From a virus, in the IMG/VR virus record IMGVR_UViG_3300038701_002786, positions 17,499-81,498 of that record: a DNA stretch of 64,000 nucleotides, one strand, 5' to 3'. This document shows, one piece after another, positions 1-64,000 of the stretch (the first letter of the stretch is position 1; each line of letters begins with the position of its first letter). A model generated the notes under the pieces. It worked only from the letters and a program-made list of their open reading frames with translations, searched no databases and had not been told where the DNA came from. A program made the translations under genes and the position numbers.

Positions 1-356
1 CCTTCGCACAAGTCACATGTATCTTTGACCACCCCGAAAAGCCAACCACGCGGATCATCGCGCATTGTCGTCCCCGAACCATTGCACTGCTCACATTGTG
101 TTTGCATATGATGAAATTCGACCTCGACCATATACACATAAAAGCTCATGGCATCTGGGTCTTCCTCTTCACCTCCACGGTCATACACAATGTGAAACAG
201 AAATGGTTCATCGGATGAACCGCGTATTTTTTGGACATATGCACCATCGCTTTCATATCTGCGTCGCAATGCTTTGGGGCTTTCGTATACACCATCAATC
301 GCACCGTTTTCATCAACTGATTCATCGCCATAGAAGCCCGCCCAAACATTAATCAT
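1..356 (-). CDS. Small DnaJ-type zinc protein (partial, 3' end outside window)
   Basis: The frame is open from the ATG at 356 to the window edge, so the C-terminus is missing. The visible part has an acidic N-terminal region, and then a CEQCNGSG motif and a second Cys pair (CDLCE) about 25 residues later. This spacing resembles the CxxCxGxG zinc-binding repeats of DnaJ. The ATG overlaps the TGA of the upstream gene (ATGA), so the two are translationally coupled. The function is unknown. Antisense reading frames in this interval are shadows. Confidence 0.7.
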   Translation of the reverse strand, partial: MINVWAGFYGDESVDENGAIDGVYESPKALRRRYESDGAYVQKIRGSSDEPFLFHIVYDRGGEEEDPDAMSFYVYMVEVEFHHMQTQCEQCNGSGTTMRDDPRGWLFGVVKDTCDLCE

Positions 357-754
357 GGCTCATCTCCTGACTGTGTCGATTCATCGATCGAAAAGTTTGC
401 TCGCACATACCAACCACCTTCGTCATAACCGCCAGCAGTAATACATAGCCCAAGAACCAACCCAGTGCCTTCAAGATCGAGCTTGAGCCAGGACTTGAAC
501 ATTTCCATGTCCAAATCATCTATATGGCCCTCATCTTGATGACCGCTCAAATCCGCGACCACTGACCATTGCGTATCGTGCGGTCTTTCGTTGATGCGTT
601 CGATGGCCTTTTTGCGCATCTTTTGGTACGCGCATGAGGTCGTGTGCTTGACTCTTTCTTGCTTTTTCTTCTCCGCTTCGCGTGCTTGAGCCGCCAGTTG
701 ACGACGTTTTTCTTGAAGTTGAGCGACTGTTGGGAATTGTGTCGTGTCTGACAT
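353..754 (-). CDS. FPT-box family protein 1, unknown function
   Basis: This 133-residue protein starts MSDTTQFPTVAQLQ. A charged helical stretch rich in Lys, Glu and Arg follows, then a C-terminal alpha/beta-looking part. The start at 754 has AGAGGTTGAA directly in front and leaves one base to the upstream stop. A longer frame would run into the neighbour. The FPT..L opening is shared with the next two upstream genes, so these are tandem paralogues. No known family was recognised. Confidence 0.7.
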   Translation of the reverse strand: MSDTTQFPTVAQLQEKRRQLAAQAREAEKKKQERVKHTTSCAYQKMRKKAIERINERPHDTQWSVVADLSGHQDEGHIDDLDMEMFKSWLKLDLEGTGLVLGLCITAGGYDEGGWYVRANFSIDESTQSGDEP

Positions 755-755
755 T

Positions 756-1142
756 TCAACCTCTTGTTGGTCTTGGTTTTGAACCCTTTCTATCGATGCG
801 AGAAAATCCACAACTGATTGACCAGCGAGGACCGTCAAGGAGTTCAAAAATTTGAAACTCCATACCTGTTTCTTTGATTTTATCCTGTACATTTGACTGA
901 ATAATGTCTCTGTCAACAAGCTCAGCTTTGAGGTTATATGGGGCATCGACAATCACTCTGAGAGACCACTTGCTGTTGTCAAAACGGTCTCGAATACACT
1001 TCGCTGCCTCTTCCAAAATTTGTTCACACGCAACATCGTGCATCTTAAAGCGAGCCTCTTCTCGAAGCTTATCTTCTTCAGCTTCCATCTGTGCCTTCTT
1101 TTCTAACATTTGGTCGAGTTCTTTTGTTGTCGGAAAATCCAT
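756..1142 (-). CDS. FPT-box family protein 2, unknown function
   Basis: This 128-residue protein starts MDFPTTKELDQMLEKK and continues with a predicted helix rich in Glu and Lys. A C-terminal region follows with a WSLRVIVDAP strand-like segment and GPRWSISCG near the end. The internal ATG at 1142 was preferred because GGAGGAACCA lies immediately upstream and the start then aligns with its paralogues. The gene is part of the tight minus-strand operon. No function can be assigned. Confidence 0.7.
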   Translation of the reverse strand: MDFPTTKELDQMLEKKAQMEAEEDKLREEARFKMHDVACEQILEEAAKCIRDRFDNSKWSLRVIVDAPYNLKAELVDRDIIQSNVQDKIKETGMEFQIFELLDGPRWSISCGFSRIDRKGSKPRPTRG

Positions 1143-1174
1143 TGGTTCCTCCATGGATGTAGGTTATCTATCGT

Positions 1175-1489
1175 TCACTCGAATCGTTGCGGGTTGTGTA
1201 TGATAGGCATCAATGCCACCTCGATCATCGGACTCTCCCTCGGATCTCCGCTATCGTAAGACAGTTCTTTGTATTGTACCCTCCATTGGTATTCTTCGAG
1301 CAACCGAACCACTGTTGGCATAAGGCGCATATTCGATGCGTGGACATGAACCACATGTGATCTATTATGGGGGTTCTTTGTGGCCTCACGAATCAATGAG
1401 GTTTTGATTTGCTCAATGACCTCACGCGCAAGCTTAATTTGCTTCGGTTCAACCAATTCGTTCAATTCACCTGGTGTTGGGAAGTTCAT
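1175..1489 (-). CDS. FPT-box family protein 3, unknown function
   Basis: This 104-residue protein starts MNFPTPGELNELVEPKQ, and its N-terminus aligns with the two genes downstream. The ATG at 1489 overlaps the stop of the upstream gene as ATGA and has a purine-rich AAGGACGGTGAA in front. A longer in-frame extension exists but would overlap the neighbouring gene by 200 bases. The middle is helical and ends in a YQWRVQYKEL segment. The role is unknown. Confidence 0.68.
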   Translation of the reverse strand: MNFPTPGELNELVEPKQIKLAREVIEQIKTSLIREATKNPHNRSHVVHVHASNMRLMPTVVRLLEEYQWRVQYKELSYDSGDPRESPMIEVALMPIIHNPQRFE

Positions 1490-1860
1490 TTCACCGTCCT
1501 TTTGTTTTTGTAGTTTTCGATCTGCTTGTTGATATATGTGGCGTCTGGATACATTGGTCGTTGAAGTTGCCGAGCGCCATGCCGATACCCGGCTGTACGC
1601 CGAAAGCCCAACGCATATTGCTTGATTTGCCAAATGACCACATTTTCGCGGCGGTTTGCGCTGTACGGTTGCTCGTGCGTCACATGGTGCCACACCTGTC
1701 TTGCGACTTCATAAAAAACGGGAGCATTCACGCCATCAGGCTCTTGCATGGCCACGCGAACACATTCGCGCAACAGCCAATCCAACTTGCCCATCGCAAA
1801 ACCCTCAACACACACGCATTTCTCTTCTTCGATTATAGCAAAATCCGTGCACTTTTGCAT
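1486..1860 (-). CDS. Hypothetical protein
   Basis: This 124-residue protein is rich in aromatic and basic residues (YEVARQVWHHVTHEQPY) with a basic C-terminal tail. The ATG at 1860 follows the upstream stop at 1865 and has ATAAGG in front. An upstream ATG at 1905 would add 15 residues and overlap the preceding gene by 41 bases. The stop couples to the next gene through ATGA. No family was recognised. Confidence 0.55.
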   Translation of the reverse strand: MQKCTDFAIIEEEKCVCVEGFAMGKLDWLLRECVRVAMQEPDGVNAPVFYEVARQVWHHVTHEQPYSANRRENVVIWQIKQYALGFRRTAGYRHGARQLQRPMYPDATYINKQIENYKNKRTVK

Positions 1861-1864
1861 GGCC

Positions 1865-2704
1865 TTATGCTTCCCAAGCGCGCAAATCGAGTTCTTGTTG
1901 TTCATATCCGACCAACTCCTTACCAGTTGATGTCACAGCGTAGTATCTTGGCGCTGTGCGTGAGCTGCGCGCACAACTTGCATCATAGTTCAGACCAACC
2001 AATAGACCGGCCATGGCCATCTGCTGTGTGTGTGTCCATACAGGATCAATGCTGGGCACCACGATGAGATTTCGATAACTGTCTTCTGTGCGATTCATTC
2101 CCAAGGCATGGCGAAGTAGTTCAAGATGAACCCCCTCGACATCCATGGGATCACCTGTACATCTCATGTTGGCCTTGATGCGCTTACTGGTAGAACGACG
2201 CCACCTTTGAGCCGCATTGCAGGAAGACTGGTAACGCCATTGCCGAGTGTTCTGCCACAGCGCATCATCAATTGCAGGCATTCGCCAACCCAACGACATG
2301 GCATCACAAACAAACGATGCGTAGTGCTGTCTTTCTGGTAATTGCCACACCTCACGCTGTGCGCGCTCAAGGTGCTTGAGATATTCGACGCCGTACAGAA
2401 TCGCGTGTGAAACACCCATCCATTTTTCGTAGAAATAAAATGTCTCCTTGCAACGCTCTTCTGCGCTCAATGAAGGCCACAAAACCCTGCCCACGGCAGC
2501 GCGTACAGCACGAAACGTGCAAGGTGCATACAACTCAAACCGATGAAGTTCATCGCGAAAACTCTCCCACGATGCTTGCTCTTTGAACAGGTAGCGCACC
2601 AGCGTCATGTGATCCCATGGTAAGTCAGGGTCAACATCAATCTCTGTCAACGACTGCAATTGTTGCTGATCTTCTGATGGTCGAAACTGCAAGATGTTGT
2701 CCAT
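1865..2704 (-). CDS. Hypothetical protein with C-terminal HALG winged-helix-like domain
   Basis: This 279-residue protein starts MDNILQFRPSEDQQQ, with AAGGGTGAAACG in front of the ATG at 2704. The first 190 residues are unrecognised and Trp-rich. The last 90 contain LLRHALGMN, SYRNLIV, an amphipathic helix ending AGLLVGL, and YYAVTSTGKELVG. The same order of motifs occurs in the genes at 5968 and 10432, and in small proteins of many other phages. The closing TxxGxEL resembles the wing end of winged-helix folds. DNA binding is an inference. Confidence 0.68.
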   Translation of the reverse strand: MDNILQFRPSEDQQQLQSLTEIDVDPDLPWDHMTLVRYLFKEQASWESFRDELHRFELYAPCTFRAVRAAVGRVLWPSLSAEERCKETFYFYEKWMGVSHAILYGVEYLKHLERAQREVWQLPERQHYASFVCDAMSLGWRMPAIDDALWQNTRQWRYQSSCNAAQRWRRSTSKRIKANMRCTGDPMDVEGVHLELLRHALGMNRTEDSYRNLIVVPSIDPVWTHTQQMAMAGLLVGLNYDASCARSSRTAPRYYAVTSTGKELVGYEQQELDLRAWEA

Positions 2705-2708
2705 CGTT

Positions 2709-2948
2709 TCACCCTTCTTTGTATCGTTTGTCATACAGGGGCAGGCACTCGCCGCAACAGTCACTACGGTATAGTTTTCGCTCTTCATCATCACACTGAT
2801 TACACAGCAACAACATTCGCGTGCACCCGCACTTAAGTTCGATAAGCGTATCGATCATCGGCTGGTTGCAGCCATGGCAATCATAAACGATATGTCGCCT
2901 TGGTCGATAGATTTCCAGCGCAATGGTTCCTTTTGCTTGCTCACTCAT
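2709..2948 (-). CDS. Mini zinc protein, CGC-core family member 1
   Basis: This 79-residue protein has Cys spacing CHGC, then about 14 residues to KCGCTRMLLLCNQC, then a final CCGEC. It is one of four small proteins in this arm with the order CxxC, CGC, CxxC, CxxC, which could hold two zinc ions. It lies between two genes with only a few bases of spacing. Zinc binding follows from the Cys pattern. A target or role cannot be named. Confidence 0.72.
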   Translation of the reverse strand: MSEQAKGTIALEIYRPRRHIVYDCHGCNQPMIDTLIELKCGCTRMLLLCNQCDDEERKLYRSDCCGECLPLYDKRYKEG

Positions 2949-2957
2949 GATTTTGCT

Positions 2958-3317
2958 TCAATTGTTTCGTTTTCGATCTGCCCATTCCTTAAACCCTTCC
3001 GGCAAGGGCCGCCTGTTTTTCTCCGCCCACTCTCTCATTCGTCGGCGGTAAAGAGCGGATTGTTCATATTGCTTTTGCGCGTTTCGGCCACATTCAAACC
3101 AGGGGTATTGGTCACCCCGTGGCCGCCAACTGTATTGACAACCGTAGCAGGTAGCCGTGAACTTTCCGGTGTGTTCAACGTCATCACCATTAATACCGAT
3201 ACCGTCTTCTGTTTGCGTATAAGTGAAGACGCCTATCAAGTGCTCATCAATTCTAATATGAGTCGATTTGCATTTCGGGCATTTCTTCGGCTTCCATTTC
3301 TGTGATTTTTCACCCAA
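2958..3317 (-). CDS. Zinc-ribbon protein with TTG start
   Basis: This 119-residue protein contains CPKC near the start, a long insert with TYTQTEDGIGIN, then CYGC, and a basic C-terminal tail ending WADRKRNN. The two CxxC pairs fit a zinc ribbon. The longest frame begins at 3509 but overlaps the neighbouring gene. The TTG at 3317 has AAAGAGG six bases upstream and avoids the overlap, so it is preferred. The 80 bases upstream hold an inverted repeat that may be an operator. Confidence 0.62.
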   Translation of the reverse strand: MGEKSQKWKPKKCPKCKSTHIRIDEHLIGVFTYTQTEDGIGINGDDVEHTGKFTATCYGCQYSWRPRGDQYPWFECGRNAQKQYEQSALYRRRMREWAEKNRRPLPEGFKEWADRKRNN

Positions 3318-3339
3318 AACGAACCTCTTTGATTGTATA

Positions 3340-3380
3340 GGTCTAAATAGCGATAAATGGGTACTATCATTAGTTAGACC
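3340..3380. repeat. Imperfect inverted repeat upstream of the zinc-ribbon gene
   Basis: GGTCTAAATAGCGATA and TATCATTAGTTAGACC are imperfect inverted arms of 16 bases (13 matches) around a 9-base loop. They lie in the only sizeable gap of this part of the arm, between the stop at 3398 and the TTG start at 3317. It could be an operator or a weak terminator. No T-tract follows on either strand, so an operator is slightly favoured. Confidence 0.4.
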
Positions 3381-3397
3381 TGATTTACTGCTCAATC

Positions 3398-3625
3398 CTA
3401 ACCGTTCACTTTCAATACGGTTTGATGTTCTTTTCGTCTCTTTTCTGTAGCAATCCTTCGATCGACGCTGAAGCATTCCACGCATCGAGGTTTCATCCTC
3501 GACATGCACTCAAACATCACGACGTTGCACTTCGGACACGCGGTGCTTTTTTGGCACCCACACGCGTATGGCTTGAACTCTTCCATGGTGCCACACTTGA
3601 GACAGGCTGGCGATTTGTTGTTCAT
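3398..3625 (-). CDS. Mini zinc protein, CGC-core family member 2
   Basis: This 75-residue protein starts MNNKSPACLKCGTME. Its Cys spacing is CLKC, then CGCQKSTACPKC, then CVEC, followed by a basic tail (RRIATEKRRKE). It matches the paralogues at 2709, 4004 and 5360. The ATG at 3625 has AGGAAGCGGGCG upstream. The function is unknown. Zinc binding is inferred from the Cys pairs. Confidence 0.7.
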   Translation of the reverse strand: MNNKSPACLKCGTMEEFKPYACGCQKSTACPKCNVVMFECMSRMKPRCVECFSVDRRIATEKRRKEHQTVLKVNG

Positions 3626-3635
3626 CGCCCGCTTC

Positions 3636-3917
3636 CTATCGCAATTCCAACAGATCGCGATCCAGCGCAACAAACGCATCCTCTATCGCGATCTCGCAAT
3701 CCCACCCAATGTCGCGCGCAGAATTAATAGCCCTGCGCCACAACACATCCGTACCTTGCGTGCCCCTGTGCAACACCCACTCATGGCCGATGTGAGACAA
3801 CGTGGCAACCACGACGCCACCGTGGATATAAGCGCAGCCATCCACCCCATGGTGTTCAATGTGCACGCATTCGCCGGTTTTTGATTTGATTTTGCTCACG
3901 TCATTCATCCCGTCCAT
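3636..3917 (-). CDS. Hypothetical protein
   Basis: This 93-residue protein starts MDGMNDVSKIKSKTGE and contains His-rich HIEHHGVDGCAYIHGG, then WRRAINSARDIGWDCEIAIE. The ATG at 3917 has GGAGGAAGCG immediately upstream, which is better placed than the ATG four codons earlier. It sits between two mini zinc protein genes. No family was recognised. Confidence 0.6.
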   Translation of the reverse strand: MDGMNDVSKIKSKTGECVHIEHHGVDGCAYIHGGVVVATLSHIGHEWVLHRGTQGTDVLWRRAINSARDIGWDCEIAIEDAFVALDRDLLELR

Positions 3918-4003
3918 CGCTTCCTCCATTTCTCATCACAACAAAACCAGTTTACGAACATGGGCAATGCCACACCATTGGCAGAAAGGCAGTGCGAACT
4001 TGT

Positions 4004-4216
4004 TCATCGGCATACTCCACACCATCGAACACCATCCTTTTCGCGATGATGAGTCATTGCACATTTTTGGCACATCTTCAGCCTTTTCACACAACCACAC
4101 TCAAATCGACGTGTTGTGTTCACAATCCACTTGCGCGCATAACACCATTGGCAGCATTGCCTCAAATATTTGGGTGCAACCTGCTGCGTATCGATCGGTT
4201 TAGTTGCACCGCTCAC
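4004..4216 (-). CDS. Mini zinc protein, CGC-core family member 3, GTG start
   Basis: This 70-residue protein has Cys spacing CCQWC, then ECGCVKRLKMCQKC, then CGVC at the extreme C-terminus. The GTG start overlaps the TGA of the upstream gene (GTGA). The pattern and size match the other CGC-core proteins of this arm. The fold is probably a double zinc ribbon. The role is unknown. Confidence 0.7.
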   Translation of the reverse strand: MSGATKPIDTQQVAPKYLRQCCQWCYARKWIVNTTRRFECGCVKRLKMCQKCAMTHHREKDGVRWCGVCR

Positions 4217-4986
4217 AAATGCCCCAATCTAATCTTAGTCTGCTTCAGTGCTTGAGAGATTTCAATCCTGTCAGTTGCATAAAAACACCTTACAGTCTCC
4301 GCTTTTGCGGTGCTTTGAATAGCCCCATACCTTTCGACATCCAAAACAATCATTTCCCATGCGTGTTCATCCATACTCCAATCTTGGCATGCGCATGATT
4401 CAACGCATTCGCACGATTCATGTTTTTCAATAACATCCTCAAAGTAACTTTCATCAGAATCGCCCGCGTAAGGTCGACACAGAGGCAATCTGAACGATGT
4501 TTCAATACTGATTGTAGGACTAGCTCCCCAGGAATCTCCCCAGGAACACGGACTGCGCCGCAACTCAATTGCAGCAAAAATTGCCAAAAACTCAACTACC
4601 AATAACCATTCACATTCATAACCAGCGTCCAAAATACGTTGATGGAGTTCGTTGGCCGCGCTACACATCCACCATACGACATCGCCTGCATTTGAATGGT
4701 CGTTGTCGCACAGGTTTAGCGAGGCCATAGAGTACCGCATCCAGTGCTCTCTATGTTCATTGGATGCCAAAAGGACGATGCAAACCACAGCGGCAATCTT
4801 GAACCATTGGTCCTGCTGCACATCAACCAACGCATCATGCAGATAACCAAAACCATCCGGCTTCATCCACGGACACTTTGCAAACAACCATGGCTGATAC
4901 TTGCCAGCAAGCCTAGGATAGATACCAAGCATACGGTGGTAATCACCAGACTCGACATCGCTTCTTATTTCTCCGAAATCACTCAT
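4213..4986 (-). CDS. DFGE-family hypothetical protein
   Basis: This 257-residue protein opens MSDFGEIRSDVESGD, which aligns with the VVDFGELRSACHQQG opening of the gene at 7312. The middle is hydrophobic and helical (VVCIVLLASN; WLLVVEFLAIFAAIEL), and the C-terminal third is acidic with an ECVESCAC segment. The hydrophobic stretches contain charged residues nearby and may be buried helices rather than membrane spans. It is coupled by GTGA to the next gene. The function is unknown. Confidence 0.65.
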   Translation of the reverse strand: MSDFGEIRSDVESGDYHRMLGIYPRLAGKYQPWLFAKCPWMKPDGFGYLHDALVDVQQDQWFKIAAVVCIVLLASNEHREHWMRYSMASLNLCDNDHSNAGDVVWWMCSAANELHQRILDAGYECEWLLVVEFLAIFAAIELRRSPCSWGDSWGASPTISIETSFRLPLCRPYAGDSDESYFEDVIEKHESCECVESCACQDWSMDEHAWEMIVLDVERYGAIQSTAKAETVRCFYATDRIEISQALKQTKIRLGHL

Positions 4987-4989
4987 TGA

Positions 4990-5370
4990 TTATACCATAT
5001 TTGAAGGATCTTCGTATGCCCAATCAATCCATTTTTTCAAATCAGCAACGGCACATAGCAACGTTCCAATCACATAGATGCGCATGAAAATCTGTTCAGC
5101 ACACTCATGTACATAGACCTCAATCACTTCCTCAAACAGATCAACTTGTATAAAGCGCCTACCATCAGAACTGACCCACTCAAGAGTTACACCACACCCA
5201 ATGGGATACACATTAGGATACGGCCTTGCGTTGCAGGTGAGCGGCAACATCTCAAGCGAGCGTCTAATAGCAAATGGAGACACTGCGCCCGCATCATAGT
5301 ACCAACCATCTTTCAACCCATAGAACCCCTTGAGCCTCTTTTCCACTTCTTGGTTCATCTCAATACTCAT
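4990..5370 (-). CDS. Hypothetical protein with GW-D-GA / LEW motif arrangement
   Basis: This 126-residue protein carries LKGFYGLKDGWYYDAGAVSP, then a LP..C-x-ARPYPNVYP segment and GVTLEWVSSDGRRFIQVD. This arrangement recalls a broadly distributed small-protein family whose members read W(D)G.GA..SP...P.vyPt..GGvqLEW. The match is by eye only. The ATG at 5370 lies inside the end of the upstream zinc gene (11-base overlap). The role is unknown. Confidence 0.6.
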   Translation of the reverse strand: MSIEMNQEVEKRLKGFYGLKDGWYYDAGAVSPFAIRRSLEMLPLTCNARPYPNVYPIGCGVTLEWVSSDGRRFIQVDLFEEVIEVYVHECAEQIFMRIYVIGTLLCAVADLKKWIDWAYEDPSNMV

Positions 5371-5575
5371 CAGCACCACGCGTCCATTTCTCCGCACAGT
5401 CTTCACAAAACCCATACTGATGGATGCCGCCAAACTCACTTACACAATAAGAACAGATCAACATTCGTCTGGAGCAACCACATTCATATGTGATGCGACG
5501 AATCGTTGCGGTGCTGATGCAAAACTCACACGTGGATGACGACGCTTCTGATTCATGCTCTTCAAAATCAGCCAT
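5360..5575 (-). CDS. Mini zinc protein, CGC-core family member 4
   Basis: This 71-residue protein starts MADFEEHESEASSS. Its Cys spacing is CEFC, then ECGCSRRMLICSYC, then CEDC. AGGAAGGCAAG lies just before the ATG at 5575, which overlaps the upstream stop. It is the fourth copy of the CxxC-CGC-CxxC-CxxC layout. Zinc coordination is likely. A partner is not evident. Confidence 0.7.
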   Translation of the reverse strand: MADFEEHESEASSSTCEFCISTATIRRITYECGCSRRMLICSYCVSEFGGIHQYGFCEDCAEKWTRGADEY

Positions 5576-5966
5576 CTTGCCTTCCTGTCCACTCGATAAT
5601 TTCCCACGGAAAGTCATCGGATGATGGGTTCATCGACAAATCACCAGGACCATTGATAAAATCCAAATTGTGTTTGTTATTATACTTGAACAACGTTTCT
5701 ACACGACACACCACGTATCGCATCAATTTGCACATTTCTTCGACGCCACCAAGCGAACCACTTGTTTCAAGAAATCCCCTTGGGTCGCTCCACACAAACC
5801 CTTCATCGTAGTGACCACGGAACTCAAACATCAAATCCCAACCAAAACCCTGTACAGTAGATATTGCATAGTCAACACAATATACACTCCCGCTTTGGCC
5901 ATCTTCATTGATAACAATTCTGTAATCACTCCTATCAATTCGACATACCAAGCTTTCTTCTGCCAT
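5568..5966 (-). CDS. Hypothetical protein
   Basis: This 132-residue acidic protein starts MAEESLVCRIDRSDYRI, with beta-rich segments (VYCVDYAIST; WDLMFEFRG), and ends WEIIEWTGRQDG. The ATG at 5966 is two bases from the upstream stop and has GAGAAGTGAG in front. No family was recognised. Confidence 0.6.
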   Translation of the reverse strand: MAEESLVCRIDRSDYRIVINEDGQSGSVYCVDYAISTVQGFGWDLMFEFRGHYDEGFVWSDPRGFLETSGSLGGVEEMCKLMRYVVCRVETLFKYNNKHNLDFINGPGDLSMNPSSDDFPWEIIEWTGRQDG

Positions 5967-5967
5967 C

Positions 5968-6216
5968 TCACTTCTCCTCATGCAATGCCGGAGCACCAAC
6001 CAACTCGCGCCCCTCGGGGGTTGCTCGCCAAATTGCACTGCCACCAAAAAACGATGAACTCTTCACCCTCAATGCCACCAATCCAGACTCTTGCATCTCA
6101 AGCATCAAAGGTTCATCTTCTGGGCACACGAAAATATTACGCCACCCTGGGCGCTCTGTATTCATGCCGAGCATATGGTTGAGCCTGTCGATATGTTCTT
6201 TATTTGCATCTGCCAT
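5968..6216 (-). CDS. HALG-family winged-helix-like small protein
   Basis: This 82-residue protein consists of the HALG-type domain alone: RLNHMLGMN, GWRNIFVCP, a helix ending ESGLVALRV, and IWRATPEGRELVG. The same domain closes the proteins at 1865 and 10432. The G-R-E-L ending resembles the wing of winged-helix proteins. A regulator or nucleic-acid-binding role is plausible but unproven. Confidence 0.66.
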   Translation of the reverse strand: MADANKEHIDRLNHMLGMNTERPGWRNIFVCPEDEPLMLEMQESGLVALRVKSSSFFGGSAIWRATPEGRELVGAPALHEEK

Positions 6217-6228
6217 GTGTGCTCCATT

Positions 6229-7056
6229 TCACGCCACGTTGTTGTACGGCACATATTCGGGTTGCTCGATCGACGTTGGGTATGACAACCCACCATCGAT
6301 GCGATGTTTTTTGTCCAGCGACCACACATAACAGTGGTTGCCGGGATGTTTGAACTTCCTCGCACCGATCGTGGCCAACGCGTGCTTGATATAATCGACC
6401 CGGTTGCCACCACCATACTCCGGTGCGCCAAGTTGCTCCAGCGCAACACGAGCGGCATCAGCGCCAGATTCATCGTTGCGAAACTTTGAGAGCATCCTGG
6501 GCGAGATGACGCGCCCATCAGGGGTGATACAGTGGGTGCGTGATGCACTTCGACCGAGATACAGCGCATTGTGCGCTTTGTAGATGGTGCCTACATGTCC
6601 GGGCAGGATAACCTTGCCATCGTGTGTGTGTCGCATCATCGGATCACTGTACGCCATGATCGCGCGCCAGCCCTTGTGTGACTTGACCAGGTCGAATGCT
6701 CGTTTGAGGAACCATGTCTCTGCATTATAGCCAACCTCATCCAATAAGACAAATCGACCAAGCTCCGCAGATTCATCCGCGCCAAGGCCCGTCCATTTGG
6801 GCAACACGCGGTTGTTCATCGGCATCGAGAAGACAGCACACCCAACAAGGCGACCGTGCTGATACAAACCAACGCGAGCGCGCGCAGCTGGATAAGAGCC
6901 GCTGTAGTGATGAGTGGCGATGAAGTCACGCGCCGTGGTGTCATCGTCGATAAGCACGGCTTCCAGCGTGGATGTGTCGACCACATGGCGAGGCTTCACC
7001 CATCGGCTTTTGCCCTCATTCCAGCGCTGTGACTCATTCCATAGGCTAAGTTGCAT
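6229..7056 (-). CDS. Mom-like adenine modification protein (GNAT-like fold)
   Basis: This 275-residue protein contains HHYSGSYP, a following strand GRLVGCAVFSMP, then AELGRFVLLDEVGYNAETWF, IMAYSDPMMRHTHDG, GTIYKAHNALYLG, and a basic C-terminal region. This layout matches the Mom family, whose founder in phage Mu modifies adenine in phage DNA to evade restriction. The ATG at 7056 has GAGGATACA in front, and the longer frame lacks a ribosome site. Together with the cytosine methyltransferase and Dam domain it gives the phage three modification activities. Assignment is by motif memory, not a search. Confidence 0.72.
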   Translation of the reverse strand: MQLSLWNESQRWNEGKSRWVKPRHVVDTSTLEAVLIDDDTTARDFIATHHYSGSYPAARARVGLYQHGRLVGCAVFSMPMNNRVLPKWTGLGADESAELGRFVLLDEVGYNAETWFLKRAFDLVKSHKGWRAIMAYSDPMMRHTHDGKVILPGHVGTIYKAHNALYLGRSASRTHCITPDGRVISPRMLSKFRNDESGADAARVALEQLGAPEYGGGNRVDYIKHALATIGARKFKHPGNHCYVWSLDKKHRIDGGLSYPTSIEQPEYVPYNNVA

Positions 7057-7063
7057 TGTATCC

Positions 7064-7315
7064 TCAATAGTTCTTATCAACCGCTTTGATCCAAAAATAA
7101 AAATGGCGAGGGACCGATTCATTGATAATTTTCGATTCATTGATGATTTTCAATGTGCACGCACGAGGCAACATATGGTCCATCATGTACACATACTTGT
7201 CGTACTGCTCTTGCTTGGTCTTGGCTTGCTTTATGCGCTGACTGATACGCACGACACACACACAATCCCATTCACCACAAACATTGCAATCACACGGCAA
7301 ACTGATAGCGTTCAT
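7064..7315 (-). CDS. Small Cys-rich protein
   Basis: This 83-residue protein starts MNAISLPCDCNVCGEWDC; five Cys fall in the first 20 residues, then a basic helix (RIKQAKTKQEQYDKY) follows. The ATG overlaps the stop of the upstream gene as ATGA. The Cys cluster may bind a metal, but its spacing differs from the CGC-core family. The function is unknown. Confidence 0.6.
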   Translation of the reverse strand: MNAISLPCDCNVCGEWDCVCVVRISQRIKQAKTKQEQYDKYVYMMDHMLPRACTLKIINESKIINESVPRHFYFWIKAVDKNY

Positions 7316-8052
7316 GGGTTCGCCTCGATGCGTTGCATCTGTTTGTGGTGGATGTAAAACGTGGTGTATAGCGCTCGACAGTAGGCATCCTTATATCCTT
7401 CACAACTCAATCCATCCAAACACACAGTCAATAAGCGTTGTGATTCTCTCGGCGTCCACTCCATGTGGATAGGTGATGCTCTTGGGCCTTCGTACAACAC
7501 AAAGCCCCCAACCATATTGACACTTGCAAATACAAACATCCCCCTCTGGTTATTAAGCACTCTCGGGTCCGGCATAAGACCACTGGCAACAGAAACAACA
7601 TCCTTAAATCCCGCACTCTCAAGATGTGGGCATGGCTTTCTATCCAAAATTGAAGGTGTTTTACCCTCTAAAGTCGGGGGTGAAATACCCTCACTCCATG
7701 TGGAGGGTTTTCGTATTTTGGTGCCGTGCATCCTCACCATCATGGGCAAACAATGATCAAGCAACCAACGGTTGCGGGTATTGCAGTCGCAATCGTGAGA
7801 GTGCCAACCTTGGTCCCGTATGATCGATGTCAATGCTGCAACCGATCCACGTACATCCAAATCCATGCGGTGCATGACGTAGATGTATTGCCTGTGAAGA
7901 CGGTCGGGCATCGAAATGCCCTTTGTGTCTTTGATGTATTGCCACACTTCATCAGCCAAAGGCTTGTCTCGATCCACCCGAGCCAACCACTGAAATAAGC
8001 CACCAAGACCTTGCTGATGGCAAGCGCTTCTAAGTTCGCCAAAATCAACCAC
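7312..8052 (-). CDS. DFGE-family hypothetical protein, GTG start
   Basis: This 246-residue protein opens VVDFGELRSACHQQG, aligning with the protein at 4213. The GTG at 8052 has GGAGG at good spacing and makes the two paralogues begin at the same residue, so it was preferred over the ATG at 8070. The sequence includes a CDCNTRNRWLLDHC segment and a Cys-poor C-terminal half with TPRESQRLL. The role is unknown. Confidence 0.65.
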   Translation of the reverse strand: MVDFGELRSACHQQGLGGLFQWLARVDRDKPLADEVWQYIKDTKGISMPDRLHRQYIYVMHRMDLDVRGSVAALTSIIRDQGWHSHDCDCNTRNRWLLDHCLPMMVRMHGTKIRKPSTWSEGISPPTLEGKTPSILDRKPCPHLESAGFKDVVSVASGLMPDPRVLNNQRGMFVFASVNMVGGFVLYEGPRASPIHMEWTPRESQRLLTVCLDGLSCEGYKDAYCRALYTTFYIHHKQMQRIEANP

Positions 8053-8665
8053 ACTCAACCTCCACGCCATCCACCATCAAAGTCGACTTCATCACAGTCA
8101 CATCTCGATCCTTAATCACCACAGTGAGCGCTGTATTGAGTCGTTGGATCTCATGTATTGCAGATGACTCAAAATACTCAGCCATTTGCGCCTTGAGCGC
8201 TTCATCCTCACAGGATTCAACGATCAATGATGCAGTTTCCCATCTGTGGAGTTGGACGGCTTCACGAAGCGCGCCAAATTCACCGTGCTCTTCAACACAC
8301 TGCATATCCATGCGTCGCAAAACCTCTTGACTGAACCTCACCCAATAATGACGCACTGTAGCCTTGTCTACACCCTTGCGTGATGGGACGATTTTCCTCG
8401 TCATTTTGTTGATGTAAAATGACCTCTCATAAGGCAATTCAATTGGCGCAAATCGCTCATCAGACAGGTTGAGGTATCGATAGAAATATTGTTCTTGAGA
8501 GTTTCTGGGGGCATCAACGCGCTCCACCAAATACACATCGCCATCAATGACAAAGCGTTGCTGACTCTCTTTCATCTCTTGCAGTTCATGGCCCGACACC
8601 CCGAGCCGCTGCGCAACTGTGGTTGCCTTCATTGGCCTGGAGCGCTCTGCTTTTTCATCATTCAC
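8045..8665 (-). CDS. Hypothetical protein with N-terminal HTH-like segment, GTG start
   Basis: This 206-residue protein has TVAQRLGVSGHELQEM near the N-terminus, a possible helix-turn-helix, then a basic central region (INKMTRKIVPSRKG) and an acidic helical end. The GTG at 8665 is preceded by GAGGGTGTT. It overlaps the next gene by eight bases. DNA binding is only suggested by the N-terminal segment. No family was recognised. Confidence 0.58.
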   Translation of the reverse strand: MNDEKAERSRPMKATTVAQRLGVSGHELQEMKESQQRFVIDGDVYLVERVDAPRNSQEQYFYRYLNLSDERFAPIELPYERSFYINKMTRKIVPSRKGVDKATVRHYWVRFSQEVLRRMDMQCVEEHGEFGALREAVQLHRWETASLIVESCEDEALKAQMAEYFESSAIHEIQRLNTALTVVIKDRDVTVMKSTLMVDGVEVECG

Positions 8666-8680
8666 AACACACCCTCTTAT

Positions 8681-8884
8681 TCAACAAAACAGTCCGTCAA
8701 TATAAAGTTGTAACGCCATGATGCGCGTAAGCTCTCGAAACGCCAGATTTGGCTTCGAGCTTCTGGACACATGCCAAATCAACCACTTTCGCTTAACAGT
8801 CAGCCCGATGTTGACCTTCGCCATAGATGGTGAAGCACACAACGCTCGGTGTCGCATTTGTTTTTTCACGTCTTCACTGAGCAT
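8681..8884 (-). CDS. Small basic hypothetical protein
   Basis: This 67-residue protein starts MLSEDVKKQMRHRAL and has a net positive charge (TVKRKWLIWHVSRSSKPN). The ATG at 8884 has GAGGAGACCA directly upstream and overlaps the end of the zinc gene by 11 bases. A nucleic-acid contact is possible. No evidence identifies a family. Confidence 0.5.
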   Translation of the reverse strand: MLSEDVKKQMRHRALCASPSMAKVNIGLTVKRKWLIWHVSRSSKPNLAFRELTRIMALQLYIDGLFC

Positions 8885-9110
8885 TGGTCTCCTCACATTT
8901 GGTACACATCACCAACGAGTCATCGCCAGCGGTGTCAAACCACTCTCCGCACACTTCACAATGCTTCGCTTCACCACCGAGGATCGCGTGAGCGAGTGGA
9001 TGAAGGTAAATCTCGGCATCTTCACGACATGTTGTGCACGTTGTCAGCCCATCATCACCGTCGCCCTCAGACCTTGGCACAAGGCGCTCACAACACCCAC
9101 ACACACTCAT
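8874..9110 (-). CDS. Small double zinc-ribbon protein
   Basis: This 78-residue protein starts MSVCGCCERLVPRS. Four Cys pairs are visible: CGCC, CTTC, CEVC and CTKC. The ATG at 9110 has AGGGTGAAACA upstream, whereas the earlier ATG at 9131 has no ribosome site. Its spacing suggests two zinc ribbons side by side. It does not share the CGC core of the other family. The role is unknown. Confidence 0.65.
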   Translation of the reverse strand: MSVCGCCERLVPRSEGDGDDGLTTCTTCREDAEIYLHPLAHAILGGEAKHCEVCGEWFDTAGDDSLVMCTKCEETNAQ

Positions 9111-9134
9111 TGTTTCACCCTGCTCTGGCATGGC

Positions 9135-9692
9135 TTAAAACTCACTGGACGCAATGTAAGCCGTAGATACCAAATCCTCCACAAGCGAAAGCGCAAGGTG
9201 TACAGGACGCCCGTTTTCATCGTGGAATTGAAAATCTTTGATGTCTTGAGGGGTCAATCGCTCGACACTGACTGGTTCAATATCCATTTCTGCCATGGTT
9301 GCGCCAATTGCTCGCTCAACTACCTTGACCGCCAGATTGGGATCGTCCGCCCACACCCAGTGGTATGCCCCATCATCAACGCGGTAGATTTTGAGTTGTT
9401 GCATGAGACGATTGAGTCTCTTGTTGCTCAACTCATCATGAGTCAACAGCAAAGACATTTCCTTGGCAATTTCCTCTCGAAGCCAGTGCTGGTTTACATC
9501 CAGTTCTTCGACAGGAACACCCAACTCTTCACCAGGGCCACACTTGCCTTTGTGTGTGCATACATCATCGGCAAACATGAACCTGTTCCACTCATTCCAG
9601 ATCGGTTCCCCGCATGATTCACAAATGCTAATGTACTCACGATCGCGCAACTCAACTTCTCGCTCAATCTCTTGTTTGTCCATCCTATCCAT
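9135..9692 (-). CDS. Hypothetical protein with zinc motif and YHWVWA box
   Basis: This 185-residue protein has a Cys cluster near the N-terminus (CESCGEP, then C-x-HKGKC). In the C-terminal half come LKIYRVDDGAYHWVWADD, IGATMAEMDIEP and LTPQDIKDF. The gene at 12286 repeats the second set of motifs, so they are paralogues. Short proteins with a W-A-x-x-x-x-A element after a DG-turn are common in phages. Their activity is not known to me. A 299-residue frame on the opposite strand is a shadow. Confidence 0.65.
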   Translation of the reverse strand: MDRMDKQEIEREVELRDREYISICESCGEPIWNEWNRFMFADDVCTHKGKCGPGEELGVPVEELDVNQHWLREEIAKEMSLLLTHDELSNKRLNRLMQQLKIYRVDDGAYHWVWADDPNLAVKVVERAIGATMAEMDIEPVSVERLTPQDIKDFQFHDENGRPVHLALSLVEDLVSTAYIASSEF

Positions 9693-9769
9693 AGTCTTTT
9701 CTCACTGTGTTTGTTGTTTTATTCACTGTGCTTCGCACCGACGAAGCTCTCTTTCGATGCCTACGCCGT

Positions 9770-10417
9770 TCACCATTCACTCCATTCATCAAAACACTCA
9801 TCCAAAAATTCATCATGGTGCCCATCACCAGTTGGCGTGTCTTCCGGTTCGGGCACATCGGTCCAAGTGACATTCAGAACCAATGACTCACCTGTGCAGG
9901 GCGTGCGTCCTCCGTGCGAGGATCGAATCACATCACCATCTTTACTCGGCTCTGACATCACGCTGAAGTCACTGTCATGCTCGTCACCGCACGCGGGGCA
10001 ATTGTGATAGTAAAAGCACATTTGGTCGAACACATGGTCAGGGTTACCGTCATACCAATCCCATTCCTTAGTCAGTTCGTGTGTGTGTTGCTCACCCTCA
10101 TAATACATGAAGCCTCGCGTCAGTTTCGTCTTTGGCCGTGGGTTTTTGAGCATCAGGACTTCCTCACACTCCCAAAACAAATGACAACCGCTAAACACCT
10201 TGCCGGTGGTCTCACACTCGGTCAAACCCACCACAATTGAATCACACATTGCCACAGCGACGATCTGGCCTTCGATCTGGAACCAGATGCGATCACCCCG
10301 TCGAAACCCCTTCGGTGCATATTGCAACGTCCAGAACGCAAATCCATCGCCTTTGAGCTTGTCTTCCAGTGTGTGCTTGGCTTGTGCCTTTGGTACAGCA
10401 ATCAGTATATCAGTCAC
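9770..10417 (-). CDS. Hypothetical protein, possible PUA/ASCH-like fold, GTG start
   Basis: This 215-residue protein starts VTDILIAVPKAQAKH. A central stretch, KGFRRGDRIWFQIEGQIVAV, resembles the beta-barrel of PUA/ASCH domains. A CPACGDEH motif and an acidic tail (DEFLDECFDEWSEW) follow. The GTG at 10417 has CCCAGGAGAACCT upstream. Longer starts would overlap the preceding gene. The fold suggestion is tentative, and RNA or modified-base binding would follow only if it holds. Confidence 0.52.
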   Translation of the reverse strand: MTDILIAVPKAQAKHTLEDKLKGDGFAFWTLQYAPKGFRRGDRIWFQIEGQIVAVAMCDSIVVGLTECETTGKVFSGCHLFWECEEVLMLKNPRPKTKLTRGFMYYEGEQHTHELTKEWDWYDGNPDHVFDQMCFYYHNCPACGDEHDSDFSVMSEPSKDGDVIRSSHGGRTPCTGESLVLNVTWTDVPEPEDTPTGDGHHDEFLDECFDEWSEW

Positions 10418-10431
10418 AGGTTCTCCTGGGT

Positions 10432-10950
10432 TTACTTCCGTGCAAATTCGCGTCCACATTCGGTCACTGACCAAATCTCCGCATCCGTTGTTTCTCGATC
10501 CTCATGACGCAGCATCAAACCCCATGCAGCAAGTTCATGTACAAACCTTTGGGTCTTTTGCCTGGGACCAGTGGTGTAATTGTTGCGATATGACTCGCCC
10601 TCCCCCGCAGTGTTAAGGCCCAGAGCATGGCGAAGAATAGCGAGATGCTGCATGGTCACTTCATCAAAAGAGGTGATGTCCAACTCATTGTCGATGACCA
10701 GGCGCACAACAACATGTTCGATATTTTCAACCACAAACGGATAGTTAGGATCATCAGGCTCTTCAAGCAACACATCAGTCAAATGACCCAACCGCACATC
10801 AGCGCGCAAACTCAAAGAAGGCTCAATGCTCTCAAGCTCATATCCAGCCAGTTCAACAGCTTCCTTCAGCGCGCCCTGTCTGGTTGTTGAATCACATTCC
10901 CAGAAGTATTCGTCATCGGTACTACAGCACCATTTAATTCCATCGGTCAT
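10432..10950 (-). CDS. HALG-family winged-helix-like protein
   Basis: This 172-residue protein has an acidic N-terminal half (CCSTDDEYFWECDSTT) followed by the HALG domain: ILRHALGLN, SYRNNYTTGP, a helix ending AAWGLML, and IWSVTECGREFA. It is the first gene after a perfect palindrome at 10962-10980, with AGGAATAGACA between the palindrome and the ATG. It therefore probably starts its own transcription unit under operator control. A regulatory role is plausible. Confidence 0.66.
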   Translation of the reverse strand: MTDGIKWCCSTDDEYFWECDSTTRQGALKEAVELAGYELESIEPSLSLRADVRLGHLTDVLLEEPDDPNYPFVVENIEHVVVRLVIDNELDITSFDEVTMQHLAILRHALGLNTAGEGESYRNNYTTGPRQKTQRFVHELAAWGLMLRHEDRETTDAEIWSVTECGREFARK

Positions 10951-10961
10951 TGTCTATTCCT

Positions 10962-10980
10962 GCTGTAAACTGTTTACAGC
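10962..10980. promoter_or_regulatory. Operator-like palindrome, GTGTAAAC-type copy 1
   Basis: GCTGTAAAC and GTTTACAGC flank one central T: a perfect 9+1+9 palindrome that ends 12 bases upstream of the ATG at 10950. It shares the core TGTAAAC-N-GTTTACA with copies at 14228, 21367, 29839 and 47913. All five sit just upstream of genes. The binding protein is unknown. Confidence 0.72.
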
Positions 10981-10988
10981 TTCTCTTG

Positions 10989-11933
10989 TTAACTAAAGTT
11001 TAGATTTACGACACAAGGGTCCAAAATCACGGGCTCTTTACATTCAACAGACATCTGCTCCGGCAAAGGAACCGATGGCAATTTGGTTCCAATTGGTTGA
11101 CGTAACAACTCGGTCAATACATGTTCACATGCCTGCAAAACATCACGCCAAACCGCTCTTTCGACTGCATCAGTTGTTAGCACAGGATCATATGCGGTCC
11201 ATTCAGCGACACCAATGTTGTCCATTTTCCAGAAACCTAAAACTACAGGGTACGGAGTCGTTGGTCGCGATAGTTCCGCGCACACCCCAAAACTACTTGA
11301 TACAGCAGAATTACCGTGATGATCGCGACCCTCAACAACCAAGTTTAAGACGAACGCCTCAGCGGCCTGTTCATGTTCAATGACATAACGCCGGTGTGCA
11401 GCAATTGGCGCTCCGTGGAGCACGCCATTACCACCAAGGGTCTGATGGTAAAAACCGACGTTATATTGGCTAATGTGATCCCACTTTAAAAAGTCAATAT
11501 CTTTGCCCTGTCGCCAACAATACTGAGCTGCGCGTATCAACATGGAAACATCTGAAAACCAACAAAACAACCGGGTCAAAACAACCAACGCATCAAAACG
11601 GTCCAGCACATGCCAGTGGGCACACTCGCGGGGCAAGGCATTGTCCTGGTGTGTGTAACTCGTTATATGACATGGTATTCTTGGTTCATTAGCGCACAAT
11701 TCAAAAGACAGACAAAAACCCCAATAGCCGATACCACCAATATGAATAATCTCTTCAACAACCAGTGAATCTGCAACATACGGGAAGCATTTATCCAAAA
11801 ACCAATCCCAATCGTCGAGTTCAAAGTTGCACTGACACAACACCGCAGACAAACTTTGTACGGTCTTCAACTTGTTGTTCGCATTGGCCCAACTACGGAC
11901 CTCTGCCATCAAATGTAGTTTGGCTAAACTCAT
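10989..11933 (-). CDS. Hypothetical protein
   Basis: This 314-residue protein starts MSLAKLHLMAEVRSW at an ATG that overlaps the upstream stop (ATGA). It is Trp/Cys-rich with helical segments (DDWDWFLDKCFPYVADSLVV; ALVVLTRLFCWFSDV). The DWFLDKCFP region loosely resembles RWLLDHCLP in the DFGE-family protein at 7312, so a distant relationship is possible. The function is unknown. Confidence 0.62.
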   Translation of the reverse strand: MSLAKLHLMAEVRSWANANNKLKTVQSLSAVLCQCNFELDDWDWFLDKCFPYVADSLVVEEIIHIGGIGYWGFCLSFELCANEPRIPCHITSYTHQDNALPRECAHWHVLDRFDALVVLTRLFCWFSDVSMLIRAAQYCWRQGKDIDFLKWDHISQYNVGFYHQTLGGNGVLHGAPIAAHRRYVIEHEQAAEAFVLNLVVEGRDHHGNSAVSSSFGVCAELSRPTTPYPVVLGFWKMDNIGVAEWTAYDPVLTTDAVERAVWRDVLQACEHVLTELLRQPIGTKLPSVPLPEQMSVECKEPVILDPCVVNLNFS

Positions 11934-12184
11934 TCTGTTTTCGCTGAGCGAGAGCTCACAACAAACGAAACGGTGAAGTCCCAATTAATTTCAATTGGCT
12001 GAAAACAAGAATCGCAGGTCGTCTTCAGTGAACATGTATTGTAGCGCAACACATCCTCCAAGCACTCCGTAATGTGGCCGCAATGCGGACACATGAACAT
12101 ATCGTCAGACGACGTTGCACCATCTTCTTGGATGTGCACGTCGTGTGTTTTGGCAATCGCTTCTAATTCAATCTTCGTTTTCAT
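11930..12184 (-). CDS. Small zinc-ribbon protein
   Basis: This 84-residue protein starts MKTKIELEAIAKTHD, with CPHCGHITEC, a further Cys at CSLKTTC, then CDSC-type spacing before an aromatic end. The Cys pairs fit a zinc ribbon. The ATG at 12184 is preceded by GGTGGATGTGTTC. It couples to the next gene through ATGA. The role is unknown. Confidence 0.62.
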   Translation of the reverse strand: MKTKIELEAIAKTHDVHIQEDGATSSDDMFMCPHCGHITECLEDVLRYNTCSLKTTCDSCFQPIEINWDFTVSFVVSSRSAKTE

Positions 12185-12285
12185 GAACACATCCACCAAT
12201 ATAAGGAACACACCAGTTCCTGAGACACAAGTAAGACACCAAAGACTTCCAATACAGAATGAAACTCAGTCAAAACAAACATTAC

Positions 12286-12879
12286 TCACCATGAACTTGA
12301 GCAGATATAAAGCCAAATAGCGCCGCAACGAGCCACTTGAAATGCACAAGGGACAGATTGTCTTGTCAACGCATCGATCGAACTGAATTCAACAACTTCA
12401 TCTGGAGTAAGTTGATAGACCTCATCAGAATATTCGACATCCGCCATATACCCAATAGATGAATCAAGACACATGCGCGCCATTGTTTCATTTTCGGCCC
12501 ACACCCAATGATATTCGCCATCATCGAAACGGTAAATGTTTAGAGCTCTGGTCAAGCGTCGATATTCATTTCTCGAATGTTGTTCGCGTTGGGTCAACTT
12601 GATCAGTTCGGTCAATAATGCGTCACGTATTTGCACCTGAGACATAGCCTCGGACAACCCGCCTACGTGGCCATCAACCATATCCAACTCTCCACCATTA
12701 CCCTGAGCCAACGATAATTGGCCATCTTGTGTACTGGAGGGTTTAGATATTTCAGCAATGGGATGTTCATTTTCTTTTGCGACACCAACTGCATCAATTC
12801 GCGCCTGCAAACGTTCAACAAACGCCGTCAAGCTCATGAAAATCAACATACACACCGTGAAAAGCATAAATTCACTCAT
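12286..12879 (-). CDS. Membrane-anchored YHWVWA-box protein
   Basis: This 197-residue protein begins MSEFMLFTVCMLIFMSLTAF, a likely N-terminal membrane anchor, followed by a Gly/Asp-rich linker. The cytoplasmic-looking domain has LNIYRFDDGEYHWVWAEN, GYMADVEYSDEVY and LTPDEVVEF, as in the soluble paralogue at 9135. The ATG overlaps the upstream stop. Anchoring one copy of the domain to the membrane is notable. The function is unknown. Confidence 0.62.
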   Translation of the reverse strand: MSEFMLFTVCMLIFMSLTAFVERLQARIDAVGVAKENEHPIAEISKPSSTQDGQLSLAQGNGGELDMVDGHVGGLSEAMSQVQIRDALLTELIKLTQREQHSRNEYRRLTRALNIYRFDDGEYHWVWAENETMARMCLDSSIGYMADVEYSDEVYQLTPDEVVEFSSIDALTRQSVPCAFQVARCGAIWLYICSSSW

Positions 12880-13565
12880 TGCTCATTATCCTCATTGGAG
12901 TTCACCAAGTGCCAGGATTTCGACTCAACATCAATGTGCACAACAACCGATTCAACTATTGGCCCATCAGGAACGAATGGGTGTGACCACTCATGACCTC
13001 GCGCCATACAATATCCGTCGATCACATCGCCGATCAGCTCAGACAACTCGTTCAGATCGGCACCATGCCACACTGCATCTAAATCATCATCCTGCTGCCA
13101 GTCCGCATATGCAGACCACGCTTTTTCGAGCATCGACTTGATCTCACTTGCCGCAAGACAATCCCCTGTGCGCGCTGGTTTGGTCATGCGAACTTCGAGT
13201 TCATAGCGCTGCTCAGTCCATCCGCGCTCCAAAACACGATTAACATACGCGTCGATAGCACCCATACGCGATGCGGCAAAACCCCATTCATATCCAGCAT
13301 CAGTCACACACAGCATAGGCTTTACGCCCCATACTCGACGTTGAATATCAAGATGACGCTCAACGCTCTCAAAATGTGCCCATGCAAGGCTAGCGAGCCT
13401 CACAAGAAGGCTCTGACGCCTTTGATGGTGGCGAACATGAAGCACTTCTGTGCATTGACGTAACAAGCCCGCCCAACCATGCGGACCCAGTTGGTCATCG
13501 TGCTCCTGGCTGTACTTCTGACGGGATTTGTACTTGGAAATAATCAGCGCGGTGAGAAATTTCAT
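12876..13565 (-). CDS. EHDD-motif phage accessory protein
   Basis: This 229-residue protein has KYSQEHDDQLGPHGW followed by RRQSLLVRLASLAWAHFES. That order recalls small phage proteins with EHDD..H..GW and a following LVKVAALA-type helix, usually of unassigned function. The C-terminal half is acidic and has no recognised domain. AAAGAGGGTCC lies upstream of the ATG. The upstream gap has a 15-base tandem duplication. Confidence 0.58.
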   Translation of the reverse strand: MKFLTALIISKYKSRQKYSQEHDDQLGPHGWAGLLRQCTEVLHVRHHQRRQSLLVRLASLAWAHFESVERHLDIQRRVWGVKPMLCVTDAGYEWGFAASRMGAIDAYVNRVLERGWTEQRYELEVRMTKPARTGDCLAASEIKSMLEKAWSAYADWQQDDDLDAVWHGADLNELSELIGDVIDGYCMARGHEWSHPFVPDGPIVESVVVHIDVESKSWHLVNSNEDNEQ

Positions 13566-13627
13566 GGTTGGACCCTCTTTGTTGAATCCATTTGCATAGA
13601 ATGTTCAGTTACTTTACAGAATTATTG

Positions 13628-13657
13628 TTATCGGCTGTTATGTTATCGGCTGTTATG
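13628..13657. repeat. 15-base perfect tandem duplication
   Basis: TTATCGGCTGTTATG occurs twice head to tail. It lies at the 3' end of the minus-strand gene at 13653 and just upstream of the next transcription interval. It may be a recent slippage duplication or a pair of protein sites. Confidence 0.6.
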
Positions 13658-14222
13658 TCTTGGCGAGTTTTCCGCCAGGACAAAGGGTTTTGCTCAACAG
13701 AAACAAAACCTGTTCGAACTTTTGATTGATGTTGTCATTGGGATTGACACCATTTGCTCTCAGTACTGCATCGAAACGCCTACCAAATTGCAGAAAACCA
13801 TTCCGAGCAATCAATGCACGTTGCAACGTCTGGCGCACCAGTCTGAAGTCCGATTGCGTCGTCCAGCCCAAATCCTTGTACAGCAATTTCAATTGATGAC
13901 AGGCCTCTTCGTACTGCGTCTTTGATGCAGCAATATCTCGACATGCCTGTGTGAATTGAGTTGAATCAGTCGATTCTGGCAAACCCAACGCTCGAAGTGA
14001 CTCAATCCAAACCTGTTGAATATCACCATGTCGAATGACAGATGATTCCATCCGGAAATACTTGTCATTTAACTCAACAGATCGAATTTTCAGTGCAACC
14101 GTCTCCGCGCCTTGCCTGGAGAGCAAGACCAACCCCTGCTCGAAGCCTTGGACTTCGTAAACAAAGTCTGTGCGTCTGCTTCGATAGATATCACCGATTG
14201 AAATATCAGTCATCACATTCAC
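13653..14222 (-). CDS. GD-box hypothetical protein with coiled-coil middle
   Basis: This 189-residue protein has an N-terminal SIGDIYRSRRTDFVYEVQGF, a small beta-rich opening also seen in the genes at 14294, 16921 and 17926. A helical middle follows (ACRDIAASKTQYEEACHQL) and a basic end. It starts six bases from a perfect 21-base palindrome and lies downstream of an ATGAGTCT-type palindrome, so it probably has its own promoter. The role is unknown. Confidence 0.62.
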   Translation of the reverse strand: MNVMTDISIGDIYRSRRTDFVYEVQGFEQGLVLLSRQGAETVALKIRSVELNDKYFRMESSVIRHGDIQQVWIESLRALGLPESTDSTQFTQACRDIAASKTQYEEACHQLKLLYKDLGWTTQSDFRLVRQTLQRALIARNGFLQFGRRFDAVLRANGVNPNDNINQKFEQVLFLLSKTLCPGGKLAKT

Positions 14223-14227
14223 TCCGC

Positions 14228-14248
14228 AGGTGTAAACAGTTTACACCT
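14228..14248. promoter_or_regulatory. Operator-like palindrome, GTGTAAAC-type copy 2
   Basis: AGGTGTAAAC and its exact inverse GTTTACACCT flank one central A. It ends six bases from the start of the minus-strand gene at 14222. The ATGAGTCT-type palindrome lies 17 bases further upstream of that gene. Binding would block transcription or translation initiation. Confidence 0.78.
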
Positions 14249-14265
14249 AGTTTGTTTTGTATAAA

Positions 14266-14288
14266 ATGAGTCTACATTTAAGACTCAT
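14266..14288. promoter_or_regulatory. Operator-like palindrome, ATGAGTCT-type copy 1
   Basis: ATGAGTCT, spacer ACATTTA, AGACTCAT. The eight-base arms are perfect and the spacer is conserved in other copies. It lies upstream of the minus-strand gene at 14222. The TTTATAC that follows on the minus strand could be a -10 element, which would place the site over a promoter. Confidence 0.75.
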
Positions 14289-14293
14289 TGTTT

Positions 14294-15004
14294 TCAATAG
14301 TGTTTTTGTTTTTCTTCAGATGGAAAAAGATTCTGGATTTGCTTCAACCGGTCACGCATAGATCTGAGTTCTCGGACCAAAGACACTTCCATCATCGCAC
14401 GTTGGTCGACATTCGTTTCATCCTTGATGATCTGGATTGCTTTCATCCACAAACGGTTGTTGGTGGCAACGCGAAAATGCTCCAGTGAAGACATGTTTTG
14501 TGTGTGTGACTGAACAATGGGATGCCGTTGGCAAAAATCATTGAGTTCCCTCATGAACACAATCTTGTCGCATGTATCCATCTCATCTGTGTACCTCCGA
14601 ACATCCCATTGAGCAGCGGTATCAACTTCGTCCTCTTCCACTTCCTTCAAATAAGCGATTCGACTGGCGTTGAGTTTTTCAAGACATTCCGGTCCATCAT
14701 CAACGCCTTCGACATAAAGACCCATGATACGCTCTGGCCCATCTCTTTGAAGCAGATCGCGCGAATCCCACCAGCCATGCAACTTATAAAGTTCCACAGG
14801 CCGATTAATGTACGAGACCAAGGGCATGTATAACGTCCCATTCGGTCGAAATGAAATAGAACTTCGCGAAGTACGCATGATGCCAGTTGGAGTAATTCTG
14901 GTGATTTGAATTGGATATCCACCCCGAACCCAATCAATAAACACCCAAACCACATCACCCGGTCGAATCTCCAACATATTGCCAGTGCGTTTATCTACTG
15001 ACAT
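14294..15004 (-). CDS. GD-box hypothetical protein
   Basis: This 236-residue protein has an N-terminal IRPGDVVWVFIDWVRGGYPI, the GD-box shared with several neighbours, then LHGWWDSRDLLQ and a helical C-terminal half. AAGGATAAGTC precedes the ATG at 15004, which overlaps the upstream gene by 14 bases. The opening may be a small SH3- or PUA-like barrel. That is a guess from the GDxVW pattern. Confidence 0.6.
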   Translation of the reverse strand: MSVDKRTGNMLEIRPGDVVWVFIDWVRGGYPIQITRITPTGIMRTSRSSISFRPNGTLYMPLVSYINRPVELYKLHGWWDSRDLLQRDGPERIMGLYVEGVDDGPECLEKLNASRIAYLKEVEEDEVDTAAQWDVRRYTDEMDTCDKIVFMRELNDFCQRHPIVQSHTQNMSSLEHFRVATNNRLWMKAIQIIKDETNVDQRAMMEVSLVRELRSMRDRLKQIQNLFPSEEKQKHY

Positions 15005-15458
15005 GACTTATCCTTTTTTTTGTACCCAACACGTCGAGTAGATCTGAAACTCTTTGTGCAATTTGGCCCATACTCCATTCCGTCCAGTTTTCGTACAATC
15101 CGCGACTCAATCTTCCCGTGTTGGTGTATCCAAACTCCGTTGAAATTTGACATTCATGGAGATGAAGCATCAACGTGAAATCGTCTATCCTGTATACAGC
15201 AATAAGCCCATGATTGGGTCCGCGCTTGAAGTACGGTATTGTCGCATTCATTTTTGAAATGCCCACAATAATTGCTCGCGAATCAGAATTGGCCAAATCA
15301 AGGTTTTCCAAGAATGAATCGAGTCGTTCCAATGCATCTGGAAAACCAATAGGGTTGCACTTCACACAACGCAATTCATCTTGGATGATCAAGTTGTCTG
15401 AGCTAGAAAACCCACAAATAGTACATTCGTGGTCATCGATGTAAAACGGTTCAATCAC
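14991..15458 (-). CDS. Hypothetical zinc-finger protein, GTG start
   Basis: This 155-residue protein starts VIEPFYIDDHECTICGF, with a second pair CVKC, making a small zinc knuckle. A helical and beta-rich remainder follows (MLHLHECQIS). The GTG at 15458 overlaps the methyltransferase stop (GTGA) and has GGGAGG five bases upstream, so it was preferred over the ATG at 15488. Coupling to the methyltransferase suggests joint expression. Confidence 0.64.
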   Translation of the reverse strand: MIEPFYIDDHECTICGFSSSDNLIIQDELRCVKCNPIGFPDALERLDSFLENLDLANSDSRAIIVGISKMNATIPYFKRGPNHGLIAVYRIDDFTLMLHLHECQISTEFGYTNTGRLSRGLYENWTEWSMGQIAQRVSDLLDVLGTKKRISHVSR

Positions 15459-16939
15459 ATCAACCTCCCGACTTGTTGGTCGACCCAAACGTTGCTCGCG
15501 CTCATCAAAAACTTGGCATTATCTGAAGCATCCAGTGTTCGCAACATCTCGTGCGCAATCGCTTCTGCCGAATCAGGAGGCACAGCGTTACCAATTCGTT
15601 TGACCCAATCCTGTTTGTTATTGCCACACAAGTCGACATCGGTGGGTAACGACTGGAGCGCCGCCAATTCCATGGGCGTCAATGGCCGATGCCACGTTCC
15701 GTCCAGCGCCCTGATAACCATCAACGAACGCTTGTGTGGGTTACTGAAATCCATCGCAGGACCGATGAGCACCACACCATCGTCAGCACGTACAAGGTGA
15801 TGAGTGGGCTCGGGCCATCGACGTGCATCTGCAACTGAAACAGCACTATTGTCATGAGATGCAGCTGCGACAATCGTTCCAATATGTTCAGACCAACCAA
15901 CTACACCATAAGCGCCCGCTCTTGGCTTGCATGTAATCCTTGGGTCCGCTGTGTTTTGTCCATGGTAGGAGTTCGCACACGCAATGATCGTGTTCTGCGC
16001 CGAGTCCCAACCACTGACGCCCAATGCCCCTGCCTGTTGTTGATAGGCAATGCGAGGATCTGCAATTTGCATCCCGGTATTTTGAATACTAGCCCAGGCG
16101 ATGATGGCATGTACTTGCTCATCCCATCCCGTAACACCAAATCCCTCTTGTAACGCACAGGTGTATCGGGGATCGAGGGATTCTTCAGTTTCGATCACTG
16201 TCACCCTCTCTGGCAAATCGCGCCAATCACCCCCAGCGGGGATCAAAGCAAGCCTCAGCCAATTCATCGGTGAAAGTTGTGTCAGAACATGCAACCGGTT
16301 GCCACTATCATCCCACGGGCCAGGCACAGGATGATGGCCAATCACATCACCAACGCCCTTCATTGCCCTCCTGGGGGGTTCGTAGAGGTACTCTGGTGTA
16401 CTCGCCATGTGGCGCGCCACACCGAGGAATCTGCGCCGATTCTGAGCCAACCCGCCAAGTTCTCCGCAGTTGTGTGTGGATTGACGCCACGCATACCCAT
16501 AGTTGGCCATTAACAACTTGATCTCTTCGAGCCACTTACGACCACGAGACAAGATCTTCGGCACGTTTTCCATAATGATCAGTCTTGGTGGGTTGTCAGG
16601 CCACGCCTCAAGAGCCAGCCATATCCCCCGTTCGGCCCATGCGCACATTTCGACATACTTGTCTGTTTTGGCCAAGGCTTCGGGCAGACAACCTGAGAAG
16701 CCCTTACATGGAGGACTTGTAAAGACAACATCAGGCGCTTGCTCTCCGAAAATTCGGACGAGGTCTTGGGGCTGCGCTGTACCCAAGTCCAACACATGAG
16801 CCTCATGGCCCGTAATGCGCTTGTAATCAGCAACAGCTGATGGATCAAAATCGATCCCTACAGTGTCGAACCCGGCCCGAGCAAAACCCAACGAACCGCC
16901 ACCCAGGCCACAAAACAAACTCAAGCAGCGCCGTTGCAT
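15455..16939 (-). CDS. DNA (cytosine-5) methyltransferase with repeat-type target region
   Basis: This protein transfers methyl groups to C5 of cytosine in DNA. Of its 494 residues, motif I is FCGLGGG (9-15), motif IV is TSPPCKGFSG with catalytic Cys78, motif VI is MENVP (Glu124), motif VIII is QNRRRFLGV and motif X is GNAVPP. Between VIII and IX, roughly residues 260-370, three repeats of about 40-45 residues share G-W, a TII/AIIA strand and ADPRI. This region occupies the target recognition domain. No nuclease partner is adjacent, so self-protection is more likely than restriction. CAGGAGTTCAC precedes the ATG. Confidence 0.93.
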   Translation of the reverse strand: MQRRCLSLFCGLGGGSLGFARAGFDTVGIDFDPSAVADYKRITGHEAHVLDLGTAQPQDLVRIFGEQAPDVVFTSPPCKGFSGCLPEALAKTDKYVEMCAWAERGIWLALEAWPDNPPRLIIMENVPKILSRGRKWLEEIKLLMANYGYAWRQSTHNCGELGGLAQNRRRFLGVARHMASTPEYLYEPPRRAMKGVGDVIGHHPVPGPWDDSGNRLHVLTQLSPMNWLRLALIPAGGDWRDLPERVTVIETEESLDPRYTCALQEGFGVTGWDEQVHAIIAWASIQNTGMQIADPRIAYQQQAGALGVSGWDSAQNTIIACANSYHGQNTADPRITCKPRAGAYGVVGWSEHIGTIVAAASHDNSAVSVADARRWPEPTHHLVRADDGVVLIGPAMDFSNPHKRSLMVIRALDGTWHRPLTPMELAALQSLPTDVDLCGNNKQDWVKRIGNAVPPDSAEAIAHEMLRTLDASDNAKFLMSASNVWVDQQVGRLM

Positions 16940-17916
16940 GTGAACTCCTGAAGCAAACCTTTGACTGTTTCGTAGCGAATTTCTGCATCATGCAATTTGC
17001 TTTCGAGGCGTTCTTTTTCTATGAGCAAGGAAGCGTATTGATGCAAACGATCGCATACCGACATGGTTACAATGTCCAGAGACTTCTCGTCCAAATGACC
17101 AACTTTGGCGATTTTTTCGAGATACACCGCCCAACCACCAACAGCCTCCACTGCGGCTTTGACATTCGTTGTGCCGGTCAAATTCAACAAAACGCTCAAG
17201 GCTTCACTTGCCTCTCGAATCAACTTTTTCTTTTTCAACTTCGGTACGCCGAATGACTCAGATAAACGCTGCCATTGCTTACGATATGTATCATTGGATG
17301 CTTTGAGTGCCTTGACCTCATCAACCAATTGTTTGTCAGATTCAGCACATTGAAGGATGTGAGCGAGTTGCTTCCGTAGAACTCCATTTGGACGCAGCAC
17401 GTCCAAAGCCAATCTTGGCGGCACAAGAGTAACAAACGTTTGGCCCATCTTTATTACGCTCAATTTGAGTCGCACAATGTTCATGGCAGCATGAGGATGA
17501 AGGCCCAAAGCGATTTTGATTTCGCAAAGGTCAGCCTCCTGTTGACGTGCACTTTTCTCAACCTCCCGAACCTGTTCTTTGTACTCGTCACGTTTACCGA
17601 TGACTTCTTTGGCTTTTCTCACCAACCCCTCCCTCAGTGCAACTGTCCCAAGAGCACTAGCCACATCAGAGAGACACTCCTCTGACTTGCAAAGCTCAAC
17701 AGCCAGGTCTCCAAGGCGCTCGTGAATACGGGGCACATCAGGTTCACGCGTCCAATCGTTTGTCACTGGAAACCACTGTTTACCTTCAATTTCCTTGGCA
17801 TAAAAAATCAATTCGTCGCCATCATTATGATACGCAACCACCTCGTACAAGGCGGTATCCTTAGAGCTTTCTGGTCGGCGGAGAACATCTCCAATTCTTG
17901 GTGTTCGTTCAAGCAT
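16921..17916 (-). CDS. GD-box protein with long coiled coil
   Basis: This 331-residue protein has an N-terminal RIGDVLRRPESSKDTALYEV opening like the genes at 13653 and 17926. A heptad-rich coiled coil follows over about residues 75-140 (KRDEYKEQVREVEKSARQQ) and again near the C-terminus (LIEKERLESKLHDAEIRYE). It overlaps the methyltransferase start by 19 bases. A structural or scaffolding part is possible. No family was recognised. Confidence 0.64.
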   Translation of the reverse strand: MLERTPRIGDVLRRPESSKDTALYEVVAYHNDGDELIFYAKEIEGKQWFPVTNDWTREPDVPRIHERLGDLAVELCKSEECLSDVASALGTVALREGLVRKAKEVIGKRDEYKEQVREVEKSARQQEADLCEIKIALGLHPHAAMNIVRLKLSVIKMGQTFVTLVPPRLALDVLRPNGVLRKQLAHILQCAESDKQLVDEVKALKASNDTYRKQWQRLSESFGVPKLKKKKLIREASEALSVLLNLTGTTNVKAAVEAVGGWAVYLEKIAKVGHLDEKSLDIVTMSVCDRLHQYASLLIEKERLESKLHDAEIRYETVKGLLQEFTCNGAA

Positions 17917-17925
17917 AGTCTGGTC

Positions 17926-18273
17926 CTATTGATTTTGAGATTTGATGGCTTTGATTGCATAATTGACGATAGAAAACGGACTTTGAAAGCGACTATAGGG
18001 CACAACTTTTTTCAAACGCTTGTATGCCATTCTAATGAAAAAAGAACCTTTAGACCCATTAGCCTTCAGCGCTTGATTCGCCAATGTCTCTGCGTTGTGT
18101 ACCAATCGTTCTTGCACCCAGTTTTCGCCAACTATACGAACTCTGAATGTGTCTTGAGAAATCAGAACATACTCGATTTCATCCTTTTGATTTTTGCTTC
18201 GATGAACGATCTCGAAGCGCTCAAGATTATCACCAACGAAAACATCGCCAGGTAAAAAAATTTGAGGTTTCAA
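17926..18273 (-). CDS. GD-box hypothetical protein
   Basis: This 115-residue protein has an N-terminal LPGDVFVGDNLERFEIVHRS followed by a basic C-terminal half (AYKRLKKVVPYSR). It shares the GD-box opening with its downstream neighbour, nine bases away, and probably forms an operon with it. The net positive charge hints at nucleic-acid contact. The function is unknown. Confidence 0.6.
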   Translation of the reverse strand: MKPQIFLPGDVFVGDNLERFEIVHRSKNQKDEIEYVLISQDTFRVRIVGENWVQERLVHNAETLANQALKANGSKGSFFIRMAYKRLKKVVPYSRFQSPFSIVNYAIKAIKSQNQ

Positions 18274-18302
18274 TGTATTAGCCTTGTTGTAAGTTTTATG
18301 GT

Positions 18303-18506
18303 CTAGCCTTCAAACTTCTGGCCGCCAAAAAACTTGGCAGCCAGAGCCATATCACTATCACTGGGGTGGATTGGCTCAAGCTCAACAAAGCCAGAGATCT
18401 TGCGAGCCTCTTCTGGTGTCAACGCGCCAGAACCTTCACATGTGTCGCAGTCACTTTGCGCCACAAAGCCCTGCCCATTGCAATGTTTGCATACGACAAA
18501 ATCCAT
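18303..18506 (-). CDS. DnaJ-type zinc-finger small protein
   Basis: This 67-residue protein starts MDFVVCKHCNGQGFVAQ with a second motif CDTCEGSG: two CxxCxGxG units that bind one zinc, as in the DnaJ Cys-rich domain. AGGAGACACCC precedes the ATG at 18506. A 41-base inverted repeat with a TATA-rich loop lies about 60 bases upstream. The phage role is unknown. Confidence 0.7.
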   Translation of the reverse strand: MDFVVCKHCNGQGFVAQSDCDTCEGSGALTPEEARKISGFVELEPIHPSDSDMALAAKFFGGQKFEG

Positions 18507-18563
18507 GGGTGTCTCCTGTGGTATTGGACCCAATTTTGTACAAGATCAACATCTTGTGTGTGT

Positions 18564-18604
18564 TTGATGACAATGAGTCTATATATAAAACTCATTGTCA
18601 TCAA
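18564..18604. promoter_or_regulatory. Extended ATGAGTCT-type palindrome, copy 2
   Basis: TTGATGACAATGAGT and its exact inverse ACTCATTGTCATCAA, 15 bases each, flank an 11-base A/T-rich loop CTATATATAAA. The inner 23 bases (18573-18595) match the ATGAGTCT family, with one arm base changed and a TATA spacer. It lies upstream of the minus-strand gene at 18506. A promoter with an overlapping operator is the likely reading. Confidence 0.72.
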
Positions 18605-18653
18605 GTCCAATATTTTGACTTTTCAACCCTGAAGCCATTCAAACAATAAAATA

Positions 18654-18694
18654 ACGAGCAACGCCGCGAACAAATAGAACGCGGCGTTGCTCGT
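18654..18694 (-). terminator. Intrinsic terminator after ribonucleotide reductase
   Basis: A perfect 15-base stem (ACGAGCAACGCCGCG and inverse) with an 11-base loop lies 50 bases beyond the reductase stop. On the minus strand it is followed by ATTTTATTGTTT. GC-rich stem plus U-rich tail is the rho-independent layout. It separates the reductase unit from the next minus-strand unit. Confidence 0.82.
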
Positions 18695-18744
18695 CGTGGG
18701 CACCTTATCACCAAGGTGCAAACTTCCTGCTATTTGATACGCCA

Positions 18745-21348
18745 TCAACCACATCCAGTACTTGCCCCACAATCATGGCACAAATAACAGGAACCGCTGG
18801 GATAGGCCTGGCCACCACAGTTGGAGCACGACTGCATCGGCATCCCCACCTTTGCGGCAATAGTTCCCAAATTCGACACCTCCCGATGGGTGATGATACC
18901 ATCGGCTTTGTCGCCATCTCCCTTGGCGGTCAAAAAGGTGTTTTCAAGCCACTGAGCTACGAAATCAACAATTGAGGTGCAACTCTTGATCTCGCTATCC
19001 ACAATAAACCCTGAAGGCTCAAAGCGCTGAAACCGAGACTTTTCAACGATTGTTTGCAGTGGAACGCCATACTGCAACGCCAGCGAAACCATCTGGGACC
19101 ATTGATCCGCAAAACCTGATATCATGCTGCCTTGCTTCGAGAGCGTGATAAAGATCTCACCAGGAGTACCATCTTCATACAAACCAACATGGATGTAGCC
19201 CTCATGACCTTGAATATCAAACTTTTTCCGTATCGATCTTGTTTGGTTAGGTAACTTGCGTCTTGTTGGCACTTGCTCCCAAACAAGAGATATCACAGCC
19301 CCAGCGGCTCCTTTGATGTTGTCGAGTTCCTTTTTGACAACAGATTCGCCACCTTGATCTTCAAACTCCTCTAAGAGTTCCAGAGGCTGAGAGCCTTTGG
19401 ACCCATTCCGATACAGCGCAAGGCACTTGATGCCACTTTCCCAGGCATATAAAATGGCTTCTTTGATGTCTGCACGAGTAGCTGTTGTGGGCATGTTGAT
19501 GGTTTTGCTGATTGCGCCTGAAACGAACGGTTGAAGTGCTGCCATCATATCAATATGGGCACGCCAACTTAAACAACGCTCTGACCCGAATGATGTATCA
19601 AACACACTCAGATGCTCTTCAGATAAATACGGAGCCCCAACAACATGACCATGTTGCAACACGTAGCCAGCAATTGCCTCACGTTCGTCTTCGGGATACC
19701 CCAAGGCTTCCAGCCCCTTTTCAAAGACATGACACACGATCTTCTCATGGCCACCACCAACGAGTGTTTTCATTGTCACCAAACCGAGAGCAGGTTCGGC
19801 ACCTGTTGTATCACAATCCATCATGAAACTAATCGTGCCAGTCGGCGCGATAACCGTCATCTGCGCATTGCGAAGCATTGGATCTTGTTGATAGTCACCC
19901 AAAACTGCCACCCATGTCTTATGCAACAAATCTTGAGAATTCAACGCCTCAGACACCTCAAAGTGCTGTGACAGGATTCTTTCAACGTGTCCGCTGTTGT
20001 TTTGATAAGCGCCAAAAGAGCCAAGTTCTTTAGCCAAGTCATACGATGTGCTATATGCAAAACAGTGTATGTACGACATGAGTTTTTGGCCAAGACATCT
20101 TCCCTGTTCGCTGTCATATGGAACGCCCATCGACATCAACAGCGCTCCTAGGTTTGTCATACCCAGCCCAATTGTCCGATAACGTTTAGTTGTTTTGCCG
20201 ATTTGTTCCGTTGGATAATCAGCCATATCAACCAAAATATCTTGCATCACAAAAATATCGCGCACCTGACTATACAATTGCATACCATTTTCATACGTAC
20301 CATTGTCCAACAAATTACGCCAAAATATGGCATTCAAACTGGCCAGATTACATGCAGTATTGTTCAAAAAGAGGTATTCACTGCAGGGGTTCGAGGCATC
20401 AATGTTACCGTCGGAAGCGCAGGTGTGCCATCGATTGATCGTGTCAGTAAATTGGACTCCAGGGTCACCACAAACCCAACACGCATCGGCGACCTCATCA
20501 AGCAAATATTGTGACTCCATCTGTTTATCCGTATATCGGATTGAGTGGTTGGCATTCTGAAAGTTGATCGAGTCGTATGCAGAATGCTCTTCAACAAATG
20601 AGTTCGAATACCCCTGACGCATCAACGCTTGGGCTTTCTTTTCCTCGATAGCTTTGCATTCGATAAATTCTTTGGCATCAGGATGCGAGGCGTCCAGGCA
20701 AACCATTTTGGCGGCTCGACGTTTTTTGCCGCCACTTTTGATGGCGCCAGCGCTTGCATCAAATGCTCGCATGAACGAAACCACACCACTGGCACACCCA
20801 CCACCTGAGATGGGCGCTCCCTTGTGCCTGATATTGGACAGGTTGACCCCTGCACCACTGCCTTGCTTAAAGATAAACATCTCATCTCGTTGCAATTGAC
20901 AGATCGACTCCAGCGAATCTTCGACTTCATTGATAAAGCAAGCCGATGCTTGCTGAACCTTTTCCGGCGTCCCAATGTTAAACCAAACAGGTGAGTTAAA
21001 CGCCCATTTTTGCTCCAACAGCGAACGAATCGTGCGCTCTCGAAACGACACACCATTCCTTTCCTCAAAGAACGATTGATACCCATTGGCACTGCCGTAT
21101 TCCATGATCGCGTCGATGACCCGTTCAAAAACCTGGACGATGCTGTGTTCGCGCTCTTCTGTCTCCAACTGACCCCAAAAATATCGGGAGGCACAAATAT
21201 TGACAGCACGCTGGGACCAAGATGCGGGAAACAGCACGTCATCTTGTTCAAACGTGATTTGGCCAGTGGTATGATCTTTGATTTCCGCTCGGCGCAGTGC
21301 CATTGGCACACCATAGGCGGTTTCCACTTGAATTGTGTCGATGCCCAT
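18745..21348 (-). CDS. nrdJ: Adenosylcobalamin-dependent (class II) ribonucleotide reductase
   Basis: This 867-residue enzyme reduces ribonucleotides to deoxyribonucleotides using coenzyme B12, supplying DNA precursors. Visible features are the redox Cys in SACFINEVEDS (Cys137), the catalytic NPCSE loop (Asn320, Cys322, Glu324), the partner Cys333 in NNTACNLASLN, an APTGTISF phosphate loop, and a C-terminal Cys-rich tail ending STGCG that would re-reduce the active site. The N-terminal ATP cone seems reduced. A GTGTAAAC-type operator precedes the gene and a terminator follows. The enzyme needs no separate radical subunit and no oxygen, which suits a phage of a B12-using host. Confidence 0.95.
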   Translation of the reverse strand: MGIDTIQVETAYGVPMALRRAEIKDHTTGQITFEQDDVLFPASWSQRAVNICASRYFWGQLETEEREHSIVQVFERVIDAIMEYGSANGYQSFFEERNGVSFRERTIRSLLEQKWAFNSPVWFNIGTPEKVQQASACFINEVEDSLESICQLQRDEMFIFKQGSGAGVNLSNIRHKGAPISGGGCASGVVSFMRAFDASAGAIKSGGKKRRAAKMVCLDASHPDAKEFIECKAIEEKKAQALMRQGYSNSFVEEHSAYDSINFQNANHSIRYTDKQMESQYLLDEVADACWVCGDPGVQFTDTINRWHTCASDGNIDASNPCSEYLFLNNTACNLASLNAIFWRNLLDNGTYENGMQLYSQVRDIFVMQDILVDMADYPTEQIGKTTKRYRTIGLGMTNLGALLMSMGVPYDSEQGRCLGQKLMSYIHCFAYSTSYDLAKELGSFGAYQNNSGHVERILSQHFEVSEALNSQDLLHKTWVAVLGDYQQDPMLRNAQMTVIAPTGTISFMMDCDTTGAEPALGLVTMKTLVGGGHEKIVCHVFEKGLEALGYPEDEREAIAGYVLQHGHVVGAPYLSEEHLSVFDTSFGSERCLSWRAHIDMMAALQPFVSGAISKTINMPTTATRADIKEAILYAWESGIKCLALYRNGSKGSQPLELLEEFEDQGGESVVKKELDNIKGAAGAVISLVWEQVPTRRKLPNQTRSIRKKFDIQGHEGYIHVGLYEDGTPGEIFITLSKQGSMISGFADQWSQMVSLALQYGVPLQTIVEKSRFQRFEPSGFIVDSEIKSCTSIVDFVAQWLENTFLTAKGDGDKADGIITHREVSNLGTIAAKVGMPMQSCSNCGGQAYPSGSCYLCHDCGASTGCG

Positions 21349-21366
21349 ATCGACTCCTATTTTTTA

Positions 21367-21387
21367 AGGTGTAAACAGTTTACAGGA
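21367..21387. promoter_or_regulatory. Operator-like palindrome, GTGTAAAC-type copy 3
   Basis: AGGTGTAAAC, central A, GTTTACAGGA: the inner 15 bases (TGTAAAC-A-GTTTACA) are perfect and the outer three on one side have diverged. It ends 19 bases upstream of the reductase ATG. It pairs with the ATGAGTCT-type site 59 bases further upstream. Confidence 0.72.
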
Positions 21388-21445
21388 CAAAACACTCAGT
21401 GCCAGATCTGACTCAACGATGTTTTGCTCTAAGTATTGAAACCAT

Positions 21446-21468
21446 ATGATTCCACATTTGAGACTCAT
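21446..21468. promoter_or_regulatory. ATGAGTCT-type palindrome, copy 3 (diverged)
   Basis: ATGATTCC, spacer ACATTTG, AGACTCAT: the right arm and spacer match the family and the left arm has two changes. It overlaps the TGA of the gene at 21465 and lies about 100 bases upstream of the reductase start. This is the weakest of the six copies. Confidence 0.6.
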
Positions 21469-22373
21469 TTGAAAGGGAATTCGTGCCGACGCAAATGTAT
21501 GGGTATACAGCCAGAACCATTTCCTTGTTGCCCTATCGTCTTTGCATAAACGCTGCCCATTTGCTTTGTAAAACATGCAACACCGTGTTGCTCACAGTCA
21601 GTGACTATCTGTTCCATCCACTCAACTTCCATCGGACGCGCACCCTTTTGAGATTCACCACCGACAATAACCCAGTCAAGTGCAGGCAACCCGTTGGTAT
21701 AGGGATTAAGTGCTGAGTAAGGAGTCCCGTTGGAGGTAGCAACACCAAGCAAATCCACAGGCCCAATCAAAGGTTCACATGAAACAAACCGTGTGTGTGC
21801 AGGACAGTGTAACAATGCCTCAATCCGATGGGTGGCCTTTTGGTCCTCCACGCTTGTACCCAACCAGATATTTTGCCCAAATGAATCAACCAAAGAAGGA
21901 TGGAGTTTAGGTGCTTTGAAACCGGAGATGCCACGAGCAAACGCCCAACACAATTCAACCATCGAAAGATCACTTTGAGCACACAGGTCGTCGAGCCAGC
22001 AATAGAACTGCAATGCACGAAATGGTCGCTTCGTCAGCACCTGAAAGGTATGTCGAGGTGCCGCGCACATGATTCCATAAACAGCTGCAATCTGCTCAAA
22101 CTCAAAAACTTCAAAAAACAAATCACTCATTGAGTTTACGAAAATCTTTTGCGGCGCCTTGCGGGTGAGCGGTTCATGTAATTTCGATTCAACAAACAAA
22201 CCATTTCCTGTCCATTTCCCATTTTCAGTCATGCCCTGGAATGGACCTGATTCATGGTTAAATCGACTCGCTGTTTTCTCGGCGTAACAGTTGACACATC
22301 CCTGAGAAACGCGCCGACAACCCCTCATTGGGTTCCATGTCGAATCGGTCCATTCAATTTTTGTTTTTTGCAT
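21465..22373 (-). CDS. DUF5131 (phage Gp37/Gp68) family protein
   Basis: This 302-residue protein starts MQKTKIEWTDSTWNPMRGC, then VSQGCVNCYAE, QVLTKRP, WLGTSVEDQ, CEPLIGP, WVIVGGESQKGARPM and CFTKQMG. These are the signature segments of the Gp37/Gp68 family found in phages and mobile elements. The C-x6-C-x2-C arrangement recalls an iron-sulfur site, but the biochemical role is not established. AAGGAG lies before the ATG at 22373. It begins the leftward arm of the genome. Confidence 0.88.
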   Translation of the reverse strand: MQKTKIEWTDSTWNPMRGCRRVSQGCVNCYAEKTASRFNHESGPFQGMTENGKWTGNGLFVESKLHEPLTRKAPQKIFVNSMSDLFFEVFEFEQIAAVYGIMCAAPRHTFQVLTKRPFRALQFYCWLDDLCAQSDLSMVELCWAFARGISGFKAPKLHPSLVDSFGQNIWLGTSVEDQKATHRIEALLHCPAHTRFVSCEPLIGPVDLLGVATSNGTPYSALNPYTNGLPALDWVIVGGESQKGARPMEVEWMEQIVTDCEQHGVACFTKQMGSVYAKTIGQQGNGSGCIPIHLRRHEFPFK

Positions 22374-22716
22374 AGAAATCTCCTTCTTTTGGTTGTTATC
22401 GGGCAACCCCAAAAAATGTTGCGCGTAAAACATCAGCATGCGTTAGGCAATCTTTTGTTTGCCAATGCGCTGGTTTGTAAGTTTTTTGGTTTTTCTGTCT
22501 GGCTTGGATGTATTTGAACAAAGTCTTAAACTTTGTTCAAGGGTATTTTCACCAATCTTCTTGATCAAGGCTATCTATTAGATTTATGATCGGAAAATGA
22601 TCTAAGATGTAAATATGTTCAGTATATATAAGCATGCAAGCAATGAAAACGAAATGAACTTTGAACAATTCATATGATTCGTGCCATGCTATGCACACTC
22701 AACGGAGATATTATCC
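22374..22716. promoter_or_regulatory. Divergent control region between leftward and rightward genes
   Basis: This 343-base A/T-rich interval separates the leftward DUF5131 gene from the rightward HTH-parA-parB operon. It contains a perfect inverted repeat at 22514-22540 and a further TTGAACAA half-site at 22661. A candidate rightward promoter has TTGATC at 22561, an 18-base spacer and TATGAT at 22585. CGGAGATATT precedes the first rightward ATG. It is the natural place for the lysogeny/partition switch and possibly for parS. Confidence 0.6.
22514..22540. repeat. Perfect inverted repeat, possible operator or parS
   Basis: TTGAACAAAGT and its inverse ACTTTGTTCAA flank CTTAA. The TTGAACAA half reappears at 22661-22668 in front of the HTH gene. 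An 11-base perfect palindrome next to hth-parA-parB could be the regulator's operator or the ParB centromere site. Sequence alone cannot decide. Confidence 0.62.
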
Positions 22717-23004
22717 ATGGATTGGAACGCTCAAATTGAACCATTGACCCACGTGGAACGTCAAACAATCATTGATGCCATTCTTGCTTTTTGTCGCGCA
22801 CACAATTTGACTGATGCAGCAATAGCTCAAGCTGTTGACCTGTCAAAAGCGTCGATCTCAACGGCGAGAAACAGCAAGAAGCCCTCGCAAACGACGATCA
22901 TTAAACTGTGTCAATTGTTCGAAATACGGTTTGCCTCCACTGTGGCGTGGTATCGCTGGTACGAAGCATACAAGGACGTTATTGGAACCGAGCCTGAATT
23001 ATGA
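22717..23004 (+). CDS. XRE/Cro-like HTH regulator
   Basis: This 95-residue protein has LTDAAIAQAVDLSKASISTARN, a typical helix-turn-helix, followed by KKPSQTTIIKLCQLF as in lambda-repressor-type domains. Its stop overlaps the parA start (ATGA). The start at 22717 has GGAGA at good spacing, and an upstream in-frame ATG lacks one. It probably controls the parAB operon or the lysogenic state through the repeats in front of it. Confidence 0.82.
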   Translation: MDWNAQIEPLTHVERQTIIDAILAFCRAHNLTDAAIAQAVDLSKASISTARNSKKPSQTTIIKLCQLFEIRFASTVAWYRWYEAYKDVIGTEPEL

Positions 23005-23798
23005 CCAAAGAAGCTATTGTAATCACCATTGCCACTCAAAAGGGCGGGGTTGGCAAAACTACCGCAGCTGTCAATATTGCACACGGTTTTGTGCTCCAAG
23101 GCAAGTCAGTGTTGTTGGTTGACCTCGACAGTCAGGGCAACGCTACATTCTATTACGGAGTCGATGACCACAGGCATGGGAAAGACCTCCATGAGGCAAT
23201 TATTTGGGAGGAATTGGGTTTTGAAGATGAACCGCCACCAACATCACCAAGGATCGTCCAAACTGATTTTGGCGTCGACATCATGCCTGGTGGTGCATTT
23301 CTTGCCAAAACAGAAGCCCACCTGCATTCAATGCAATTTAACGCCCAGCAACTCGATCTGATTATCGAAAGAGAGTCGTTGCGCGAAAAATATGATTACA
23401 TCATCTTCGATACAGCTCCATCACTCGGGCCAATGACTTTCAATGCCTTTGTAGCCTCTGACCGCGTGATCATCGCGATCAATTGCGATGCCGCCAGTAT
23501 CCTCGGGATGAAGCAAACCATGCGAACGATGAAGAGGGCCAAAGATGCAATGAATCAAAGCCTGAGTCTCTGGGGGATTTTACCCTCCGAATATGACGTG
23601 AGGAACAATCTGGATGTGCAAATCCTGGAGCAAGTACAAGCCTCATACCCCAACCACGTGTTGCCCCTGATCAGAAAAAACATTAAGGTGAGAGAATCTG
23701 TATCGTTCCAAATGCCTGTTGTGGCCTATGACAAGAATTGTTCTGGCGCGCAGGACTATACAGCCCTTACCAAACATCTGCACGACATGGAGCAATAA
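23001..23798 (+). CDS. parA: ParA-family partition ATPase
   Basis: This 265-residue protein has ATQKGGVGKTTAAVN, the deviant Walker A box with the signature Lys of ParA, then VLLVDLDSQGNAT and IIFDTAPSLGPMT. It follows an HTH gene and precedes a ParB-domain gene with no gap. ParA moves plasmid copies along the nucleoid, so its presence argues that this phage is maintained as a plasmid. Confidence 0.94.
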   Translation: MTKEAIVITIATQKGGVGKTTAAVNIAHGFVLQGKSVLLVDLDSQGNATFYYGVDDHRHGKDLHEAIIWEELGFEDEPPPTSPRIVQTDFGVDIMPGGAFLAKTEAHLHSMQFNAQQLDLIIERESLREKYDYIIFDTAPSLGPMTFNAFVASDRVIIAINCDAASILGMKQTMRTMKRAKDAMNQSLSLWGILPSEYDVRNNLDVQILEQVQASYPNHVLPLIRKNIKVRESVSFQMPVVAYDKNCSGAQDYTALTKHLHDMEQ

Positions 23799-25007
23799 AT
23801 GGCGACACGCAAAATTCGTAAAGCCACCCCTGACAACTTCGTTTCCTCAACTGAGGAGACGGATGAAGTTTTTGACGCGATCACTGGCACACCCAAAGGC
23901 GAAGTGTTCAAGGAAGAACCTCTCGCACTGCACACATTAACTATGAGCAGCTTAACCCAACCCCGTGTACAGTTGCGACAGGATGTTATTGATGATTACG
24001 CTGGCAAGATGCACAAAGAACGAGGGCGTACAGGTTGGGTGATTAACCCAATGACGAAGAAACGATGGGAACCGATCGTTGTGTTCACCGATGGCGACAG
24101 TTTCTGGCTGGCTGATGGATACCATCGAGTTAAAGCAGCTCAAAAACGTGGCCTGCAATTGTTCCAAGCCAAATTCAGAAAAGGAACCAAATTTGATGCT
24201 TTTAAATTTTCATTGAGCGTCAATGAAAACCACGGGCTCAAAAGGTCAAAGGGCGATCAAGCGCATATTGCCCGCAAAGCATTGCTCGACCCACATCTGC
24301 GTCGGCTCTCCAGCAGAGAATTGGGCGACCTCACGTTGATGTCGCACACCTATATTTTAAAAATCAAAAAACAAATGATCGCCGATGGACTCATTCCTGA
24401 CGATGAGACTGTCAAGGGTGGAGACGGCAAAATTTACCCTGCAACAGTCCCCCAGGAACCGACACAGCCAATGGTGCGCAAAGCCGGTAGCAAAGAACTC
24501 CCTGGGGCAACTGAAGAACCCAGGGTGCAAAAGATTGATAGTTCTGGGGGCGATGAAGGCATCGTTGAAGTAAACGTCGAAGAACAGGAAATCGAGTCGA
24601 CAAGAACATGGCGCGAAGAACTGGAGACTGTTGCTGATAATATCATCAGTTTTGATGAAGCCGATGATACGCACTGGGCGGTTGAATGCGCAATTGTCGT
24701 ACCGAAAGAAGATAAACAATGGTCCTGGGCGATCGAACATGGCACCAAACTGGAAGGGGCAGATGCGATTTTGCTCATTCCCATGCCACCAAGTCATCTG
24801 TTGTTGGATTTCATGTTGCGTGTAGATCGAGAACAACGAATGAACAACGCGTACAGCCATGTCCATTATTGTATCGTGGGACGCGAAAGTTGGCTGGTGT
24901 TGTCCAAGACAGATATAGACGGCGCCAAGTTTTATGCAGATTTTGATGATCTATTGGCTGCCGTGGGGATAGCGGCCTATCGAACTGTGGAGATAAGAAC
25001 GAAATGA
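23799..25007 (+). CDS. parB: ParB-domain protein with extra C-terminal domain
   Basis: This 402-residue protein has a ParB/Srx-like N-terminal domain at about residues 40-125, with LTQPRVQLRQDVIDDYA and the nucleotide-site motif DGYHRVKAA. A central HTH-like region follows (RRLSSRELGDLTLMSHTYIL). About residues 265-402 form a separate unrecognised domain (WAVECAIVVPKEDKQW) after an acidic linker. Position directly after parA supports a partition role. The large C-terminal domain is unusual for ParB. Confidence 0.85.
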   Translation: MATRKIRKATPDNFVSSTEETDEVFDAITGTPKGEVFKEEPLALHTLTMSSLTQPRVQLRQDVIDDYAGKMHKERGRTGWVINPMTKKRWEPIVVFTDGDSFWLADGYHRVKAAQKRGLQLFQAKFRKGTKFDAFKFSLSVNENHGLKRSKGDQAHIARKALLDPHLRRLSSRELGDLTLMSHTYILKIKKQMIADGLIPDDETVKGGDGKIYPATVPQEPTQPMVRKAGSKELPGATEEPRVQKIDSSGGDEGIVEVNVEEQEIESTRTWREELETVADNIISFDEADDTHWAVECAIVVPKEDKQWSWAIEHGTKLEGADAILLIPMPPSHLLLDFMLRVDREQRMNNAYSHVHYCIVGRESWLVLSKTDIDGAKFYADFDDLLAAVGIAAYRTVEIRTK

Positions 25008-25018
25008 TGGAGATATTC

Positions 25019-25450
25019 ATGGATGACAAGAAAAAAGAATCGCCATTGGGAGTTGGTTATGCTTCCAATGACGATTCCGGTAAAACCTACGTTTTGCGTG
25101 CCTCAGACGATATCCTAAAGCAATGGTATCGTCAAGTTATAACTGATCTGAGCCTAAGTGGGCATGCGGGCCGGATTTTGATCGCATGGAGCGTAGTTTC
25201 AATGCACGATGATGGTACGATAAGACCAATACATCCCGATTTTTATGACAACTTCAATAAAAACGGGGAGTTAACACAGCCCGGTGCAATCAACATAACA
25301 AAGAGCACCTACTACAATTATCTCAAAGAAGCCCGAGACTCAAAACACGTTCGGAAAATTGGCGAATTCGATGTAGAGTTGTCTCGCTTTGATCAGAAGA
25401 CCGACACTAAATCATATGATATCTACGAATTGGTTTTGTTCGGCGAATAG
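25019..25450 (+). CDS. Hypothetical protein, possible winged-helix
   Basis: This 143-residue protein starts MDDKKKESPLGVGYASN, contains SGHAGRILIAWSVVSMHDDG and SKSTYYNYLKEARD-like helices (TKSTYYNYLKEARDSKHV), and ends YELVLFGE. A replication or regulation helper is plausible from its place between parB and the initiator. The ATG at 25019 has GGAGATATTC in front, and an ATG at 25004 overlapping the parB stop is the alternative. No family is certain. Confidence 0.6.
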   Translation: MDDKKKESPLGVGYASNDDSGKTYVLRASDDILKQWYRQVITDLSLSGHAGRILIAWSVVSMHDDGTIRPIHPDFYDNFNKNGELTQPGAINITKSTYYNYLKEARDSKHVRKIGEFDVELSRFDQKTDTKSYDIYELVLFGE

Positions 25451-25513
25451 ATCCGCAACCACTCGATGGGCTGGTTACCTATCGATTTCATTTCACTATA
25501 GGAAAAACTTACG

Positions 25514-27067
25514 ATGCGTAAAATCAACATGTCGCGATGGAATCGCGAAATGCTCAGGGACATGTCCTTGAGTCCTGCACAGTCACGTGTGTGCCTTTCG
25601 ATCTTTGGCGTATGCGATCTAGATGATGGCACTCATTGGTGCTCGTATGACACATGGGCAGGCGCTCAAAATCAAGCGTCAAAGGCTGTAATCAAACGTC
25701 ACATTCGCGATGCACCAGTACGTCGCTGGCTGGAGCGCGTTTTGTTATACGAGGATGGGAACCGAAAGCACTTTCTCTATGTATGCTTGTTCCCTAATGA
25801 AGACCGTGCAGAAGTGTTCCAATCCCTTTTCTCGAAAAAAGGTTGGAACTACCACAAGACCCAAAAATATTGGTTTTGCATCAATCCCATTGACGTTCAA
25901 CACGTAGTTCTGGCAAGGCTCTCTGATACTCCAGCATATCGAGATTGGACGACTCCATATAAGAGCCACACAGCCCCGGGGATCGATATGACCCCCGGGG
26001 AGAACCCCGAGGTCCATATCGATCCCCGGGAAAATAAAGAGGATGAAAATCAATCACTTACGCCGGGGATCGATATGGACCTCGGCGTGCAAAATCCGCC
26101 AAATCCCGGGGATCAAAACGATCCCCTATCTTTGTTAAAAGAACAAGAAAGTAATAGTGTGTGTGTAGAGTATATAGAAGATCGATGTACGGACACACAC
26201 ACTCAAAATTCTTTTTCTTGTTCTCTGAACGAAAACAATCAATGTATTCAGACCGAACCCCTACAGGAAGATGGGGTCTTGCTGGATTGGTTGCTCAAAT
26301 CATCGAATCTTGAGCAAGCGGAGGCAGAGCAACTGTTGGAACCATTGTTGAGATCTTATCGAGGTCTCAACCAAATGACATATCGCAAACGTTTGGCCGA
26401 GATTTTCAACGGAAAAACGTTGGACCAACAGGGAATCGTCAATCGACTCCAGGTCCATATGACATCTGCAGGCGTAACAAAACTGGATGAAGAGCAGGCG
26501 AATTCATTGCTGACAGGGACATTTTTGTATCTCAATTTGGGCGAACAATGGTCAGTGCACTGCAACGTTGACAATGTCCAAGCCAAGAAAGTGCTGAAAA
26601 CGATTCCACAGTTGGCTGCTTGTATCCAAATGGTCGACAGTTGGCGAGCCTTTGGCAGTTGGGTTGCAATCCGAAACGAGTTGTACGGCCAATTGTCTGG
26701 CCAATGTGCCAAAATGCCTTGGACCAAGCAAAACTTCAATATTGCTGAAAACTTTGGCAAGGTTTGGTCTTGGATGAGCGTAGATTTTGGGAACAAACAA
26801 ACGGCTAGGCGAGAAGAACATGGGGTAGACTCAGTTCCAACTCGAACGAGTGAGCAAATTGAAAATATTTTGTCGCGATTTGTTCCGATGGACAGAGCCA
26901 CAGCATCTGGAGCCCGCATGATGTCGATCCCTGCCACTCATCCGTTGCCCCAGCAATATTGGTTGCTGGGGATGGAGGACCGCGTTTTGGGGCGACTGAA
27001 TGCCGAAGAGGCGCGTTTAATTGGCTGGGTTGGTTCGATTCCGGCAAAACTCAATGAGGCAGCATAA
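25514..27067 (+). CDS. Replication initiator with internal origin
   Basis: This 517-residue protein has an N-terminal winged-helix-like part (SLSPAQSRVCLSIFGVCD; WAGAQNQASKAVIKRHI), a low-complexity middle (residues about 150-235) and a helical C-terminal part. It lies directly before the DnaB-type helicase. The DNA coding for the middle contains four iteron-like repeats and an A/T-rich tract, as lambda O does. By analogy it binds its own gene and loads the helicase. Family assignment rests on context and the repeats, not on a diagnostic motif. Confidence 0.72.
   Translation: MRKINMSRWNREMLRDMSLSPAQSRVCLSIFGVCDLDDGTHWCSYDTWAGAQNQASKAVIKRHIRDAPVRRWLERVLLYEDGNRKHFLYVCLFPNEDRAEVFQSLFSKKGWNYHKTQKYWFCINPIDVQHVVLARLSDTPAYRDWTTPYKSHTAPGIDMTPGENPEVHIDPRENKEDENQSLTPGIDMDLGVQNPPNPGDQNDPLSLLKEQESNSVCVEYIEDRCTDTHTQNSFSCSLNENNQCIQTEPLQEDGVLLDWLLKSSNLEQAEAEQLLEPLLRSYRGLNQMTYRKRLAEIFNGKTLDQQGIVNRLQVHMTSAGVTKLDEEQANSLLTGTFLYLNLGEQWSVHCNVDNVQAKKVLKTIPQLAACIQMVDSWRAFGSWVAIRNELYGQLSGQCAKMPWTKQNFNIAENFGKVWSWMSVDFGNKQTARREEHGVDSVPTRTSEQIENILSRFVPMDRATASGARMMSIPATHPLPQQYWLLGMEDRVLGRLNAEEARLIGWVGSIPAKLNEAA
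25974..26126. repeat. Iteron-like repeats, putative replication origin
   Basis: Three copies of CCGGGGATCGATATG(G)ACC lie at 25976-25993 (plus), 26011-26029 (inverted) and 26063-26081 (plus). A fourth hairpin-like element, GGGGATC-AAAAC-GATCCCC, lies at 26108-26126. CCCCGGGG palindromes flank copy one. An A/T-rich stretch follows to about 26185. The layout (iterons in the initiator gene plus a melting region) is that of lambda-type origins. Confidence 0.75.
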
Positions 27068-28659
27068 TGGAACCAATGGAATTGAGCTTTAAAGATCTGA
27101 CAACGCAACTCCTTGATAAAACCAAATATTCAAAACAACGCCCGGCATCGTTGGAGGCGGAAATTCGTCTCATCACGTGTTGTTTGGCGGATAACATTCG
27201 ATACGATTCATTGTCTGGCCGCATCCGCGCGGAGCATTTTTATTATGTCGGTTTGCGCCACGTGTGGGATGCAATTGGCGAATTGTTGTCGGGCATGGAA
27301 TTGAACATACGAGACAATGACACCCGCCAGGACATCAGCCCGTTTATGCTCAAGGGGCATTTGAAGAAGATGGGGCGTTGGCAATTTATCGAGTTGGAAC
27401 TTCAAGAGTATGAAATTGTTTCCTCTGTTGAGGATATCTTCAACTACGACAAGGACGGTGAGCCGACTCATTACGCTAAAATGATTGTTGAGTGTTGGCG
27501 CCTTCGCACCCTGAATGAGTGCGCTGAACTGATGTCTCGAATGATCGCGGAGGGGCGAGATAGCAAAGATGTAGCAAGGGTCATGGGCAATGCAATGACA
27601 TTAACATCCAAAAACCAAGCAGGGGACGATGCAGCTTCGCCAGCAATGGTGGCCGCAATAACAAAGAAGGAAATTTACGATGAGCTTGATGGTGATGGCT
27701 ACAGTATCTGCGTTGAGATGCAACAAACAGTTCTGAACGCAGCGTTCTGTGGTGCGTTAAGATTTCGCGAGTGTTCCATGTGTTGCGGTTTGACTGGCCA
27801 TGGCAAGACTTCTACAGCGCTTGCGGTTATTCAGGAAGCGTCTCGGATTGGGGCTATGACTTTGATGTTCTTCGCTGAAGGGTCTATCCGAGATATGGTC
27901 ATTCGATCGTTGGTCGCGCGGTTTAGCCACCGTGATGAAAATCGGCAACTTCGTCGGGAGTATCCGTTGCTGAATCCAAAATGGCTAGAGAGTCCAAGTT
28001 TGGTGCCGGAGCGACATCGACCTGCGTTTAAAGAACAATTGGACCGAGCGCTGGATTGGTATGCTGAAGAGTCCGGCTTGTATCTCAAACAGGACATCAA
28101 TCTCGTTGCTGAAGATATTCAACGATATATTCAGATGCGACGAGCGATGGAGCCCAAGCGTCCGATGGTGGTCATTGTTGACTATGCTCAATATTGTTCA
28201 GTTGAAGACCCATTCGTTCGTGGCGAAACCGAAAACATCTCTGGTGCGGTGAAGCTTCTTAGCGCATGCGCAGCCAATTACGATTGTGCCATGATCATCT
28301 TGGCCCAACACAATGAAGTTGATGACCAGATGCCCTATGCGTGTCCCCGCCCCAATGATGTTCGGCAGAGCAAAGACCTGCATAAGGTGCCAGCTAACTT
28401 TACGACGGTACACAAACCCTACGATGGTCATAGTTCGTCGCACCTGAACTCATTGGTGGTCTTTGACGTGGGTAAAAATCGCAAGGGGAAGCAGTATTAT
28501 GTGATGGCGACGATCGATTACGAGACAGGGGCGTATGGGTGGTTTGATGGCGAATTGGATGCACAGGATATTGCCAAGATCGGATTGCAACATCGAAAAC
28601 GCCTGTACTCTCACAACTGGCGTGAGTTTATCAATGGGCCACCAGAGCAGGACTCATGA
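27067..28659 (+). CDS. DnaB-like replicative helicase
   Basis: This 530-residue protein has an N-terminal DnaB-N-like helical domain (EAEIRLITCCLADN; LRHVWDAIGELL). A RecA-type ATPase domain follows with Walker A GLTGHGKTS (241-249), Walker B PMVVIVDYAQYCS and a QHNEVDDQMPYACPRPNDV loop that replaces the usual Q-L-R/S motif. It hexamerises to unwind the fork. The start shares bases with the initiator stop (TAATG). It is divergent from bacterial DnaB but complete. Confidence 0.88.
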   Translation: MEPMELSFKDLTTQLLDKTKYSKQRPASLEAEIRLITCCLADNIRYDSLSGRIRAEHFYYVGLRHVWDAIGELLSGMELNIRDNDTRQDISPFMLKGHLKKMGRWQFIELELQEYEIVSSVEDIFNYDKDGEPTHYAKMIVECWRLRTLNECAELMSRMIAEGRDSKDVARVMGNAMTLTSKNQAGDDAASPAMVAAITKKEIYDELDGDGYSICVEMQQTVLNAAFCGALRFRECSMCCGLTGHGKTSTALAVIQEASRIGAMTLMFFAEGSIRDMVIRSLVARFSHRDENRQLRREYPLLNPKWLESPSLVPERHRPAFKEQLDRALDWYAEESGLYLKQDINLVAEDIQRYIQMRRAMEPKRPMVVIVDYAQYCSVEDPFVRGETENISGAVKLLSACAANYDCAMIILAQHNEVDDQMPYACPRPNDVRQSKDLHKVPANFTTVHKPYDGHSSSHLNSLVVFDVGKNRKGKQYYVMATIDYETGAYGWFDGELDAQDIAKIGLQHRKRLYSHNWREFINGPPEQDS

Positions 28660-29846
28660 ACGATTTAACCAAGACTGAATTGAGCAATCAGGTGAAGGCG
28701 CTCGATACTCGCGATGTTGCTGAATGGTTGGGATTGCGCAAACACAGACAAAAACACAAGTGGGGCTGTCCATCGTGCGGAATTGATGGTGATGGCGAAG
28801 GCGACAATCTCAATATTAACGTTGATTCAAAAGGGCCAGGCGCACGTTGTTGGGCATGTGATGCGGTGTTTTCTAATCAGGATCTTGCAATGCATGTGCA
28901 TGGCATTGATTTTATGGATGCAACCATGACTATTGCTGATGCGTTTGGCATGCAATATCCAGAGGTTTGGCGCGAGACGTTTGTGCCAAAGCAACTGCCA
29001 AAGGCGACGCCCCGTGTCCACCAGCGTTCAGAGAAACAAGTGCGCGAGGAACCGGATGCTGAAACTGTTGAGCGTTTGTGGTCAAGTCGTCAACAGGTGT
29101 TGGAGCATATGTATTTTGGATGTGAATTGGGTGAACGAGCCAGTGACTATTTGGTAAGCCGCAATCTCGATCCAGGCATGTGCTCGCAATACTCCGGGCT
29201 TGTGAGTGTCGAGAATATCGAACAATGGCAGGCTTTGGCGCGTGAATTTGACAACGACCAGTTGAGCGTTGCTGGTTTGAAGAAGTTGCACTGGTCCAAT
29301 GTGTATCCATTTGATGCGCCCTTTTTGGTGTTTCCCTACCTGAATGAACAAGGGCAATTGAATGCGATGCGGTTTGGGGGATTTGCTGAAGGTCGAAAAG
29401 AGGGGCGCCCGAAATATATTGGCCAGGTCTTTGGATGGAATGTACCACAGTACCCATTTGGACTTTCGATGGCCAGTTTTGCAAGGGAGCATGGTCGTGT
29501 GTTGTTTGTCGTTGAAGGGGAGGTCAATACTCTCTCGGTAGCTCAGGTAGGCGAGTGTTGCATCGGTGGATGTGGTGCTGGCAGTTGGTTGAAGGACTGG
29601 GGCAAATATCTTAAAGGGGTACAAGTGGTTGTGCTCGTTGATCCAGACAAGGCTGGGTTGATGTTTGCCAAGAGTGTTTTGGAGTCGATGTTGGAGCATT
29701 GCCCTGAATATATCGAAACGAGGTTCAAGGCGTTTGACTTCCCGCGACCTGGAGGCAAATCCTTGGACGCGAATGATTTATTACAAGATGGTCGATTGGT
29801 CGAAGCGCTGGCCCACTTCAAGCAAAGGTTGGTGTTTGAGGTGTAA
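28656..29846 (+). CDS. DnaG-type primase (zinc finger plus TOPRIM)
   Basis: This 396-residue protein has a zinc finger C38-PS-C41 and C65-WA-C68 at the N-terminus. TOPRIM elements are VLFVVEGEVNTLSV (acidic Glu of motif 1) and VVVLVDPDKAG (DxD motif). It is overlapped by ATGA with the helicase, its usual partner. It makes RNA primers for lagging-strand synthesis. It is shorter than cellular DnaG and lacks a clear C-terminal helicase-binding domain. Its last codon merges into an operator palindrome. Confidence 0.9.
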   Translation: MNDLTKTELSNQVKALDTRDVAEWLGLRKHRQKHKWGCPSCGIDGDGEGDNLNINVDSKGPGARCWACDAVFSNQDLAMHVHGIDFMDATMTIADAFGMQYPEVWRETFVPKQLPKATPRVHQRSEKQVREEPDAETVERLWSSRQQVLEHMYFGCELGERASDYLVSRNLDPGMCSQYSGLVSVENIEQWQALAREFDNDQLSVAGLKKLHWSNVYPFDAPFLVFPYLNEQGQLNAMRFGGFAEGRKEGRPKYIGQVFGWNVPQYPFGLSMASFAREHGRVLFVVEGEVNTLSVAQVGECCIGGCGAGSWLKDWGKYLKGVQVVVLVDPDKAGLMFAKSVLESMLEHCPEYIETRFKAFDFPRPGGKSLDANDLLQDGRLVEALAHFKQRLVFEV

Positions 29847-29859
29847 ACTGTTTACACCT
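29839..29859. promoter_or_regulatory. Operator-like palindrome, GTGTAAAC-type copy 4
   Basis: A perfect 10+1+10 palindrome, AGGTGTAAAC-T-GTTTACACCT. The stop codon of the primase lies inside it. The helicase start is 87 bases downstream, with an ATGAGTCT-type site in between. Confidence 0.78.
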
Positions 29860-29912
29860 TCAATTGATAAAAAGTGATAAATGCCTTGCGTGTGTGTGTG
29901 GACATGTTTATC

Positions 29913-29935
29913 ATGAGTTTACATTTGAGACTCAT
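29913..29935. promoter_or_regulatory. ATGAGTCT-type palindrome, copy 4
   Basis: ATGAGTTT, spacer ACATTTG, AGACTCAT, ending 10 bases before the helicase ATG at 29946. At this place a bound protein would cover the transcription start or the ribosome site. Confidence 0.72.
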
Positions 29936-29945
29936 AGAGAAATTC

Positions 29946-31214
29946 ATGCAACTGACTCAAGATCAACAACACGCTGTTGAGCAGGCACATCGTTTCATTC
30001 GATCCGATGAACAGGCTTTTGGCATCTACGGTGCAGCTGGAACAGGTAAGTCAACGGTAATCCAACGCGTCGTCGACTATCTGCTCAAGCAAAAACAAGA
30101 GGTGTACCTCTGTGCGCCGACACACAAGGCCGTGTCTGTGTTATCGGAAAAGGCACAGGAAGCGGGCCTGAGTGTGTGTACGGAAACGGTGCATAGCATG
30201 TTGAACATGATTTGTTGTCAGGATGATGACAAGGGCGAAGAGTACTTCGCGCCAAATAAGGGCTTCGATGCACCTATCTCTAATGCTGATTGGATCATCA
30301 TCGATGAATGTTCGATGCTCGATAGTTTTATTTGGTCGAAAGTCTTGGAGGAAAGTCATCTCAACAAAGTTCGTCTTTTTGTGATGGGCGATAAGTTTCA
30401 GTTACCTCCAGTCCAAGAGTCAACTTCTCCAGCGTTTGAAGTCAATGGAGTTGAGTTGCTAGAGGTGGTTAGGCATACGGGTTATTTGGCGTCTCAAGTG
30501 ATACAGATTCGAGAGCATATCAATGACCGGAATCCCCCTCTCGCCGCCAATGGTACGGACCCATATGGCGAGGTATTGAATATGACCAAGCCACAGTGGA
30601 GAGACCGATTCTTGGATGATTTGCGGGCTGGCAAAGATGTTATCGCGCTGGCGTGGCGGAACAAAACTGTCAACGCGATCAACGATTACATCCGCGGCAA
30701 ACTCCACGGTGAGGATGCGCCACCATTTTTGCCGGGCGAACCCATTGTGTTTAACTCGCCATACGAACATCCCGAGCTTGAGCGGATGTATCGAAACTCA
30801 GAGAGGCTAGAGATCCTCACTGCAGAATGGACGCAATACAAGTCAACACCTTGCTGGCGCCTTCAACTCAGTGGTGATTGTGATGAGTCGGAAGATGACT
30901 CTTATGTGTACGCGCTGGCACCTGACCAGGAGGCCTATTATCGCGAACAGTGCGATCGTCGCCACAAGATGTACCGGGAATCAGTGAGGCATGGTCGTCA
31001 GGCCGCTAAGAATGCCGCAAAGTTGTACTGGGAGTACAAGAAAGCATTTGCTTTTGTCCGCGTAGACTACGCCACTACCGTGCATAAGAGTCAGGGGTCA
31101 ACCTATGATGCTGTGTATGTTCATCAAACAGATATCCTTGGGGCCAAGCGCGATCGTTCACGGTTGTTGTATGTGGCGTATTCAAGGGCGCGAAATGGAT
31201 TGTATTTGATATGA
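29946..31214 (+). CDS. Dda/RecD2-like SF1B DNA helicase
   Basis: This 422-residue protein starts MQLTQDQQHAVEQAH (Q-motif), with Walker A GAAGTGKST (29-37), CAPTHKAVSVL (motif Ia), IIIDECSML (motif II), GDKFQLPPV (motif III), and C-terminal TTVHKSQGSTYDAV plus YVAYSRAR (motifs V-VI). These place it with Dda and RecD2, 5'-3' helicases that help fork restart and recombination. The start at 29946 was chosen over a GTG at 29874 because the Q-motif begins there. Confidence 0.9.
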   Translation: MQLTQDQQHAVEQAHRFIRSDEQAFGIYGAAGTGKSTVIQRVVDYLLKQKQEVYLCAPTHKAVSVLSEKAQEAGLSVCTETVHSMLNMICCQDDDKGEEYFAPNKGFDAPISNADWIIIDECSMLDSFIWSKVLEESHLNKVRLFVMGDKFQLPPVQESTSPAFEVNGVELLEVVRHTGYLASQVIQIREHINDRNPPLAANGTDPYGEVLNMTKPQWRDRFLDDLRAGKDVIALAWRNKTVNAINDYIRGKLHGEDAPPFLPGEPIVFNSPYEHPELERMYRNSERLEILTAEWTQYKSTPCWRLQLSGDCDESEDDSYVYALAPDQEAYYREQCDRRHKMYRESVRHGRQAAKNAAKLYWEYKKAFAFVRVDYATTVHKSQGSTYDAVYVHQTDILGAKRDRSRLLYVAYSRARNGLYLI

Positions 31215-31573
31215 ATTTTCAAACGTTTGGATTGGATTTGGATTTTGCAACGCTCGCGACCTTGCTTCAGTTTTTCAAGGAATCAAAGCAGGCGCCGACA
31301 AGGAAGTCATTGACGACATTCTTCCATCAGCAGGCTCAAGCAAAAAACCGTAAGTTTCGTTCGATCGCGTTTGGTGATCGACTGTGGCAAAAGTGCTTGG
31401 CGTTTGACTACCTTTGTGAGGCTTGGAAGGCATATCATTATCCATGGAAAACCTATACTTATGAGCGAAAACCCATCATCGAATTGGTGCGAATGAGGCC
31501 AGAGGAGCGCGCGTGCTGGGCCTTATCGAATCGACAGATGATGGATTATGAAGAATTTGGAGTGTTAACATGA
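31211..31573 (+). CDS. Hypothetical protein
   Basis: This 120-residue basic and aromatic protein (LATLLQFFKESKQAPTRKSL; WKAYHYPWKTYTYERK) is coupled to the helicase by ATGA and to the next gene by the same overlap. A helper of the helicase is conceivable from coupling alone. No family was recognised. Confidence 0.62.
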   Translation: MNFQTFGLDLDFATLATLLQFFKESKQAPTRKSLTTFFHQQAQAKNRKFRSIAFGDRLWQKCLAFDYLCEAWKAYHYPWKTYTYERKPIIELVRMRPEERACWALSNRQMMDYEEFGVLT

Positions 31574-31890
31574 ACATTGTTGTGAATGTCTCGGATGAGA
31601 AGATGTATCGTGTGGTGGACGTTTGTGGCGATGAGTCAGTGTGGCCATTGCCTGCGGCGCCAAAACATACAAAACCAGGTGATCGGATTCATTTTGTTCA
31701 TGGCAATGTATTGTTAGGCAGCGCCGAAATTCTCAGGATTGAACTTGATACGAAGAGAGCGTACTTGCCATGGAACGAACCGCCAGTGAATGTAATCTGG
31801 TCCGTCAGTTCGTATGAGAAAGCGAAAGTGATTCAACGGGGTGTACCTGCAAATGGTTTTGCATACATGAGTCCACCCAGCGGAATATAG
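31570..31890 (+). CDS. Hypothetical protein with possible PUA-like barrel
   Basis: This 106-residue protein has KYRVV-like opening strands (KMYRVVDVCGDES), then KPGDRIHFVHGNVLLGSAEILRI-type alternation of strands around GDRIHF and a final aromatic strand. The GDRIxF element resembles ASCH/PUA folds. It ends the operon segment before a structured intergenic region. Confidence 0.55.
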   Translation: MNIVVNVSDEKMYRVVDVCGDESVWPLPAAPKHTKPGDRIHFVHGNVLLGSAEILRIELDTKRAYLPWNEPPVNVIWSVSSYEKAKVIQRGVPANGFAYMSPPSGI

Positions 31891-31897
31891 AGCCCAC

Positions 31898-31973
31898 CTG
31901 CCCCTCATCCTCAAGAGGGGCAGCCAGGCGATGATGTTTTTGACCCACCTTTTGAGGAACATCATGTGCTGGC
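31898..31973 (+). other. Two consecutive hairpins
   Basis: The first hairpin has a 9-base stem CTGCCCCTC/GAGGGGCAG with an 8-base loop (31898-31923). The second has imperfect 16-base arms at 31923-31938 and 31958-31973 (GCCAGGCGATGATGTT against AACATCATGTGCTGGC). No strong T-tract follows, so a processed leader or RNA element is as likely as a terminator. They lead directly into a tRNA-like segment. Confidence 0.5.
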
Positions 31974-32036
31974 ACGCCGATCTGCATATTGGGCAGAGAC
32001 CTTATTGGGTTCTGAGGTTCGATCCCTCAGCGGTGT
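31974..32036 (+). other. tRNA-like remnant
   Basis: A canonical T-arm is present: TGAGG, loop TTCGATC, CCTCA. Also present are a D-arm-like hairpin CTGC-ATATTGG-GCAG and ends that pair over six of seven positions (ACGCCGA with GCGGTGT, one wobble). The anticodon arm is poorly paired and no variable loop fits, so the 63 bases are about 10 shorter than a normal tRNA. It is either a decayed tRNA or a tRNA mimic. Confidence 0.35.
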
Positions 32037-32057
32037 TTATTTGCAAAAGGAGCGTTC

Positions 32058-32252
32058 GTGGAACGACAAATTTTTAGAAACGATGAGTGTGTGTGGTTCA
32101 AGCGTGACGGCGACGTTTTCGTTGGATGCGTGCGTGACCGGCAGGGTGACCATTATGCCATTGAGAGTGCCATCGGCATTTTTGTCATTCATCACACGCA
32201 TCTTTTCAAGCTGCACAAAGGGCGAGAGCCTCGCATGGAGAAAGTGAAGTGA
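32058..32252 (+). CDS. Small hypothetical protein, GTG start
   Basis: This 64-residue protein (MERQIFRNDECVWFKRDGDV) has alternating beta-like segments and a His-rich IHHTHLFKLHKG end. AAAAGGAGCG precedes the GTG. Its stop overlaps the next start (GTGA). No family was recognised. Confidence 0.62.
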   Translation: MERQIFRNDECVWFKRDGDVFVGCVRDRQGDHYAIESAIGIFVIHHTHLFKLHKGREPRMEKVK

Positions 32253-33313
32253 ACAACGACAGATTTCGAGGCGCCTTGGCGAAAATGGATAAGCACGATG
32301 TGCCCGTGGGAGAATACAAGACATGTCTTATCAACGATGAACAACCTGAATGGGGAGTTTTGGTTTATAGCCGTGGCGCATCTTTAACCGTTTTGACTGA
32401 AGTGGCGGAGCTTGTTCCTGATGGTCGACTTCTTCCTGGGTTGGGCCATCCATACGATGCGTTGTTTGTGGTTGTTGGGTTGGAGCATATTGATTCAGTT
32501 ACTGCTCATGTCGAGCAAGAGGTGGCCAAACTGTTTCCCGATGACCCTCGGTCACAATGGGCTTATGGTGGAAACGTGGGGAGATCGTCGTTGGCATTGT
32601 TTAATTGCATAATGCAGTTGCAGCATTCGACTCTCGGTGACGATGATGCACCGAACGATGCCGCTGACTTTGGTCGGTGTCTTCGGATGCTCGAACAAAC
32701 AGGTCTATCCATCAAGGATGCCAAATTTGTCGGCTTCAAATGGTCAGTTCTTCTGTCGATGTGGCCAGTGCTTACTCAAATGTATAGACGAGAGCAGTTT
32801 GGACAACTTGGGGCTGTGCTGAGGGAACCTGACTGTGTTGCCAAGTATCGAGACAACCACTTCAGTTTTGAGTTTGAATTCGATTCGTTTGCTGCTGACC
32901 ATCATGAGCTGATGGTCAAACAAGGCTTCCATTCAACGGAGATGCCCGAGGATGCTTACGATAAGGCCATCTCTATGTGCTACATTGCCCACGACCAGTC
33001 AGTAGATTTGGAAATAGCCCGAGGCGCGAAAGAGACTGAGTGCAACTGGCTCAACATCAGTGAATTGGATGACGCAACGGTCGAACGCCGACGAGCAATT
33101 GGCAAATTTGCGTTGATTCACTCAGAGGTGTCTGAGGCATTCGAGGCATATGTGCGTTCAGGAGAGTCTCAGGAACTTGCCGAAGAGATGGCGGACATCA
33201 TTCTTCGGGTGATGGACCTGAGTTCATCGATGAACTTGCCGTTGTCCAAAGCGTTGACGTCCAAAATGGAAAAGAACCACAACAGGCCATACAAACATGG
33301 CAAGGAGTTTTAA
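32249..33313 (+). CDS. MazG-like nucleotide pyrophosphohydrolase with long N-terminal region
   Basis: This 354-residue protein has, over about residues 285-354, KFALIHSEVSEAFEAY, ELAEEMADIILRVMDL and NRPYKHGKEF. The E-x2-E and E-x3-D metal ligands define the all-alpha MazG-like fold, which hydrolyses NTPs or dNTPs to monophosphates. The first 280 residues are unrecognised, so this is a fusion or an elaborated enzyme. It precedes thymidylate kinase with a TAATG junction, fitting control of nucleotide pools. Confidence 0.82.
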   Translation: MNNDRFRGALAKMDKHDVPVGEYKTCLINDEQPEWGVLVYSRGASLTVLTEVAELVPDGRLLPGLGHPYDALFVVVGLEHIDSVTAHVEQEVAKLFPDDPRSQWAYGGNVGRSSLALFNCIMQLQHSTLGDDDAPNDAADFGRCLRMLEQTGLSIKDAKFVGFKWSVLLSMWPVLTQMYRREQFGQLGAVLREPDCVAKYRDNHFSFEFEFDSFAADHHELMVKQGFHSTEMPEDAYDKAISMCYIAHDQSVDLEIARGAKETECNWLNISELDDATVERRRAIGKFALIHSEVSEAFEAYVRSGESQELAEEMADIILRVMDLSSSMNLPLSKALTSKMEKNHNRPYKHGKEF

Positions 33314-33987
33314 TGCTTATTGTATTTGAAGGTGTCGATGGTTCAGGTACAACCACTCAGGCCCGGATGCTTGCGGAAGCGCTCAAGGAGAAGGGCTTTG
33401 AAGTTCATCAGACACAACAACCCTCAAGTGGACCAATTGGTGCTATGATTCGCGACATTCTCAAAGGGGAGGTGATTGAGGATTTACAACATGGCTATGA
33501 CAAGGATGGTGACAAAAAGGTTTTGGCATTGTTGTTTGCAGCTGATCGTTTGCATCATTGGCACACAGAGATCGTGCCGCATCTTAAACAGAAGCATATC
33601 GTGATTTGTGACAGATACATTCAGTCGAGCTTGGCCTACCAGGCCAGCGAAAACACCTATGGGTGGGTTCTTGGACTGAACGCGCACGTTGGAACATCTG
33701 ACATTACCATATTCTTGGATGTTGATGTTGATACTGCCATGTCAAGGATTATGCAGCGTCCAAATGTGGACTTTGTAGAGAATGAAGAGTTTCTCACCTC
33801 TGTGATCGAGCAGTATCAACAGATCTTTGAGTCGTCTTATGGTCCTTTGGGTAAGGCCGAAGAAACCCTTGTGATTGACGGCGCTGCTGATGCTCAAAGC
33901 ATTCATCGTAGGGTGCTTAAGTTCTGCATGAAGAACAGAGTATACAAGGATGTCTTCGGTTCATCGGCTTCGAGCCAAGAAGCGTGA
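33313..33987 (+). CDS. tmk: Thymidylate kinase
   Basis: This 224-residue protein has the P-loop FEGVDGSGTTTQA near the N-terminus, ICDRYIQSSLAYQ (DRY motif), IFLDVDVDTAMSRI, and a C-terminal VIDGAADAQSIH. It phosphorylates dTMP to dTDP, completing dTTP supply with ThyA downstream. Length and motif order match the cellular family. Confidence 0.95.
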   Translation: MLIVFEGVDGSGTTTQARMLAEALKEKGFEVHQTQQPSSGPIGAMIRDILKGEVIEDLQHGYDKDGDKKVLALLFAADRLHHWHTEIVPHLKQKHIVICDRYIQSSLAYQASENTYGWVLGLNAHVGTSDITIFLDVDVDTAMSRIMQRPNVDFVENEEFLTSVIEQYQQIFESSYGPLGKAEETLVIDGAADAQSIHRRVLKFCMKNRVYKDVFGSSASSQEA

Positions 33988-34238
33988 GAATGGCCATGAG
34001 ACCACACCTTATGTTTATATCCCCTTCAGACGCTGAGGCTTTGCACGCGAAACCAAAGCGCTTCAAACGCGCGCACTGTCATGAAGCGGGCATGTTTGTT
34101 GTATGTGTATACACACGTGATGGTGATGGGTTGACCTTATATAAAGCGTACAGGGTTGTGAAAGTAAACAAAGACCATGTGACCGTAGTCAACGATCGGA
34201 ATGACCGTCGAGCCTATGGCCACAAGCGTTTCAAGTGA
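33984..34238 (+). CDS. Small basic hypothetical protein
   Basis: This 84-residue protein starts at a GTG overlapping the tmk stop, or at the ATG six bases on. It is basic, with His and Lys clusters (KPKRFKRAHCHEAG) and a beta-rich end (YRVVKVNKDHVTVV). No family was recognised. Confidence 0.58.
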   Translation: MRMAMRPHLMFISPSDAEALHAKPKRFKRAHCHEAGMFVVCVYTRDGDGLTLYKAYRVVKVNKDHVTVVNDRNDRRAYGHKRFK

Positions 34239-34244
34239 GCTTGT

Positions 34245-34457
34245 ATGTCCAAGGGTGCACCAGAGCCGCAATGTGAAGAGCCGCAGACAATTGGGTTCAT
34301 CCCGCTTGGGCGTTTGCACTGGCCTGGTGAATGGTCAGTGCACCCAGTGCTTCCTCCTGACGAGAGCCAAGGGACTTCTTATCAAAAAGGGGTATACCCA
34401 AACGATCAATTGGATGCGGTAGTCCAGGTCGTGGATTTGCTTTTGAGTGAAGAATGA
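34245..34457 (+). CDS. Small hypothetical protein
   Basis: This 70-residue Pro-rich protein (IPLGRLHWPGEWSVHPVLPP) has an acidic C-terminus overlapping the next start (ATGA). The spacing and overlaps support translation. The function is unknown. Confidence 0.52.
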   Translation: MSKGAPEPQCEEPQTIGFIPLGRLHWPGEWSVHPVLPPDESQGTSYQKGVYPNDQLDAVVQVVDLLLSEE

Positions 34458-35311
34458 ACCAGATACAATTCAACGAAATTCTATCCACTGAGTTGGTCGT
34501 ACACAACAAGCGTTGTGCACATGACTTGTACATTGGCAGGGCAGTGGGGGAACTCAAGGCATCAAAATGGGCCAATCTTGCAAGACTCAGGAAACAACAT
34601 CTTCCATGGGAGCGGCTTTTTTGTTTGTTGCAGTTTGCGATGCACATGTGGCGCTCTAATTTGCTCGCTGACGTGTTTGAACTAAAGGGTCTTGCCTTGG
34701 GGTGTTGGTGCTCCCCGAAGTCTTGTCACGGACATATCCTTTACGATTTGTCAGTATCTGAGCATCCTAAGAGGCGTCTTCAGCAATGGATACGTTTTCT
34801 GGCATCCGAACTGCTTGCTGATGTTGACTTTGAATTGACTCAGGTCTGGTTGTCATCAGTTGGTTTGGATGGGCGCCCACATATTGTTGATGCCCAATGG
34901 CACGGTGTGATGGCATCAAATATACTACAAACCCCGCTGGAACCGTATCGCATCGAAGGTGGCCAAGACCCCACGTACATGTGCGATCTGTTGACTTATC
35001 ACCATAAGCCAGGAGACGAGGCACCATTGCTCAAGTCTCTTCTAGATTCCAAGCAATGGTGTCTTTGGTACGAGAAGGATGAGCATACTGTTTTCTATGG
35101 GGTTCGTCTTTCGACATTGTCTTGGCTTTTGCTTGTGAAGAAACAGTGGTTGGGTGGCTCGATGGAATGCACATGGCAGTGTCGATGCTCAAATACATTC
35201 ACTGCCCGTTGGGATGGTGCCAACGTAAAGTGTCCTCAGTGCAAGTTCGTTCACCAGAGCACTCATCTAAAAAGACAACTCCAAAGAAGGCTCAAGACTT
35301 TCGATACCTAA
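34454..35311 (+). CDS. DUF4326 protein with C-terminal zinc ribbon
   Basis: This 285-residue protein has, over about residues 15-95, YIGRAVGELKASKWAN and ELKGLALGCWCSPKSCHG, the signature of DUF4326, a small phage/bacterial domain of unknown function. The C-terminus has CRCSNTFTARWDG and CPQCK, a zinc ribbon. The fusion is not one I know. It sits among nucleotide and recombination genes. Confidence 0.8.
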   Translation: MNQIQFNEILSTELVVHNKRCAHDLYIGRAVGELKASKWANLARLRKQHLPWERLFCLLQFAMHMWRSNLLADVFELKGLALGCWCSPKSCHGHILYDLSVSEHPKRRLQQWIRFLASELLADVDFELTQVWLSSVGLDGRPHIVDAQWHGVMASNILQTPLEPYRIEGGQDPTYMCDLLTYHHKPGDEAPLLKSLLDSKQWCLWYEKDEHTVFYGVRLSTLSWLLLVKKQWLGGSMECTWQCRCSNTFTARWDGANVKCPQCKFVHQSTHLKRQLQRRLKTFDT

Positions 35312-35486
35312 AGAGGTCACGATAAGTTGGCTTTGGTTTGAAACCAGGGGTTGGCTTTATGGCGGTGAAGTGGGCTCAGGATGAGATCCAAAAGGGATCG
35401 ACGTTACCGAGGTTCAAATGGTGAAGGAGTGGCTCAGGCAGTTGAGATTTTATTTTAAAAAGTAGTGTGTGTGTTTTGGATAAACA
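35312..35486 (+). other. Intergenic stretch with two possible micro-ORFs
   Basis: This stretch lies between the DUF4326 gene and the HTH gene. ATG at 35359 could encode 21 residues (MAVKWAQDEIQKG...). A second frame that starts inside its stop (ATGG) could encode 15 basic residues (MVKEWLRQLRFYFKK) with GAGG upstream. An A/T-rich TTTTATTTTAAAAAG segment and a GTGTGTGTG tract precede the next gene. Expression is uncertain. Confidence 0.3.
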
Positions 35487-35912
35487 ATGTGGTTTGAATG
35501 TACAGATGCGTGGGGGAACCCGCTGAAGTGTGAAACAACTCCAGATAGGGCGGTCTTTCTCCAGTTGTTGTGGGAAGATATTTACGATCAGCGCGTAGGT
35601 TTTGATGATTTTGTCGACCAAGCACTTGGAGATATGAATCCATGGCTGGGTGGTGGAGAGATCAGCGGACTGGAGCGAAGTCATCCAGCCATGGATGTGG
35701 TCATGGGCATGGTGGAACATAAGTTGATGCGGACTCAGCAACGTTTGGCTGGCCAGGCTATTTATGATGTGACGTTGGCTGATGCTGGTAGACATTTGGG
35801 TGTTAGTCCGCAGCTCGTTCTTCAATACATCAAAAGGGGCAAACTTGATGGGATGAAAACCTATTGGGGATGGCGAGTTTCAGCCAAGGCGTTGGGGACC
35901 GAAAGAAAATAG
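35487..35912 (+). CDS. Excisionase/MerR-like HTH protein
   Basis: This 141-residue protein has TLADAGRHLGVSPQLVLQYI followed by KRGKLDGMKTYWGWRVS, the helix-turn-helix plus wing of the excisionase-like HTH_17 group. The N-terminal 90 residues are unrecognised and acidic. It may bind the ATGAGTCT-type sites found just downstream, but nothing proves that. Confidence 0.75.
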   Translation: MWFECTDAWGNPLKCETTPDRAVFLQLLWEDIYDQRVGFDDFVDQALGDMNPWLGGGEISGLERSHPAMDVVMGMVEHKLMRTQQRLAGQAIYDVTLADAGRHLGVSPQLVLQYIKRGKLDGMKTYWGWRVSAKALGTERK

Positions 35913-35941
35913 GCCTTTGAACAAAAAACCGCTGGCAATGA

Positions 35942-35964
35942 ATGAGTCTTAAATGTAAACTCAT
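35942..35964. promoter_or_regulatory. ATGAGTCT-type palindrome, copy 5
   Basis: ATGAGTCT, spacer TAAATGT, AAACTCAT: one arm base differs. It lies between the HTH gene and the YqaJ exonuclease gene, 38 bases before the exonuclease start. Confidence 0.72.
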
Positions 35965-36001
35965 TGGCACAACAAATAGGAAAACAGCGAGGATATACAA
36001 T

Positions 36002-36892
36002 ATGTACCGTATCTTAGGTAAGGCTGCCGATCATCAACAGTGGTTGGAGATGAGGCGTAAAGGCATCGGCGGTTCGGATGCTTCAGCTATTTTGGGTTGC
36101 AATCCGTTTTCTTCGCATCTCCAAGTTTGGCAGGAGAAACGTTCCACAAGTGTCCCTGTACCGCAAGACACTCCGTATACTCGGTTTGGCTCTTTGGCGG
36201 AGGATTATATTTTAGGGCGTTTGAATGAGCGATACGATGAACTCATTGTAGAGGGCGCTTCACTGGGAACTTTGCAAAGCAAAGCACGACCATGGCAATT
36301 GGCCAACGTGGATGGGAAAGTCCATGAGCAACCAATTGGATTGGAGATCAAAACATGTGACCTATCATCTGCCGAGTGGTGGTCTAATGGTGTTCCTGAT
36401 TATTATTACGCCCAGGTGCAGCACTACATGTCAGTGACGGGTTGGCCGGTCTTTCATGTGTGGCTTATGGTTTGCCCAATGAGCCGCGATAGCGCACTCC
36501 AGATGTTCGATGAGTTTATCTTGCCGAGTGAGTTTATGGCGAAGTTGGTCGAGGTGAGTGAATTGAGGCAGTTTGTTGTAGATCGGCATGACGACTTCAT
36601 TTGCCAACTGAATAGAGCGGAACTCAAATTTTGGGAGTCTGTTTCTGGTGGGTTGACGCCACCAACGCCTCCTAAATGCGTAGATATGCGTTCTGATGAT
36701 GAATTCAAGGGATTGGTTTCATTGTTTATGGCATCGCGCAAACAAGAGCGTGCGCATCGTGACGCAAGAAAGTCTCATCAGGACCAAATCATCAGTTCTC
36801 TTGGGGGCGCCACTAAAGCCTACTTGCCAGATGGTCAGTTAAGTGTCCGCGATGGTGATTGGGGCAAATATATCCAGATCTACAAGTATTGA
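36002..36892 (+). CDS. YqaJ-family viral recombinase exonuclease
   Basis: This 296-residue protein has KGIGGSDASAILGCNPFSS, RFGSLAEDYILGRL, and the catalytic core GLEIKTCD with QVQHYMSVTG downstream, as in lambda-exonuclease-type YqaJ nucleases that resect DNA ends for single-strand annealing. GAGGATATACAAT precedes the ATG at 36002. No single-strand annealing partner was recognised next to it. A palindrome follows the stop. Confidence 0.9.
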   Translation: MYRILGKAADHQQWLEMRRKGIGGSDASAILGCNPFSSHLQVWQEKRSTSVPVPQDTPYTRFGSLAEDYILGRLNERYDELIVEGASLGTLQSKARPWQLANVDGKVHEQPIGLEIKTCDLSSAEWWSNGVPDYYYAQVQHYMSVTGWPVFHVWLMVCPMSRDSALQMFDEFILPSEFMAKLVEVSELRQFVVDRHDDFICQLNRAELKFWESVSGGLTPPTPPKCVDMRSDDEFKGLVSLFMASRKQERAHRDARKSHQDQIISSLGGATKAYLPDGQLSVRDGDWGKYIQIYKY

Positions 36893-36897
36893 CCCTA

Positions 36898-36920
36898 ATG
36901 AGTCTTAAATGTAGACTCAT
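36898..36920. promoter_or_regulatory. ATGAGTCT-type palindrome, copy 6
   Basis: ATGAGTCT, spacer TAAATGT, AGACTCAT: perfect arms, and the inverse of the 14266 copy base for base. It starts five bases after the exonuclease stop. Confidence 0.75.
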
Positions 36921-37144
36921 TCAGGACTGAAGCTTTTCTTAGAAGAGGGCGATTGAACGCCCGTTTATTACTTCAGGCGGAGGACAGAACCATGTGACTC
37001 CTTGATTGTTCGGAACCGGGCTTGTTCGATGCCCAATGCCATGTGAAAGGCGATTGTATGATTTATCTGAAACCATTTATCGAGGGCCAAACAATGAAGC
37101 GATAATAACAAATTTGCCGGGTGCCCGGCGCATAACAATTTAGG

Positions 37145-37178
37145 AGCAAGGCCCACTCGAAATCGAGTGGGCCTTGCT
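37145..37178 (+). terminator. Likely intrinsic terminator
   Basis: A perfect 16-base stem AGCAAGGCCCACTCGA with its inverse and a two-base AA centre is followed by TGTTGTAG. The stem is very strong and the U-tract weak. It separates the replication/recombination operon from the lipoprotein gene. Confidence 0.65.
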
Positions 37179-37237
37179 TGTTGTAGTTGCGTTTAATTGG
37201 TATCAATGCATCAAACTATGAGATAACGAGGTGTAAA

Positions 37238-38047
37238 ATGAAACGTATGTGTGTTGTGTTCTTTGTTTTGTTGGGTGCGTGTTCAGCAGGGACTGACTCG
37301 CCTATGCGGGGGCCAGACATCCCTGTGGCTTTGGACATGGTTGATATGTCCTCAGATCAACCATCGAATCCGGTTGACATGTTGGATATGGTGTCTGATG
37401 CAGATAGCGATATACCAGATGTCGATATGGTTCGCTCTGAAGGGTTTGGTGCGATCAGTGGCCAGTGCGATGTTTTGGGCGTAGAACTAACAGCTGCTTC
37501 AGGGGTTTTGCGCGTTAATTCTATAGATTTTGGGGACGACCCGTATGACGATGAGGACAAGGATCTTTTGACGATGGGTGGTCAGGAAATCATCGATGAT
37601 GGCAATGCTGGTGGGTCGTCTGTGTTGAGTGAGGTTTTTTCGTTCGAAGTGCTTCAGCGCTGTGAAGGAGCGACACTGTTGAAAACAGAGACAGAGATCG
37701 AATACAAAATGCAGGGTAAGATTACTGATCTACTGGTGCAAATTGATGGCGTGAAAATTGGCGTGAGTGTGACTCGGGCCGTTAAGTTCCCGCGAGACCA
37801 GGTGACAATGTTCGAATATTCACGCGCGCGTACTTTACTGGAGAAGAAGTTGGGCGATGTCTTGCTCAGCAGTGCCAATGTAGCAATGGGCGACTTATGG
37901 TCAAAGCAGATATTGCACGTATTGGCATACGATCGACAACATGCCGATGTCATCCAGGATGCCTATAATGACATCGGCGTTGACTTGACTGCGGATACCA
38001 TTGTTCTGGTAACCATTACTGATGGGCAGGATGAGTTCATCTATTAG
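37238..38047 (+). CDS. Secreted lipoprotein with Asp-rich linker
   Basis: This 269-residue protein has a signal peptide MKRMCVVFFVLLGACSAG with lipobox LGAC. A linker of DMVDMSSDQ-type Asp/Met/Ser runs to about residue 65. A mixed alpha/beta domain follows without a recognised family (GQCDVLGVELTAASG; ending GQDEFIY). Such Asp-rich linkers after the lipobox are typical of Bradymonadales and other Myxococcota surface proteins. It faces the cargo operon tail to tail, six bases apart. It would be exported and lipid-anchored. Confidence 0.78.
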   Translation: MKRMCVVFFVLLGACSAGTDSPMRGPDIPVALDMVDMSSDQPSNPVDMLDMVSDADSDIPDVDMVRSEGFGAISGQCDVLGVELTAASGVLRVNSIDFGDDPYDDEDKDLLTMGGQEIIDDGNAGGSSVLSEVFSFEVLQRCEGATLLKTETEIEYKMQGKITDLLVQIDGVKIGVSVTRAVKFPRDQVTMFEYSRARTLLEKKLGDVLLSSANVAMGDLWSKQILHVLAYDRQHADVIQDAYNDIGVDLTADTIVLVTITDGQDEFIY

Positions 38048-38052
38048 ATTCA

Positions 38053-39933
38053 TTACCAAAGGACAACTGGTTGGTCTGCCGGTTCGTTTGTTTCGTCGCC
38101 CAAGGCTTCCAGGGTTGAAACTGGGATGCCTAACCCCAAGCCTCCGTAAGAGTTACTGCCCCAGCAGTACACATTGCCATCTTCTACGAGCGCGCATGTT
38201 CTGTAGAACCCAGCTTCAACCTGAACAACTTTTCCCGGCAGCAGCACTGGAAAGGTGGGGTTTCGAGTGCCGGTTGTGTTGCCAAGGCCCAGTGCCCCAT
38301 TGAAATTGTTGCCCCAGCAATACACTCGGCCCGCGAGATCGATTGCGCATGTGTGTTGATAGCCCGCTGACACATCTACAGCACCAAATTGGAGCGGTAC
38401 TTCAATTGGCGGCATTTCAGCTGGCCCATCACCAATGTCATTGTTGTTTCCAATGCCAAGTTGTCCAAATTCATTTCTTCCCCAACACTGGACTTTGTCA
38501 TTGTTGGTGATGATGCATGTATGTTCATATCCTGCATCAATGGTTTTTGCATTGCTGATACTGATTTGGCCCGTGATGGGTTTGTTGGATAAGCCTATAT
38601 TGTCTTGGTGGCCCAGGCCGAGTTCGCCAAACTCGTTTCTGCCCCAACACGTAACATCGCCTGAATTGAATAGAACACACGCATGTTCATCGCCGACTGC
38701 CAATTCTTTGACATTGCTGGCGAGTACGTTGGGTTGTAGCGGATAATCTTCAGCGTTTCTACCTAGGGTCGGGGTATCTTGGTTGAGTCCTAGTTGTCCA
38801 TATTGATTGGAGCCCCAACATGTGACTTGGCCTGTTGTCAAAAGGGCGCACGTAAATAGTTCGCCTTGTTGGACATCTGTTACTGTGGTCGTCAGTTCAA
38901 CAGTTTCAAAGACATCGGAGGTTGAGTCTCCAATTGCTTGCTCACCGTTGACGACGCCTGCTTTGGCTAGTGTATTGGCACCCCAACAGACTGCCTTATC
39001 ATCAGGTGTTACTGCACATGTATTGGCTCCTGTAGATTGGCCCATTCTTTTGCCAAAAACTTTAGCGCTCTTGAGCGGTACGCTCGCCGGAGACTCTCCT
39101 TGTGGGGTAGTGTTCAGCAGAGCAAGTTGACCGGAGTTGTTGCTGCCCCAACACCTTAGTTTGGTGTTGTTCAGGCGTGCGCAGATATGATTGAGGCCCA
39201 TTGCGATTTCAATGGCAGCCAGCCTCCATCCTGCGACGTATTCAGTGATGTATGCGTCTTGACCAGGATGTTGAGTGATTTGGGCTCGGTATAGACGTTG
39301 TTCCCCATTTGGAAGCGCAGTAATGTCGGTGGTTGAGGTCAATAACTGCCATTGGTTGCCATTGTCTGAATATTCAAATGATATAGCCATATTGGTTTCA
39401 AGGCGCCCTTCAATCACGTCACTGGTCAGCCCAGGTCGGTCGAACGTGTCGATCGCTCGGACCACATATTGGTGTTTTTTTGGCTCGATGACTTGGATGT
39501 TATCAAGTCCAATTGCAACATGAGCTCTATATTCACCTTTGGACGCCTTAACCGTTGCTGTTTGAATTGTGCCCAGGTTAGCGTTTTGATCTTTGTATAT
39601 TGTATCCAAGCCAAGATCGAGCCATGTGCCGTTGAGACAATCAGGAGAAGCGTCTTTGCAAATTTGATACTTAGTTGCCCCAGGAATTCCGCGCCATGTC
39701 AGTTGTATATGGCTTGTTGTGGCCTCAAGCTCAACGACAGGCGCTTGGAGCGTAGATGGCAATGTGTCTGCGTCCACATCCGATGTGATGTCATTGGCGG
39801 CGTCAGATGGCATATCGACGGCATCAATCATGTCGATTCTTACATCCCACTCCTCATTGTAGTTGTTGGGGTTCTCAAACAAAGTGCAGCCAGACACCAG
39901 TAGAAATAAAATACCAATTGTAAAAAGCTTCAT
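38053..39933 (-). CDS. RCC1-repeat lipoprotein
   Basis: This 626-residue protein has signal peptide MKLFTIGILFLLVSGC (lipobox VSGC) and an Asp-rich linker. A fibronectin-like region follows (TSHIQLTWRGIPGATKYQI). The C-terminal half has seven RCC1-type blades, each with HxCA and CWGxNxxGQLGLG-like motifs. RCC1 propellers bind proteins, and in Myxococcota they are common on secreted surface proteins. It is last in the minus-strand cargo operon after the TPR/membrane gene. AAGGTGGTGAAT precedes the ATG at 39933. Confidence 0.9.
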   Translation of the reverse strand: MKLFTIGILFLLVSGCTLFENPNNYNEEWDVRIDMIDAVDMPSDAANDITSDVDADTLPSTLQAPVVELEATTSHIQLTWRGIPGATKYQICKDASPDCLNGTWLDLGLDTIYKDQNANLGTIQTATVKASKGEYRAHVAIGLDNIQVIEPKKHQYVVRAIDTFDRPGLTSDVIEGRLETNMAISFEYSDNGNQWQLLTSTTDITALPNGEQRLYRAQITQHPGQDAYITEYVAGWRLAAIEIAMGLNHICARLNNTKLRCWGSNNSGQLALLNTTPQGESPASVPLKSAKVFGKRMGQSTGANTCAVTPDDKAVCWGANTLAKAGVVNGEQAIGDSTSDVFETVELTTTVTDVQQGELFTCALLTTGQVTCWGSNQYGQLGLNQDTPTLGRNAEDYPLQPNVLASNVKELAVGDEHACVLFNSGDVTCWGRNEFGELGLGHQDNIGLSNKPITGQISISNAKTIDAGYEHTCIITNNDKVQCWGRNEFGQLGIGNNNDIGDGPAEMPPIEVPLQFGAVDVSAGYQHTCAIDLAGRVYCWGNNFNGALGLGNTTGTRNPTFPVLLPGKVVQVEAGFYRTCALVEDGNVYCWGSNSYGGLGLGIPVSTLEALGDETNEPADQPVVLW

Positions 39934-39935
39934 AT

Positions 39936-40718
39936 TCACCACCTTGTAATGAATTGTAATGATGTAGGGGTAGCACGTATGGCGACTGAGGTTTCTACAG
40001 TCAACAGATCAGCACTCAACAATAAAACACCACCCACGCCGAACAAGATAGTGCCACCAAGGGCTGTTCGACCACGCCACTGAGCGTTATTGAGTAGCGT
40101 TGCATTGCGTTCGAATTCTGTGGATGAGCGAGAGCTATTAGTTTTTTTCAAGTATTGTTCGACCTCGTTGAGTTCTCGATTCAACCAAAACCCACTCAAT
40201 ACACCGAATCCGATAGACACTATGCCAAGATAACCTGTTGTGCTCATGCGAGATTGCATAGTTTTTGGGCCATGGTTGGTGATAGATACATTTTGTCCAG
40301 CGCAGACGCCTTGCGCGTTTTGACACCTGTTGTCGTTGGTTTGGTTTGTGTTACTGGTTACATTGGGTTTTGTGGGCGCAGTGGTTTGGTCCGAGCCTAG
40401 GAGTTGACGGGCTCGTTTTACACGGGCAGCGCGTTCGGGTGATAGTTTAGTTTGATCGACGAGACCACAAACACGGCGTGCGTCGGTATCGCGTTTGGCA
40501 TCGATGAGCATCATACACCATGAGTAGGCCACGATAGGGCGAGGCGTTGACTTCCATGTGCGCTCGAACAACACATCAGATGAGTTGTACTGGCCATCGC
40601 GAGCCTTTTGAAGTGCTTGTTCATATGTTGTGTCTTTCGCCACTGCCAAGGATGGCCAGAGCATCATAATGGCGATGAGCCATCGTATGCTTCTGTTTTT
40701 GATTTTGTATTGTTCCAT
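39936..40718 (-). CDS. Exported TPR-like protein with membrane segments
   Basis: This 260-residue protein has an N-terminal signal (WLIAIMMLWPSLAVAKD), a TPR-like helical part (YEQALQKARDGQYNSSD; DAKRDTDARRVCGLV) and a Thr/Asn-rich linker. Two hydrophobic spans follow (GYLGIVSIGFGVLSGFW; TILFGVGGVLLLSADLL). The layout is frequent in Myxococcota envelope proteins. Its start lies 55 bases inside the kinase gene, in another frame, suggesting coupled translation. It may connect the kinase with the surface RCC1 protein. That is inference. Confidence 0.75.
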   Translation of the reverse strand: MEQYKIKNRSIRWLIAIMMLWPSLAVAKDTTYEQALQKARDGQYNSSDVLFERTWKSTPRPIVAYSWCMMLIDAKRDTDARRVCGLVDQTKLSPERAARVKRARQLLGSDQTTAPTKPNVTSNTNQTNDNRCQNAQGVCAGQNVSITNHGPKTMQSRMSTTGYLGIVSIGFGVLSGFWLNRELNEVEQYLKKTNSSRSSTEFERNATLLNNAQWRGRTALGGTILFGVGGVLLLSADLLTVETSVAIRATPTSLQFITRW

Positions 40719-41920
40719 TTTAACTTGTTTCCCATTTTAAGTTTTGACGAATTTTGTCTTTTTTTAATTTCTATTGCAAATCGAAGAGTGTGAGCGCTAA
40801 CCAAGTCGGCGCGGATATTCGCCTGTGAGTTTGGGTCGCCGTTGAAAGTGAGTTGGGAGTTGTTGACGCTCCGTTTGATTGAAATAATGTGTGCGTGTGT
40901 TTTCGATTGATTATAGATTCTTGTTGCTATCGAGCCTGCTGAGATTTTGCCATTCAGGTTGTTAAGATTTGTTTGGTAGTCAGGCTCCTTTGGTTGATTT
41001 TGTTCACGTTCGTGAATCTCCAAAATCATCAATGCAGTGACCCAGCCAACCACAACCACAAAGGCAATTGTCATTGAAGTGCCCCGATGTTGTTTAGGCA
41101 CCACGATCGGCTTTATCTCTGTTGGTTTCTCAAGCGAATTGAGCAATTGCTTTGAGTTGGCTGCTCGTTCAAAGAGAACTTTTTTCAGCATTAAATTAAT
41201 GGCGGATTCTAATTGAGGGTCATGGAGATTAACCTCAAGGGATGGTCCATTGTAGAGATTTGACAGAAATCGCTTGGCCACTGAGTTTTTATGCATCTCC
41301 AATGTGGCGCCTTTGCACAGCCAGTAGCAAACCATGCCCAGGCTATACAAATCTGATTGGTGCGTGAGCTTGGTTGGGTCGATGTGTTCAGGGGATGAGC
41401 AGTCCAAGGTGCCCAGTGTTGTTTCATCGGTCGTCAACGGTTGTTGATTTCGCCCCCAAGAAGAAGAGCCAAAATCAATAAGAACGGGCCGCGTGATGTT
41501 GTTATCGCTGAGCATGATATTGCCGAGGGATATGTCACGGTGCAAAACCCCATGTTCCTTCAAGGACTGGAGCACCCCGAGCATTGATGTCAAAAAAGAT
41601 TTCAGTTGAAGTTCTGTAATCACGTTACCGGATTCAAGCCATTCCCATACACTACAGCCTTCAACGTAATTCGTTACAATGTGTAGTTTGTCGTCTTTAT
41701 GGATAACATCCATAAACCGCAGCATTTGTCCGTTGAGACCTTGTAGTTTTGACAACACCTCAATTTCGCGTTTGGCACGAGCCCGTTTCGTTTCGTTTGA
41801 ATTGAAGTCAATTGTTTTTATAGCAACCAGACGACCTTCATCGTCTGATGCTCGCCAGATTTCACCGTTGGCGCCATGACCGATGCTTTCGTGTATCATG
41901 TATGGACCAAGGCGATTCAT
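40664..41920 (-). CDS. Transmembrane Ser/Thr protein kinase (Hanks type)
   Basis: This 418-residue protein has kinase domain residues 1-260: glycine loop GHGANGEIW, VAIK (Lys35), LHRDISLGN (Asp129, Asn134), DFGSS (149-153) and SPEH (176-179) with no obvious missing catalytic residue. One membrane span lies at about 282-300, then a short extracellular tail of about 115 residues with no known sensor domain. It is coupled to the small upstream gene by ATGA. Phage-borne kinases usually alter host physiology or block other phages. The envelope neighbours suggest a surface-signalling role. Confidence 0.92.
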   Translation of the reverse strand: MNRLGPYMIHESIGHGANGEIWRASDDEGRLVAIKTIDFNSNETKRARAKREIEVLSKLQGLNGQMLRFMDVIHKDDKLHIVTNYVEGCSVWEWLESGNVITELQLKSFLTSMLGVLQSLKEHGVLHRDISLGNIMLSDNNITRPVLIDFGSSSWGRNQQPLTTDETTLGTLDCSSPEHIDPTKLTHQSDLYSLGMVCYWLCKGATLEMHKNSVAKRFLSNLYNGPSLEVNLHDPQLESAINLMLKKVLFERAANSKQLLNSLEKPTEIKPIVVPKQHRGTSMTIAFVVVVGWVTALMILEIHEREQNQPKEPDYQTNLNNLNGKISAGSIATRIYNQSKTHAHIISIKRSVNNSQLTFNGDPNSQANIRADLVSAHTLRFAIEIKKRQNSSKLKMGNKLKWNNTKSKTEAYDGSSPL

Positions 41921-42276
41921 CGCTGCACTCGTCGCCTTGTAATGGGAGCACCTGATTCGGCCATGTAAGATAAGGCTCCACCATAGTACAGAGTAGTGCG
42001 CCTGACTCCGAATAGAGGAGCCAGTTGGTCCAGCAACTTTATGTCGTCGAGTTCGACATAAAAGTGCATGTAGTTATCAAAGATGCTTTCGATCCCTTCT
42101 TTTGTTGAAAAAGGATGCCAGTATTCGTCTTCAACCTTTTGGTTGATGTGAGCAATTACTTCTTTCGAGAACTGTTTAGAGTCGTCACCGAAGTGTTTGC
42201 TTATGTAGTCATCGAGTTGTTGTTGTTCGTTTGGTGGGACTTTGATTTTAAGGGACGATGAGTATGATTTTCCCAT
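41917..42276 (-). CDS. Small possible ribbon-helix-helix protein, first gene of cargo operon
   Basis: This 119-residue protein starts MGKSYSSSLKIKVPPNEQQQ, a strand followed by a helix as in ribbon-helix-helix folds. A helical middle and a basic C-terminus (APITRRRVQR) follow. AAAGGACCACATC precedes the ATG. It sits next to long inverted repeats, so self-regulation at those repeats is plausible. The fold assignment is weak. Confidence 0.55.
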   Translation of the reverse strand: MGKSYSSSLKIKVPPNEQQQLDDYISKHFGDDSKQFSKEVIAHINQKVEDEYWHPFSTKEGIESIFDNYMHFYVELDDIKLLDQLAPLFGVRRTTLYYGGALSYMAESGAPITRRRVQR

Positions 42277-42472
42277 GATGTGGTCCTTTGAGTTCGATTG
42301 TGCAAGTTGATCTGTTTATGACGGATCGACGCAATATTTGCAACAGTTTCTTGGAAAACTTTTCTTGTACAATTTTGACTGGAAAAAGTTTCTTGGAAAA
42401 GTTTTCCAAGAAACTGTTGACTGGAAAACTTTTCTAAACTAGTCTCCTAATCAATCGCACAGGAGACCGTCA
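42277..42472. promoter_or_regulatory. Divergent control region of cargo operon and sliding clamp
   Basis: This 196-base interval is packed with repeats: TTCTTGGAAAA and GACTGGAAAA units and two long inverted repeats. Both the leftward cargo operon and the rightward DnaN operon must start here. CAGGAGACCGTC precedes the clamp ATG. The promoters overlap the repeats, so one regulator probably controls both directions. Confidence 0.7.
42341..42419. repeat. Nested inverted repeats with alternative pairings
   Basis: The arm GTTTTCCAAGAAACTGTTG (42401-42419) is the exact inverse of 42341-42359 (19 bases). Its first part is also the inverse of 42387-42400, which gives a perfect 14+1+14 palindrome at 42387-42415. 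Two mutually exclusive hairpins are therefore possible, or three sites for one dimeric protein. Confidence 0.75.
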
Positions 42473-43573
42473 ATGAAAGTGACCGCGCAAAATATGTTTG
42501 AAGCGTTAACACGTGTTCAACACGCCATTTTTCACAAAAATGGGCGCGTCCTTTTGTTTGAACAGAATGGGCAAACCTTTGTATTTGCAAGCAATAATGA
42601 TTGGAACGCAAAGTGCTTTGCTCAGGTGTTGACCCCTGTACAAGCATACGCCGAAGAGGGGGAGTGTTATGTTGTGCCAGCTGGGGACTTCAGGGCAACT
42701 ATCAAGATGATTGAGGGCGAAGTCGAACTCAGTGGGAACGGGCCGCATGTTGAGGTGAGTCACGGGCAGGGGACTCATTTTCGGTTTTTGGGTCTCGCTG
42801 AAGAAAGCAGACTTTTGGTTGATTCCTCGAAGAGCATGATTCGGGTTGATGAGCCAATTGCTTCTTTGAAGATGGATGGTGAGAACTTCGTTAAGTCATT
42901 GAAGTTGGCATCAGTTCGTGCTCAAGACGCCGATTTTCCTGTGCAAATCCTATCCAAAAATTCAGCCATTCGTTTTTGTGGTTTAACACGACGACAGGTG
43001 TCAATTGTTTACACCACTGGTCAGGTAGACGGTGTCATTCGTATTCCTCAAACATATTTGAGGGCTATTGAATCGTTTGTTGATACAAGCAAACAAGTTT
43101 CCGTGGTGATGTCAGAATCATACGTCAAAATCACACAAGAACAGTCAGTTTTAACGATTGGGGTCGAGGCAGACCCATTCCCTCAAGTTGAACAAGTGCT
43201 CAGCGCTTTGGAGCGCAATTCAGTATCTTGTCTTGTTCGCAAAGTTGAGGCGGTCAGAGCATTGGAACTTATCCGTCAAGGCGTGCCCCCCAAGATACCA
43301 GCGTTCAAAATTGGTTTTGATGGTGAAGAGCTTCGCCTGGTCGCACCGGATTTGAACGGCAGAATTGTGGTTGAAACACCTCTAAGTTGTACCAACCTCA
43401 TTGGCAGTGTCCAATGGTCTACGATGAGATTGCAGCAACCTTTTGTTGCTAATGCGCTCAAAAACATACCAACCAGCAACGTTAAGTTGTTGTTTCCAGA
43501 TAATAAATTAGAGCCTTTGATTATTCAATCCGACGATGGGCTTGTTAGTCAGATCGTCGCACCGATGAGATGA
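42473..43573 (+). CDS. dnaN: DNA polymerase III sliding clamp (beta subunit)
   Basis: This 366-residue protein has the same length as E. coli DnaN. The N-terminal MKVTAQNMFEALTRVQHAI, the internal PIASLKMDGENFVKSLK domain start and the ending IIQSDDGLVSQIVAPMR match the three-domain clamp with its closing PMR. It encircles DNA and tethers polymerase. No polymerase gene is in this window. A partial GTGTAAAC-type site lies inside the gene at 42996-43016. Confidence 0.88.
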   Translation: MKVTAQNMFEALTRVQHAIFHKNGRVLLFEQNGQTFVFASNNDWNAKCFAQVLTPVQAYAEEGECYVVPAGDFRATIKMIEGEVELSGNGPHVEVSHGQGTHFRFLGLAEESRLLVDSSKSMIRVDEPIASLKMDGENFVKSLKLASVRAQDADFPVQILSKNSAIRFCGLTRRQVSIVYTTGQVDGVIRIPQTYLRAIESFVDTSKQVSVVMSESYVKITQEQSVLTIGVEADPFPQVEQVLSALERNSVSCLVRKVEAVRALELIRQGVPPKIPAFKIGFDGEELRLVAPDLNGRIVVETPLSCTNLIGSVQWSTMRLQQPFVANALKNIPTSNVKLLFPDNKLEPLIIQSDDGLVSQIVAPMR

Positions 43574-43577
43574 ATTT

Positions 43578-43847
43578 ATGCAGCGTATTGGTACAGGGCG
43601 TAAGCACGCTCGGCGTCAGAAAAACAAAGTCGAACGTGGTACTTTGGTGAAACTCAACAAAAAAGAGTTGCCCCTTAGAAGGGTTCGTTATCAAAACAAT
43701 GGAGGGGTGCCCTTGGCGCTCATGCCATCTTTCTCTCGTTGGGAGTTTCTCGTCCATATGCTTGACCATCAGGCGATTTTGCGGCGGCGAAGAATGGATC
43801 GTGAACACAATGGCCTTTGGTCCAAACGGTACGGTAACGTGCGATGA
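43578..43847 (+). CDS. Small very basic hypothetical protein
   Basis: This 89-residue protein has about a quarter Arg/Lys (RKHARRQKNKVER; ILRRRRMDREHNGLW). It lies between the clamp and the dUTPase-like gene with ATGA coupling downstream. Nucleic-acid binding is likely from charge. No family was recognised. Confidence 0.6.
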   Translation: MQRIGTGRKHARRQKNKVERGTLVKLNKKELPLRRVRYQNNGGVPLALMPSFSRWEFLVHMLDHQAILRRRRMDREHNGLWSKRYGNVR

Positions 43848-44446
43848 AAAAGATACAGTCAGTTAAGTTTTCAGGTTTTGCCCTGCTCAATGAACCTCGC
43901 CGTCGGCATGGTCAGCCAACAGTATTGTCCGTCGATCCCATGACTGGCGCACGCCAGATGCGGGATGAGATCGTGTCGTTCAATGCGTTGCCACCAACAG
44001 TCAAGTCGATTGTCATTGAGCCAGGTCAGGCGGTTTTAGCTGTTTGTGATTTGCAGGCGCAGTTTGCAAATGATGAATGTGGTCAGATTCTGCTCGGACA
44101 TCAAGCAGGTGCAAACGGGTTGGTTGCATCGACCGTGGCTATCGCACCTGGAAGTTCCTTTGATAAGGACAACCCATTGTGTGTGTGTTTGCGTAACTGT
44201 GGTTCTTCTCGACTGCATCTGGGGGTTGAAAGCACCTATGTGCAAATGTGGACTGAAGCTTGCGTTAGTATGGGACCGTCGAAGACTTTGAGTCGGCAAC
44301 GTTTGAGTGAGTTGAGAGCGCTTGTGGGCAACATGGAGTTACATCTCCAACCCAATCTCCCCATACAAATGACGGATACTGACATCGCACTGAACAATCT
44401 TGAGTTATTGAAGTCGGTTCTCGCTGACTTGGAGGATGAACAATGA
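43844..44446 (+). CDS. dUTPase/dCTP-deaminase-like fold protein (tentative)
   Basis: This 200-residue protein has the central strands SIVIEPGQAVLAVCDLQAQF, GANGLVASTVAIAPGSSFDK and LCVCLRNCGSSRLHLG. They resemble the beta-barrel of trimeric dUTPases (PPG, G-x-hydrophobic, N-x-G turns). It overlaps thyA, which supports a role in dTTP supply. The canonical dUTPase motifs III-V are not clear, so the enzyme activity is uncertain. Confidence 0.45.
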   Translation: MKKIQSVKFSGFALLNEPRRRHGQPTVLSVDPMTGARQMRDEIVSFNALPPTVKSIVIEPGQAVLAVCDLQAQFANDECGQILLGHQAGANGLVASTVAIAPGSSFDKDNPLCVCLRNCGSSRLHLGVESTYVQMWTEACVSMGPSKTLSRQRLSELRALVGNMELHLQPNLPIQMTDTDIALNNLELLKSVLADLEDEQ

Positions 44447-45435
44447 AAGCCTATCAAGACTTGATTCGACACGTTTTGACCAATGGTTGCGAAAAAGAGG
44501 GCCGAAATGGCGGCACTATTTCGGCCTTTGGAGCAGAGATGAAGTTCAATTTGCAAGATGGGTTTCCGATTGTCACGACCAAGGCGATCTTCTTTGGCAA
44601 GATGCTTGATGAGTTGCTCGCATTTTGTCGTGGCCATATCTATCTGGATGAATTTGGCAGCGCTCGTTCATTCTGGGCACCATTCGCCGATGAACACGGA
44701 TGCCTTGGCCCTATCTACGGTTACCAGTGGCGAAGAGGGAAATGGGCGACTGGAGACAATGAGGGCGGCCATAAGGTCGTGGAAATTGACCAACTCAAGC
44801 AGGTGATTGAAAATATCATCGCACACCCATATTCACGTCGACACATTGTGACGTCGTGGAACCCCGGTCAAAACGACGAAATGGGTTTGCCCCCTTGTCA
44901 CTCGTTTTTCCAGTTTAATGTGCGCCCCGCGATTAGTTTTATTAATGACGAGCGTCAGATTGCGACCACTCGTGTGTATTTGAATGCGTTGAAGAACCTT
45001 ATGGGCGAAGAGGAGTTCATGGCATTCTACGATGGATGTGCTGGTCCTGGTGGTCAACTGTCTGCCTTGGCCATTGCCGAAGGTGTTCGTGAACGTGGTC
45101 TTCCTGACAAGTTTTTGAGTTGTAAGATGTATCAGCGTTCAGCTGATGTCTTTTTGGGTGTGCCGTATAATATCTCGTCTTATGCAACTTTGACGCATAT
45201 GGTCGCGCAGGTGACAAACTGTTTGCCAGGTACGTTGTATCATTCGTTGGGCGATTCGCATTTGTATGACGAACATATCAACCAAGCGCTCGACATCCTG
45301 GACCGAGACCCTCATCCATTGCCAACATTAAGGCTGGATCGTTCCGTCAAAGATATTGACGAGTTTGAATCAACTCATTTTCATTTGGAAAATTATACCT
45401 CTGAACCGTTTATGCCCGCACCGTTGATCGCGTGA
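44443..45435 (+). CDS. thyA: Thymidylate synthase ThyA with internal insertion
   Basis: This 330-residue protein has FPIVTTKAIFFGKMLDELL, YGYQWRRG, RRHIVTSWNP, the catalytic loop LPPCHSFFQFN (Cys152), SADVFLGVPYNISSYATL and GDSHLYDEH. It methylates dUMP to dTMP. Between the catalytic loop and LSCKMYQRSAD, residues about 163-224, it carries some 55-60 extra residues absent from E. coli ThyA. All catalytic segments look intact. It sits between the dUTPase-like gene and small coupled genes. Confidence 0.93.
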   Translation: MKAYQDLIRHVLTNGCEKEGRNGGTISAFGAEMKFNLQDGFPIVTTKAIFFGKMLDELLAFCRGHIYLDEFGSARSFWAPFADEHGCLGPIYGYQWRRGKWATGDNEGGHKVVEIDQLKQVIENIIAHPYSRRHIVTSWNPGQNDEMGLPPCHSFFQFNVRPAISFINDERQIATTRVYLNALKNLMGEEEFMAFYDGCAGPGGQLSALAIAEGVRERGLPDKFLSCKMYQRSADVFLGVPYNISSYATLTHMVAQVTNCLPGTLYHSLGDSHLYDEHINQALDILDRDPHPLPTLRLDRSVKDIDEFESTHFHLENYTSEPFMPAPLIA

Positions 45436-45626
45436 AGCAACTCGAACCTGAGACGCTCAAAGCAATTGCGATAATTCGTTGGATAACACGCCCAGGCCAA
45501 CTGACTTATCGTGGCGTTCGCATTTATCGATGGCATGGCTTCACCTACGGGGTGTGGCACAATAGGACTATGCGAACTTACAGCACTTTTTACGGCGCAC
45601 GTTGTGCCATAGATGGAATATCGTGA
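45432..45626 (+). CDS. Small hypothetical protein, GTG start
   Basis: This 64-residue protein (MKQLEPETLKAIAIIRW) has aromatic beta-like segments (YRGVRIYRWHGFTYGVW). Both ends overlap neighbours by GTGA. No family was recognised. Confidence 0.6.
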   Translation: MKQLEPETLKAIAIIRWITRPGQLTYRGVRIYRWHGFTYGVWHNRTMRTYSTFYGARCAIDGIS

Positions 45627-46054
45627 AGAATTTGGATGAAAAAGAAGTGATCGAAAGCGCAAAGCGTTGCGCAAAGCGATATGAGCACGCCAAACTTGGT
45701 GATTCGACGTGTCCGCATCCCAAGTTGTTGCCCATGGTCTTGCTTAAAGCGAAACAAGAATGTTTTGAAGCGGCCCGAAATCTTGAGTCATTGACATGGG
45801 AATGCCTTGAAACCGTTCGGAAGTTGCAAAACCAAGATAACGAGCGTTTGTTGAAGGCTGAACGTGATTCGTTGAAAAATGCAGCAATCCGATATTTTGA
45901 CCGAGCAAAGCGGTATCGTGCAGTCTTGGAGGGCCAGGTGTTGCCGGTCTTGGGGATTGAAGTGATTCGATACAAATGGCCCAAGATTCGCGTTCAAAAC
46001 GTGTTGACGGCCAAAATCCCAAACAAATCCATGAACAATCAATACAGGATTTGA
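45623..46054 (+). CDS. Hypothetical helical protein, GTG start
   Basis: This 143-residue protein starts VKNLDEKEVIESAKRC. It is mostly helical, with repeated Glu/Lys/Arg heptads (LRD-type: LLKAERDSLKNAAIRYF), and has a basic C-terminus. The GTG at 45623 overlaps the upstream stop. A longer frame from 45602 is less likely. The function is unknown. Confidence 0.58.
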   Translation: MKNLDEKEVIESAKRCAKRYEHAKLGDSTCPHPKLLPMVLLKAKQECFEAARNLESLTWECLETVRKLQNQDNERLLKAERDSLKNAAIRYFDRAKRYRAVLEGQVLPVLGIEVIRYKWPKIRVQNVLTAKIPNKSMNNQYRI

Positions 46055-46056
46055 AA

Positions 46057-46695
46057 ATGGAACGCGTAGTTATTGAGTCGCCCTTTGGCAGCGATGATGA
46101 TGAGATCATTCGGCGAAATATTTTGTATGCTCGTCTTTGTCTAAATACAGTGTTGCACAAAGGACATGCTTGTTTTGCCTCGCACCTATTGTTCACCCAG
46201 CGATTGGTTCTTAATGACAATGTGCCAGAGGAGCGTGCGTTGGGTATCACTGCAGGACTTGAGGTTGTACGTGATTTTGAGGCGACTTATGTGTTCTCCG
46301 ATTTTGGTGTTACACCAGGTATGCAAGAAGGCATTGATGCTGCTCATCAGTGCGGTCGAAGGGTTGAAGAGTATCGTTTGTTCCAAGTAGACTGTGCCCA
46401 TGTCAAAACAGCTGAAGAACTCTGGCAGATGGTCAAGATTTACTATGATGATGCTGAACTCTGGCACGATATGCTCTTTGACGAAAAAGATGACATGTTG
46501 TTGGCAATGGAACGAGTAGAGCGCAATGCCCAAATTGCATACCGATGGGTAGTTGGTCTTTGTGTGCCCCTCTTTGTCGGCGCATGTAATTTCGTGGACC
46601 AGGGGTACATAATCGCTTGGGTTCTTGTTGGTTGGACTGTCTTTTTGTTTTGGGCATTTGTTTTCAAAATTATCGATTTGCGAGAAGGGGTTTGA
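46057..46695 (+). CDS. DUF7768-type protein with C-terminal membrane anchor
   Basis: This 212-residue protein has VVIESPFGSDDDEIIRRNI, YARLCLNTVLHKGHACFAS and HLLFTQRLVLNDNVPEERA, the layout of DUF4406/DUF7768 domains related to nucleoside 2-deoxyribosyltransferases. Two hydrophobic spans follow (VVGLCVPLFVGACNFV; IIAWVLVGWTVFLFWAF). Anchoring this domain at the membrane is unusual. A nucleotide- or NAD-type substrate is suggested by the fold only. AGGATTTGAAA precedes the ATG. Confidence 0.75.
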   Translation: MERVVIESPFGSDDDEIIRRNILYARLCLNTVLHKGHACFASHLLFTQRLVLNDNVPEERALGITAGLEVVRDFEATYVFSDFGVTPGMQEGIDAAHQCGRRVEEYRLFQVDCAHVKTAEELWQMVKIYYDDAELWHDMLFDEKDDMLLAMERVERNAQIAYRWVVGLCVPLFVGACNFVDQGYIIAWVLVGWTVFLFWAFVFKIIDLREGV

Positions 46696-46696
46696 A

Positions 46697-47920
46697 GTGA
46701 GTGTGCAAGAAATCAGTATCTCCAAATTGACGCTCGATCCTGAGCGCCAAATGCGCGTCCACGGATGCCGTCGACTTGTTGTTAAGAAATATGCGGATGC
46801 TCTTGAGCAAGGCGCTGAGTTTCCTCCAATTATTGTTGTGAAGATCGACAAAGAGTTTGTTGTGTGTGATGGATTTCATCGCATATCAGCGCACGAATCA
46901 TTGGGTCTTAAAAAGATCAAGGCGTCCATTGAAGAGGGCGACGAAGTGTTGGCCATGGAGCGTTCATTTGCTGCAAATGGTGCTCATGGCGAGTCCAGGT
47001 CGAAAGAAGATGAAGAGATGGCGTTGATGAAGATGATTGCGCACCCCGTCATTGGCCAGCGCTCATTGCGCGATCTGGGCAAACTCGTTGGGTTGAGCCA
47101 CACCAAAGTTAGCCAAGTCAGAAGGCAGATGGAAGCATCGGGCCTGATTGAGCCCAAAATACAAACGTTGGGCAAAGACAATAAAATGTATCCTGTTAAA
47201 AGCGTGAATGCCCCCGCGGAGGATGTCAACGATTTGGTTGAAGTTGAACGCCCTCAATTTGCTACTGCAATGCCGCCTGACCAACAGGAGAGAAACACAC
47301 ACACAACAAACATTTTACTCTCAAGCAAAAGCAATGAGTGGTATTCGGGCGATGAGCGTTTGTTGAAGGTTTTACATGGCTTCTTTAAGGATGGGATCGA
47401 CCTCGACCCAGCCAGTTGCGCATACGCCAATGAAACCTTCATCAAAGCAGCGCGTTTTTACAGCGAAGAAGATGATGGATTGAGCCAACCATGGGACGCT
47501 GAGCGACTTTGGTGCAACCCACCGTATGGTTTGGATGACGAACATCAATCCAATATGGGCAAGTGGTCGTCGCGTTGGTTGGATTCAGTTGGGAACATTG
47601 GAGAGAGCGTAGAAGACATCCTGGATGCAGGGATGTTTGTTGAGGGTTTACTCCTTGTGAATGCTTTTGTGGGTGCCAAGTGGTTTGAGCGACTTTGGAG
47701 TGAGGCATTCATTTGTTTCCCCAACTTTCGCCTCAAACATAAAAAGGCGCCTTGGATGAAGCAAAAGGACCAACCATCACACTTCAGTGCCATTTCTTAT
47801 GTTGGCCCTCGATATGATGAATTCAAACGCGCTTTTTCCGTACTTGGTCGAATTGTGCCCCCTTCTGAGACCTTTTGTGGCCATTCAATCAATCACGAAT
47901 TGATACTTGAAAAGGTGTAA
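46697..47920 (+). CDS. ParB-domain / N6-adenine methyltransferase fusion
   Basis: This 407-residue protein has, over about residues 5-90, a ParB/Srx-like domain with DGFHRISAHESLG. A HTH follows (SLRDLGKLVGLSHTKVSQV). Over about 215-400 comes a Dam-type methyltransferase of the phage DNA N-6-adenine family with IDLDPASCAYAN and WCNPPYG (NPPY). Its product would be N6-methyladenine. The GTG at 46697 has AAGGGG upstream. The ParB part may bring a CTPase-like DNA sliding activity to the methylase. That is inference. Confidence 0.86.
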   Translation: MSVQEISISKLTLDPERQMRVHGCRRLVVKKYADALEQGAEFPPIIVVKIDKEFVVCDGFHRISAHESLGLKKIKASIEEGDEVLAMERSFAANGAHGESRSKEDEEMALMKMIAHPVIGQRSLRDLGKLVGLSHTKVSQVRRQMEASGLIEPKIQTLGKDNKMYPVKSVNAPAEDVNDLVEVERPQFATAMPPDQQERNTHTTNILLSSKSNEWYSGDERLLKVLHGFFKDGIDLDPASCAYANETFIKAARFYSEEDDGLSQPWDAERLWCNPPYGLDDEHQSNMGKWSSRWLDSVGNIGESVEDILDAGMFVEGLLLVNAFVGAKWFERLWSEAFICFPNFRLKHKKAPWMKQKDQPSHFSAISYVGPRYDEFKRAFSVLGRIVPPSETFCGHSINHELILEKV

Positions 47921-47933
47921 ACTGTTTACACCT
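47913..47933. promoter_or_regulatory. Operator-like palindrome, GTGTAAAC-type copy 5
   Basis: A perfect AGGTGTAAAC-T-GTTTACACCT, identical to the copy at 29839. It contains the stop codon of the methyltransferase fusion and ends 18 bases before the RecU-like start. Confidence 0.78.
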
Positions 47934-47951
47934 CTGATGGGAGAGTAGAAA

Positions 47952-48539
47952 ATGGCGAACAACGGGCTCGGCTTTGAAGAGTATTTGAGCACATTGCATA
48001 GCTTGTATCAGAAACAAGGAAAAGCGCGTTTGTGCAAAACGACCCCACCGGTGAAGGTTTTGGTTAAACCATTGCCTGGTGGGGTGCTTAATGCTCTGAA
48101 TCGTTTTTTGATTCGGTGTAAAAAGTATAAGTTTGCCAAGTTTTTTGCAGGTGGAGCAAAGGGTAAGGGGCATTTGTTCGCAGGCTTTTTTGAAGCTATG
48201 GGTGAACCAGACTTCAAAGGTGTTCTCAAGGGGGGCCAGATGGTTTCTTTTGACGCAAAGCATTCAACGCAAGAGCGCTTTCAATTCAAAGCACTACTGA
48301 AGACTCACCAGACCGAGTCCATGACGCTTGACGTCCGCCTGGGCGCGCTGTGCTTTTATCTCGTCAGACATGGGCGCTCTGATTACTTGCTACCAGTCAA
48401 TTCAATAGGGGAGCATCCAGCTGCTCTGTTTGGAAAAGCGTCATGCAAGTGGGCGGATTTGGAGGCTTGGCGTATACCTTCGGGCCAAACATGGTTGGAT
48501 GTTGTTCATGAGTTTTGCGAACGTTGGAGAGCTGCGTGA
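47952..48539 (+). CDS. RecU-like Holliday junction resolvase
   Basis: This 195-residue protein starts MANNGLGFEEYLSTLHSLYQ, then GEPDFKGVLKGGQMVSFDAK (catalytic PD...D-x-K, residues 86-103), then a HQTESM-like helix (LKTHQTESMTLDV). This order matches RecU, which cuts four-way junctions. It fits recombination with the YqaJ exonuclease and Dda-like helicase. An operator palindrome lies directly upstream. Confidence 0.82.
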   Translation: MANNGLGFEEYLSTLHSLYQKQGKARLCKTTPPVKVLVKPLPGGVLNALNRFLIRCKKYKFAKFFAGGAKGKGHLFAGFFEAMGEPDFKGVLKGGQMVSFDAKHSTQERFQFKALLKTHQTESMTLDVRLGALCFYLVRHGRSDYLLPVNSIGEHPAALFGKASCKWADLEAWRIPSGQTWLDVVHEFCERWRAA

Positions 48540-49327
48540 GGTACAGAGAAACTGCCCCTGATGTGTTGGTGTGTCCTGAAAAACGTTGTCGTTACGTCGA
48601 ACGTGCGCTTAAGTCTCAGATGACGCCCTTTGAGCGCTCGATCTGGGACCATATGTCTGTTTCGGAACGAGTTAAAGCAAACGCATTGGCACTGGGGAAG
48701 GTTCTCACTCAGGATGATATGGGAGCCTTGAGGAGTTTATTTAGTGACAAGTCGTTAAGTATGCAGGTTTTGCATTTTGTCTTTGCCCTGGTTGAGAGTG
48801 TTGATGATGCAGTTTTGCCCTGGTTGTGGAACGCGTTGGTGCGTGATGAGCGTTTTCACACATATCAGGTCATTGATGGCGCAACTTTGCTAAAGCGGCA
48901 CGAGAATTGTTACGAAAGCCACTTACTTTTAGTGCTCGCGCTGTTGTGGTTGGATGATTGGACCGATGATGATGAAGTTGTGCGGTTCGAACCTTTAGCC
49001 CGAGTTGGGAAGGTGTTTGTGCCCGGCACAAAAGTGCAAGAGTTCAACTCGGCTTTTGTTTTGGAACTGTTCACACACTGGTTTCTTGATAAATGGTCAA
49101 ACCACAATGATTGTTTTCTTCAGCATGTCGTAGAGGATGACAGGCATGAAATGTGGAGCGATCTCAAAACTTGTTTGGTAAAACAAGACCCATACGATTT
49201 TTTGTTTGAACTCGATTGTTTGAGTGCTCACGTCGCACATGAGCGTTTGTCGGAACTCGACAATTTGTTGGCTCATATCATTTCATCAGCACCAATGGTT
49301 GTTGAAAACAAGGCCGAAACTTCATGA
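48536..49327 (+). CDS. Hypothetical protein, GTG start
   Basis: This 263-residue protein starts VRYRETAPDVLVCPEKRCR at a GTG overlapping the RecU-like stop. It is helical and acidic with aromatic clusters (LALLWLDDWTDDDEV; ELFTHWFLDKWSNH). No family was recognised. Confidence 0.6.
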   Translation: MRYRETAPDVLVCPEKRCRYVERALKSQMTPFERSIWDHMSVSERVKANALALGKVLTQDDMGALRSLFSDKSLSMQVLHFVFALVESVDDAVLPWLWNALVRDERFHTYQVIDGATLLKRHENCYESHLLLVLALLWLDDWTDDDEVVRFEPLARVGKVFVPGTKVQEFNSAFVLELFTHWFLDKWSNHNDCFLQHVVEDDRHEMWSDLKTCLVKQDPYDFLFELDCLSAHVAHERLSELDNLLAHIISSAPMVVENKAETS

Positions 49328-49539
49328 CAGCCTATGCCACTTATAACGAAAATGACCTTCAAGATGTGTGTGTGGAGCTTCTCAACGCAACATCTCACTC
49401 GTTCGATAGCGCACCTCCGCGACCCATGTCCATGTGGTGGGAGATGTTTTTAACTCAAGACCAACTGATCAACCGCTTATTGTACAGAACGTGCAATTTG
49501 TATGGGCTGTACCTATGGAGGGTAGCGTGGAGAGATTGA
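49324..49539 (+). CDS. Small hypothetical protein
   Basis: This 71-residue protein starts MTAYATYNENDLQDVC at an ATG overlapping the upstream stop (ATGA). Its C-terminus (RLLYRTCNLYGLYLW) is hydrophobic. The function is unknown. Confidence 0.5.
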   Translation: MTAYATYNENDLQDVCVELLNATSHSFDSAPPRPMSMWWEMFLTQDQLINRLLYRTCNLYGLYLWRVAWRD

Positions 49540-50186
49540 AATTTGTTGACTCCAGCGGTCAAAAACACACACGCGAAGAACTCGAAGATGTTTTGATTCT
49601 CGATCTTTGTAAAAACCTCAAAATAAACAAACAAGATGCTCGGGATAGAGCCCGCCAATGTATCCGGGCATGGGAAGTCACTGCATCAAAACGTGTTCGA
49701 GGCCCGCGACGATATGCGTCCGCTCAATTGGCAATGGAGGCGTATCTTGAATACCAAGGGCGTTACAAATGCGCCACGGCTGGTGTGGACTTACGTGACT
49801 TGTTGGGCGTTGACACTGGTGGTCGTAGCGAGCCACCATTGGCTGATATGGCTGATTTGTACAACGTTTTTTTGGCAGCTGCGCGAAGCGCTGGCAAATT
49901 CAAATGGTATGTTTGGTTGGATAGATTTGGCAATGTTCCAATGAGCGAAGAGTTGTGCCAACAACGTCACAATGACCGGCTTCGTCGAGATAATGAGGCG
50001 TTTGTGCGTTGTGGTGGATTTCTCGGCGCCAACTTGCCTGCAAAGAGAAGCGCCAAGCACATTGGGCGTACATCTGTAGGTCAATGGTTGGCTGATGTGC
50101 AATGTGCTGTAGAGCGTGAATTGCGCAAGCGAGGCATGTATGCAGACACTGTGAGGACAAATGCAGGAGAACATTCAGATGAATAA
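49527..50186 (+). CDS. Hypothetical protein, GTG start
   Basis: This 219-residue protein starts VERLKFVDSSGQKHTREEL, with GGAGGGTAGC immediately before the GTG. It has a helical RARQCIRAWEV region and a basic C-terminal half (HNDRLRRDNEAFVRC). It lies before a terminator and tRNA. No family was recognised. Confidence 0.6.
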   Translation: MERLKFVDSSGQKHTREELEDVLILDLCKNLKINKQDARDRARQCIRAWEVTASKRVRGPRRYASAQLAMEAYLEYQGRYKCATAGVDLRDLLGVDTGGRSEPPLADMADLYNVFLAAARSAGKFKWYVWLDRFGNVPMSEELCQQRHNDRLRRDNEAFVRCGGFLGANLPAKRSAKHIGRTSVGQWLADVQCAVERELRKRGMYADTVRTNAGEHSDE

Positions 50187-50523
50187 TCATGCCCAACGGA
50201 TGAAGGCGTATATTTTTGCGCGTATTTCCAATTGTTCAGATAAAGAAGCTCAAAAGCGTTCCAAACTTGGACATGCACCAGGCCGCAGAGGTCTCGCATT
50301 GCTGAAAAGGGTTCGCATCTGTTTGGAGGATCTTCGTTATATGCGAGAGCATGATATTGATGTTGATGCAACTCTTGAGGCGTACAAGCGACAATGTCAG
50401 GCTCTTGAAGACCGCATCAAATCGGACAAACTTGAACTTGCTCAGGTGAAAAAAACTCTCAAAGCATTTGGCATTGCGATCGAGTACCAAGAGATGTGGG
50501 CTGCAAAAAGTCGAAAGCGTTGA
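50179..50523 (+). CDS. Basic coiled-coil hypothetical protein
   Basis: This 114-residue protein starts MNNHAQRMKAYIFARIS. A basic region (KRSKLGHAPGRRG) is followed by a coiled coil (KRQCQALEDRIKSDKLELAQ). AGGAGAACATTCAG precedes the ATG at 50179. An ATG at 50161 with GAGGACAA is an alternative start. It is the last gene before the hairpin at 50569. Confidence 0.58.
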   Translation: MNNHAQRMKAYIFARISNCSDKEAQKRSKLGHAPGRRGLALLKRVRICLEDLRYMREHDIDVDATLEAYKRQCQALEDRIKSDKLELAQVKKTLKAFGIAIEYQEMWAAKSRKR

Positions 50524-50568
50524 CTTCTACAAAGACGAGTCGCCAGTTTTTATTTTCGTTTACCCAAG

Positions 50569-50595
50569 CGGGGTTGCCATGATTTGGCAACCCCG
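50569..50595 (+). terminator. Likely intrinsic terminator
   Basis: An 11-base perfect stem CGGGGTTGCCA/TGGCAACCCCG with loop TGATT is followed by TTTCCG. It lies 46 bases after the last gene of the replication/accessory operon. Confidence 0.7.
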
Positions 50596-50733
50596 TTTCC
50601 GTTCATATAGGGTACATAAGGGTGAGGGGAGACGATGCAGATACAAATATATTTGGACATTCACGTTTCCAAAGCGTGAGTCAACATCTGAGCGTTCGTT
50701 TCCCTTTAGGTGGTGCCCATGCCCCACCTTTAT

Positions 50734-50805
50734 TGCGGGGTAGAGTAGTGGTCACTCATCAGGTTCATGTCCTGACACACGCTGGTTCGAATCCAGCCCC
50801 CGCAA
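50734..50805 (+). tRNA. tRNA with CAU anticodon (Met or lysidine-type Ile)
   Basis: This 72-base cloverleaf has acceptor TGCGGGG/CCCCGCA, U8-A9, D-stem GAGT/ACTC with loop AGTGGTC, anticodon stem TCAGG/CCTGA with loop TTCATGT (CAU at 50766-50768), variable loop CACAC, and T-arm GCTGG-TTCGAAT-CCAGC with discriminator A. CCA is not encoded. The anticodon stem lacks the GGG/CCC of initiators, so elongator Met or tRNA-Ile2 is likely. G at position 37 is unusual for a CAU tRNA. Confidence 0.85.
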
Positions 50806-50827
50806 CTACTACTTTTTGAGACAAAAC

Positions 50828-51430
50828 ATGTCAGTAAAATCCAATAATCGTGGTGATATTGCCGAACAGGAAATTCTTTACGTTCCCATCGATTCGGTCA
50901 AACCTCACCCCAAAAACCCAAACAATGGTCGAGTTGATGTCATCGAAGCATCAATTCAGCACCGTAGTTTATACGGTGTGATTATCGTTCAGCGTTCGAC
51001 TGGATATATTCTCGCTGGCGAACATCGGTGGCGTGCGCTCAAGAATCGAGGGCTTGCTCGGGAGATTCCAGCATGTTTACTGAATGTCGATGACAAACAA
51101 GCGCTTGAAATTTTGTTGTCTGATAATTCAATCAACCATCTGGGTCGGCTCGATGCTGGAGAGAGCATCGACATCATAAATGAGTTACTTGGACCATCGC
51201 CGGACGATGATGAGTTATTCGATCTGGGGTTCAATGAACGTTCCTACCAAGACTTGATCAATCAACTTGAATATCGACCGCCTGAAATATTGCCTCCAGA
51301 ACCTCCCGTGCCGGACCAGGAATTCAAAGTCATCGTCACATGTGGCACTCAAGAGGACCAGTTGATGATCGCTGAACTGATGGATTCACACGGTTTCCCT
51401 TACCGATTAACTCCGAGAGACACGACATGA
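50828..51430 (+). CDS. ParB-domain protein next to packaging genes
   Basis: This 200-residue protein has ILYVPIDSVKPHPKNPNNG, the opening of ParB/Srx domains, then GEHRWRALKNRG (GxHR motif). The C-terminal VIVTCGTQEDQLMIAELM is a strand-helix unit common in phage ParB-like proteins near terminases. No methyltransferase is fused here, unlike the gene at 46697. It is likely nucleotide-binding and DNA-associated. A packaging or regulatory role is inferred from position. Confidence 0.82.
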   Translation: MSVKSNNRGDIAEQEILYVPIDSVKPHPKNPNNGRVDVIEASIQHRSLYGVIIVQRSTGYILAGEHRWRALKNRGLAREIPACLLNVDDKQALEILLSDNSINHLGRLDAGESIDIINELLGPSPDDDELFDLGFNERSYQDLINQLEYRPPEILPPEPPVPDQEFKVIVTCGTQEDQLMIAELMDSHGFPYRLTPRDTT

Positions 51431-51437
51431 GATAATT

Positions 51438-51995
51438 ATGGCGCTCAAGAAGGAAGATTTAAGCGAACTCCCTTGGGAGAGGCAAAAAGGCGAATCCGTC
51501 AAACAATACGAAGCCTTTTGCTCCTACAGGGACTTGCCAAAACCACGCTCGCGAGATCGCGCGTATCGCAAATATGCCCAATTGGAAGAAGGAAGCACCA
51601 GAAATGCTACCGGCAAGTTTTGCGAGTATATGCGGGAAAATCTTTGGGTGTATCGCACTGACGAATACGACCTTCACCTTGAACGAATCAAGCGCCATGC
51701 TCTCGAACACAAGCGCGCCCAGAGTCACGCACAGCGGGTCAATGCTTACAATGGAGCATTGGCCCTTGTTTTCAAAAAGCTCAAAGTTTTGGCCGAATCT
51801 GAGGGAGACATCGATATGTCTTTGGCCGAGATGACACGACTACTCAAAGTAGCTGCTGAAGGTTTGCGTCATGAGTACGAACCCAGCAAGTTTGAGATCG
51901 AGCATTCGGGCGAAGTCACTCAGAAATCTGCCAAGGTTCAGTTGTATCAGTTGCCTGACAATGGGCGCCGAAGGAAAAAGAAATCAGATGAGTGA
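51438..51995 (+). CDS. Probable terminase small subunit
   Basis: This 185-residue protein has ELPWERQKGESVKQYEAFCSYRD-type opening (WERQKGESVKQYEAF), RSRDRAYRKYAQ and NLWVYRTDEYDLHLERIKRH, as in small terminases that recognise pac or cos DNA. The C-terminal tail is basic (NGRRRKKKSDE). It overlaps the large subunit by eight bases, its usual partner. Confidence 0.72.
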   Translation: MALKKEDLSELPWERQKGESVKQYEAFCSYRDLPKPRSRDRAYRKYAQLEEGSTRNATGKFCEYMRENLWVYRTDEYDLHLERIKRHALEHKRAQSHAQRVNAYNGALALVFKKLKVLAESEGDIDMSLAEMTRLLKVAAEGLRHEYEPSKFEIEHSGEVTQKSAKVQLYQLPDNGRRRKKKSDE

Positions 51996-53454
51996 TGACG
52001 CGTTTGAGGTGATACGGCCAAACTCTGAAGCTCAAGAGAAGGCGCTCGCTTCGCCTGCTGATATTTTGATTTACGGTGGCGCCGCTGGCGGTGGAAAGAG
52101 TTGGTACTTGAGGGCATGTGCGATTCCCATGCTTAGCGACGACCATTTTAATGGCATTATCTTTCGCCGGACCACAAAACAACTCCGAGGTGGCGAATCC
52201 GGTTCCATGTGGGGCGATGCAAAAAAGATGTTTCGCCCTTTCGGCCCCAGAATCAACGAACAGGATATGATGCTGCGCTTTGAAGGTGGCGCTTCCCTTC
52301 GTTTCTGGCACATCGAGCATGAAAGCAACCTTGAGGATCATCAGGGGCCAGAATATGCCTATGTCGGCTTTGATGAAATCACACAGTTTCCCGAGAACTT
52401 CTTTTGGTTTCTCTTTGGACGACTGAGGTCTCTTGGCGGATGGGAGCCATTTATTCGAGGCACATGCAACCCTGACCCTGATTCATGGATAAGAGGTTTT
52501 CTCGATTGGTGGATTGGTGAAGATGGATATCCTATTGCCGAACGCGATGGAGTCATTCGTTGGTTCTTTCGTGATGAAGATGATGGTGAAATCATCTGGT
52601 TGGAAGAAGACCAGTTTGACGAACATGGTAATCCGCCCCTTGATTCTGATGGCGATCCGCCAACAAGCGTTACATTTATTGCCGCAAAGTTAGAAGACAA
52701 TGCCACATTGATGGAAACAGATCCTGGCTATCGTCGAAAACTCAAGGCGATGAGTAAGGTCGAGCGCGAACGTTTCCTCGGCGGCAATTGGAATGTGGCA
52801 AACAAAACAGGCACATTCGAACATCATGTTATTGATCCCAAAGGCCAGCACATTGATGACATCCCCAAGGGGTTAAAGTGGGTCAGATATTGGGATCTCG
52901 CCGATACTGAACCGACCAAAGAAATGGCCCAATCTCGCAAGAAAAAGATATGCGAAACAGCTGGCGCCAAGGTGGCTTTGCATTTGGAACCCAATCCTTT
53001 GGGTGGTCCACCAATACAGACGCTGTATATCGGACACGTTGCTGCAAAAAAACTCAGTGGAGGGCGCAAGCAGAAATGGATGCGTGCGACGGCCTTGAGG
53101 GAAGATGATCCAAATGAAGTAATGCAAGCGATTGAGCAGGAACCCGGCGCCACGGGAAAAGAGAGTATTGCCACATACAAAGCTGTTGTTTTTGCTGGCT
53201 ACGTTTTTGCCGCTGACCGACCAAGCGGTAACAAAGCATATCGTGCCTCCAGGTGGGCAGGATTGGCCGAAATACCGGGTAGAGTTGTCTTGGTCCGTAA
53301 AGGCGATGAGCCAGAAGATTGGTTCGCTCCGTTTCTTGCGCAGTTGAACAAGTACCCCAATATGTTGTTGGATAAAGTTGATGCAGTTAGCGGTGGATAT
53401 GCAGTTTTAACTAAACCTCGCAAGCGTAAGAAAACAAAAGGGATTTTCTCATGA
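51988..53454 (+). CDS. terL: Terminase large subunit
   Basis: This 488-residue protein starts MSDDAFEVIRPNSEAQ, with Walker A GGAAGGGKS (30-38), Walker B YVGFDE (Asp129, Glu130), TCNPDPDSWIRG (coupling), then YWDLADTEP (nuclease Asp) and a C-terminal VDAVSGGYAVL. It packages DNA using ATP and cuts the concatemer. The longer frame beginning at 51871 overlaps the small subunit and was rejected. Confidence 0.95.
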   Translation: MSDDAFEVIRPNSEAQEKALASPADILIYGGAAGGGKSWYLRACAIPMLSDDHFNGIIFRRTTKQLRGGESGSMWGDAKKMFRPFGPRINEQDMMLRFEGGASLRFWHIEHESNLEDHQGPEYAYVGFDEITQFPENFFWFLFGRLRSLGGWEPFIRGTCNPDPDSWIRGFLDWWIGEDGYPIAERDGVIRWFFRDEDDGEIIWLEEDQFDEHGNPPLDSDGDPPTSVTFIAAKLEDNATLMETDPGYRRKLKAMSKVERERFLGGNWNVANKTGTFEHHVIDPKGQHIDDIPKGLKWVRYWDLADTEPTKEMAQSRKKKICETAGAKVALHLEPNPLGGPPIQTLYIGHVAAKKLSGGRKQKWMRATALREDDPNEVMQAIEQEPGATGKESIATYKAVVFAGYVFAADRPSGNKAYRASRWAGLAEIPGRVVLVRKGDEPEDWFAPFLAQLNKYPNMLLDKVDAVSGGYAVLTKPRKRKKTKGIFS

Positions 53455-54836
53455 ATCTGTTACAACGGTTCAACGCGGCCCTACGTCGCGAGCCCGACTG
53501 GCAGATGTTGGGTCAAATTGAGCAAAAAGAAGAACCAGACCACGCTCCAGAAGAACAACGTGGTCTGAGTTCGATCAACCAGGATCATATTCCACAAGGG
53601 ACTGTGATTCGGACATTAGCCAGTGGGGGAGTGCAACGCACAAATTGGGACACAAGTCGCGCCATTCGCGATGGCTTGGAAGTTTTGCCCATTATTTATG
53701 TGTGTGTCCACGCAATTGCATCAGCCGTCTCTACGCCCGAATACCGAGTTTATGAGCGCACATCTAAAGGGGTGTTGCAACCCGCGTTTGATAGCGATTT
53801 TCAACGTTTGCTTACCAAGCCGAATAAGTTCCAGCCTCAAGGCAACTTTATTTATCGCACCATGCAGCACCTTTTGCTGGGCGGTAATGGTTTGATGCAC
53901 AAAACCCGTCGGGTTACTGGACGCAAGAAGGGGCAGCCCCTTGAGCTTTGGCTCAAAGGGCCAAACGGTATTAAGCCAATTGCTCACCCGCAAAAGTTCA
54001 TTTCGGTTTACGAGCATCGTTGTAGTACCGACGGCATCAGCCAAATCAAAACTTATAGCCCCAAAGATATCATCCACCTTCAAATGCCACATCCGAGTGA
54101 TGAGCGTTGGGGGATGGCGCCGATGATGGCGGCAGCTGTACCCACAGACGCTGAAATATCGGCGAGCAAATGGCAGCAGTCTAAACTTGACAACCATGCC
54201 GCACCTTCCGGCATCCTGAATATTTTGCCAGAAGTTGTCGAAGAAGAGTTTCTCGACAACGACGCTGACGTGTTTGAAACCGGGCTCGAATTGATGCCTG
54301 GCATGACAGAAGACCAAAAGAAGGCGTGGCGCGATATTGTCCGTGAAGAAATGCAGGGCGCCAATAACGCAGGCAAAGTTGCTATCCTTGAAGGGGCAAT
54401 CGCAAAGTTCATTCCGATGAGTATGACTCCTGCGGAAATGGATTTCATGGCTTCGCGTAAATTCAACCGAGAGGATATCCTGGCTGTTTTTGGTGTGCCA
54501 CCTCCCGTAGCTGGTTATTACGAACGTGCCACGCTCAAGAACATTGACACCGCGTTTTCGATTTTTTGGCAACAAACAGTCCTCGCTTACATCGAGGATC
54601 TTTGCCAAATCCTCACATTGGGGCTGAGACCAGATTTTGGTGAGCAATATGTCGTTGTGCCAAACCTGAGCAACATCAGTCAATTGCTTCCATTGTTGGA
54701 GCGTAAGCTCAAGTGCGCCAAGCTCATGCGCGAACTTGGGTACGAAGTCGACGATATTAATAACCATCTGGGTCTTGGGATGCCCACCATTGGTTCCAAA
54801 CCCAACAAAATGGCGCTCACAGGACACAATTCATGA
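53451..54836 (+). CDS. HK97-family portal protein
   Basis: This 461-residue protein has LEVLPIIYVCVHAIASAVST, RLLTKPN, TMQHLLLGGNGL, DIIHLQMPHPSDERWGMAPM and the C-terminal FNREDILAVFGVPPPVAGY. These are portal family hallmarks. The dodecameric ring forms the DNA channel. It follows terL with four-base overlap. Confidence 0.94.
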   Translation: MNLLQRFNAALRREPDWQMLGQIEQKEEPDHAPEEQRGLSSINQDHIPQGTVIRTLASGGVQRTNWDTSRAIRDGLEVLPIIYVCVHAIASAVSTPEYRVYERTSKGVLQPAFDSDFQRLLTKPNKFQPQGNFIYRTMQHLLLGGNGLMHKTRRVTGRKKGQPLELWLKGPNGIKPIAHPQKFISVYEHRCSTDGISQIKTYSPKDIIHLQMPHPSDERWGMAPMMAAAVPTDAEISASKWQQSKLDNHAAPSGILNILPEVVEEEFLDNDADVFETGLELMPGMTEDQKKAWRDIVREEMQGANNAGKVAILEGAIAKFIPMSMTPAEMDFMASRKFNREDILAVFGVPPPVAGYYERATLKNIDTAFSIFWQQTVLAYIEDLCQILTLGLRPDFGEQYVVVPNLSNISQLLPLLERKLKCAKLMRELGYEVDDINNHLGLGMPTIGSKPNKMALTGHNS

Positions 54837-55675
54837 TCATCGAACTCAAAGATAGCGAATTTACACAAGAGAATCTGCTTCAAAAAAGCCAACCCCTTGA
54901 ATTGAAGGCTGACGCGACAAGTGTCGAGGACATGTTTCCAGATCGAATGATCAAGGGGTATGGCTCGGTCTTTGATGTTGAAGATTGTTATGGCGACACC
55001 ATTTTGCATGGTGCGTTCACTGAGACCTTGAAACAAGAGTTCGCTACAGGATTTGTGAAATTCCTCTACGCCCATGACACCAAAAGGCCCATCGGTCGGC
55101 CACTTGTCATGAAAGAAGATGACAAAGGGTTGTGGGGAGAGCGTATTGTGTCGTGTGTGCCTGATGGAGACGCTGCGTTGCAGTTGGCCTATGACAAGGT
55201 TATGGACGGACTCTCTATCGGTTTTTGGATTCGCAAGAGTAAGTTGATCGATGCTGACGGCAATGAACTGGACGAAACCGCGAGTTGGTGGGACCGGCTC
55301 ATGGCCAAGCGTCACATCATCAAACTTAAGTTGGCGGAAGATTCGATTGTCACGTGGGGAGCCAACCCCAGCGCCAAGATCGACGAGGTTCGATCCATGC
55401 GTGAGTATTCTCGTTCAGTTTCCAAGGGACTGAGCGAAGATGGCTTCTTCGATGCTCGTTTTGAAGAGCTTCTCCTTGAGGTCAAAGCATTGAAGAAAAC
55501 TATGGATATGATGCTCAAAGGGGTTGACCCGCAAATGGCGTTGACCAAGGCGCACCAAACAACTCAAGCACAACCTGAAGTTGTCAAATCCATCCAAGAA
55601 GATGACGAAGTGCTCAAAAATGCGCGCCACGAGATCAAAGGGATCTTTGACAGGTTCAACGAACAAACCACCTAA
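54833..55675 (+). CDS. HK97-family prohead protease
   Basis: This 280-residue protein has MIKGYGSVFDVEDCYGD, FLYAHDTKRPIGR (His81) and DGLSIGFWIR (Ser128), as in the serine proteases that mature HK97 heads. The C-terminal 90 residues are helical with a coiled-coil stretch (LLLEVKALKKTMDMM) and may serve as a scaffold. The capsid gene follows. Confidence 0.92.
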   Translation: MIIELKDSEFTQENLLQKSQPLELKADATSVEDMFPDRMIKGYGSVFDVEDCYGDTILHGAFTETLKQEFATGFVKFLYAHDTKRPIGRPLVMKEDDKGLWGERIVSCVPDGDAALQLAYDKVMDGLSIGFWIRKSKLIDADGNELDETASWWDRLMAKRHIIKLKLAEDSIVTWGANPSAKIDEVRSMREYSRSVSKGLSEDGFFDARFEELLLEVKALKKTMDMMLKGVDPQMALTKAHQTTQAQPEVVKSIQEDDEVLKNARHEIKGIFDRFNEQTT

Positions 55676-55708
55676 TTTCAACCAAATTCAATATTACTTC
55701 GATGCCCC

Positions 55709-55736
55709 AAAGGGACTGTGAATTCACAGTCCCTTT
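55709..55736 (+). terminator. Strong intrinsic terminator between protease and capsid
   Basis: The perfect palindrome AAAGGGACTGTGAA/TTCACAGTCCCTTT is followed by more T (eight T in all). Placed just upstream of the capsid gene, it would either tune expression or protect capsid mRNA 5' ends. Confidence 0.85.
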
Positions 55737-55794
55737 TTTTGTGCCCTTTGTTGGCCACGGCATCAGGATTCAACACAAAAGGGAACAAAAGAGT

Positions 55795-57255
55795 ATGACG
55801 ATTACAATCGAAGACCTCCAAAAGGATCTCACCAAAGGCCTCGACCAAGTTCAAGAAACACAAAAGAAACAATCCGATGAGGTGAAGAACGAACTGGGTG
55901 CTGTCAAAACCGAATTGTCTGGTAAAATCGACGGTGTGGAAAACGAGCTCGATTCGGTCAAGACCTCACTTGAACAGGTCAGCACCGAAGTCAAGAATTC
56001 CACCGAGTCCCTTGAGGGCCGCATGGACGAACTCGAAAGCGAGATTGTTCGCGATAATCCTGGGCCAGAAGTGGAACTCAGTGCCGGTGAGAAGTTCGTG
56101 CGACAGGAAGACTATCAAGAAGTCGTGAACAAAAACGGCAAAATCGGCGGCTTGAGAATGACTTTTGAGAACTATTCTCTCAAAACCATCGGTTCGTCTG
56201 CAACATCCGCCGGTGATACTGCACGTTCAGAACGGGTTGATGGTATTTACCAAAATGCCACTCTCAACCTTCGCGTGCAGGATTTCATCCCTCAACGGCG
56301 CACTGAACGGGGATCGATTGATTATATTCAGGAAATTCGACCACTGCAGTTGGAGACAGAAGCGTTTGCCAATGCAGCAATTGGGCAGGCCGATCTTCAG
56401 GTGAAACAGTACTCGGGTTTCCGGGTTGGTTCGACTGTCACCATTGGCAATGTTAAGTACGAAATTGACAGTATTGCTCCTGGTGTGGGCGACAACGAAC
56501 GAGCCGGTACTTTGACGTTTACTGGCAACCTCACGGTTGCAGTGAACGAGGACGACTTGATCACCGCTGATGATTTTGACTGGACACCCGAGGGTGAGTA
56601 CAAGGCTGAACTTGGTGCTCAGTTTGAAGAAGTCACCGAACAGTGCAAAACACTTGCGGCATACGTGCAGATCACCCGTCAGATTTTCGAAGATTCTGCA
56701 ATGTTGCAGAATTACATCGATAACCGGTTGCCGTTGGCGCTGGACATTCAGACGGAAAAAGACATCTTTTATGGCGATGGTGTCAAGCAAATCCATGGCT
56801 TGTTCAACCGCACCGAGATTCCACAATACTCCAAGGCCGTCAATGGAGTGGCAAGCGACACTGAGATTGACAGCATTCGTCGAGCTGCGACGATCGTGGA
56901 GTTGTCGCACTTCATGGCCGACGTTGTCTTTGTGAACCCCAAAGACTGGGAAAAGGTGGATTTGGCCAAGGGTACTGACGAGCACTATGTCAACGTGGTC
57001 CGTTATGATGCCAATGGCGTGCCGTACATGTGGAAGATGTACGTGATCTCTACACCGGCGGTCAAACAGGGCGAGTTCTTGCTCGGTAACCTGCGGATCG
57101 CTTGCGAATTCTGGACTCGCAAAGACATTGTGGTTTACTCCAGCGATTCTCACTCTGACAACTTTGTCAAAAACATCATGGCTATTCTTGCGGAAAAACG
57201 CGCGGCACTGGCTGTGTACCTTCCCAAGAGCTTGGTTCGAGGTTCATTCACCTGA
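55795..57255 (+). CDS. HK97-family major capsid protein
   Basis: This 486-residue protein starts MTITIEDLQKDLTKGLD. The first 110 residues form a coiled-coil delta domain that is removed by the protease in this family. The shell part includes ALDIQTEKDIFYGDGV, VVFVNPKDWEKVDLAKG and LLGNLRIACEFWTRKDIVVY. The ATG at 55795 was chosen over a frame opening inside the terminator. It is separated from the next gene by strong hairpins. Confidence 0.94.
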   Translation: MTITIEDLQKDLTKGLDQVQETQKKQSDEVKNELGAVKTELSGKIDGVENELDSVKTSLEQVSTEVKNSTESLEGRMDELESEIVRDNPGPEVELSAGEKFVRQEDYQEVVNKNGKIGGLRMTFENYSLKTIGSSATSAGDTARSERVDGIYQNATLNLRVQDFIPQRRTERGSIDYIQEIRPLQLETEAFANAAIGQADLQVKQYSGFRVGSTVTIGNVKYEIDSIAPGVGDNERAGTLTFTGNLTVAVNEDDLITADDFDWTPEGEYKAELGAQFEEVTEQCKTLAAYVQITRQIFEDSAMLQNYIDNRLPLALDIQTEKDIFYGDGVKQIHGLFNRTEIPQYSKAVNGVASDTEIDSIRRAATIVELSHFMADVVFVNPKDWEKVDLAKGTDEHYVNVVRYDANGVPYMWKMYVISTPAVKQGEFLLGNLRIACEFWTRKDIVVYSSDSHSDNFVKNIMAILAEKRAALAVYLPKSLVRGSFT

Positions 57256-57261
57256 TTCATT

Positions 57262-57319
57262 CGCACCTCATTCGAGGTGCGAGCAGAGTATTTGTATCTC
57301 TTCCAAGTACTCTGCTCGC
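57262..57319 (+). terminator. Overlapping hairpins after the capsid gene
   Basis: The first hairpin is CGCACCTC/GAGGTGCG with a four-base loop (57262-57281). The second is GCGAGCAGAGTA/TACTCTGCTCGC with a 17-base loop (57279-57319), followed by ATTTTG. They share bases and so compete. A terminator/processing site that keeps capsid mRNA abundant is likely. Confidence 0.7.
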
Positions 57320-57349
57320 ATTTTGACTTCCATACAGGAGTAAAAACCA

Positions 57350-57868
<519 letters not shown>

Positions 57869-57888
57869 GTGTGTTGAGAAGGTAACCA

Positions 57889-58248
57889 ATGGCTGAAAAA
57901 ACAAAACAATCTCCAAAGCCCAAAACTCCCGACGTCTCGAAGATCAAAGACCCCGAAACGTATATTGTTCTGCCTGCAGGCGCTGGTCGAAACATTGGTG
58001 GATATGTGAAGGCCAAAGAGGGGGACGAGTTGGTTCTGAGTCAAAAAACGACTCGTGCCATGGTCTTGGCCAGATACATTCAAGACAAAACCTCATACAT
58101 GGCCCAAAAAAAGGAAGATGAGGAGAAAGCCAAGTCTCCTCCGAATACTTCTGAACAGGTGCCCACGAACACTCCATCAGTCAAACCACCTGTCACCAAA
58201 CCGACCGCGCCTACCACACGCGAAGTGAAACCGCCTGAGACGTCATGA
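57889..58248 (+). CDS. Structural-region protein with Pro/Thr-rich tail
   Basis: This 119-residue protein has ETYIVLPAGAGRNIGGYVKAK and LVLSQKTTRAMVLARYI, a compact small domain. A tail of PPVTKPTAPTT-type sequence follows, overlapping the next start (ATGA). It resembles small head-tail accessory proteins in position only. The function is unknown. Confidence 0.58.
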   Translation: MAEKTKQSPKPKTPDVSKIKDPETYIVLPAGAGRNIGGYVKAKEGDELVLSQKTTRAMVLARYIQDKTSYMAQKKEDEEKAKSPPNTSEQVPTNTPSVKPPVTKPTAPTTREVKPPETS

Positions 58249-58715
58249 TTACCGCAGTAAGAGAACGTCTGACCTTTGACTTGAAGTGGCTCAAGGAACG
58301 GCTGTTCATCCCTTCTGACATTGTTATTTGGGATGAATTTTTGCTGGAGTATTGGGCGTTGGCTTGCGAGCAAATAGACAACAGTATCAACAACCCGTTT
58401 TTGGATGATGATGGAAACGAAGTTGAACTTCCTATGTCCATTAAGTTTGCCGCATTGGAACTTGTTAGGCTGATGTACAGACGCGATTTGGCTCACAAAG
58501 AAGTCGACTTCTTTCGAACAAGCACATCCGATGTAAAGACTGGTCGTCTCTCCAGCGGTCAAACCATCAAATCCATCAAAACTGAAGATGAGAGCGTTAC
58601 ATACAATAACGTGCGTGATTCTTTGCTTCTTTCCAATGGCAAAACGGTTTTAAAACCCAGAGCAATTTTTAGCAAATATCTCAGGTCTCATTGTATGCCA
58701 GTGCGGAGTGAGTGA
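58245..58715 (+). CDS. Probable head-tail connector protein
   Basis: This 156-residue helical protein has KERLFIPSDIVIWDEFLLEY, CEQIDNSINNPF and PMSIKFAALELVRLMYRRD, resembling gp6-type connectors that dock under the portal. Its position after the capsid and before tail completion genes fits. Recognition is by pattern, not search. Confidence 0.65.
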   Translation: MITAVRERLTFDLKWLKERLFIPSDIVIWDEFLLEYWALACEQIDNSINNPFLDDDGNEVELPMSIKFAALELVRLMYRRDLAHKEVDFFRTSTSDVKTGRLSSGQTIKSIKTEDESVTYNNVRDSLLLSNGKTVLKPRAIFSKYLRSHCMPVRSE

Positions 58716-59152
58716 TGACAACGGTTGACTATACAAAGGTCGAAACACATGAAACAACCGCCCAAATGGTGCTTGATAGCTGTAGTTGGGACACTCGCAA
58801 TATTACCGCGAACACCCAGCCGGTTAACACAGTCAAACTCGCCAAATGGATCATTGATAGCGCGGCTACCGTCAACAATGCGCTCGCAGACAACGACATC
58901 CCGATCGAAAAAATCAAAGAGCACATCAACATCAAAACAGAAGTCCAGAACTTAATTGTCATGGGCGCCAGGATTACGGCCAGCACCGTAATGGGTGAAA
59001 TTGAAGGTCGTGTTGAGATTTTGCAAGGACGTTGGGATGAGCAAATCAAAACCCAAGCCAGTTTGGTGAAAAAGAAATTTGCCAAACTACGCGCACCCTC
59101 TGATGAATTGAGACCAGGCGCCTCGCCGGATAAACCTCGCTATGACTTTTGA
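58712..59152 (+). CDS. Probable head-tail joining protein
   Basis: This 146-residue protein has a start at a GTG (or the ATG three bases on) overlapping the upstream stop. It is helical, with IIDSAATVNNALADND and VMGARITASTVMG. By gene order it could be a stopper or joining protein. No diagnostic motif is seen. Confidence 0.55.
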   Translation: MMTTVDYTKVETHETTAQMVLDSCSWDTRNITANTQPVNTVKLAKWIIDSAATVNNALADNDIPIEKIKEHINIKTEVQNLIVMGARITASTVMGEIEGRVEILQGRWDEQIKTQASLVKKKFAKLRAPSDELRPGASPDKPRYDF

Positions 59153-59660
59153 TCTTTCGGTCTTCATTGACCCCAATGATCTCAAAGAAGCCAAACGTGC
59201 AACCAAAGCTTTCCAAGTGGTGCTTGGAGATCCTGAAAACACACACCGCGTTGTGTTGCCCGGTTTCTTTTTGGAACACATGAGGTTGCAGTTTGCCACT
59301 GATGGACGACATGGTGGAAAGCAGTGGGCAAACTACTCCAGCGAGCGCAAATACGCTGCATTTAAAATGGCGGTTGCTGGACACTTGAGGATTCTCGAAT
59401 TTGGGTCAGGACCAAACGCCAGACTTAAACGATCTTTGACCGAATCTGGACACCCAGAACATGCCTTTCAGGCTCGGGGTGATTATGCAGTGATCGGTTC
59501 GCGAGTGCCTTATGCTCAAGATGTTACCGAGACACGCACCAATCGGTTTGGTGAGCGAAGTACTGGCCGGGATGTGCTCGCGATGACGTCAAGGCAAGAA
59601 GAGGATTTGTTACGCAAATTCGCTGATGAATATGACCGACGTATGGAGCGATTGTTTTGA
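59142..59660 (+). CDS. Phage virion morphogenesis / tail completion protein
   Basis: This 172-residue protein has GFFLEHMRLQFATDGRHGGK, WANYSSERKYAAFK, LTESGHPEHAFQ and YAVIGSRVPYAQ, the series seen in Mu gpG-like virion morphogenesis proteins, which complete the tail top. It overlaps the upstream gene by 11 bases. Confidence 0.85.
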   Translation: MTFDLSVFIDPNDLKEAKRATKAFQVVLGDPENTHRVVLPGFFLEHMRLQFATDGRHGGKQWANYSSERKYAAFKMAVAGHLRILEFGSGPNARLKRSLTESGHPEHAFQARGDYAVIGSRVPYAQDVTETRTNRFGERSTGRDVLAMTSRQEEDLLRKFADEYDRRMERLF

Positions 59661-60307
59661 CACTCAATGCCTATGGATTGCCAAGCGCCACAGAGCGGTG
59701 CGTTGAAGCGCTCGTGAACCATTTCAATGACACCAAAAATACGTTGTTTCATGTCGTTAATGACGCTGATGGACAGCCTTACACGACATTGCCAAATACT
59801 GATCCACCACATGGGTTGTTGGCTGATATCTATTTGCCCGATTTGGATTTTGTAAAAAGAAATCTGATTCCGGGTGCAATTGCAAAAAATGAAACAGGAC
59901 AGGTCGTGGCCTATGTTGGCCCAACCAATGGCTTTGATGATGAAGATTCATTTTATATGGGTACATCAGAGGGGCACAGTTTCGATGCTACATTGCCTTA
60001 TGCCGCGAAGATTCTTTTTTCTCGTGCTGCCAACAAGCCGGTGATCGACCCCTTACAGCCAGCAAGACATCTTGAATTGCGCACAATTACGGGGATTCGA
60101 GCGCAGTACTATCTCGGCGCCCTTGTCGCCACTCTTTACAAGCACGTGCACCACATTGAAGGGGCACGTCGACATTCGCCAGTCAAGTCTTTTCCGCTCC
60201 AGAGCGCGGTCAATTATATCAATGATCAAGGCGACTTTCAGCAGGTTCTTGTGGCCGAGGCTTATTACGAATTTGACCTCACCCAGTACCAAAACATTCA
60301 AATCTGA
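59657..60307 (+). CDS. Probable tail terminator protein, TTG start
   Basis: This 216-residue protein starts at a TTG overlapping the upstream stop (TTGA). YTTLPNTDPPHGLLADIYLP and VAEAYYEFDLTQY give a beta-rich fold suited to a tail terminator. Assignment rests on order: between tail completion and tail tube genes. Confidence 0.55.
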   Translation: MTLNAYGLPSATERCVEALVNHFNDTKNTLFHVVNDADGQPYTTLPNTDPPHGLLADIYLPDLDFVKRNLIPGAIAKNETGQVVAYVGPTNGFDDEDSFYMGTSEGHSFDATLPYAAKILFSRAANKPVIDPLQPARHLELRTITGIRAQYYLGALVATLYKHVHHIEGARRHSPVKSFPLQSAVNYINDQGDFQQVLVAEAYYEFDLTQYQNIQI

Positions 60308-60324
60308 CAAGAGGATAAGTTTTC

Positions 60325-61317
60325 ATGCCAATCCAAATCCCTTCTGACATTGGTTCCTTGGCCGGTGCTGTTGAGAGTGTCTATGGCGTTGACCCGGGAG
60401 CAACTCGGGCCGTTGCGTTGACTCAAAGACCGGGTGAAGAGCACAACGATGCCTTTCCTGAAAAGGTCAAATACCGAACCACACGCAACACTCCATCATC
60501 TGATCGCCAGCATATCGATTTGGGTCTGACCGTCAATGCAGTCGTCACTCAAATGGAAGACGTTGTTGGAGGTTATGGAGACCACCACCCTGTGTTTATC
60601 GCGATGGGGTTGCGCGTCACAGGAAATGGAGTTGCTGCGGGAACCGGTAACTTTATCACCTATGGACCTCAAAGTTCGAACTTTGGGTCTGCGACTTTCA
60701 TCAATACAGATATTGCTGACAATGGCCAGTTGTCACAAACAAAATATCTTGGCACACGAGGGTTGGGTGATTTGGCATTTGACCCTGACCAGCCTATCAT
60801 TGCCAATCTCAACAGCCGGTCCAAGCATAATTTTGCTGAACCATTTGCAGCTGGGTCTTTGCCCACTGATAGTGGGTTGGATGATGTAGATGCAAAGTGC
60901 TTTGTTTGTACATTTGATGGCAACGTTGTTGAAATCGTTCAGTTTTCAGTCAATTTGAACAACGAACAGGTGACGAGTACCGTTGACATCAGAACATGCA
61001 ACAGCGGCGTGGACGAGATTGAGATCAAAAACGGTACACCCACTGTTGAGATCCGACTCAAGGCGTCAATCGAGCACATTGATGGTTTGGGCGTCAACGA
61101 TTGGGTCAAACAAGCTCACGACACAGACCTGGATGTTGCGTTTCAAGCCCGAAGTGATCATGGCGGGCAGCGCTTTCAGTTTTCCGCGCCCAAAATGAGA
61201 ATCGAAGGGTTCACCAAAGAACCAGGTGACGGAGATTACTTGGTTTGGGTGCTTTCTTGTCGTCTTCAAGATGTGTTGGGCGATGACTCCTTTGAAATTC
61301 GTCAAGAAGTCCTTTGA
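60325..61317 (+). CDS. Major tail tube protein
   Basis: This 330-residue protein starts MPIQIPSDIGSLAGAVESVY, has PEKVKYRTTRNTPSSDRQ, then beta-rich segments, ending FTKEPGDGDYLVWVLSC. The position before the frameshifted chaperones and tape measure is the tail tube slot of siphoviruses. Its length suggests an extra surface domain. Confidence 0.75.
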   Translation: MPIQIPSDIGSLAGAVESVYGVDPGATRAVALTQRPGEEHNDAFPEKVKYRTTRNTPSSDRQHIDLGLTVNAVVTQMEDVVGGYGDHHPVFIAMGLRVTGNGVAAGTGNFITYGPQSSNFGSATFINTDIADNGQLSQTKYLGTRGLGDLAFDPDQPIIANLNSRSKHNFAEPFAAGSLPTDSGLDDVDAKCFVCTFDGNVVEIVQFSVNLNNEQVTSTVDIRTCNSGVDEIEIKNGTPTVEIRLKASIEHIDGLGVNDWVKQAHDTDLDVAFQARSDHGGQRFQFSAPKMRIEGFTKEPGDGDYLVWVLSCRLQDVLGDDSFEIRQEVL

Positions 61318-61375
61318 TGCTTTTTGACATGGTTCTCAATTTACTCAATAAAAATCTCACCAAAGAGTGTCTGTT

Positions 61376-61990
61376 ATGTTTGAATTCGATCAGAAAAAGT
61401 ATGTCGTTTCGTTGACGAAAGAAGAAAAGGCCATGGAAGACAACGAACGCCGCACTGTCTTCTATGTACCAATGACTGGTAAACAATTCGCCATGTACCA
61501 ACGTCAGGCAAACAAATTGGCTCGCAGGGTCTCAAGGCTTCAAGCCAATTTGTCTGGTCTTCTTGAAGAACGGGACGCGCTGGAGGTAGCGGCTGAAAAT
61601 GCCTCGGAAGAAGGTGACGTTGATCGAGTGCGAGAACTCAACCGAGAATTGGATAGATGCGAGTCCAAGATCGAAGACAAGCATGAAGAAGTTGAACAGG
61701 CTCAAGCTAAATCAATGGACCTACAGACCAGCACAATTCTCCAGTTCATTAGAGGGTTTGCCAATTTCCCTACAAAAAAGAAATGGGACAAGCTCTCTAC
61801 GGAAGAGCAGGGTCAGTTGTTGGATTACCTTTCCCCGGGTTTTCACAATATGGAGGCTCAGTCTCAGTTGTTTACTGAGATTATCGGAGGTTTGGAAGAC
61901 GAAGAAAAAAAGCCTTCCGAGGACACCTCGAACGAATCTATCTCAAACGAGTCCGAAACAGTCTCATCCCTCGAAAATATCGAGGCCTAG
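61376..61990 (+). CDS. Tail assembly chaperone (gpG-like)
   Basis: This 204-residue protein has a helical ECESKIEDKHEEVEQ-type coiled coil and an acidic tail. It covers tape measure protein during tail assembly. Near the end, at 61906-61912, lies the slippery heptamer A-AAA-AAG in frame, from which ribosomes can shift -1 into the next frame, as in lambda gpG/gpGT. Confidence 0.82.
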   Translation: MFEFDQKKYVVSLTKEEKAMEDNERRTVFYVPMTGKQFAMYQRQANKLARRVSRLQANLSGLLEERDALEVAAENASEEGDVDRVRELNRELDRCESKIEDKHEEVEQAQAKSMDLQTSTILQFIRGFANFPTKKKWDKLSTEEQGQLLDYLSPGFHNMEAQSQLFTEIIGGLEDEEKKPSEDTSNESISNESETVSSLENIEA

Positions 61991-62367
61991 ACCATGAAGG
62001 TCTGGCCTCAGAGTTGGCACATGAACTGAGTTTTCAGCAAACCGGAAAGCGTCCACATAAATTCTGCGGGACGATTTACGTGCCATGCAAACGATGCGAG
62101 GCCAATTACGACAGAGTGCTCAAGCTTGAGAAAAGCGAAATTTTGAGGCGACTCGGTGTCGACTTGCCAGATGCTGATGATGAAGTGTCCGATGAGCAAG
62201 TATCCTGGCTCAACTATTACTACCATACGTGGCTGAGGGGTTCAGACCCTCAACGTGTCCAAGAGCAACCCAAATGGATGTGCGATCTGTTTGAGATTGG
62301 TCAAGAAATCGAAGCGACTGCCCATGCTGAGATTTTGGAGGAACAAGCCAAAAAGAACAAAAAGTGA
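61912..62367 (+). CDS. Frameshift extension of tail chaperone (gpT-like)
   Basis: This is the -1 frame after the A-AAA-AAG slip. It stays open without stop to 62367, giving a fusion of about 330 residues. The extension contains ELAHELSFQQTGKRPHKF, WLNYYYHTWLRG and a Lys-rich end. It has no good start of its own (only a TTG at 62014 with no ribosome site), so expression as a fusion is expected. The tape measure gene follows nine bases on. Confidence 0.8.
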   Translation, partial: AFRGHLERIYLKRVRNSLIPRKYRGLDHEGLASELAHELSFQQTGKRPHKFCGTIYVPCKRCEANYDRVLKLEKSEILRRLGVDLPDADDEVSDEQVSWLNYYYHTWLRGSDPQRVQEQPKWMCDLFEIGQEIEATAHAEILEEQAKKNKK

Positions 62368-62376
62368 GTTTGCTGC

Positions 62377-64000
62377 ATGAGCCGCCGTCAACGGGGGTTG
62401 AGGTATACGGTAGAGGCTCGTGGGAAGAACCTTGAGGTTCTTGACCAGGCCCATAGTAAAATCGACGGGCTTAATGAACAGGCCAAGATTCAAGCTCGTC
62501 GTTCTCGTGCGTTGGCCAAAGCAAACGAAAAGCTCCAATCCAGTTACAAAGGATTGCCCGAGGTCTTGGGTAAAATCCAAAACGGACTCGGGGCTCAAAA
62601 TGTAGTCATGGGACGCGTTGCTGAACAGCAAGAACGCGTTGTCCAAAGCCAGAAGAAGTTTAAGCAGGGTCAAGAGAAACTCAACAATAGGTTGGGTGCT
62701 TCTGAGCGTGCATTGGGGCGAACCCAGACGTCACTGGGTGGGATAGCCCAGGGACTCATTGCAGGCGCACGCGCTGCTGGTCCGTATGGTCTCGCGGTTG
62801 CTGCTGCGGCTGAAGCCAGTCGGATCTTCTTCAGGGTTATTGACCTTGGCGTTGTGTCGATTCAGGCGCAAGCCAAGGCATTGGTAAATTCCATCAAGAT
62901 TTCTGCTGAATTTCAGCAAGAAATTGCTCGTGTTGATGCACTTGCTGGTGGTTTGCCGGGGACTTTTGAAAAACTCAGTCGAGCAGCTCTCGACAGTGGC
63001 GAGGCGACTCTTTTTACCGGTAGGCAATCTGCCGAAGGTCTAAGAGAGATTGTTCAAGCTGGTTTTGATGCCAACAAGGCTATCGCGGCCTTGCCGGGTA
63101 CGTTGCAATTGGCTGGGGCGGGGATGATCTCCCTGTCCAAAGCTGCTGACATCTCAACCAACATCTTGTCAGGCTATAACCTGCAAGTCGACCAATTGGG
63201 TCGAGTCAATGACGTGTTGGTCCAGGCTACGACAAAGTCGAACACGAATATCCAGCAACTGGGTACAGGATTCTCCTATGTCGCTGGTGTTGCAGCGTCG
63301 ACCAATCAGCAGTTCGAAAACACAGCATCGTTACTCGGCGTCCTGGCGAACTCGGGCATTAAAGGCTCAAAAGCCGGTCGAGCCGTTGCAAACGCGTTGC
63401 AACGCGTCATCAAGCCCACAGCCGAAGGGCAGGCGCTTTTTGAGAAGTACAATGTATCTTTGCGCGACTATGCCGGGCGTTCGCGTCAATTGATTGACAT
63501 TCTGCGCGATCTTGAAAAGGCAGGTGCATCCAGCGCGGATGTATTGTCAATTTTTGGGTCTGTAGCCGGTCGTTCAATTGTAACGGTGCTCAACCAAGGA
63601 ACCAAAGCTGTCGATAAGATGGCTGTCTCGCTCAATTCGGCCAAGGGACGAGCTGCTGAATTCCAGCGACAGGTGCAAGATACTCTTGCTGCACAGGTGA
63701 AAATCCTTGAGTCCTCGTTTGAGCGACTCAATACAGAGGTAGGGGATAGATTTCAGGACACGTTCAAAGGCGCCACCAAGGTGCTCATTACGAACGTTCA
63801 GGCGCTGTCGCGAAACACTGAGTTGCTCGATCGTTTTACTCAGGTTGGACGGGACGTTGTGATTGTGGCCGCCAATATATTGGATGCTGCAAGTTTGGTT
63901 GCGAAGCCCTTCTTTGAGTTGGGCGGCGCCGCTCTTGCGCTTGCAACAATCCTTGATACTGGCAATGACAATTTACTCGAATACGTAAAAACGTTTTTGT
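62377..64000 (+). CDS. Tail tape measure protein (partial, 3' end outside window)
   Basis: The 541 codons visible start MSRRQRGLRYTVEARGKNLE. Helical coiled-coil repeats (NEQAKIQARRSRALAKANEK) are followed by the TP901-type core: LRDLEKAGASSADVLSIFGS, VAGRSIVTVLNQGTKAV and GVAASTNQQFENTASLLGVL. It sets tail length and helps DNA pass. The frame is open to the window edge. Confidence 0.9.
   Translation, partial: MSRRQRGLRYTVEARGKNLEVLDQAHSKIDGLNEQAKIQARRSRALAKANEKLQSSYKGLPEVLGKIQNGLGAQNVVMGRVAEQQERVVQSQKKFKQGQEKLNNRLGASERALGRTQTSLGGIAQGLIAGARAAGPYGLAVAAAAEASRIFFRVIDLGVVSIQAQAKALVNSIKISAEFQQEIARVDALAGGLPGTFEKLSRAALDSGEATLFTGRQSAEGLREIVQAGFDANKAIAALPGTLQLAGAGMISLSKAADISTNILSGYNLQVDQLGRVNDVLVQATTKSNTNIQQLGTGFSYVAGVAASTNQQFENTASLLGVLANSGIKGSKAGRAVANALQRVIKPTAEGQALFEKYNVSLRDYAGRSRQLIDILRDLEKAGASSADVLSIFGSVAGRSIVTVLNQGTKAVDKMAVSLNSAKGRAAEFQRQVQDTLAAQVKILESSFERLNTEVGDRFQDTFKGATKVLITNVQALSRNTELLDRFTQVGRDVVIVAANILDAASLVAKPFFELGGAALALATILDTGNDNLLEYVKTFL

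Follow-up and report, generated by a model that had tools for sequence, protein, structure and literature searches.

The window analyzed here comprises the final 64,000 bases of an 81,498-base IMG/VR virus record, and its right end carries the structural module of a tailed phage. Genes for a terminase (51871), a portal (53451), a protease (54833), and a capsid protein (55702) are recognized, and several small genes lie 3' of the capsid gene, followed by a tail protein candidate (60325), two overlapping frames that we call G and T, and a tape measure gene (Table 1). A tRNA-Met(CAT) gene is found just 5' of this module, at 50734-50806 (+); a tRNA-Met also lies upstream of the terminase in Rhizobium phage RHph_TM3_3_3, the first-listed match of the terminase. 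The identity of the tape measure gene, which continues past the end of both the window and the record, is clear. The tail protein is assigned from its position and a weak match, and searches of Pfam and NCBIfam with this protein gave no match. The G/T pair occupies the location typical of gpG/gpGT-type pairs, between the major tail protein gene and the tape measure gene.

Table 1. Features of the G/T locus, in window coordinates.
Feature	Position	Strand	Basis or remark
Candidate major tail protein gene	60325..61317	+	Position; weak phrog_290 match (minor tail protein, E 1.6e-4)
G, zero-frame product, 204 aa	61376..61990	+	Open frame; ATG 61376, start in ORF list GTG 61367
SD-like element GGAGGU	61886..61891	+	14 nt 5' of heptamer; -8.7 kcal/mol pairing with 16S 3' end
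Slippery heptamer A_AAA_AAG	61906..61912	+	In frame of G, near G end, then CC
T, -1 frame extension, 151 aa	61912..62367	+	C-terminal part of predicted G-T fusion (~330 aa)
Short hairpin CGAGG-ACA-CCUCG	61918..61930	+	5 nt 3' of heptamer; -6.3 kcal/mol
Strong hairpin over G stop codon	61982..62009	+	-20.1 kcal/mol for 61979-62010; covers weak SD of TTG 62014
Tape measure gene	62377..64000	+	TIGR01760, E 1e-54; phrog_1533, E 2.7e-73

The codon usage of G is coding-like on both sides of the slippery heptamer (score 0.28 upstream, 0.32 downstream). The open stretch of the -1 frame extends from 61879 to 62367, in agreement with the claim of the first-pass annotation that it stays open through the end of the next frame, and it ends 9 bases before the tape measure gene. 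T scores 0.18 at 62014-62364, which is coding-like, and the two other frames are negative there. In the overlap 3' of the site, the zero-frame tail (61913-61987) is clearly coding, with a score of 0.32. The -1 frame in the overlap is borderline at 0.046: of 360 open off-frame stretches, 8% score at least this high, and 6% of in-frame stretches score as low.

Profile searches of Pfam, NCBIfam, and PHROG returned only weak, coiled-coil-type, or unnamed matches for G, none above the curated cutoff, and in the libraries searched no known chaperone family matched either G or T. Such a match does not define the group: excerpts of PMC5009743 describe the G-T frameshift as widely conserved among long-tailed phages whose sequences show little similarity. 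The phages collection contained no match to G, T, or the tail protein, and single-sequence scans of viral contigs with G, T, the tail protein, the terminase, and the capsid protein gave no usable relative; loci L002-L005 were rejected as relatives, as only 25 capsid residues match. Structure models of both products are of low confidence (mean pLDDT 65.6 for G and 53.6 for T).

Several features elsewhere in the record were also recorded. An RCC1-repeat protein adjoins a protein with a Ser/Thr protein kinase domain at 38053-41920 (-), and a class II (B12-dependent) ribonucleotide reductase with a TSCPD domain is encoded at 18745-21348 (-). The open frames 40664-41920 and 39936-40718 (-) overlap, and the second has its own ATG. 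At 40733 (-), an in-frame GGGAAAC is present, from which a -1 reading continues 725 bases beyond the first stop. A search for PhoH in the record itself recovered only the terminase.

The slippery heptamer and the elements around it

As in gpG/gpGT-type pairs, the overlap of G and T holds an in-frame slippery heptamer. The first-pass annotation had placed A_AAA_AAG in the frame of G at this site, and the G-frame codons, GAA GAA AAA AAG CCT, confirm it. This heptamer is described as much more shift-prone, and CC as the most shift-prone dinucleotide 3' of it in an E. coli study (PMC5009743, in the portions cited). Chance occurrence was estimated from a crude gene set (90 genes; 61,890 coding bases or about 20,630 codons). 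In this set, four copies of A_AAA_AAG are in frame, the site at 61906 counted, and X_XXY_YYZ (Y = A or T) occurs in frame 37 times; from these counts, 0.007 and 0.066 occurrences, respectively, are expected in the 37 codons of the overlap. Half of the four A_AAA_AAG sites fall in G. The second one, at 61774-61780 (+), has no SD-like element and is followed by AAA, whereas CC follows the heptamer at 61906. A -1 slip at the second site would lead to a stop at 61876-61878 after 32 codons.

Upstream of the heptamer lies the Shine-Dalgarno (SD)-like GGAGGU. Its pairing energy, calculated against the 16S 3' tail, is matched by 0.30% of 3672 in-frame control positions in 13 genes. For SD-like elements that stimulate -1 frameshifting, a spacing range of 9-14 nt is given in the relevant part of PMC5009743. 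The short hairpin 3' of the heptamer was considered as strong evidence and dropped, as it is ordinary by both controls and shuffles. It is weak evidence because equally good folds occur at 30% of the 1500 control positions and for 144 out of 200 shuffled versions of 61916-61975. Among 200 shuffles of the longer stretch 61913-62013, only 4 fold as well as the native sequence; this better folding is due to the strong hairpin spanning the G stop codon, ~70 nt from the site. A search of 61300-62500 for RNA families gave no match.

Related tape measure loci

Relatives were obtained through the tape measure. A single-sequence scan of viral contigs with this protein led to L007 and L008, and a tape measure alignment search led to 533 confirmed loci, of which the best 80 (L013-L092) were taken. 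L013, an 82,837-base record, is the nearest relative among the matches listed. Its tape measure is 48% identical to that of the window over 363 residues, and identities of 30% for the tail protein, 31% for T, and 26% for the gene at 59657 are found. The relative of the tail protein lies directly upstream of L013 G; the L013 portal, located elsewhere in the record, shows 45% and 32% identity over two pieces. The window terminase has no match in the L013 record. T of L013 lies in the -1 frame of L013 G and is homologous to T of the window (E 2e-13, among the loci collected). The two G proteins are not significantly alike (best E 0.55); both contain G-L-x-x-E-E-K-K at the site, and both genes have an SD-like element 14 nt upstream, the one in L013 being weak (-2.7 kcal/mol). 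Searches with L013 T gave no match in the phages or plasmids collections, and a T alignment found no relative among genome contigs. L096 was rejected, the match being short, in another frame, and across a long unrelated open frame; none of the window proteins match L096 at E 0.001.

The L013 heptamer is A_AAA_AAA, embedded in a run of nine A and beginning 10 bases before the G stop codon; the run at the window site is seven A (61905-61911). RNA polymerase might slip on such runs, so that part of the mRNA itself would be in the T frame. Both A-runs speak for this explanation, as does the naming of runs of more than seven A for transcriptional slippage in sections of PMC3711429. However, the run here is only seven, and A_AAA_AAG with an upstream SD-like element is, as far as the cited portions of PMC5009743 and PMC3711429 go, a ribosomal signal of the dnaX type. 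We regard polymerase slippage as very unlikely.

The survey covered 82 loci, namely L007, L008, and L013-L092. Four were left out because their upstream sequence was shorter than 700 bases, and a 550-base key identified 11 as duplicates, leaving 67 distinct loci. L009-L012 were fetched as comparators outside the 67; L010-L012 served as rows of the tape measure alignment and L009 for gene order only. A pair was defined as a first frame of at least 70 codons and an overlapping second frame of at least 50, before the tape measure gene. A -1 pair is present in 65 of the 67 loci and a +1 pair in 18; some loci offer two or more candidate pairs, and these counts are uncorrected for kinship. Among the 65 -1 pairs, 50 contain an in-phase heptamer (Y = A or T), as compared to 6 and 7 in the other two phases. 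Counted by site, 57 heptamers fall in the reading phase versus 8 and 8 in the others, over 1608, 1546, and 1546 positions, respectively. L008 is a -1 pair that lacks a heptamer. The layout seen in the window is kept in L013 and in most of these loci, as is characteristic of gpG/gpGT-type pairs. SD-like elements of -4 kcal/mol or better accompany 8 of the 57 related sites against a control rate of 5.3%; since they are only slightly commoner there, the strong element of the window is not common to the group. The G proteins of four loci were scanned; phrog_344 (tail assembly chaperone) matches two of them, from L022 and L027. G of L013 and of L007 gave no phrog_344 match, and in these two loci neither G nor T matches a named family.

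These data also bear on the possibility that G and T are a single gene, divided by a sequencing or assembly error in the A-run. Homopolymers are error-prone, and the sequence is an IMG/VR virus record. Against an error stand the separate L013 record, in which the two frames stand in an identical -1 relation at the corresponding position, the recurrence of the -1 pair across the surveyed loci, and the coding-like score of the zero-frame tail at 61913-61987. Such an error is extremely improbable.

Candidate start sites for T

The first-pass annotation held that the frame of T has no start of its own. This is true of ATG and GTG, the first of which occur at 62278 and 62080, respectively, but a TTG candidate is present at 62014, 23 bases 3' of the G stop codon. 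It is the only early candidate, and the second frame overlaps G in -1 without a good start, a further feature of gpG/gpGT-type pairs. T could nevertheless be a separate gene initiated at TTG 62014 (ATG 2703 in L013), perhaps coupled to the G stop codon, with the heptamer being incidental. The proximity of the TTG to the G stop codon is in keeping with this arrangement, whereas its SD is weak (AGGU, -2.5 kcal/mol, 12 nt upstream), and the GGU lies in the hairpin over the G stop with a predicted pairing probability figure of 0.99. The weak SD says little alone, because the same measure finds no SD at 7 of 16 other starts checked, G and the tape measure gene included, although some of these starts are possibly miscalled; it is therefore compatible with a start. 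The gene at 59657 is itself called from a TTG. Because other starts in the module also lack an SD, the frameshift reading is held slightly less firmly.

The comparison with L013 also favors a separate start to some extent. Homology between the two T proteins is clear 3' of the TTG, where the alignment score is reached in 0 of 2000 shuffles. The residues before the TTG are not significantly similar to those of L013 (418 of 2000 shuffles reach the score; 32 of 2000 for the first 40 residues). In L013, ATG 2703 has AAGGAG 9 nt upstream and lies about two codons before the place in the alignment that matches TTG 62014. This ATG with a good SD is a real caution, and the main one, against the frameshift reading. 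Independent initiation as the sole source of T leaves unaccounted for a heptamer of which only 0.007 occurrences are expected in the overlap, as well as the phase-specific heptamers in the related pairs, and we consider it unlikely. The fusion and a free T could both be made. In that case, an SD-stimulated G-T fusion would coexist with free T from TTG 62014 (ATG 2703 in L013), and the hairpin over the stop codon would set the balance; we judge this two-form arrangement quite unlikely.

Proposed mechanism and relation to known systems

Gene order, the heptamer, the SD-like element, and the shared layout all agree, and together they indicate a gpG/gpGT-type frameshift, the mechanism that the first-pass annotation had named. 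By far the best reading is that G and T are a tail assembly chaperone pair read via programmed -1 ribosomal frameshifting, for which we estimate a probability of roughly 0.88. Most ribosomes would read G to its stop codon at 61988-61990. Some would be anchored through base pairing between GGAGGU and the 16S 3' end, the downstream hairpin perhaps slowing them as well, and would slip by -1 on A_AAA_AAG, with tRNA-Lys re-pairing from AAA/AAG to AAA/AAA. The slipped ribosomes would then continue in the T frame to 62367, affording the G-T fusion. By analogy with lambda, G may bind the tape measure protein and T may recruit the major tail protein. The analysis demonstrates the sequence elements, the reading frames, the homology of T with L013 T, and the enrichment of heptamers in one phase across loci; from these we infer that slippage occurs, and its efficiency, the effect of the stimulators, and the chaperone role are likewise inferred.

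This assignment carries a textbook recoding event over to a phage in which neither G nor T matched a named family of the libraries searched. It also adds a case in which the SD element is strong and dnaX-like, and the second, identical heptamer in G serves as a built-in comparison. The main use of the result is in annotation, as a gene caller would start T at TTG 62014 or miss the fusion.

A conserved frameshift in the tail assembly genes of dsDNA phages was reportedly described by Xu, Hendrix, and Duda in 2004. G and T differ from that conserved system, and from lambda gpG/gpGT, in having no family match. The arrangement is otherwise like that of lambda as outlined in PMC5009743: a location between tail protein and tape measure, a zero-frame product with a -1 extension, and a second frame that terminates just short of the tape measure gene. 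The overlap 3' of the site is 78 bases here, whereas 26 of the 67 loci (near-duplicates included) have a heptamer that starts no more than 13 bases ahead of the G stop codon. Frameshifting was measured at 6% and 7% for two phage tail chaperone genes (PMC3711429, in part), and a section of PMC10885494, on PRFect, reports that 3679 SEA-PHAGES genomes carry 2397 tail assembly chaperones annotated as joined.

The site sequence itself is already published for other phages. AAAAAAG is predicted at the frameshifted tail genes gp55/gp56 of Burkholderia phage AH2, beside the tape measure gene as here, and the excerpted text of PMC3483164 lists other phages with the same sequence. The AH2 frameshift is likewise a prediction; a possible stem-loop is cited for it, whereas the SD-like element is the stronger signal in the window. 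The E. coli dnaX signal also combines A_AAA_AAG, an upstream SD-like stimulator, and a downstream hairpin (PMC5009743 and PMC3711429, in the parts cited). It belongs to a different gene; the hairpin here is short and not unusual, and the 14-nt SD spacing falls at the limit of the 9-14 range. In kind, the G/T pair is ordinary; its novelty is limited to being a divergent member whose SD-like element is unusually strong.
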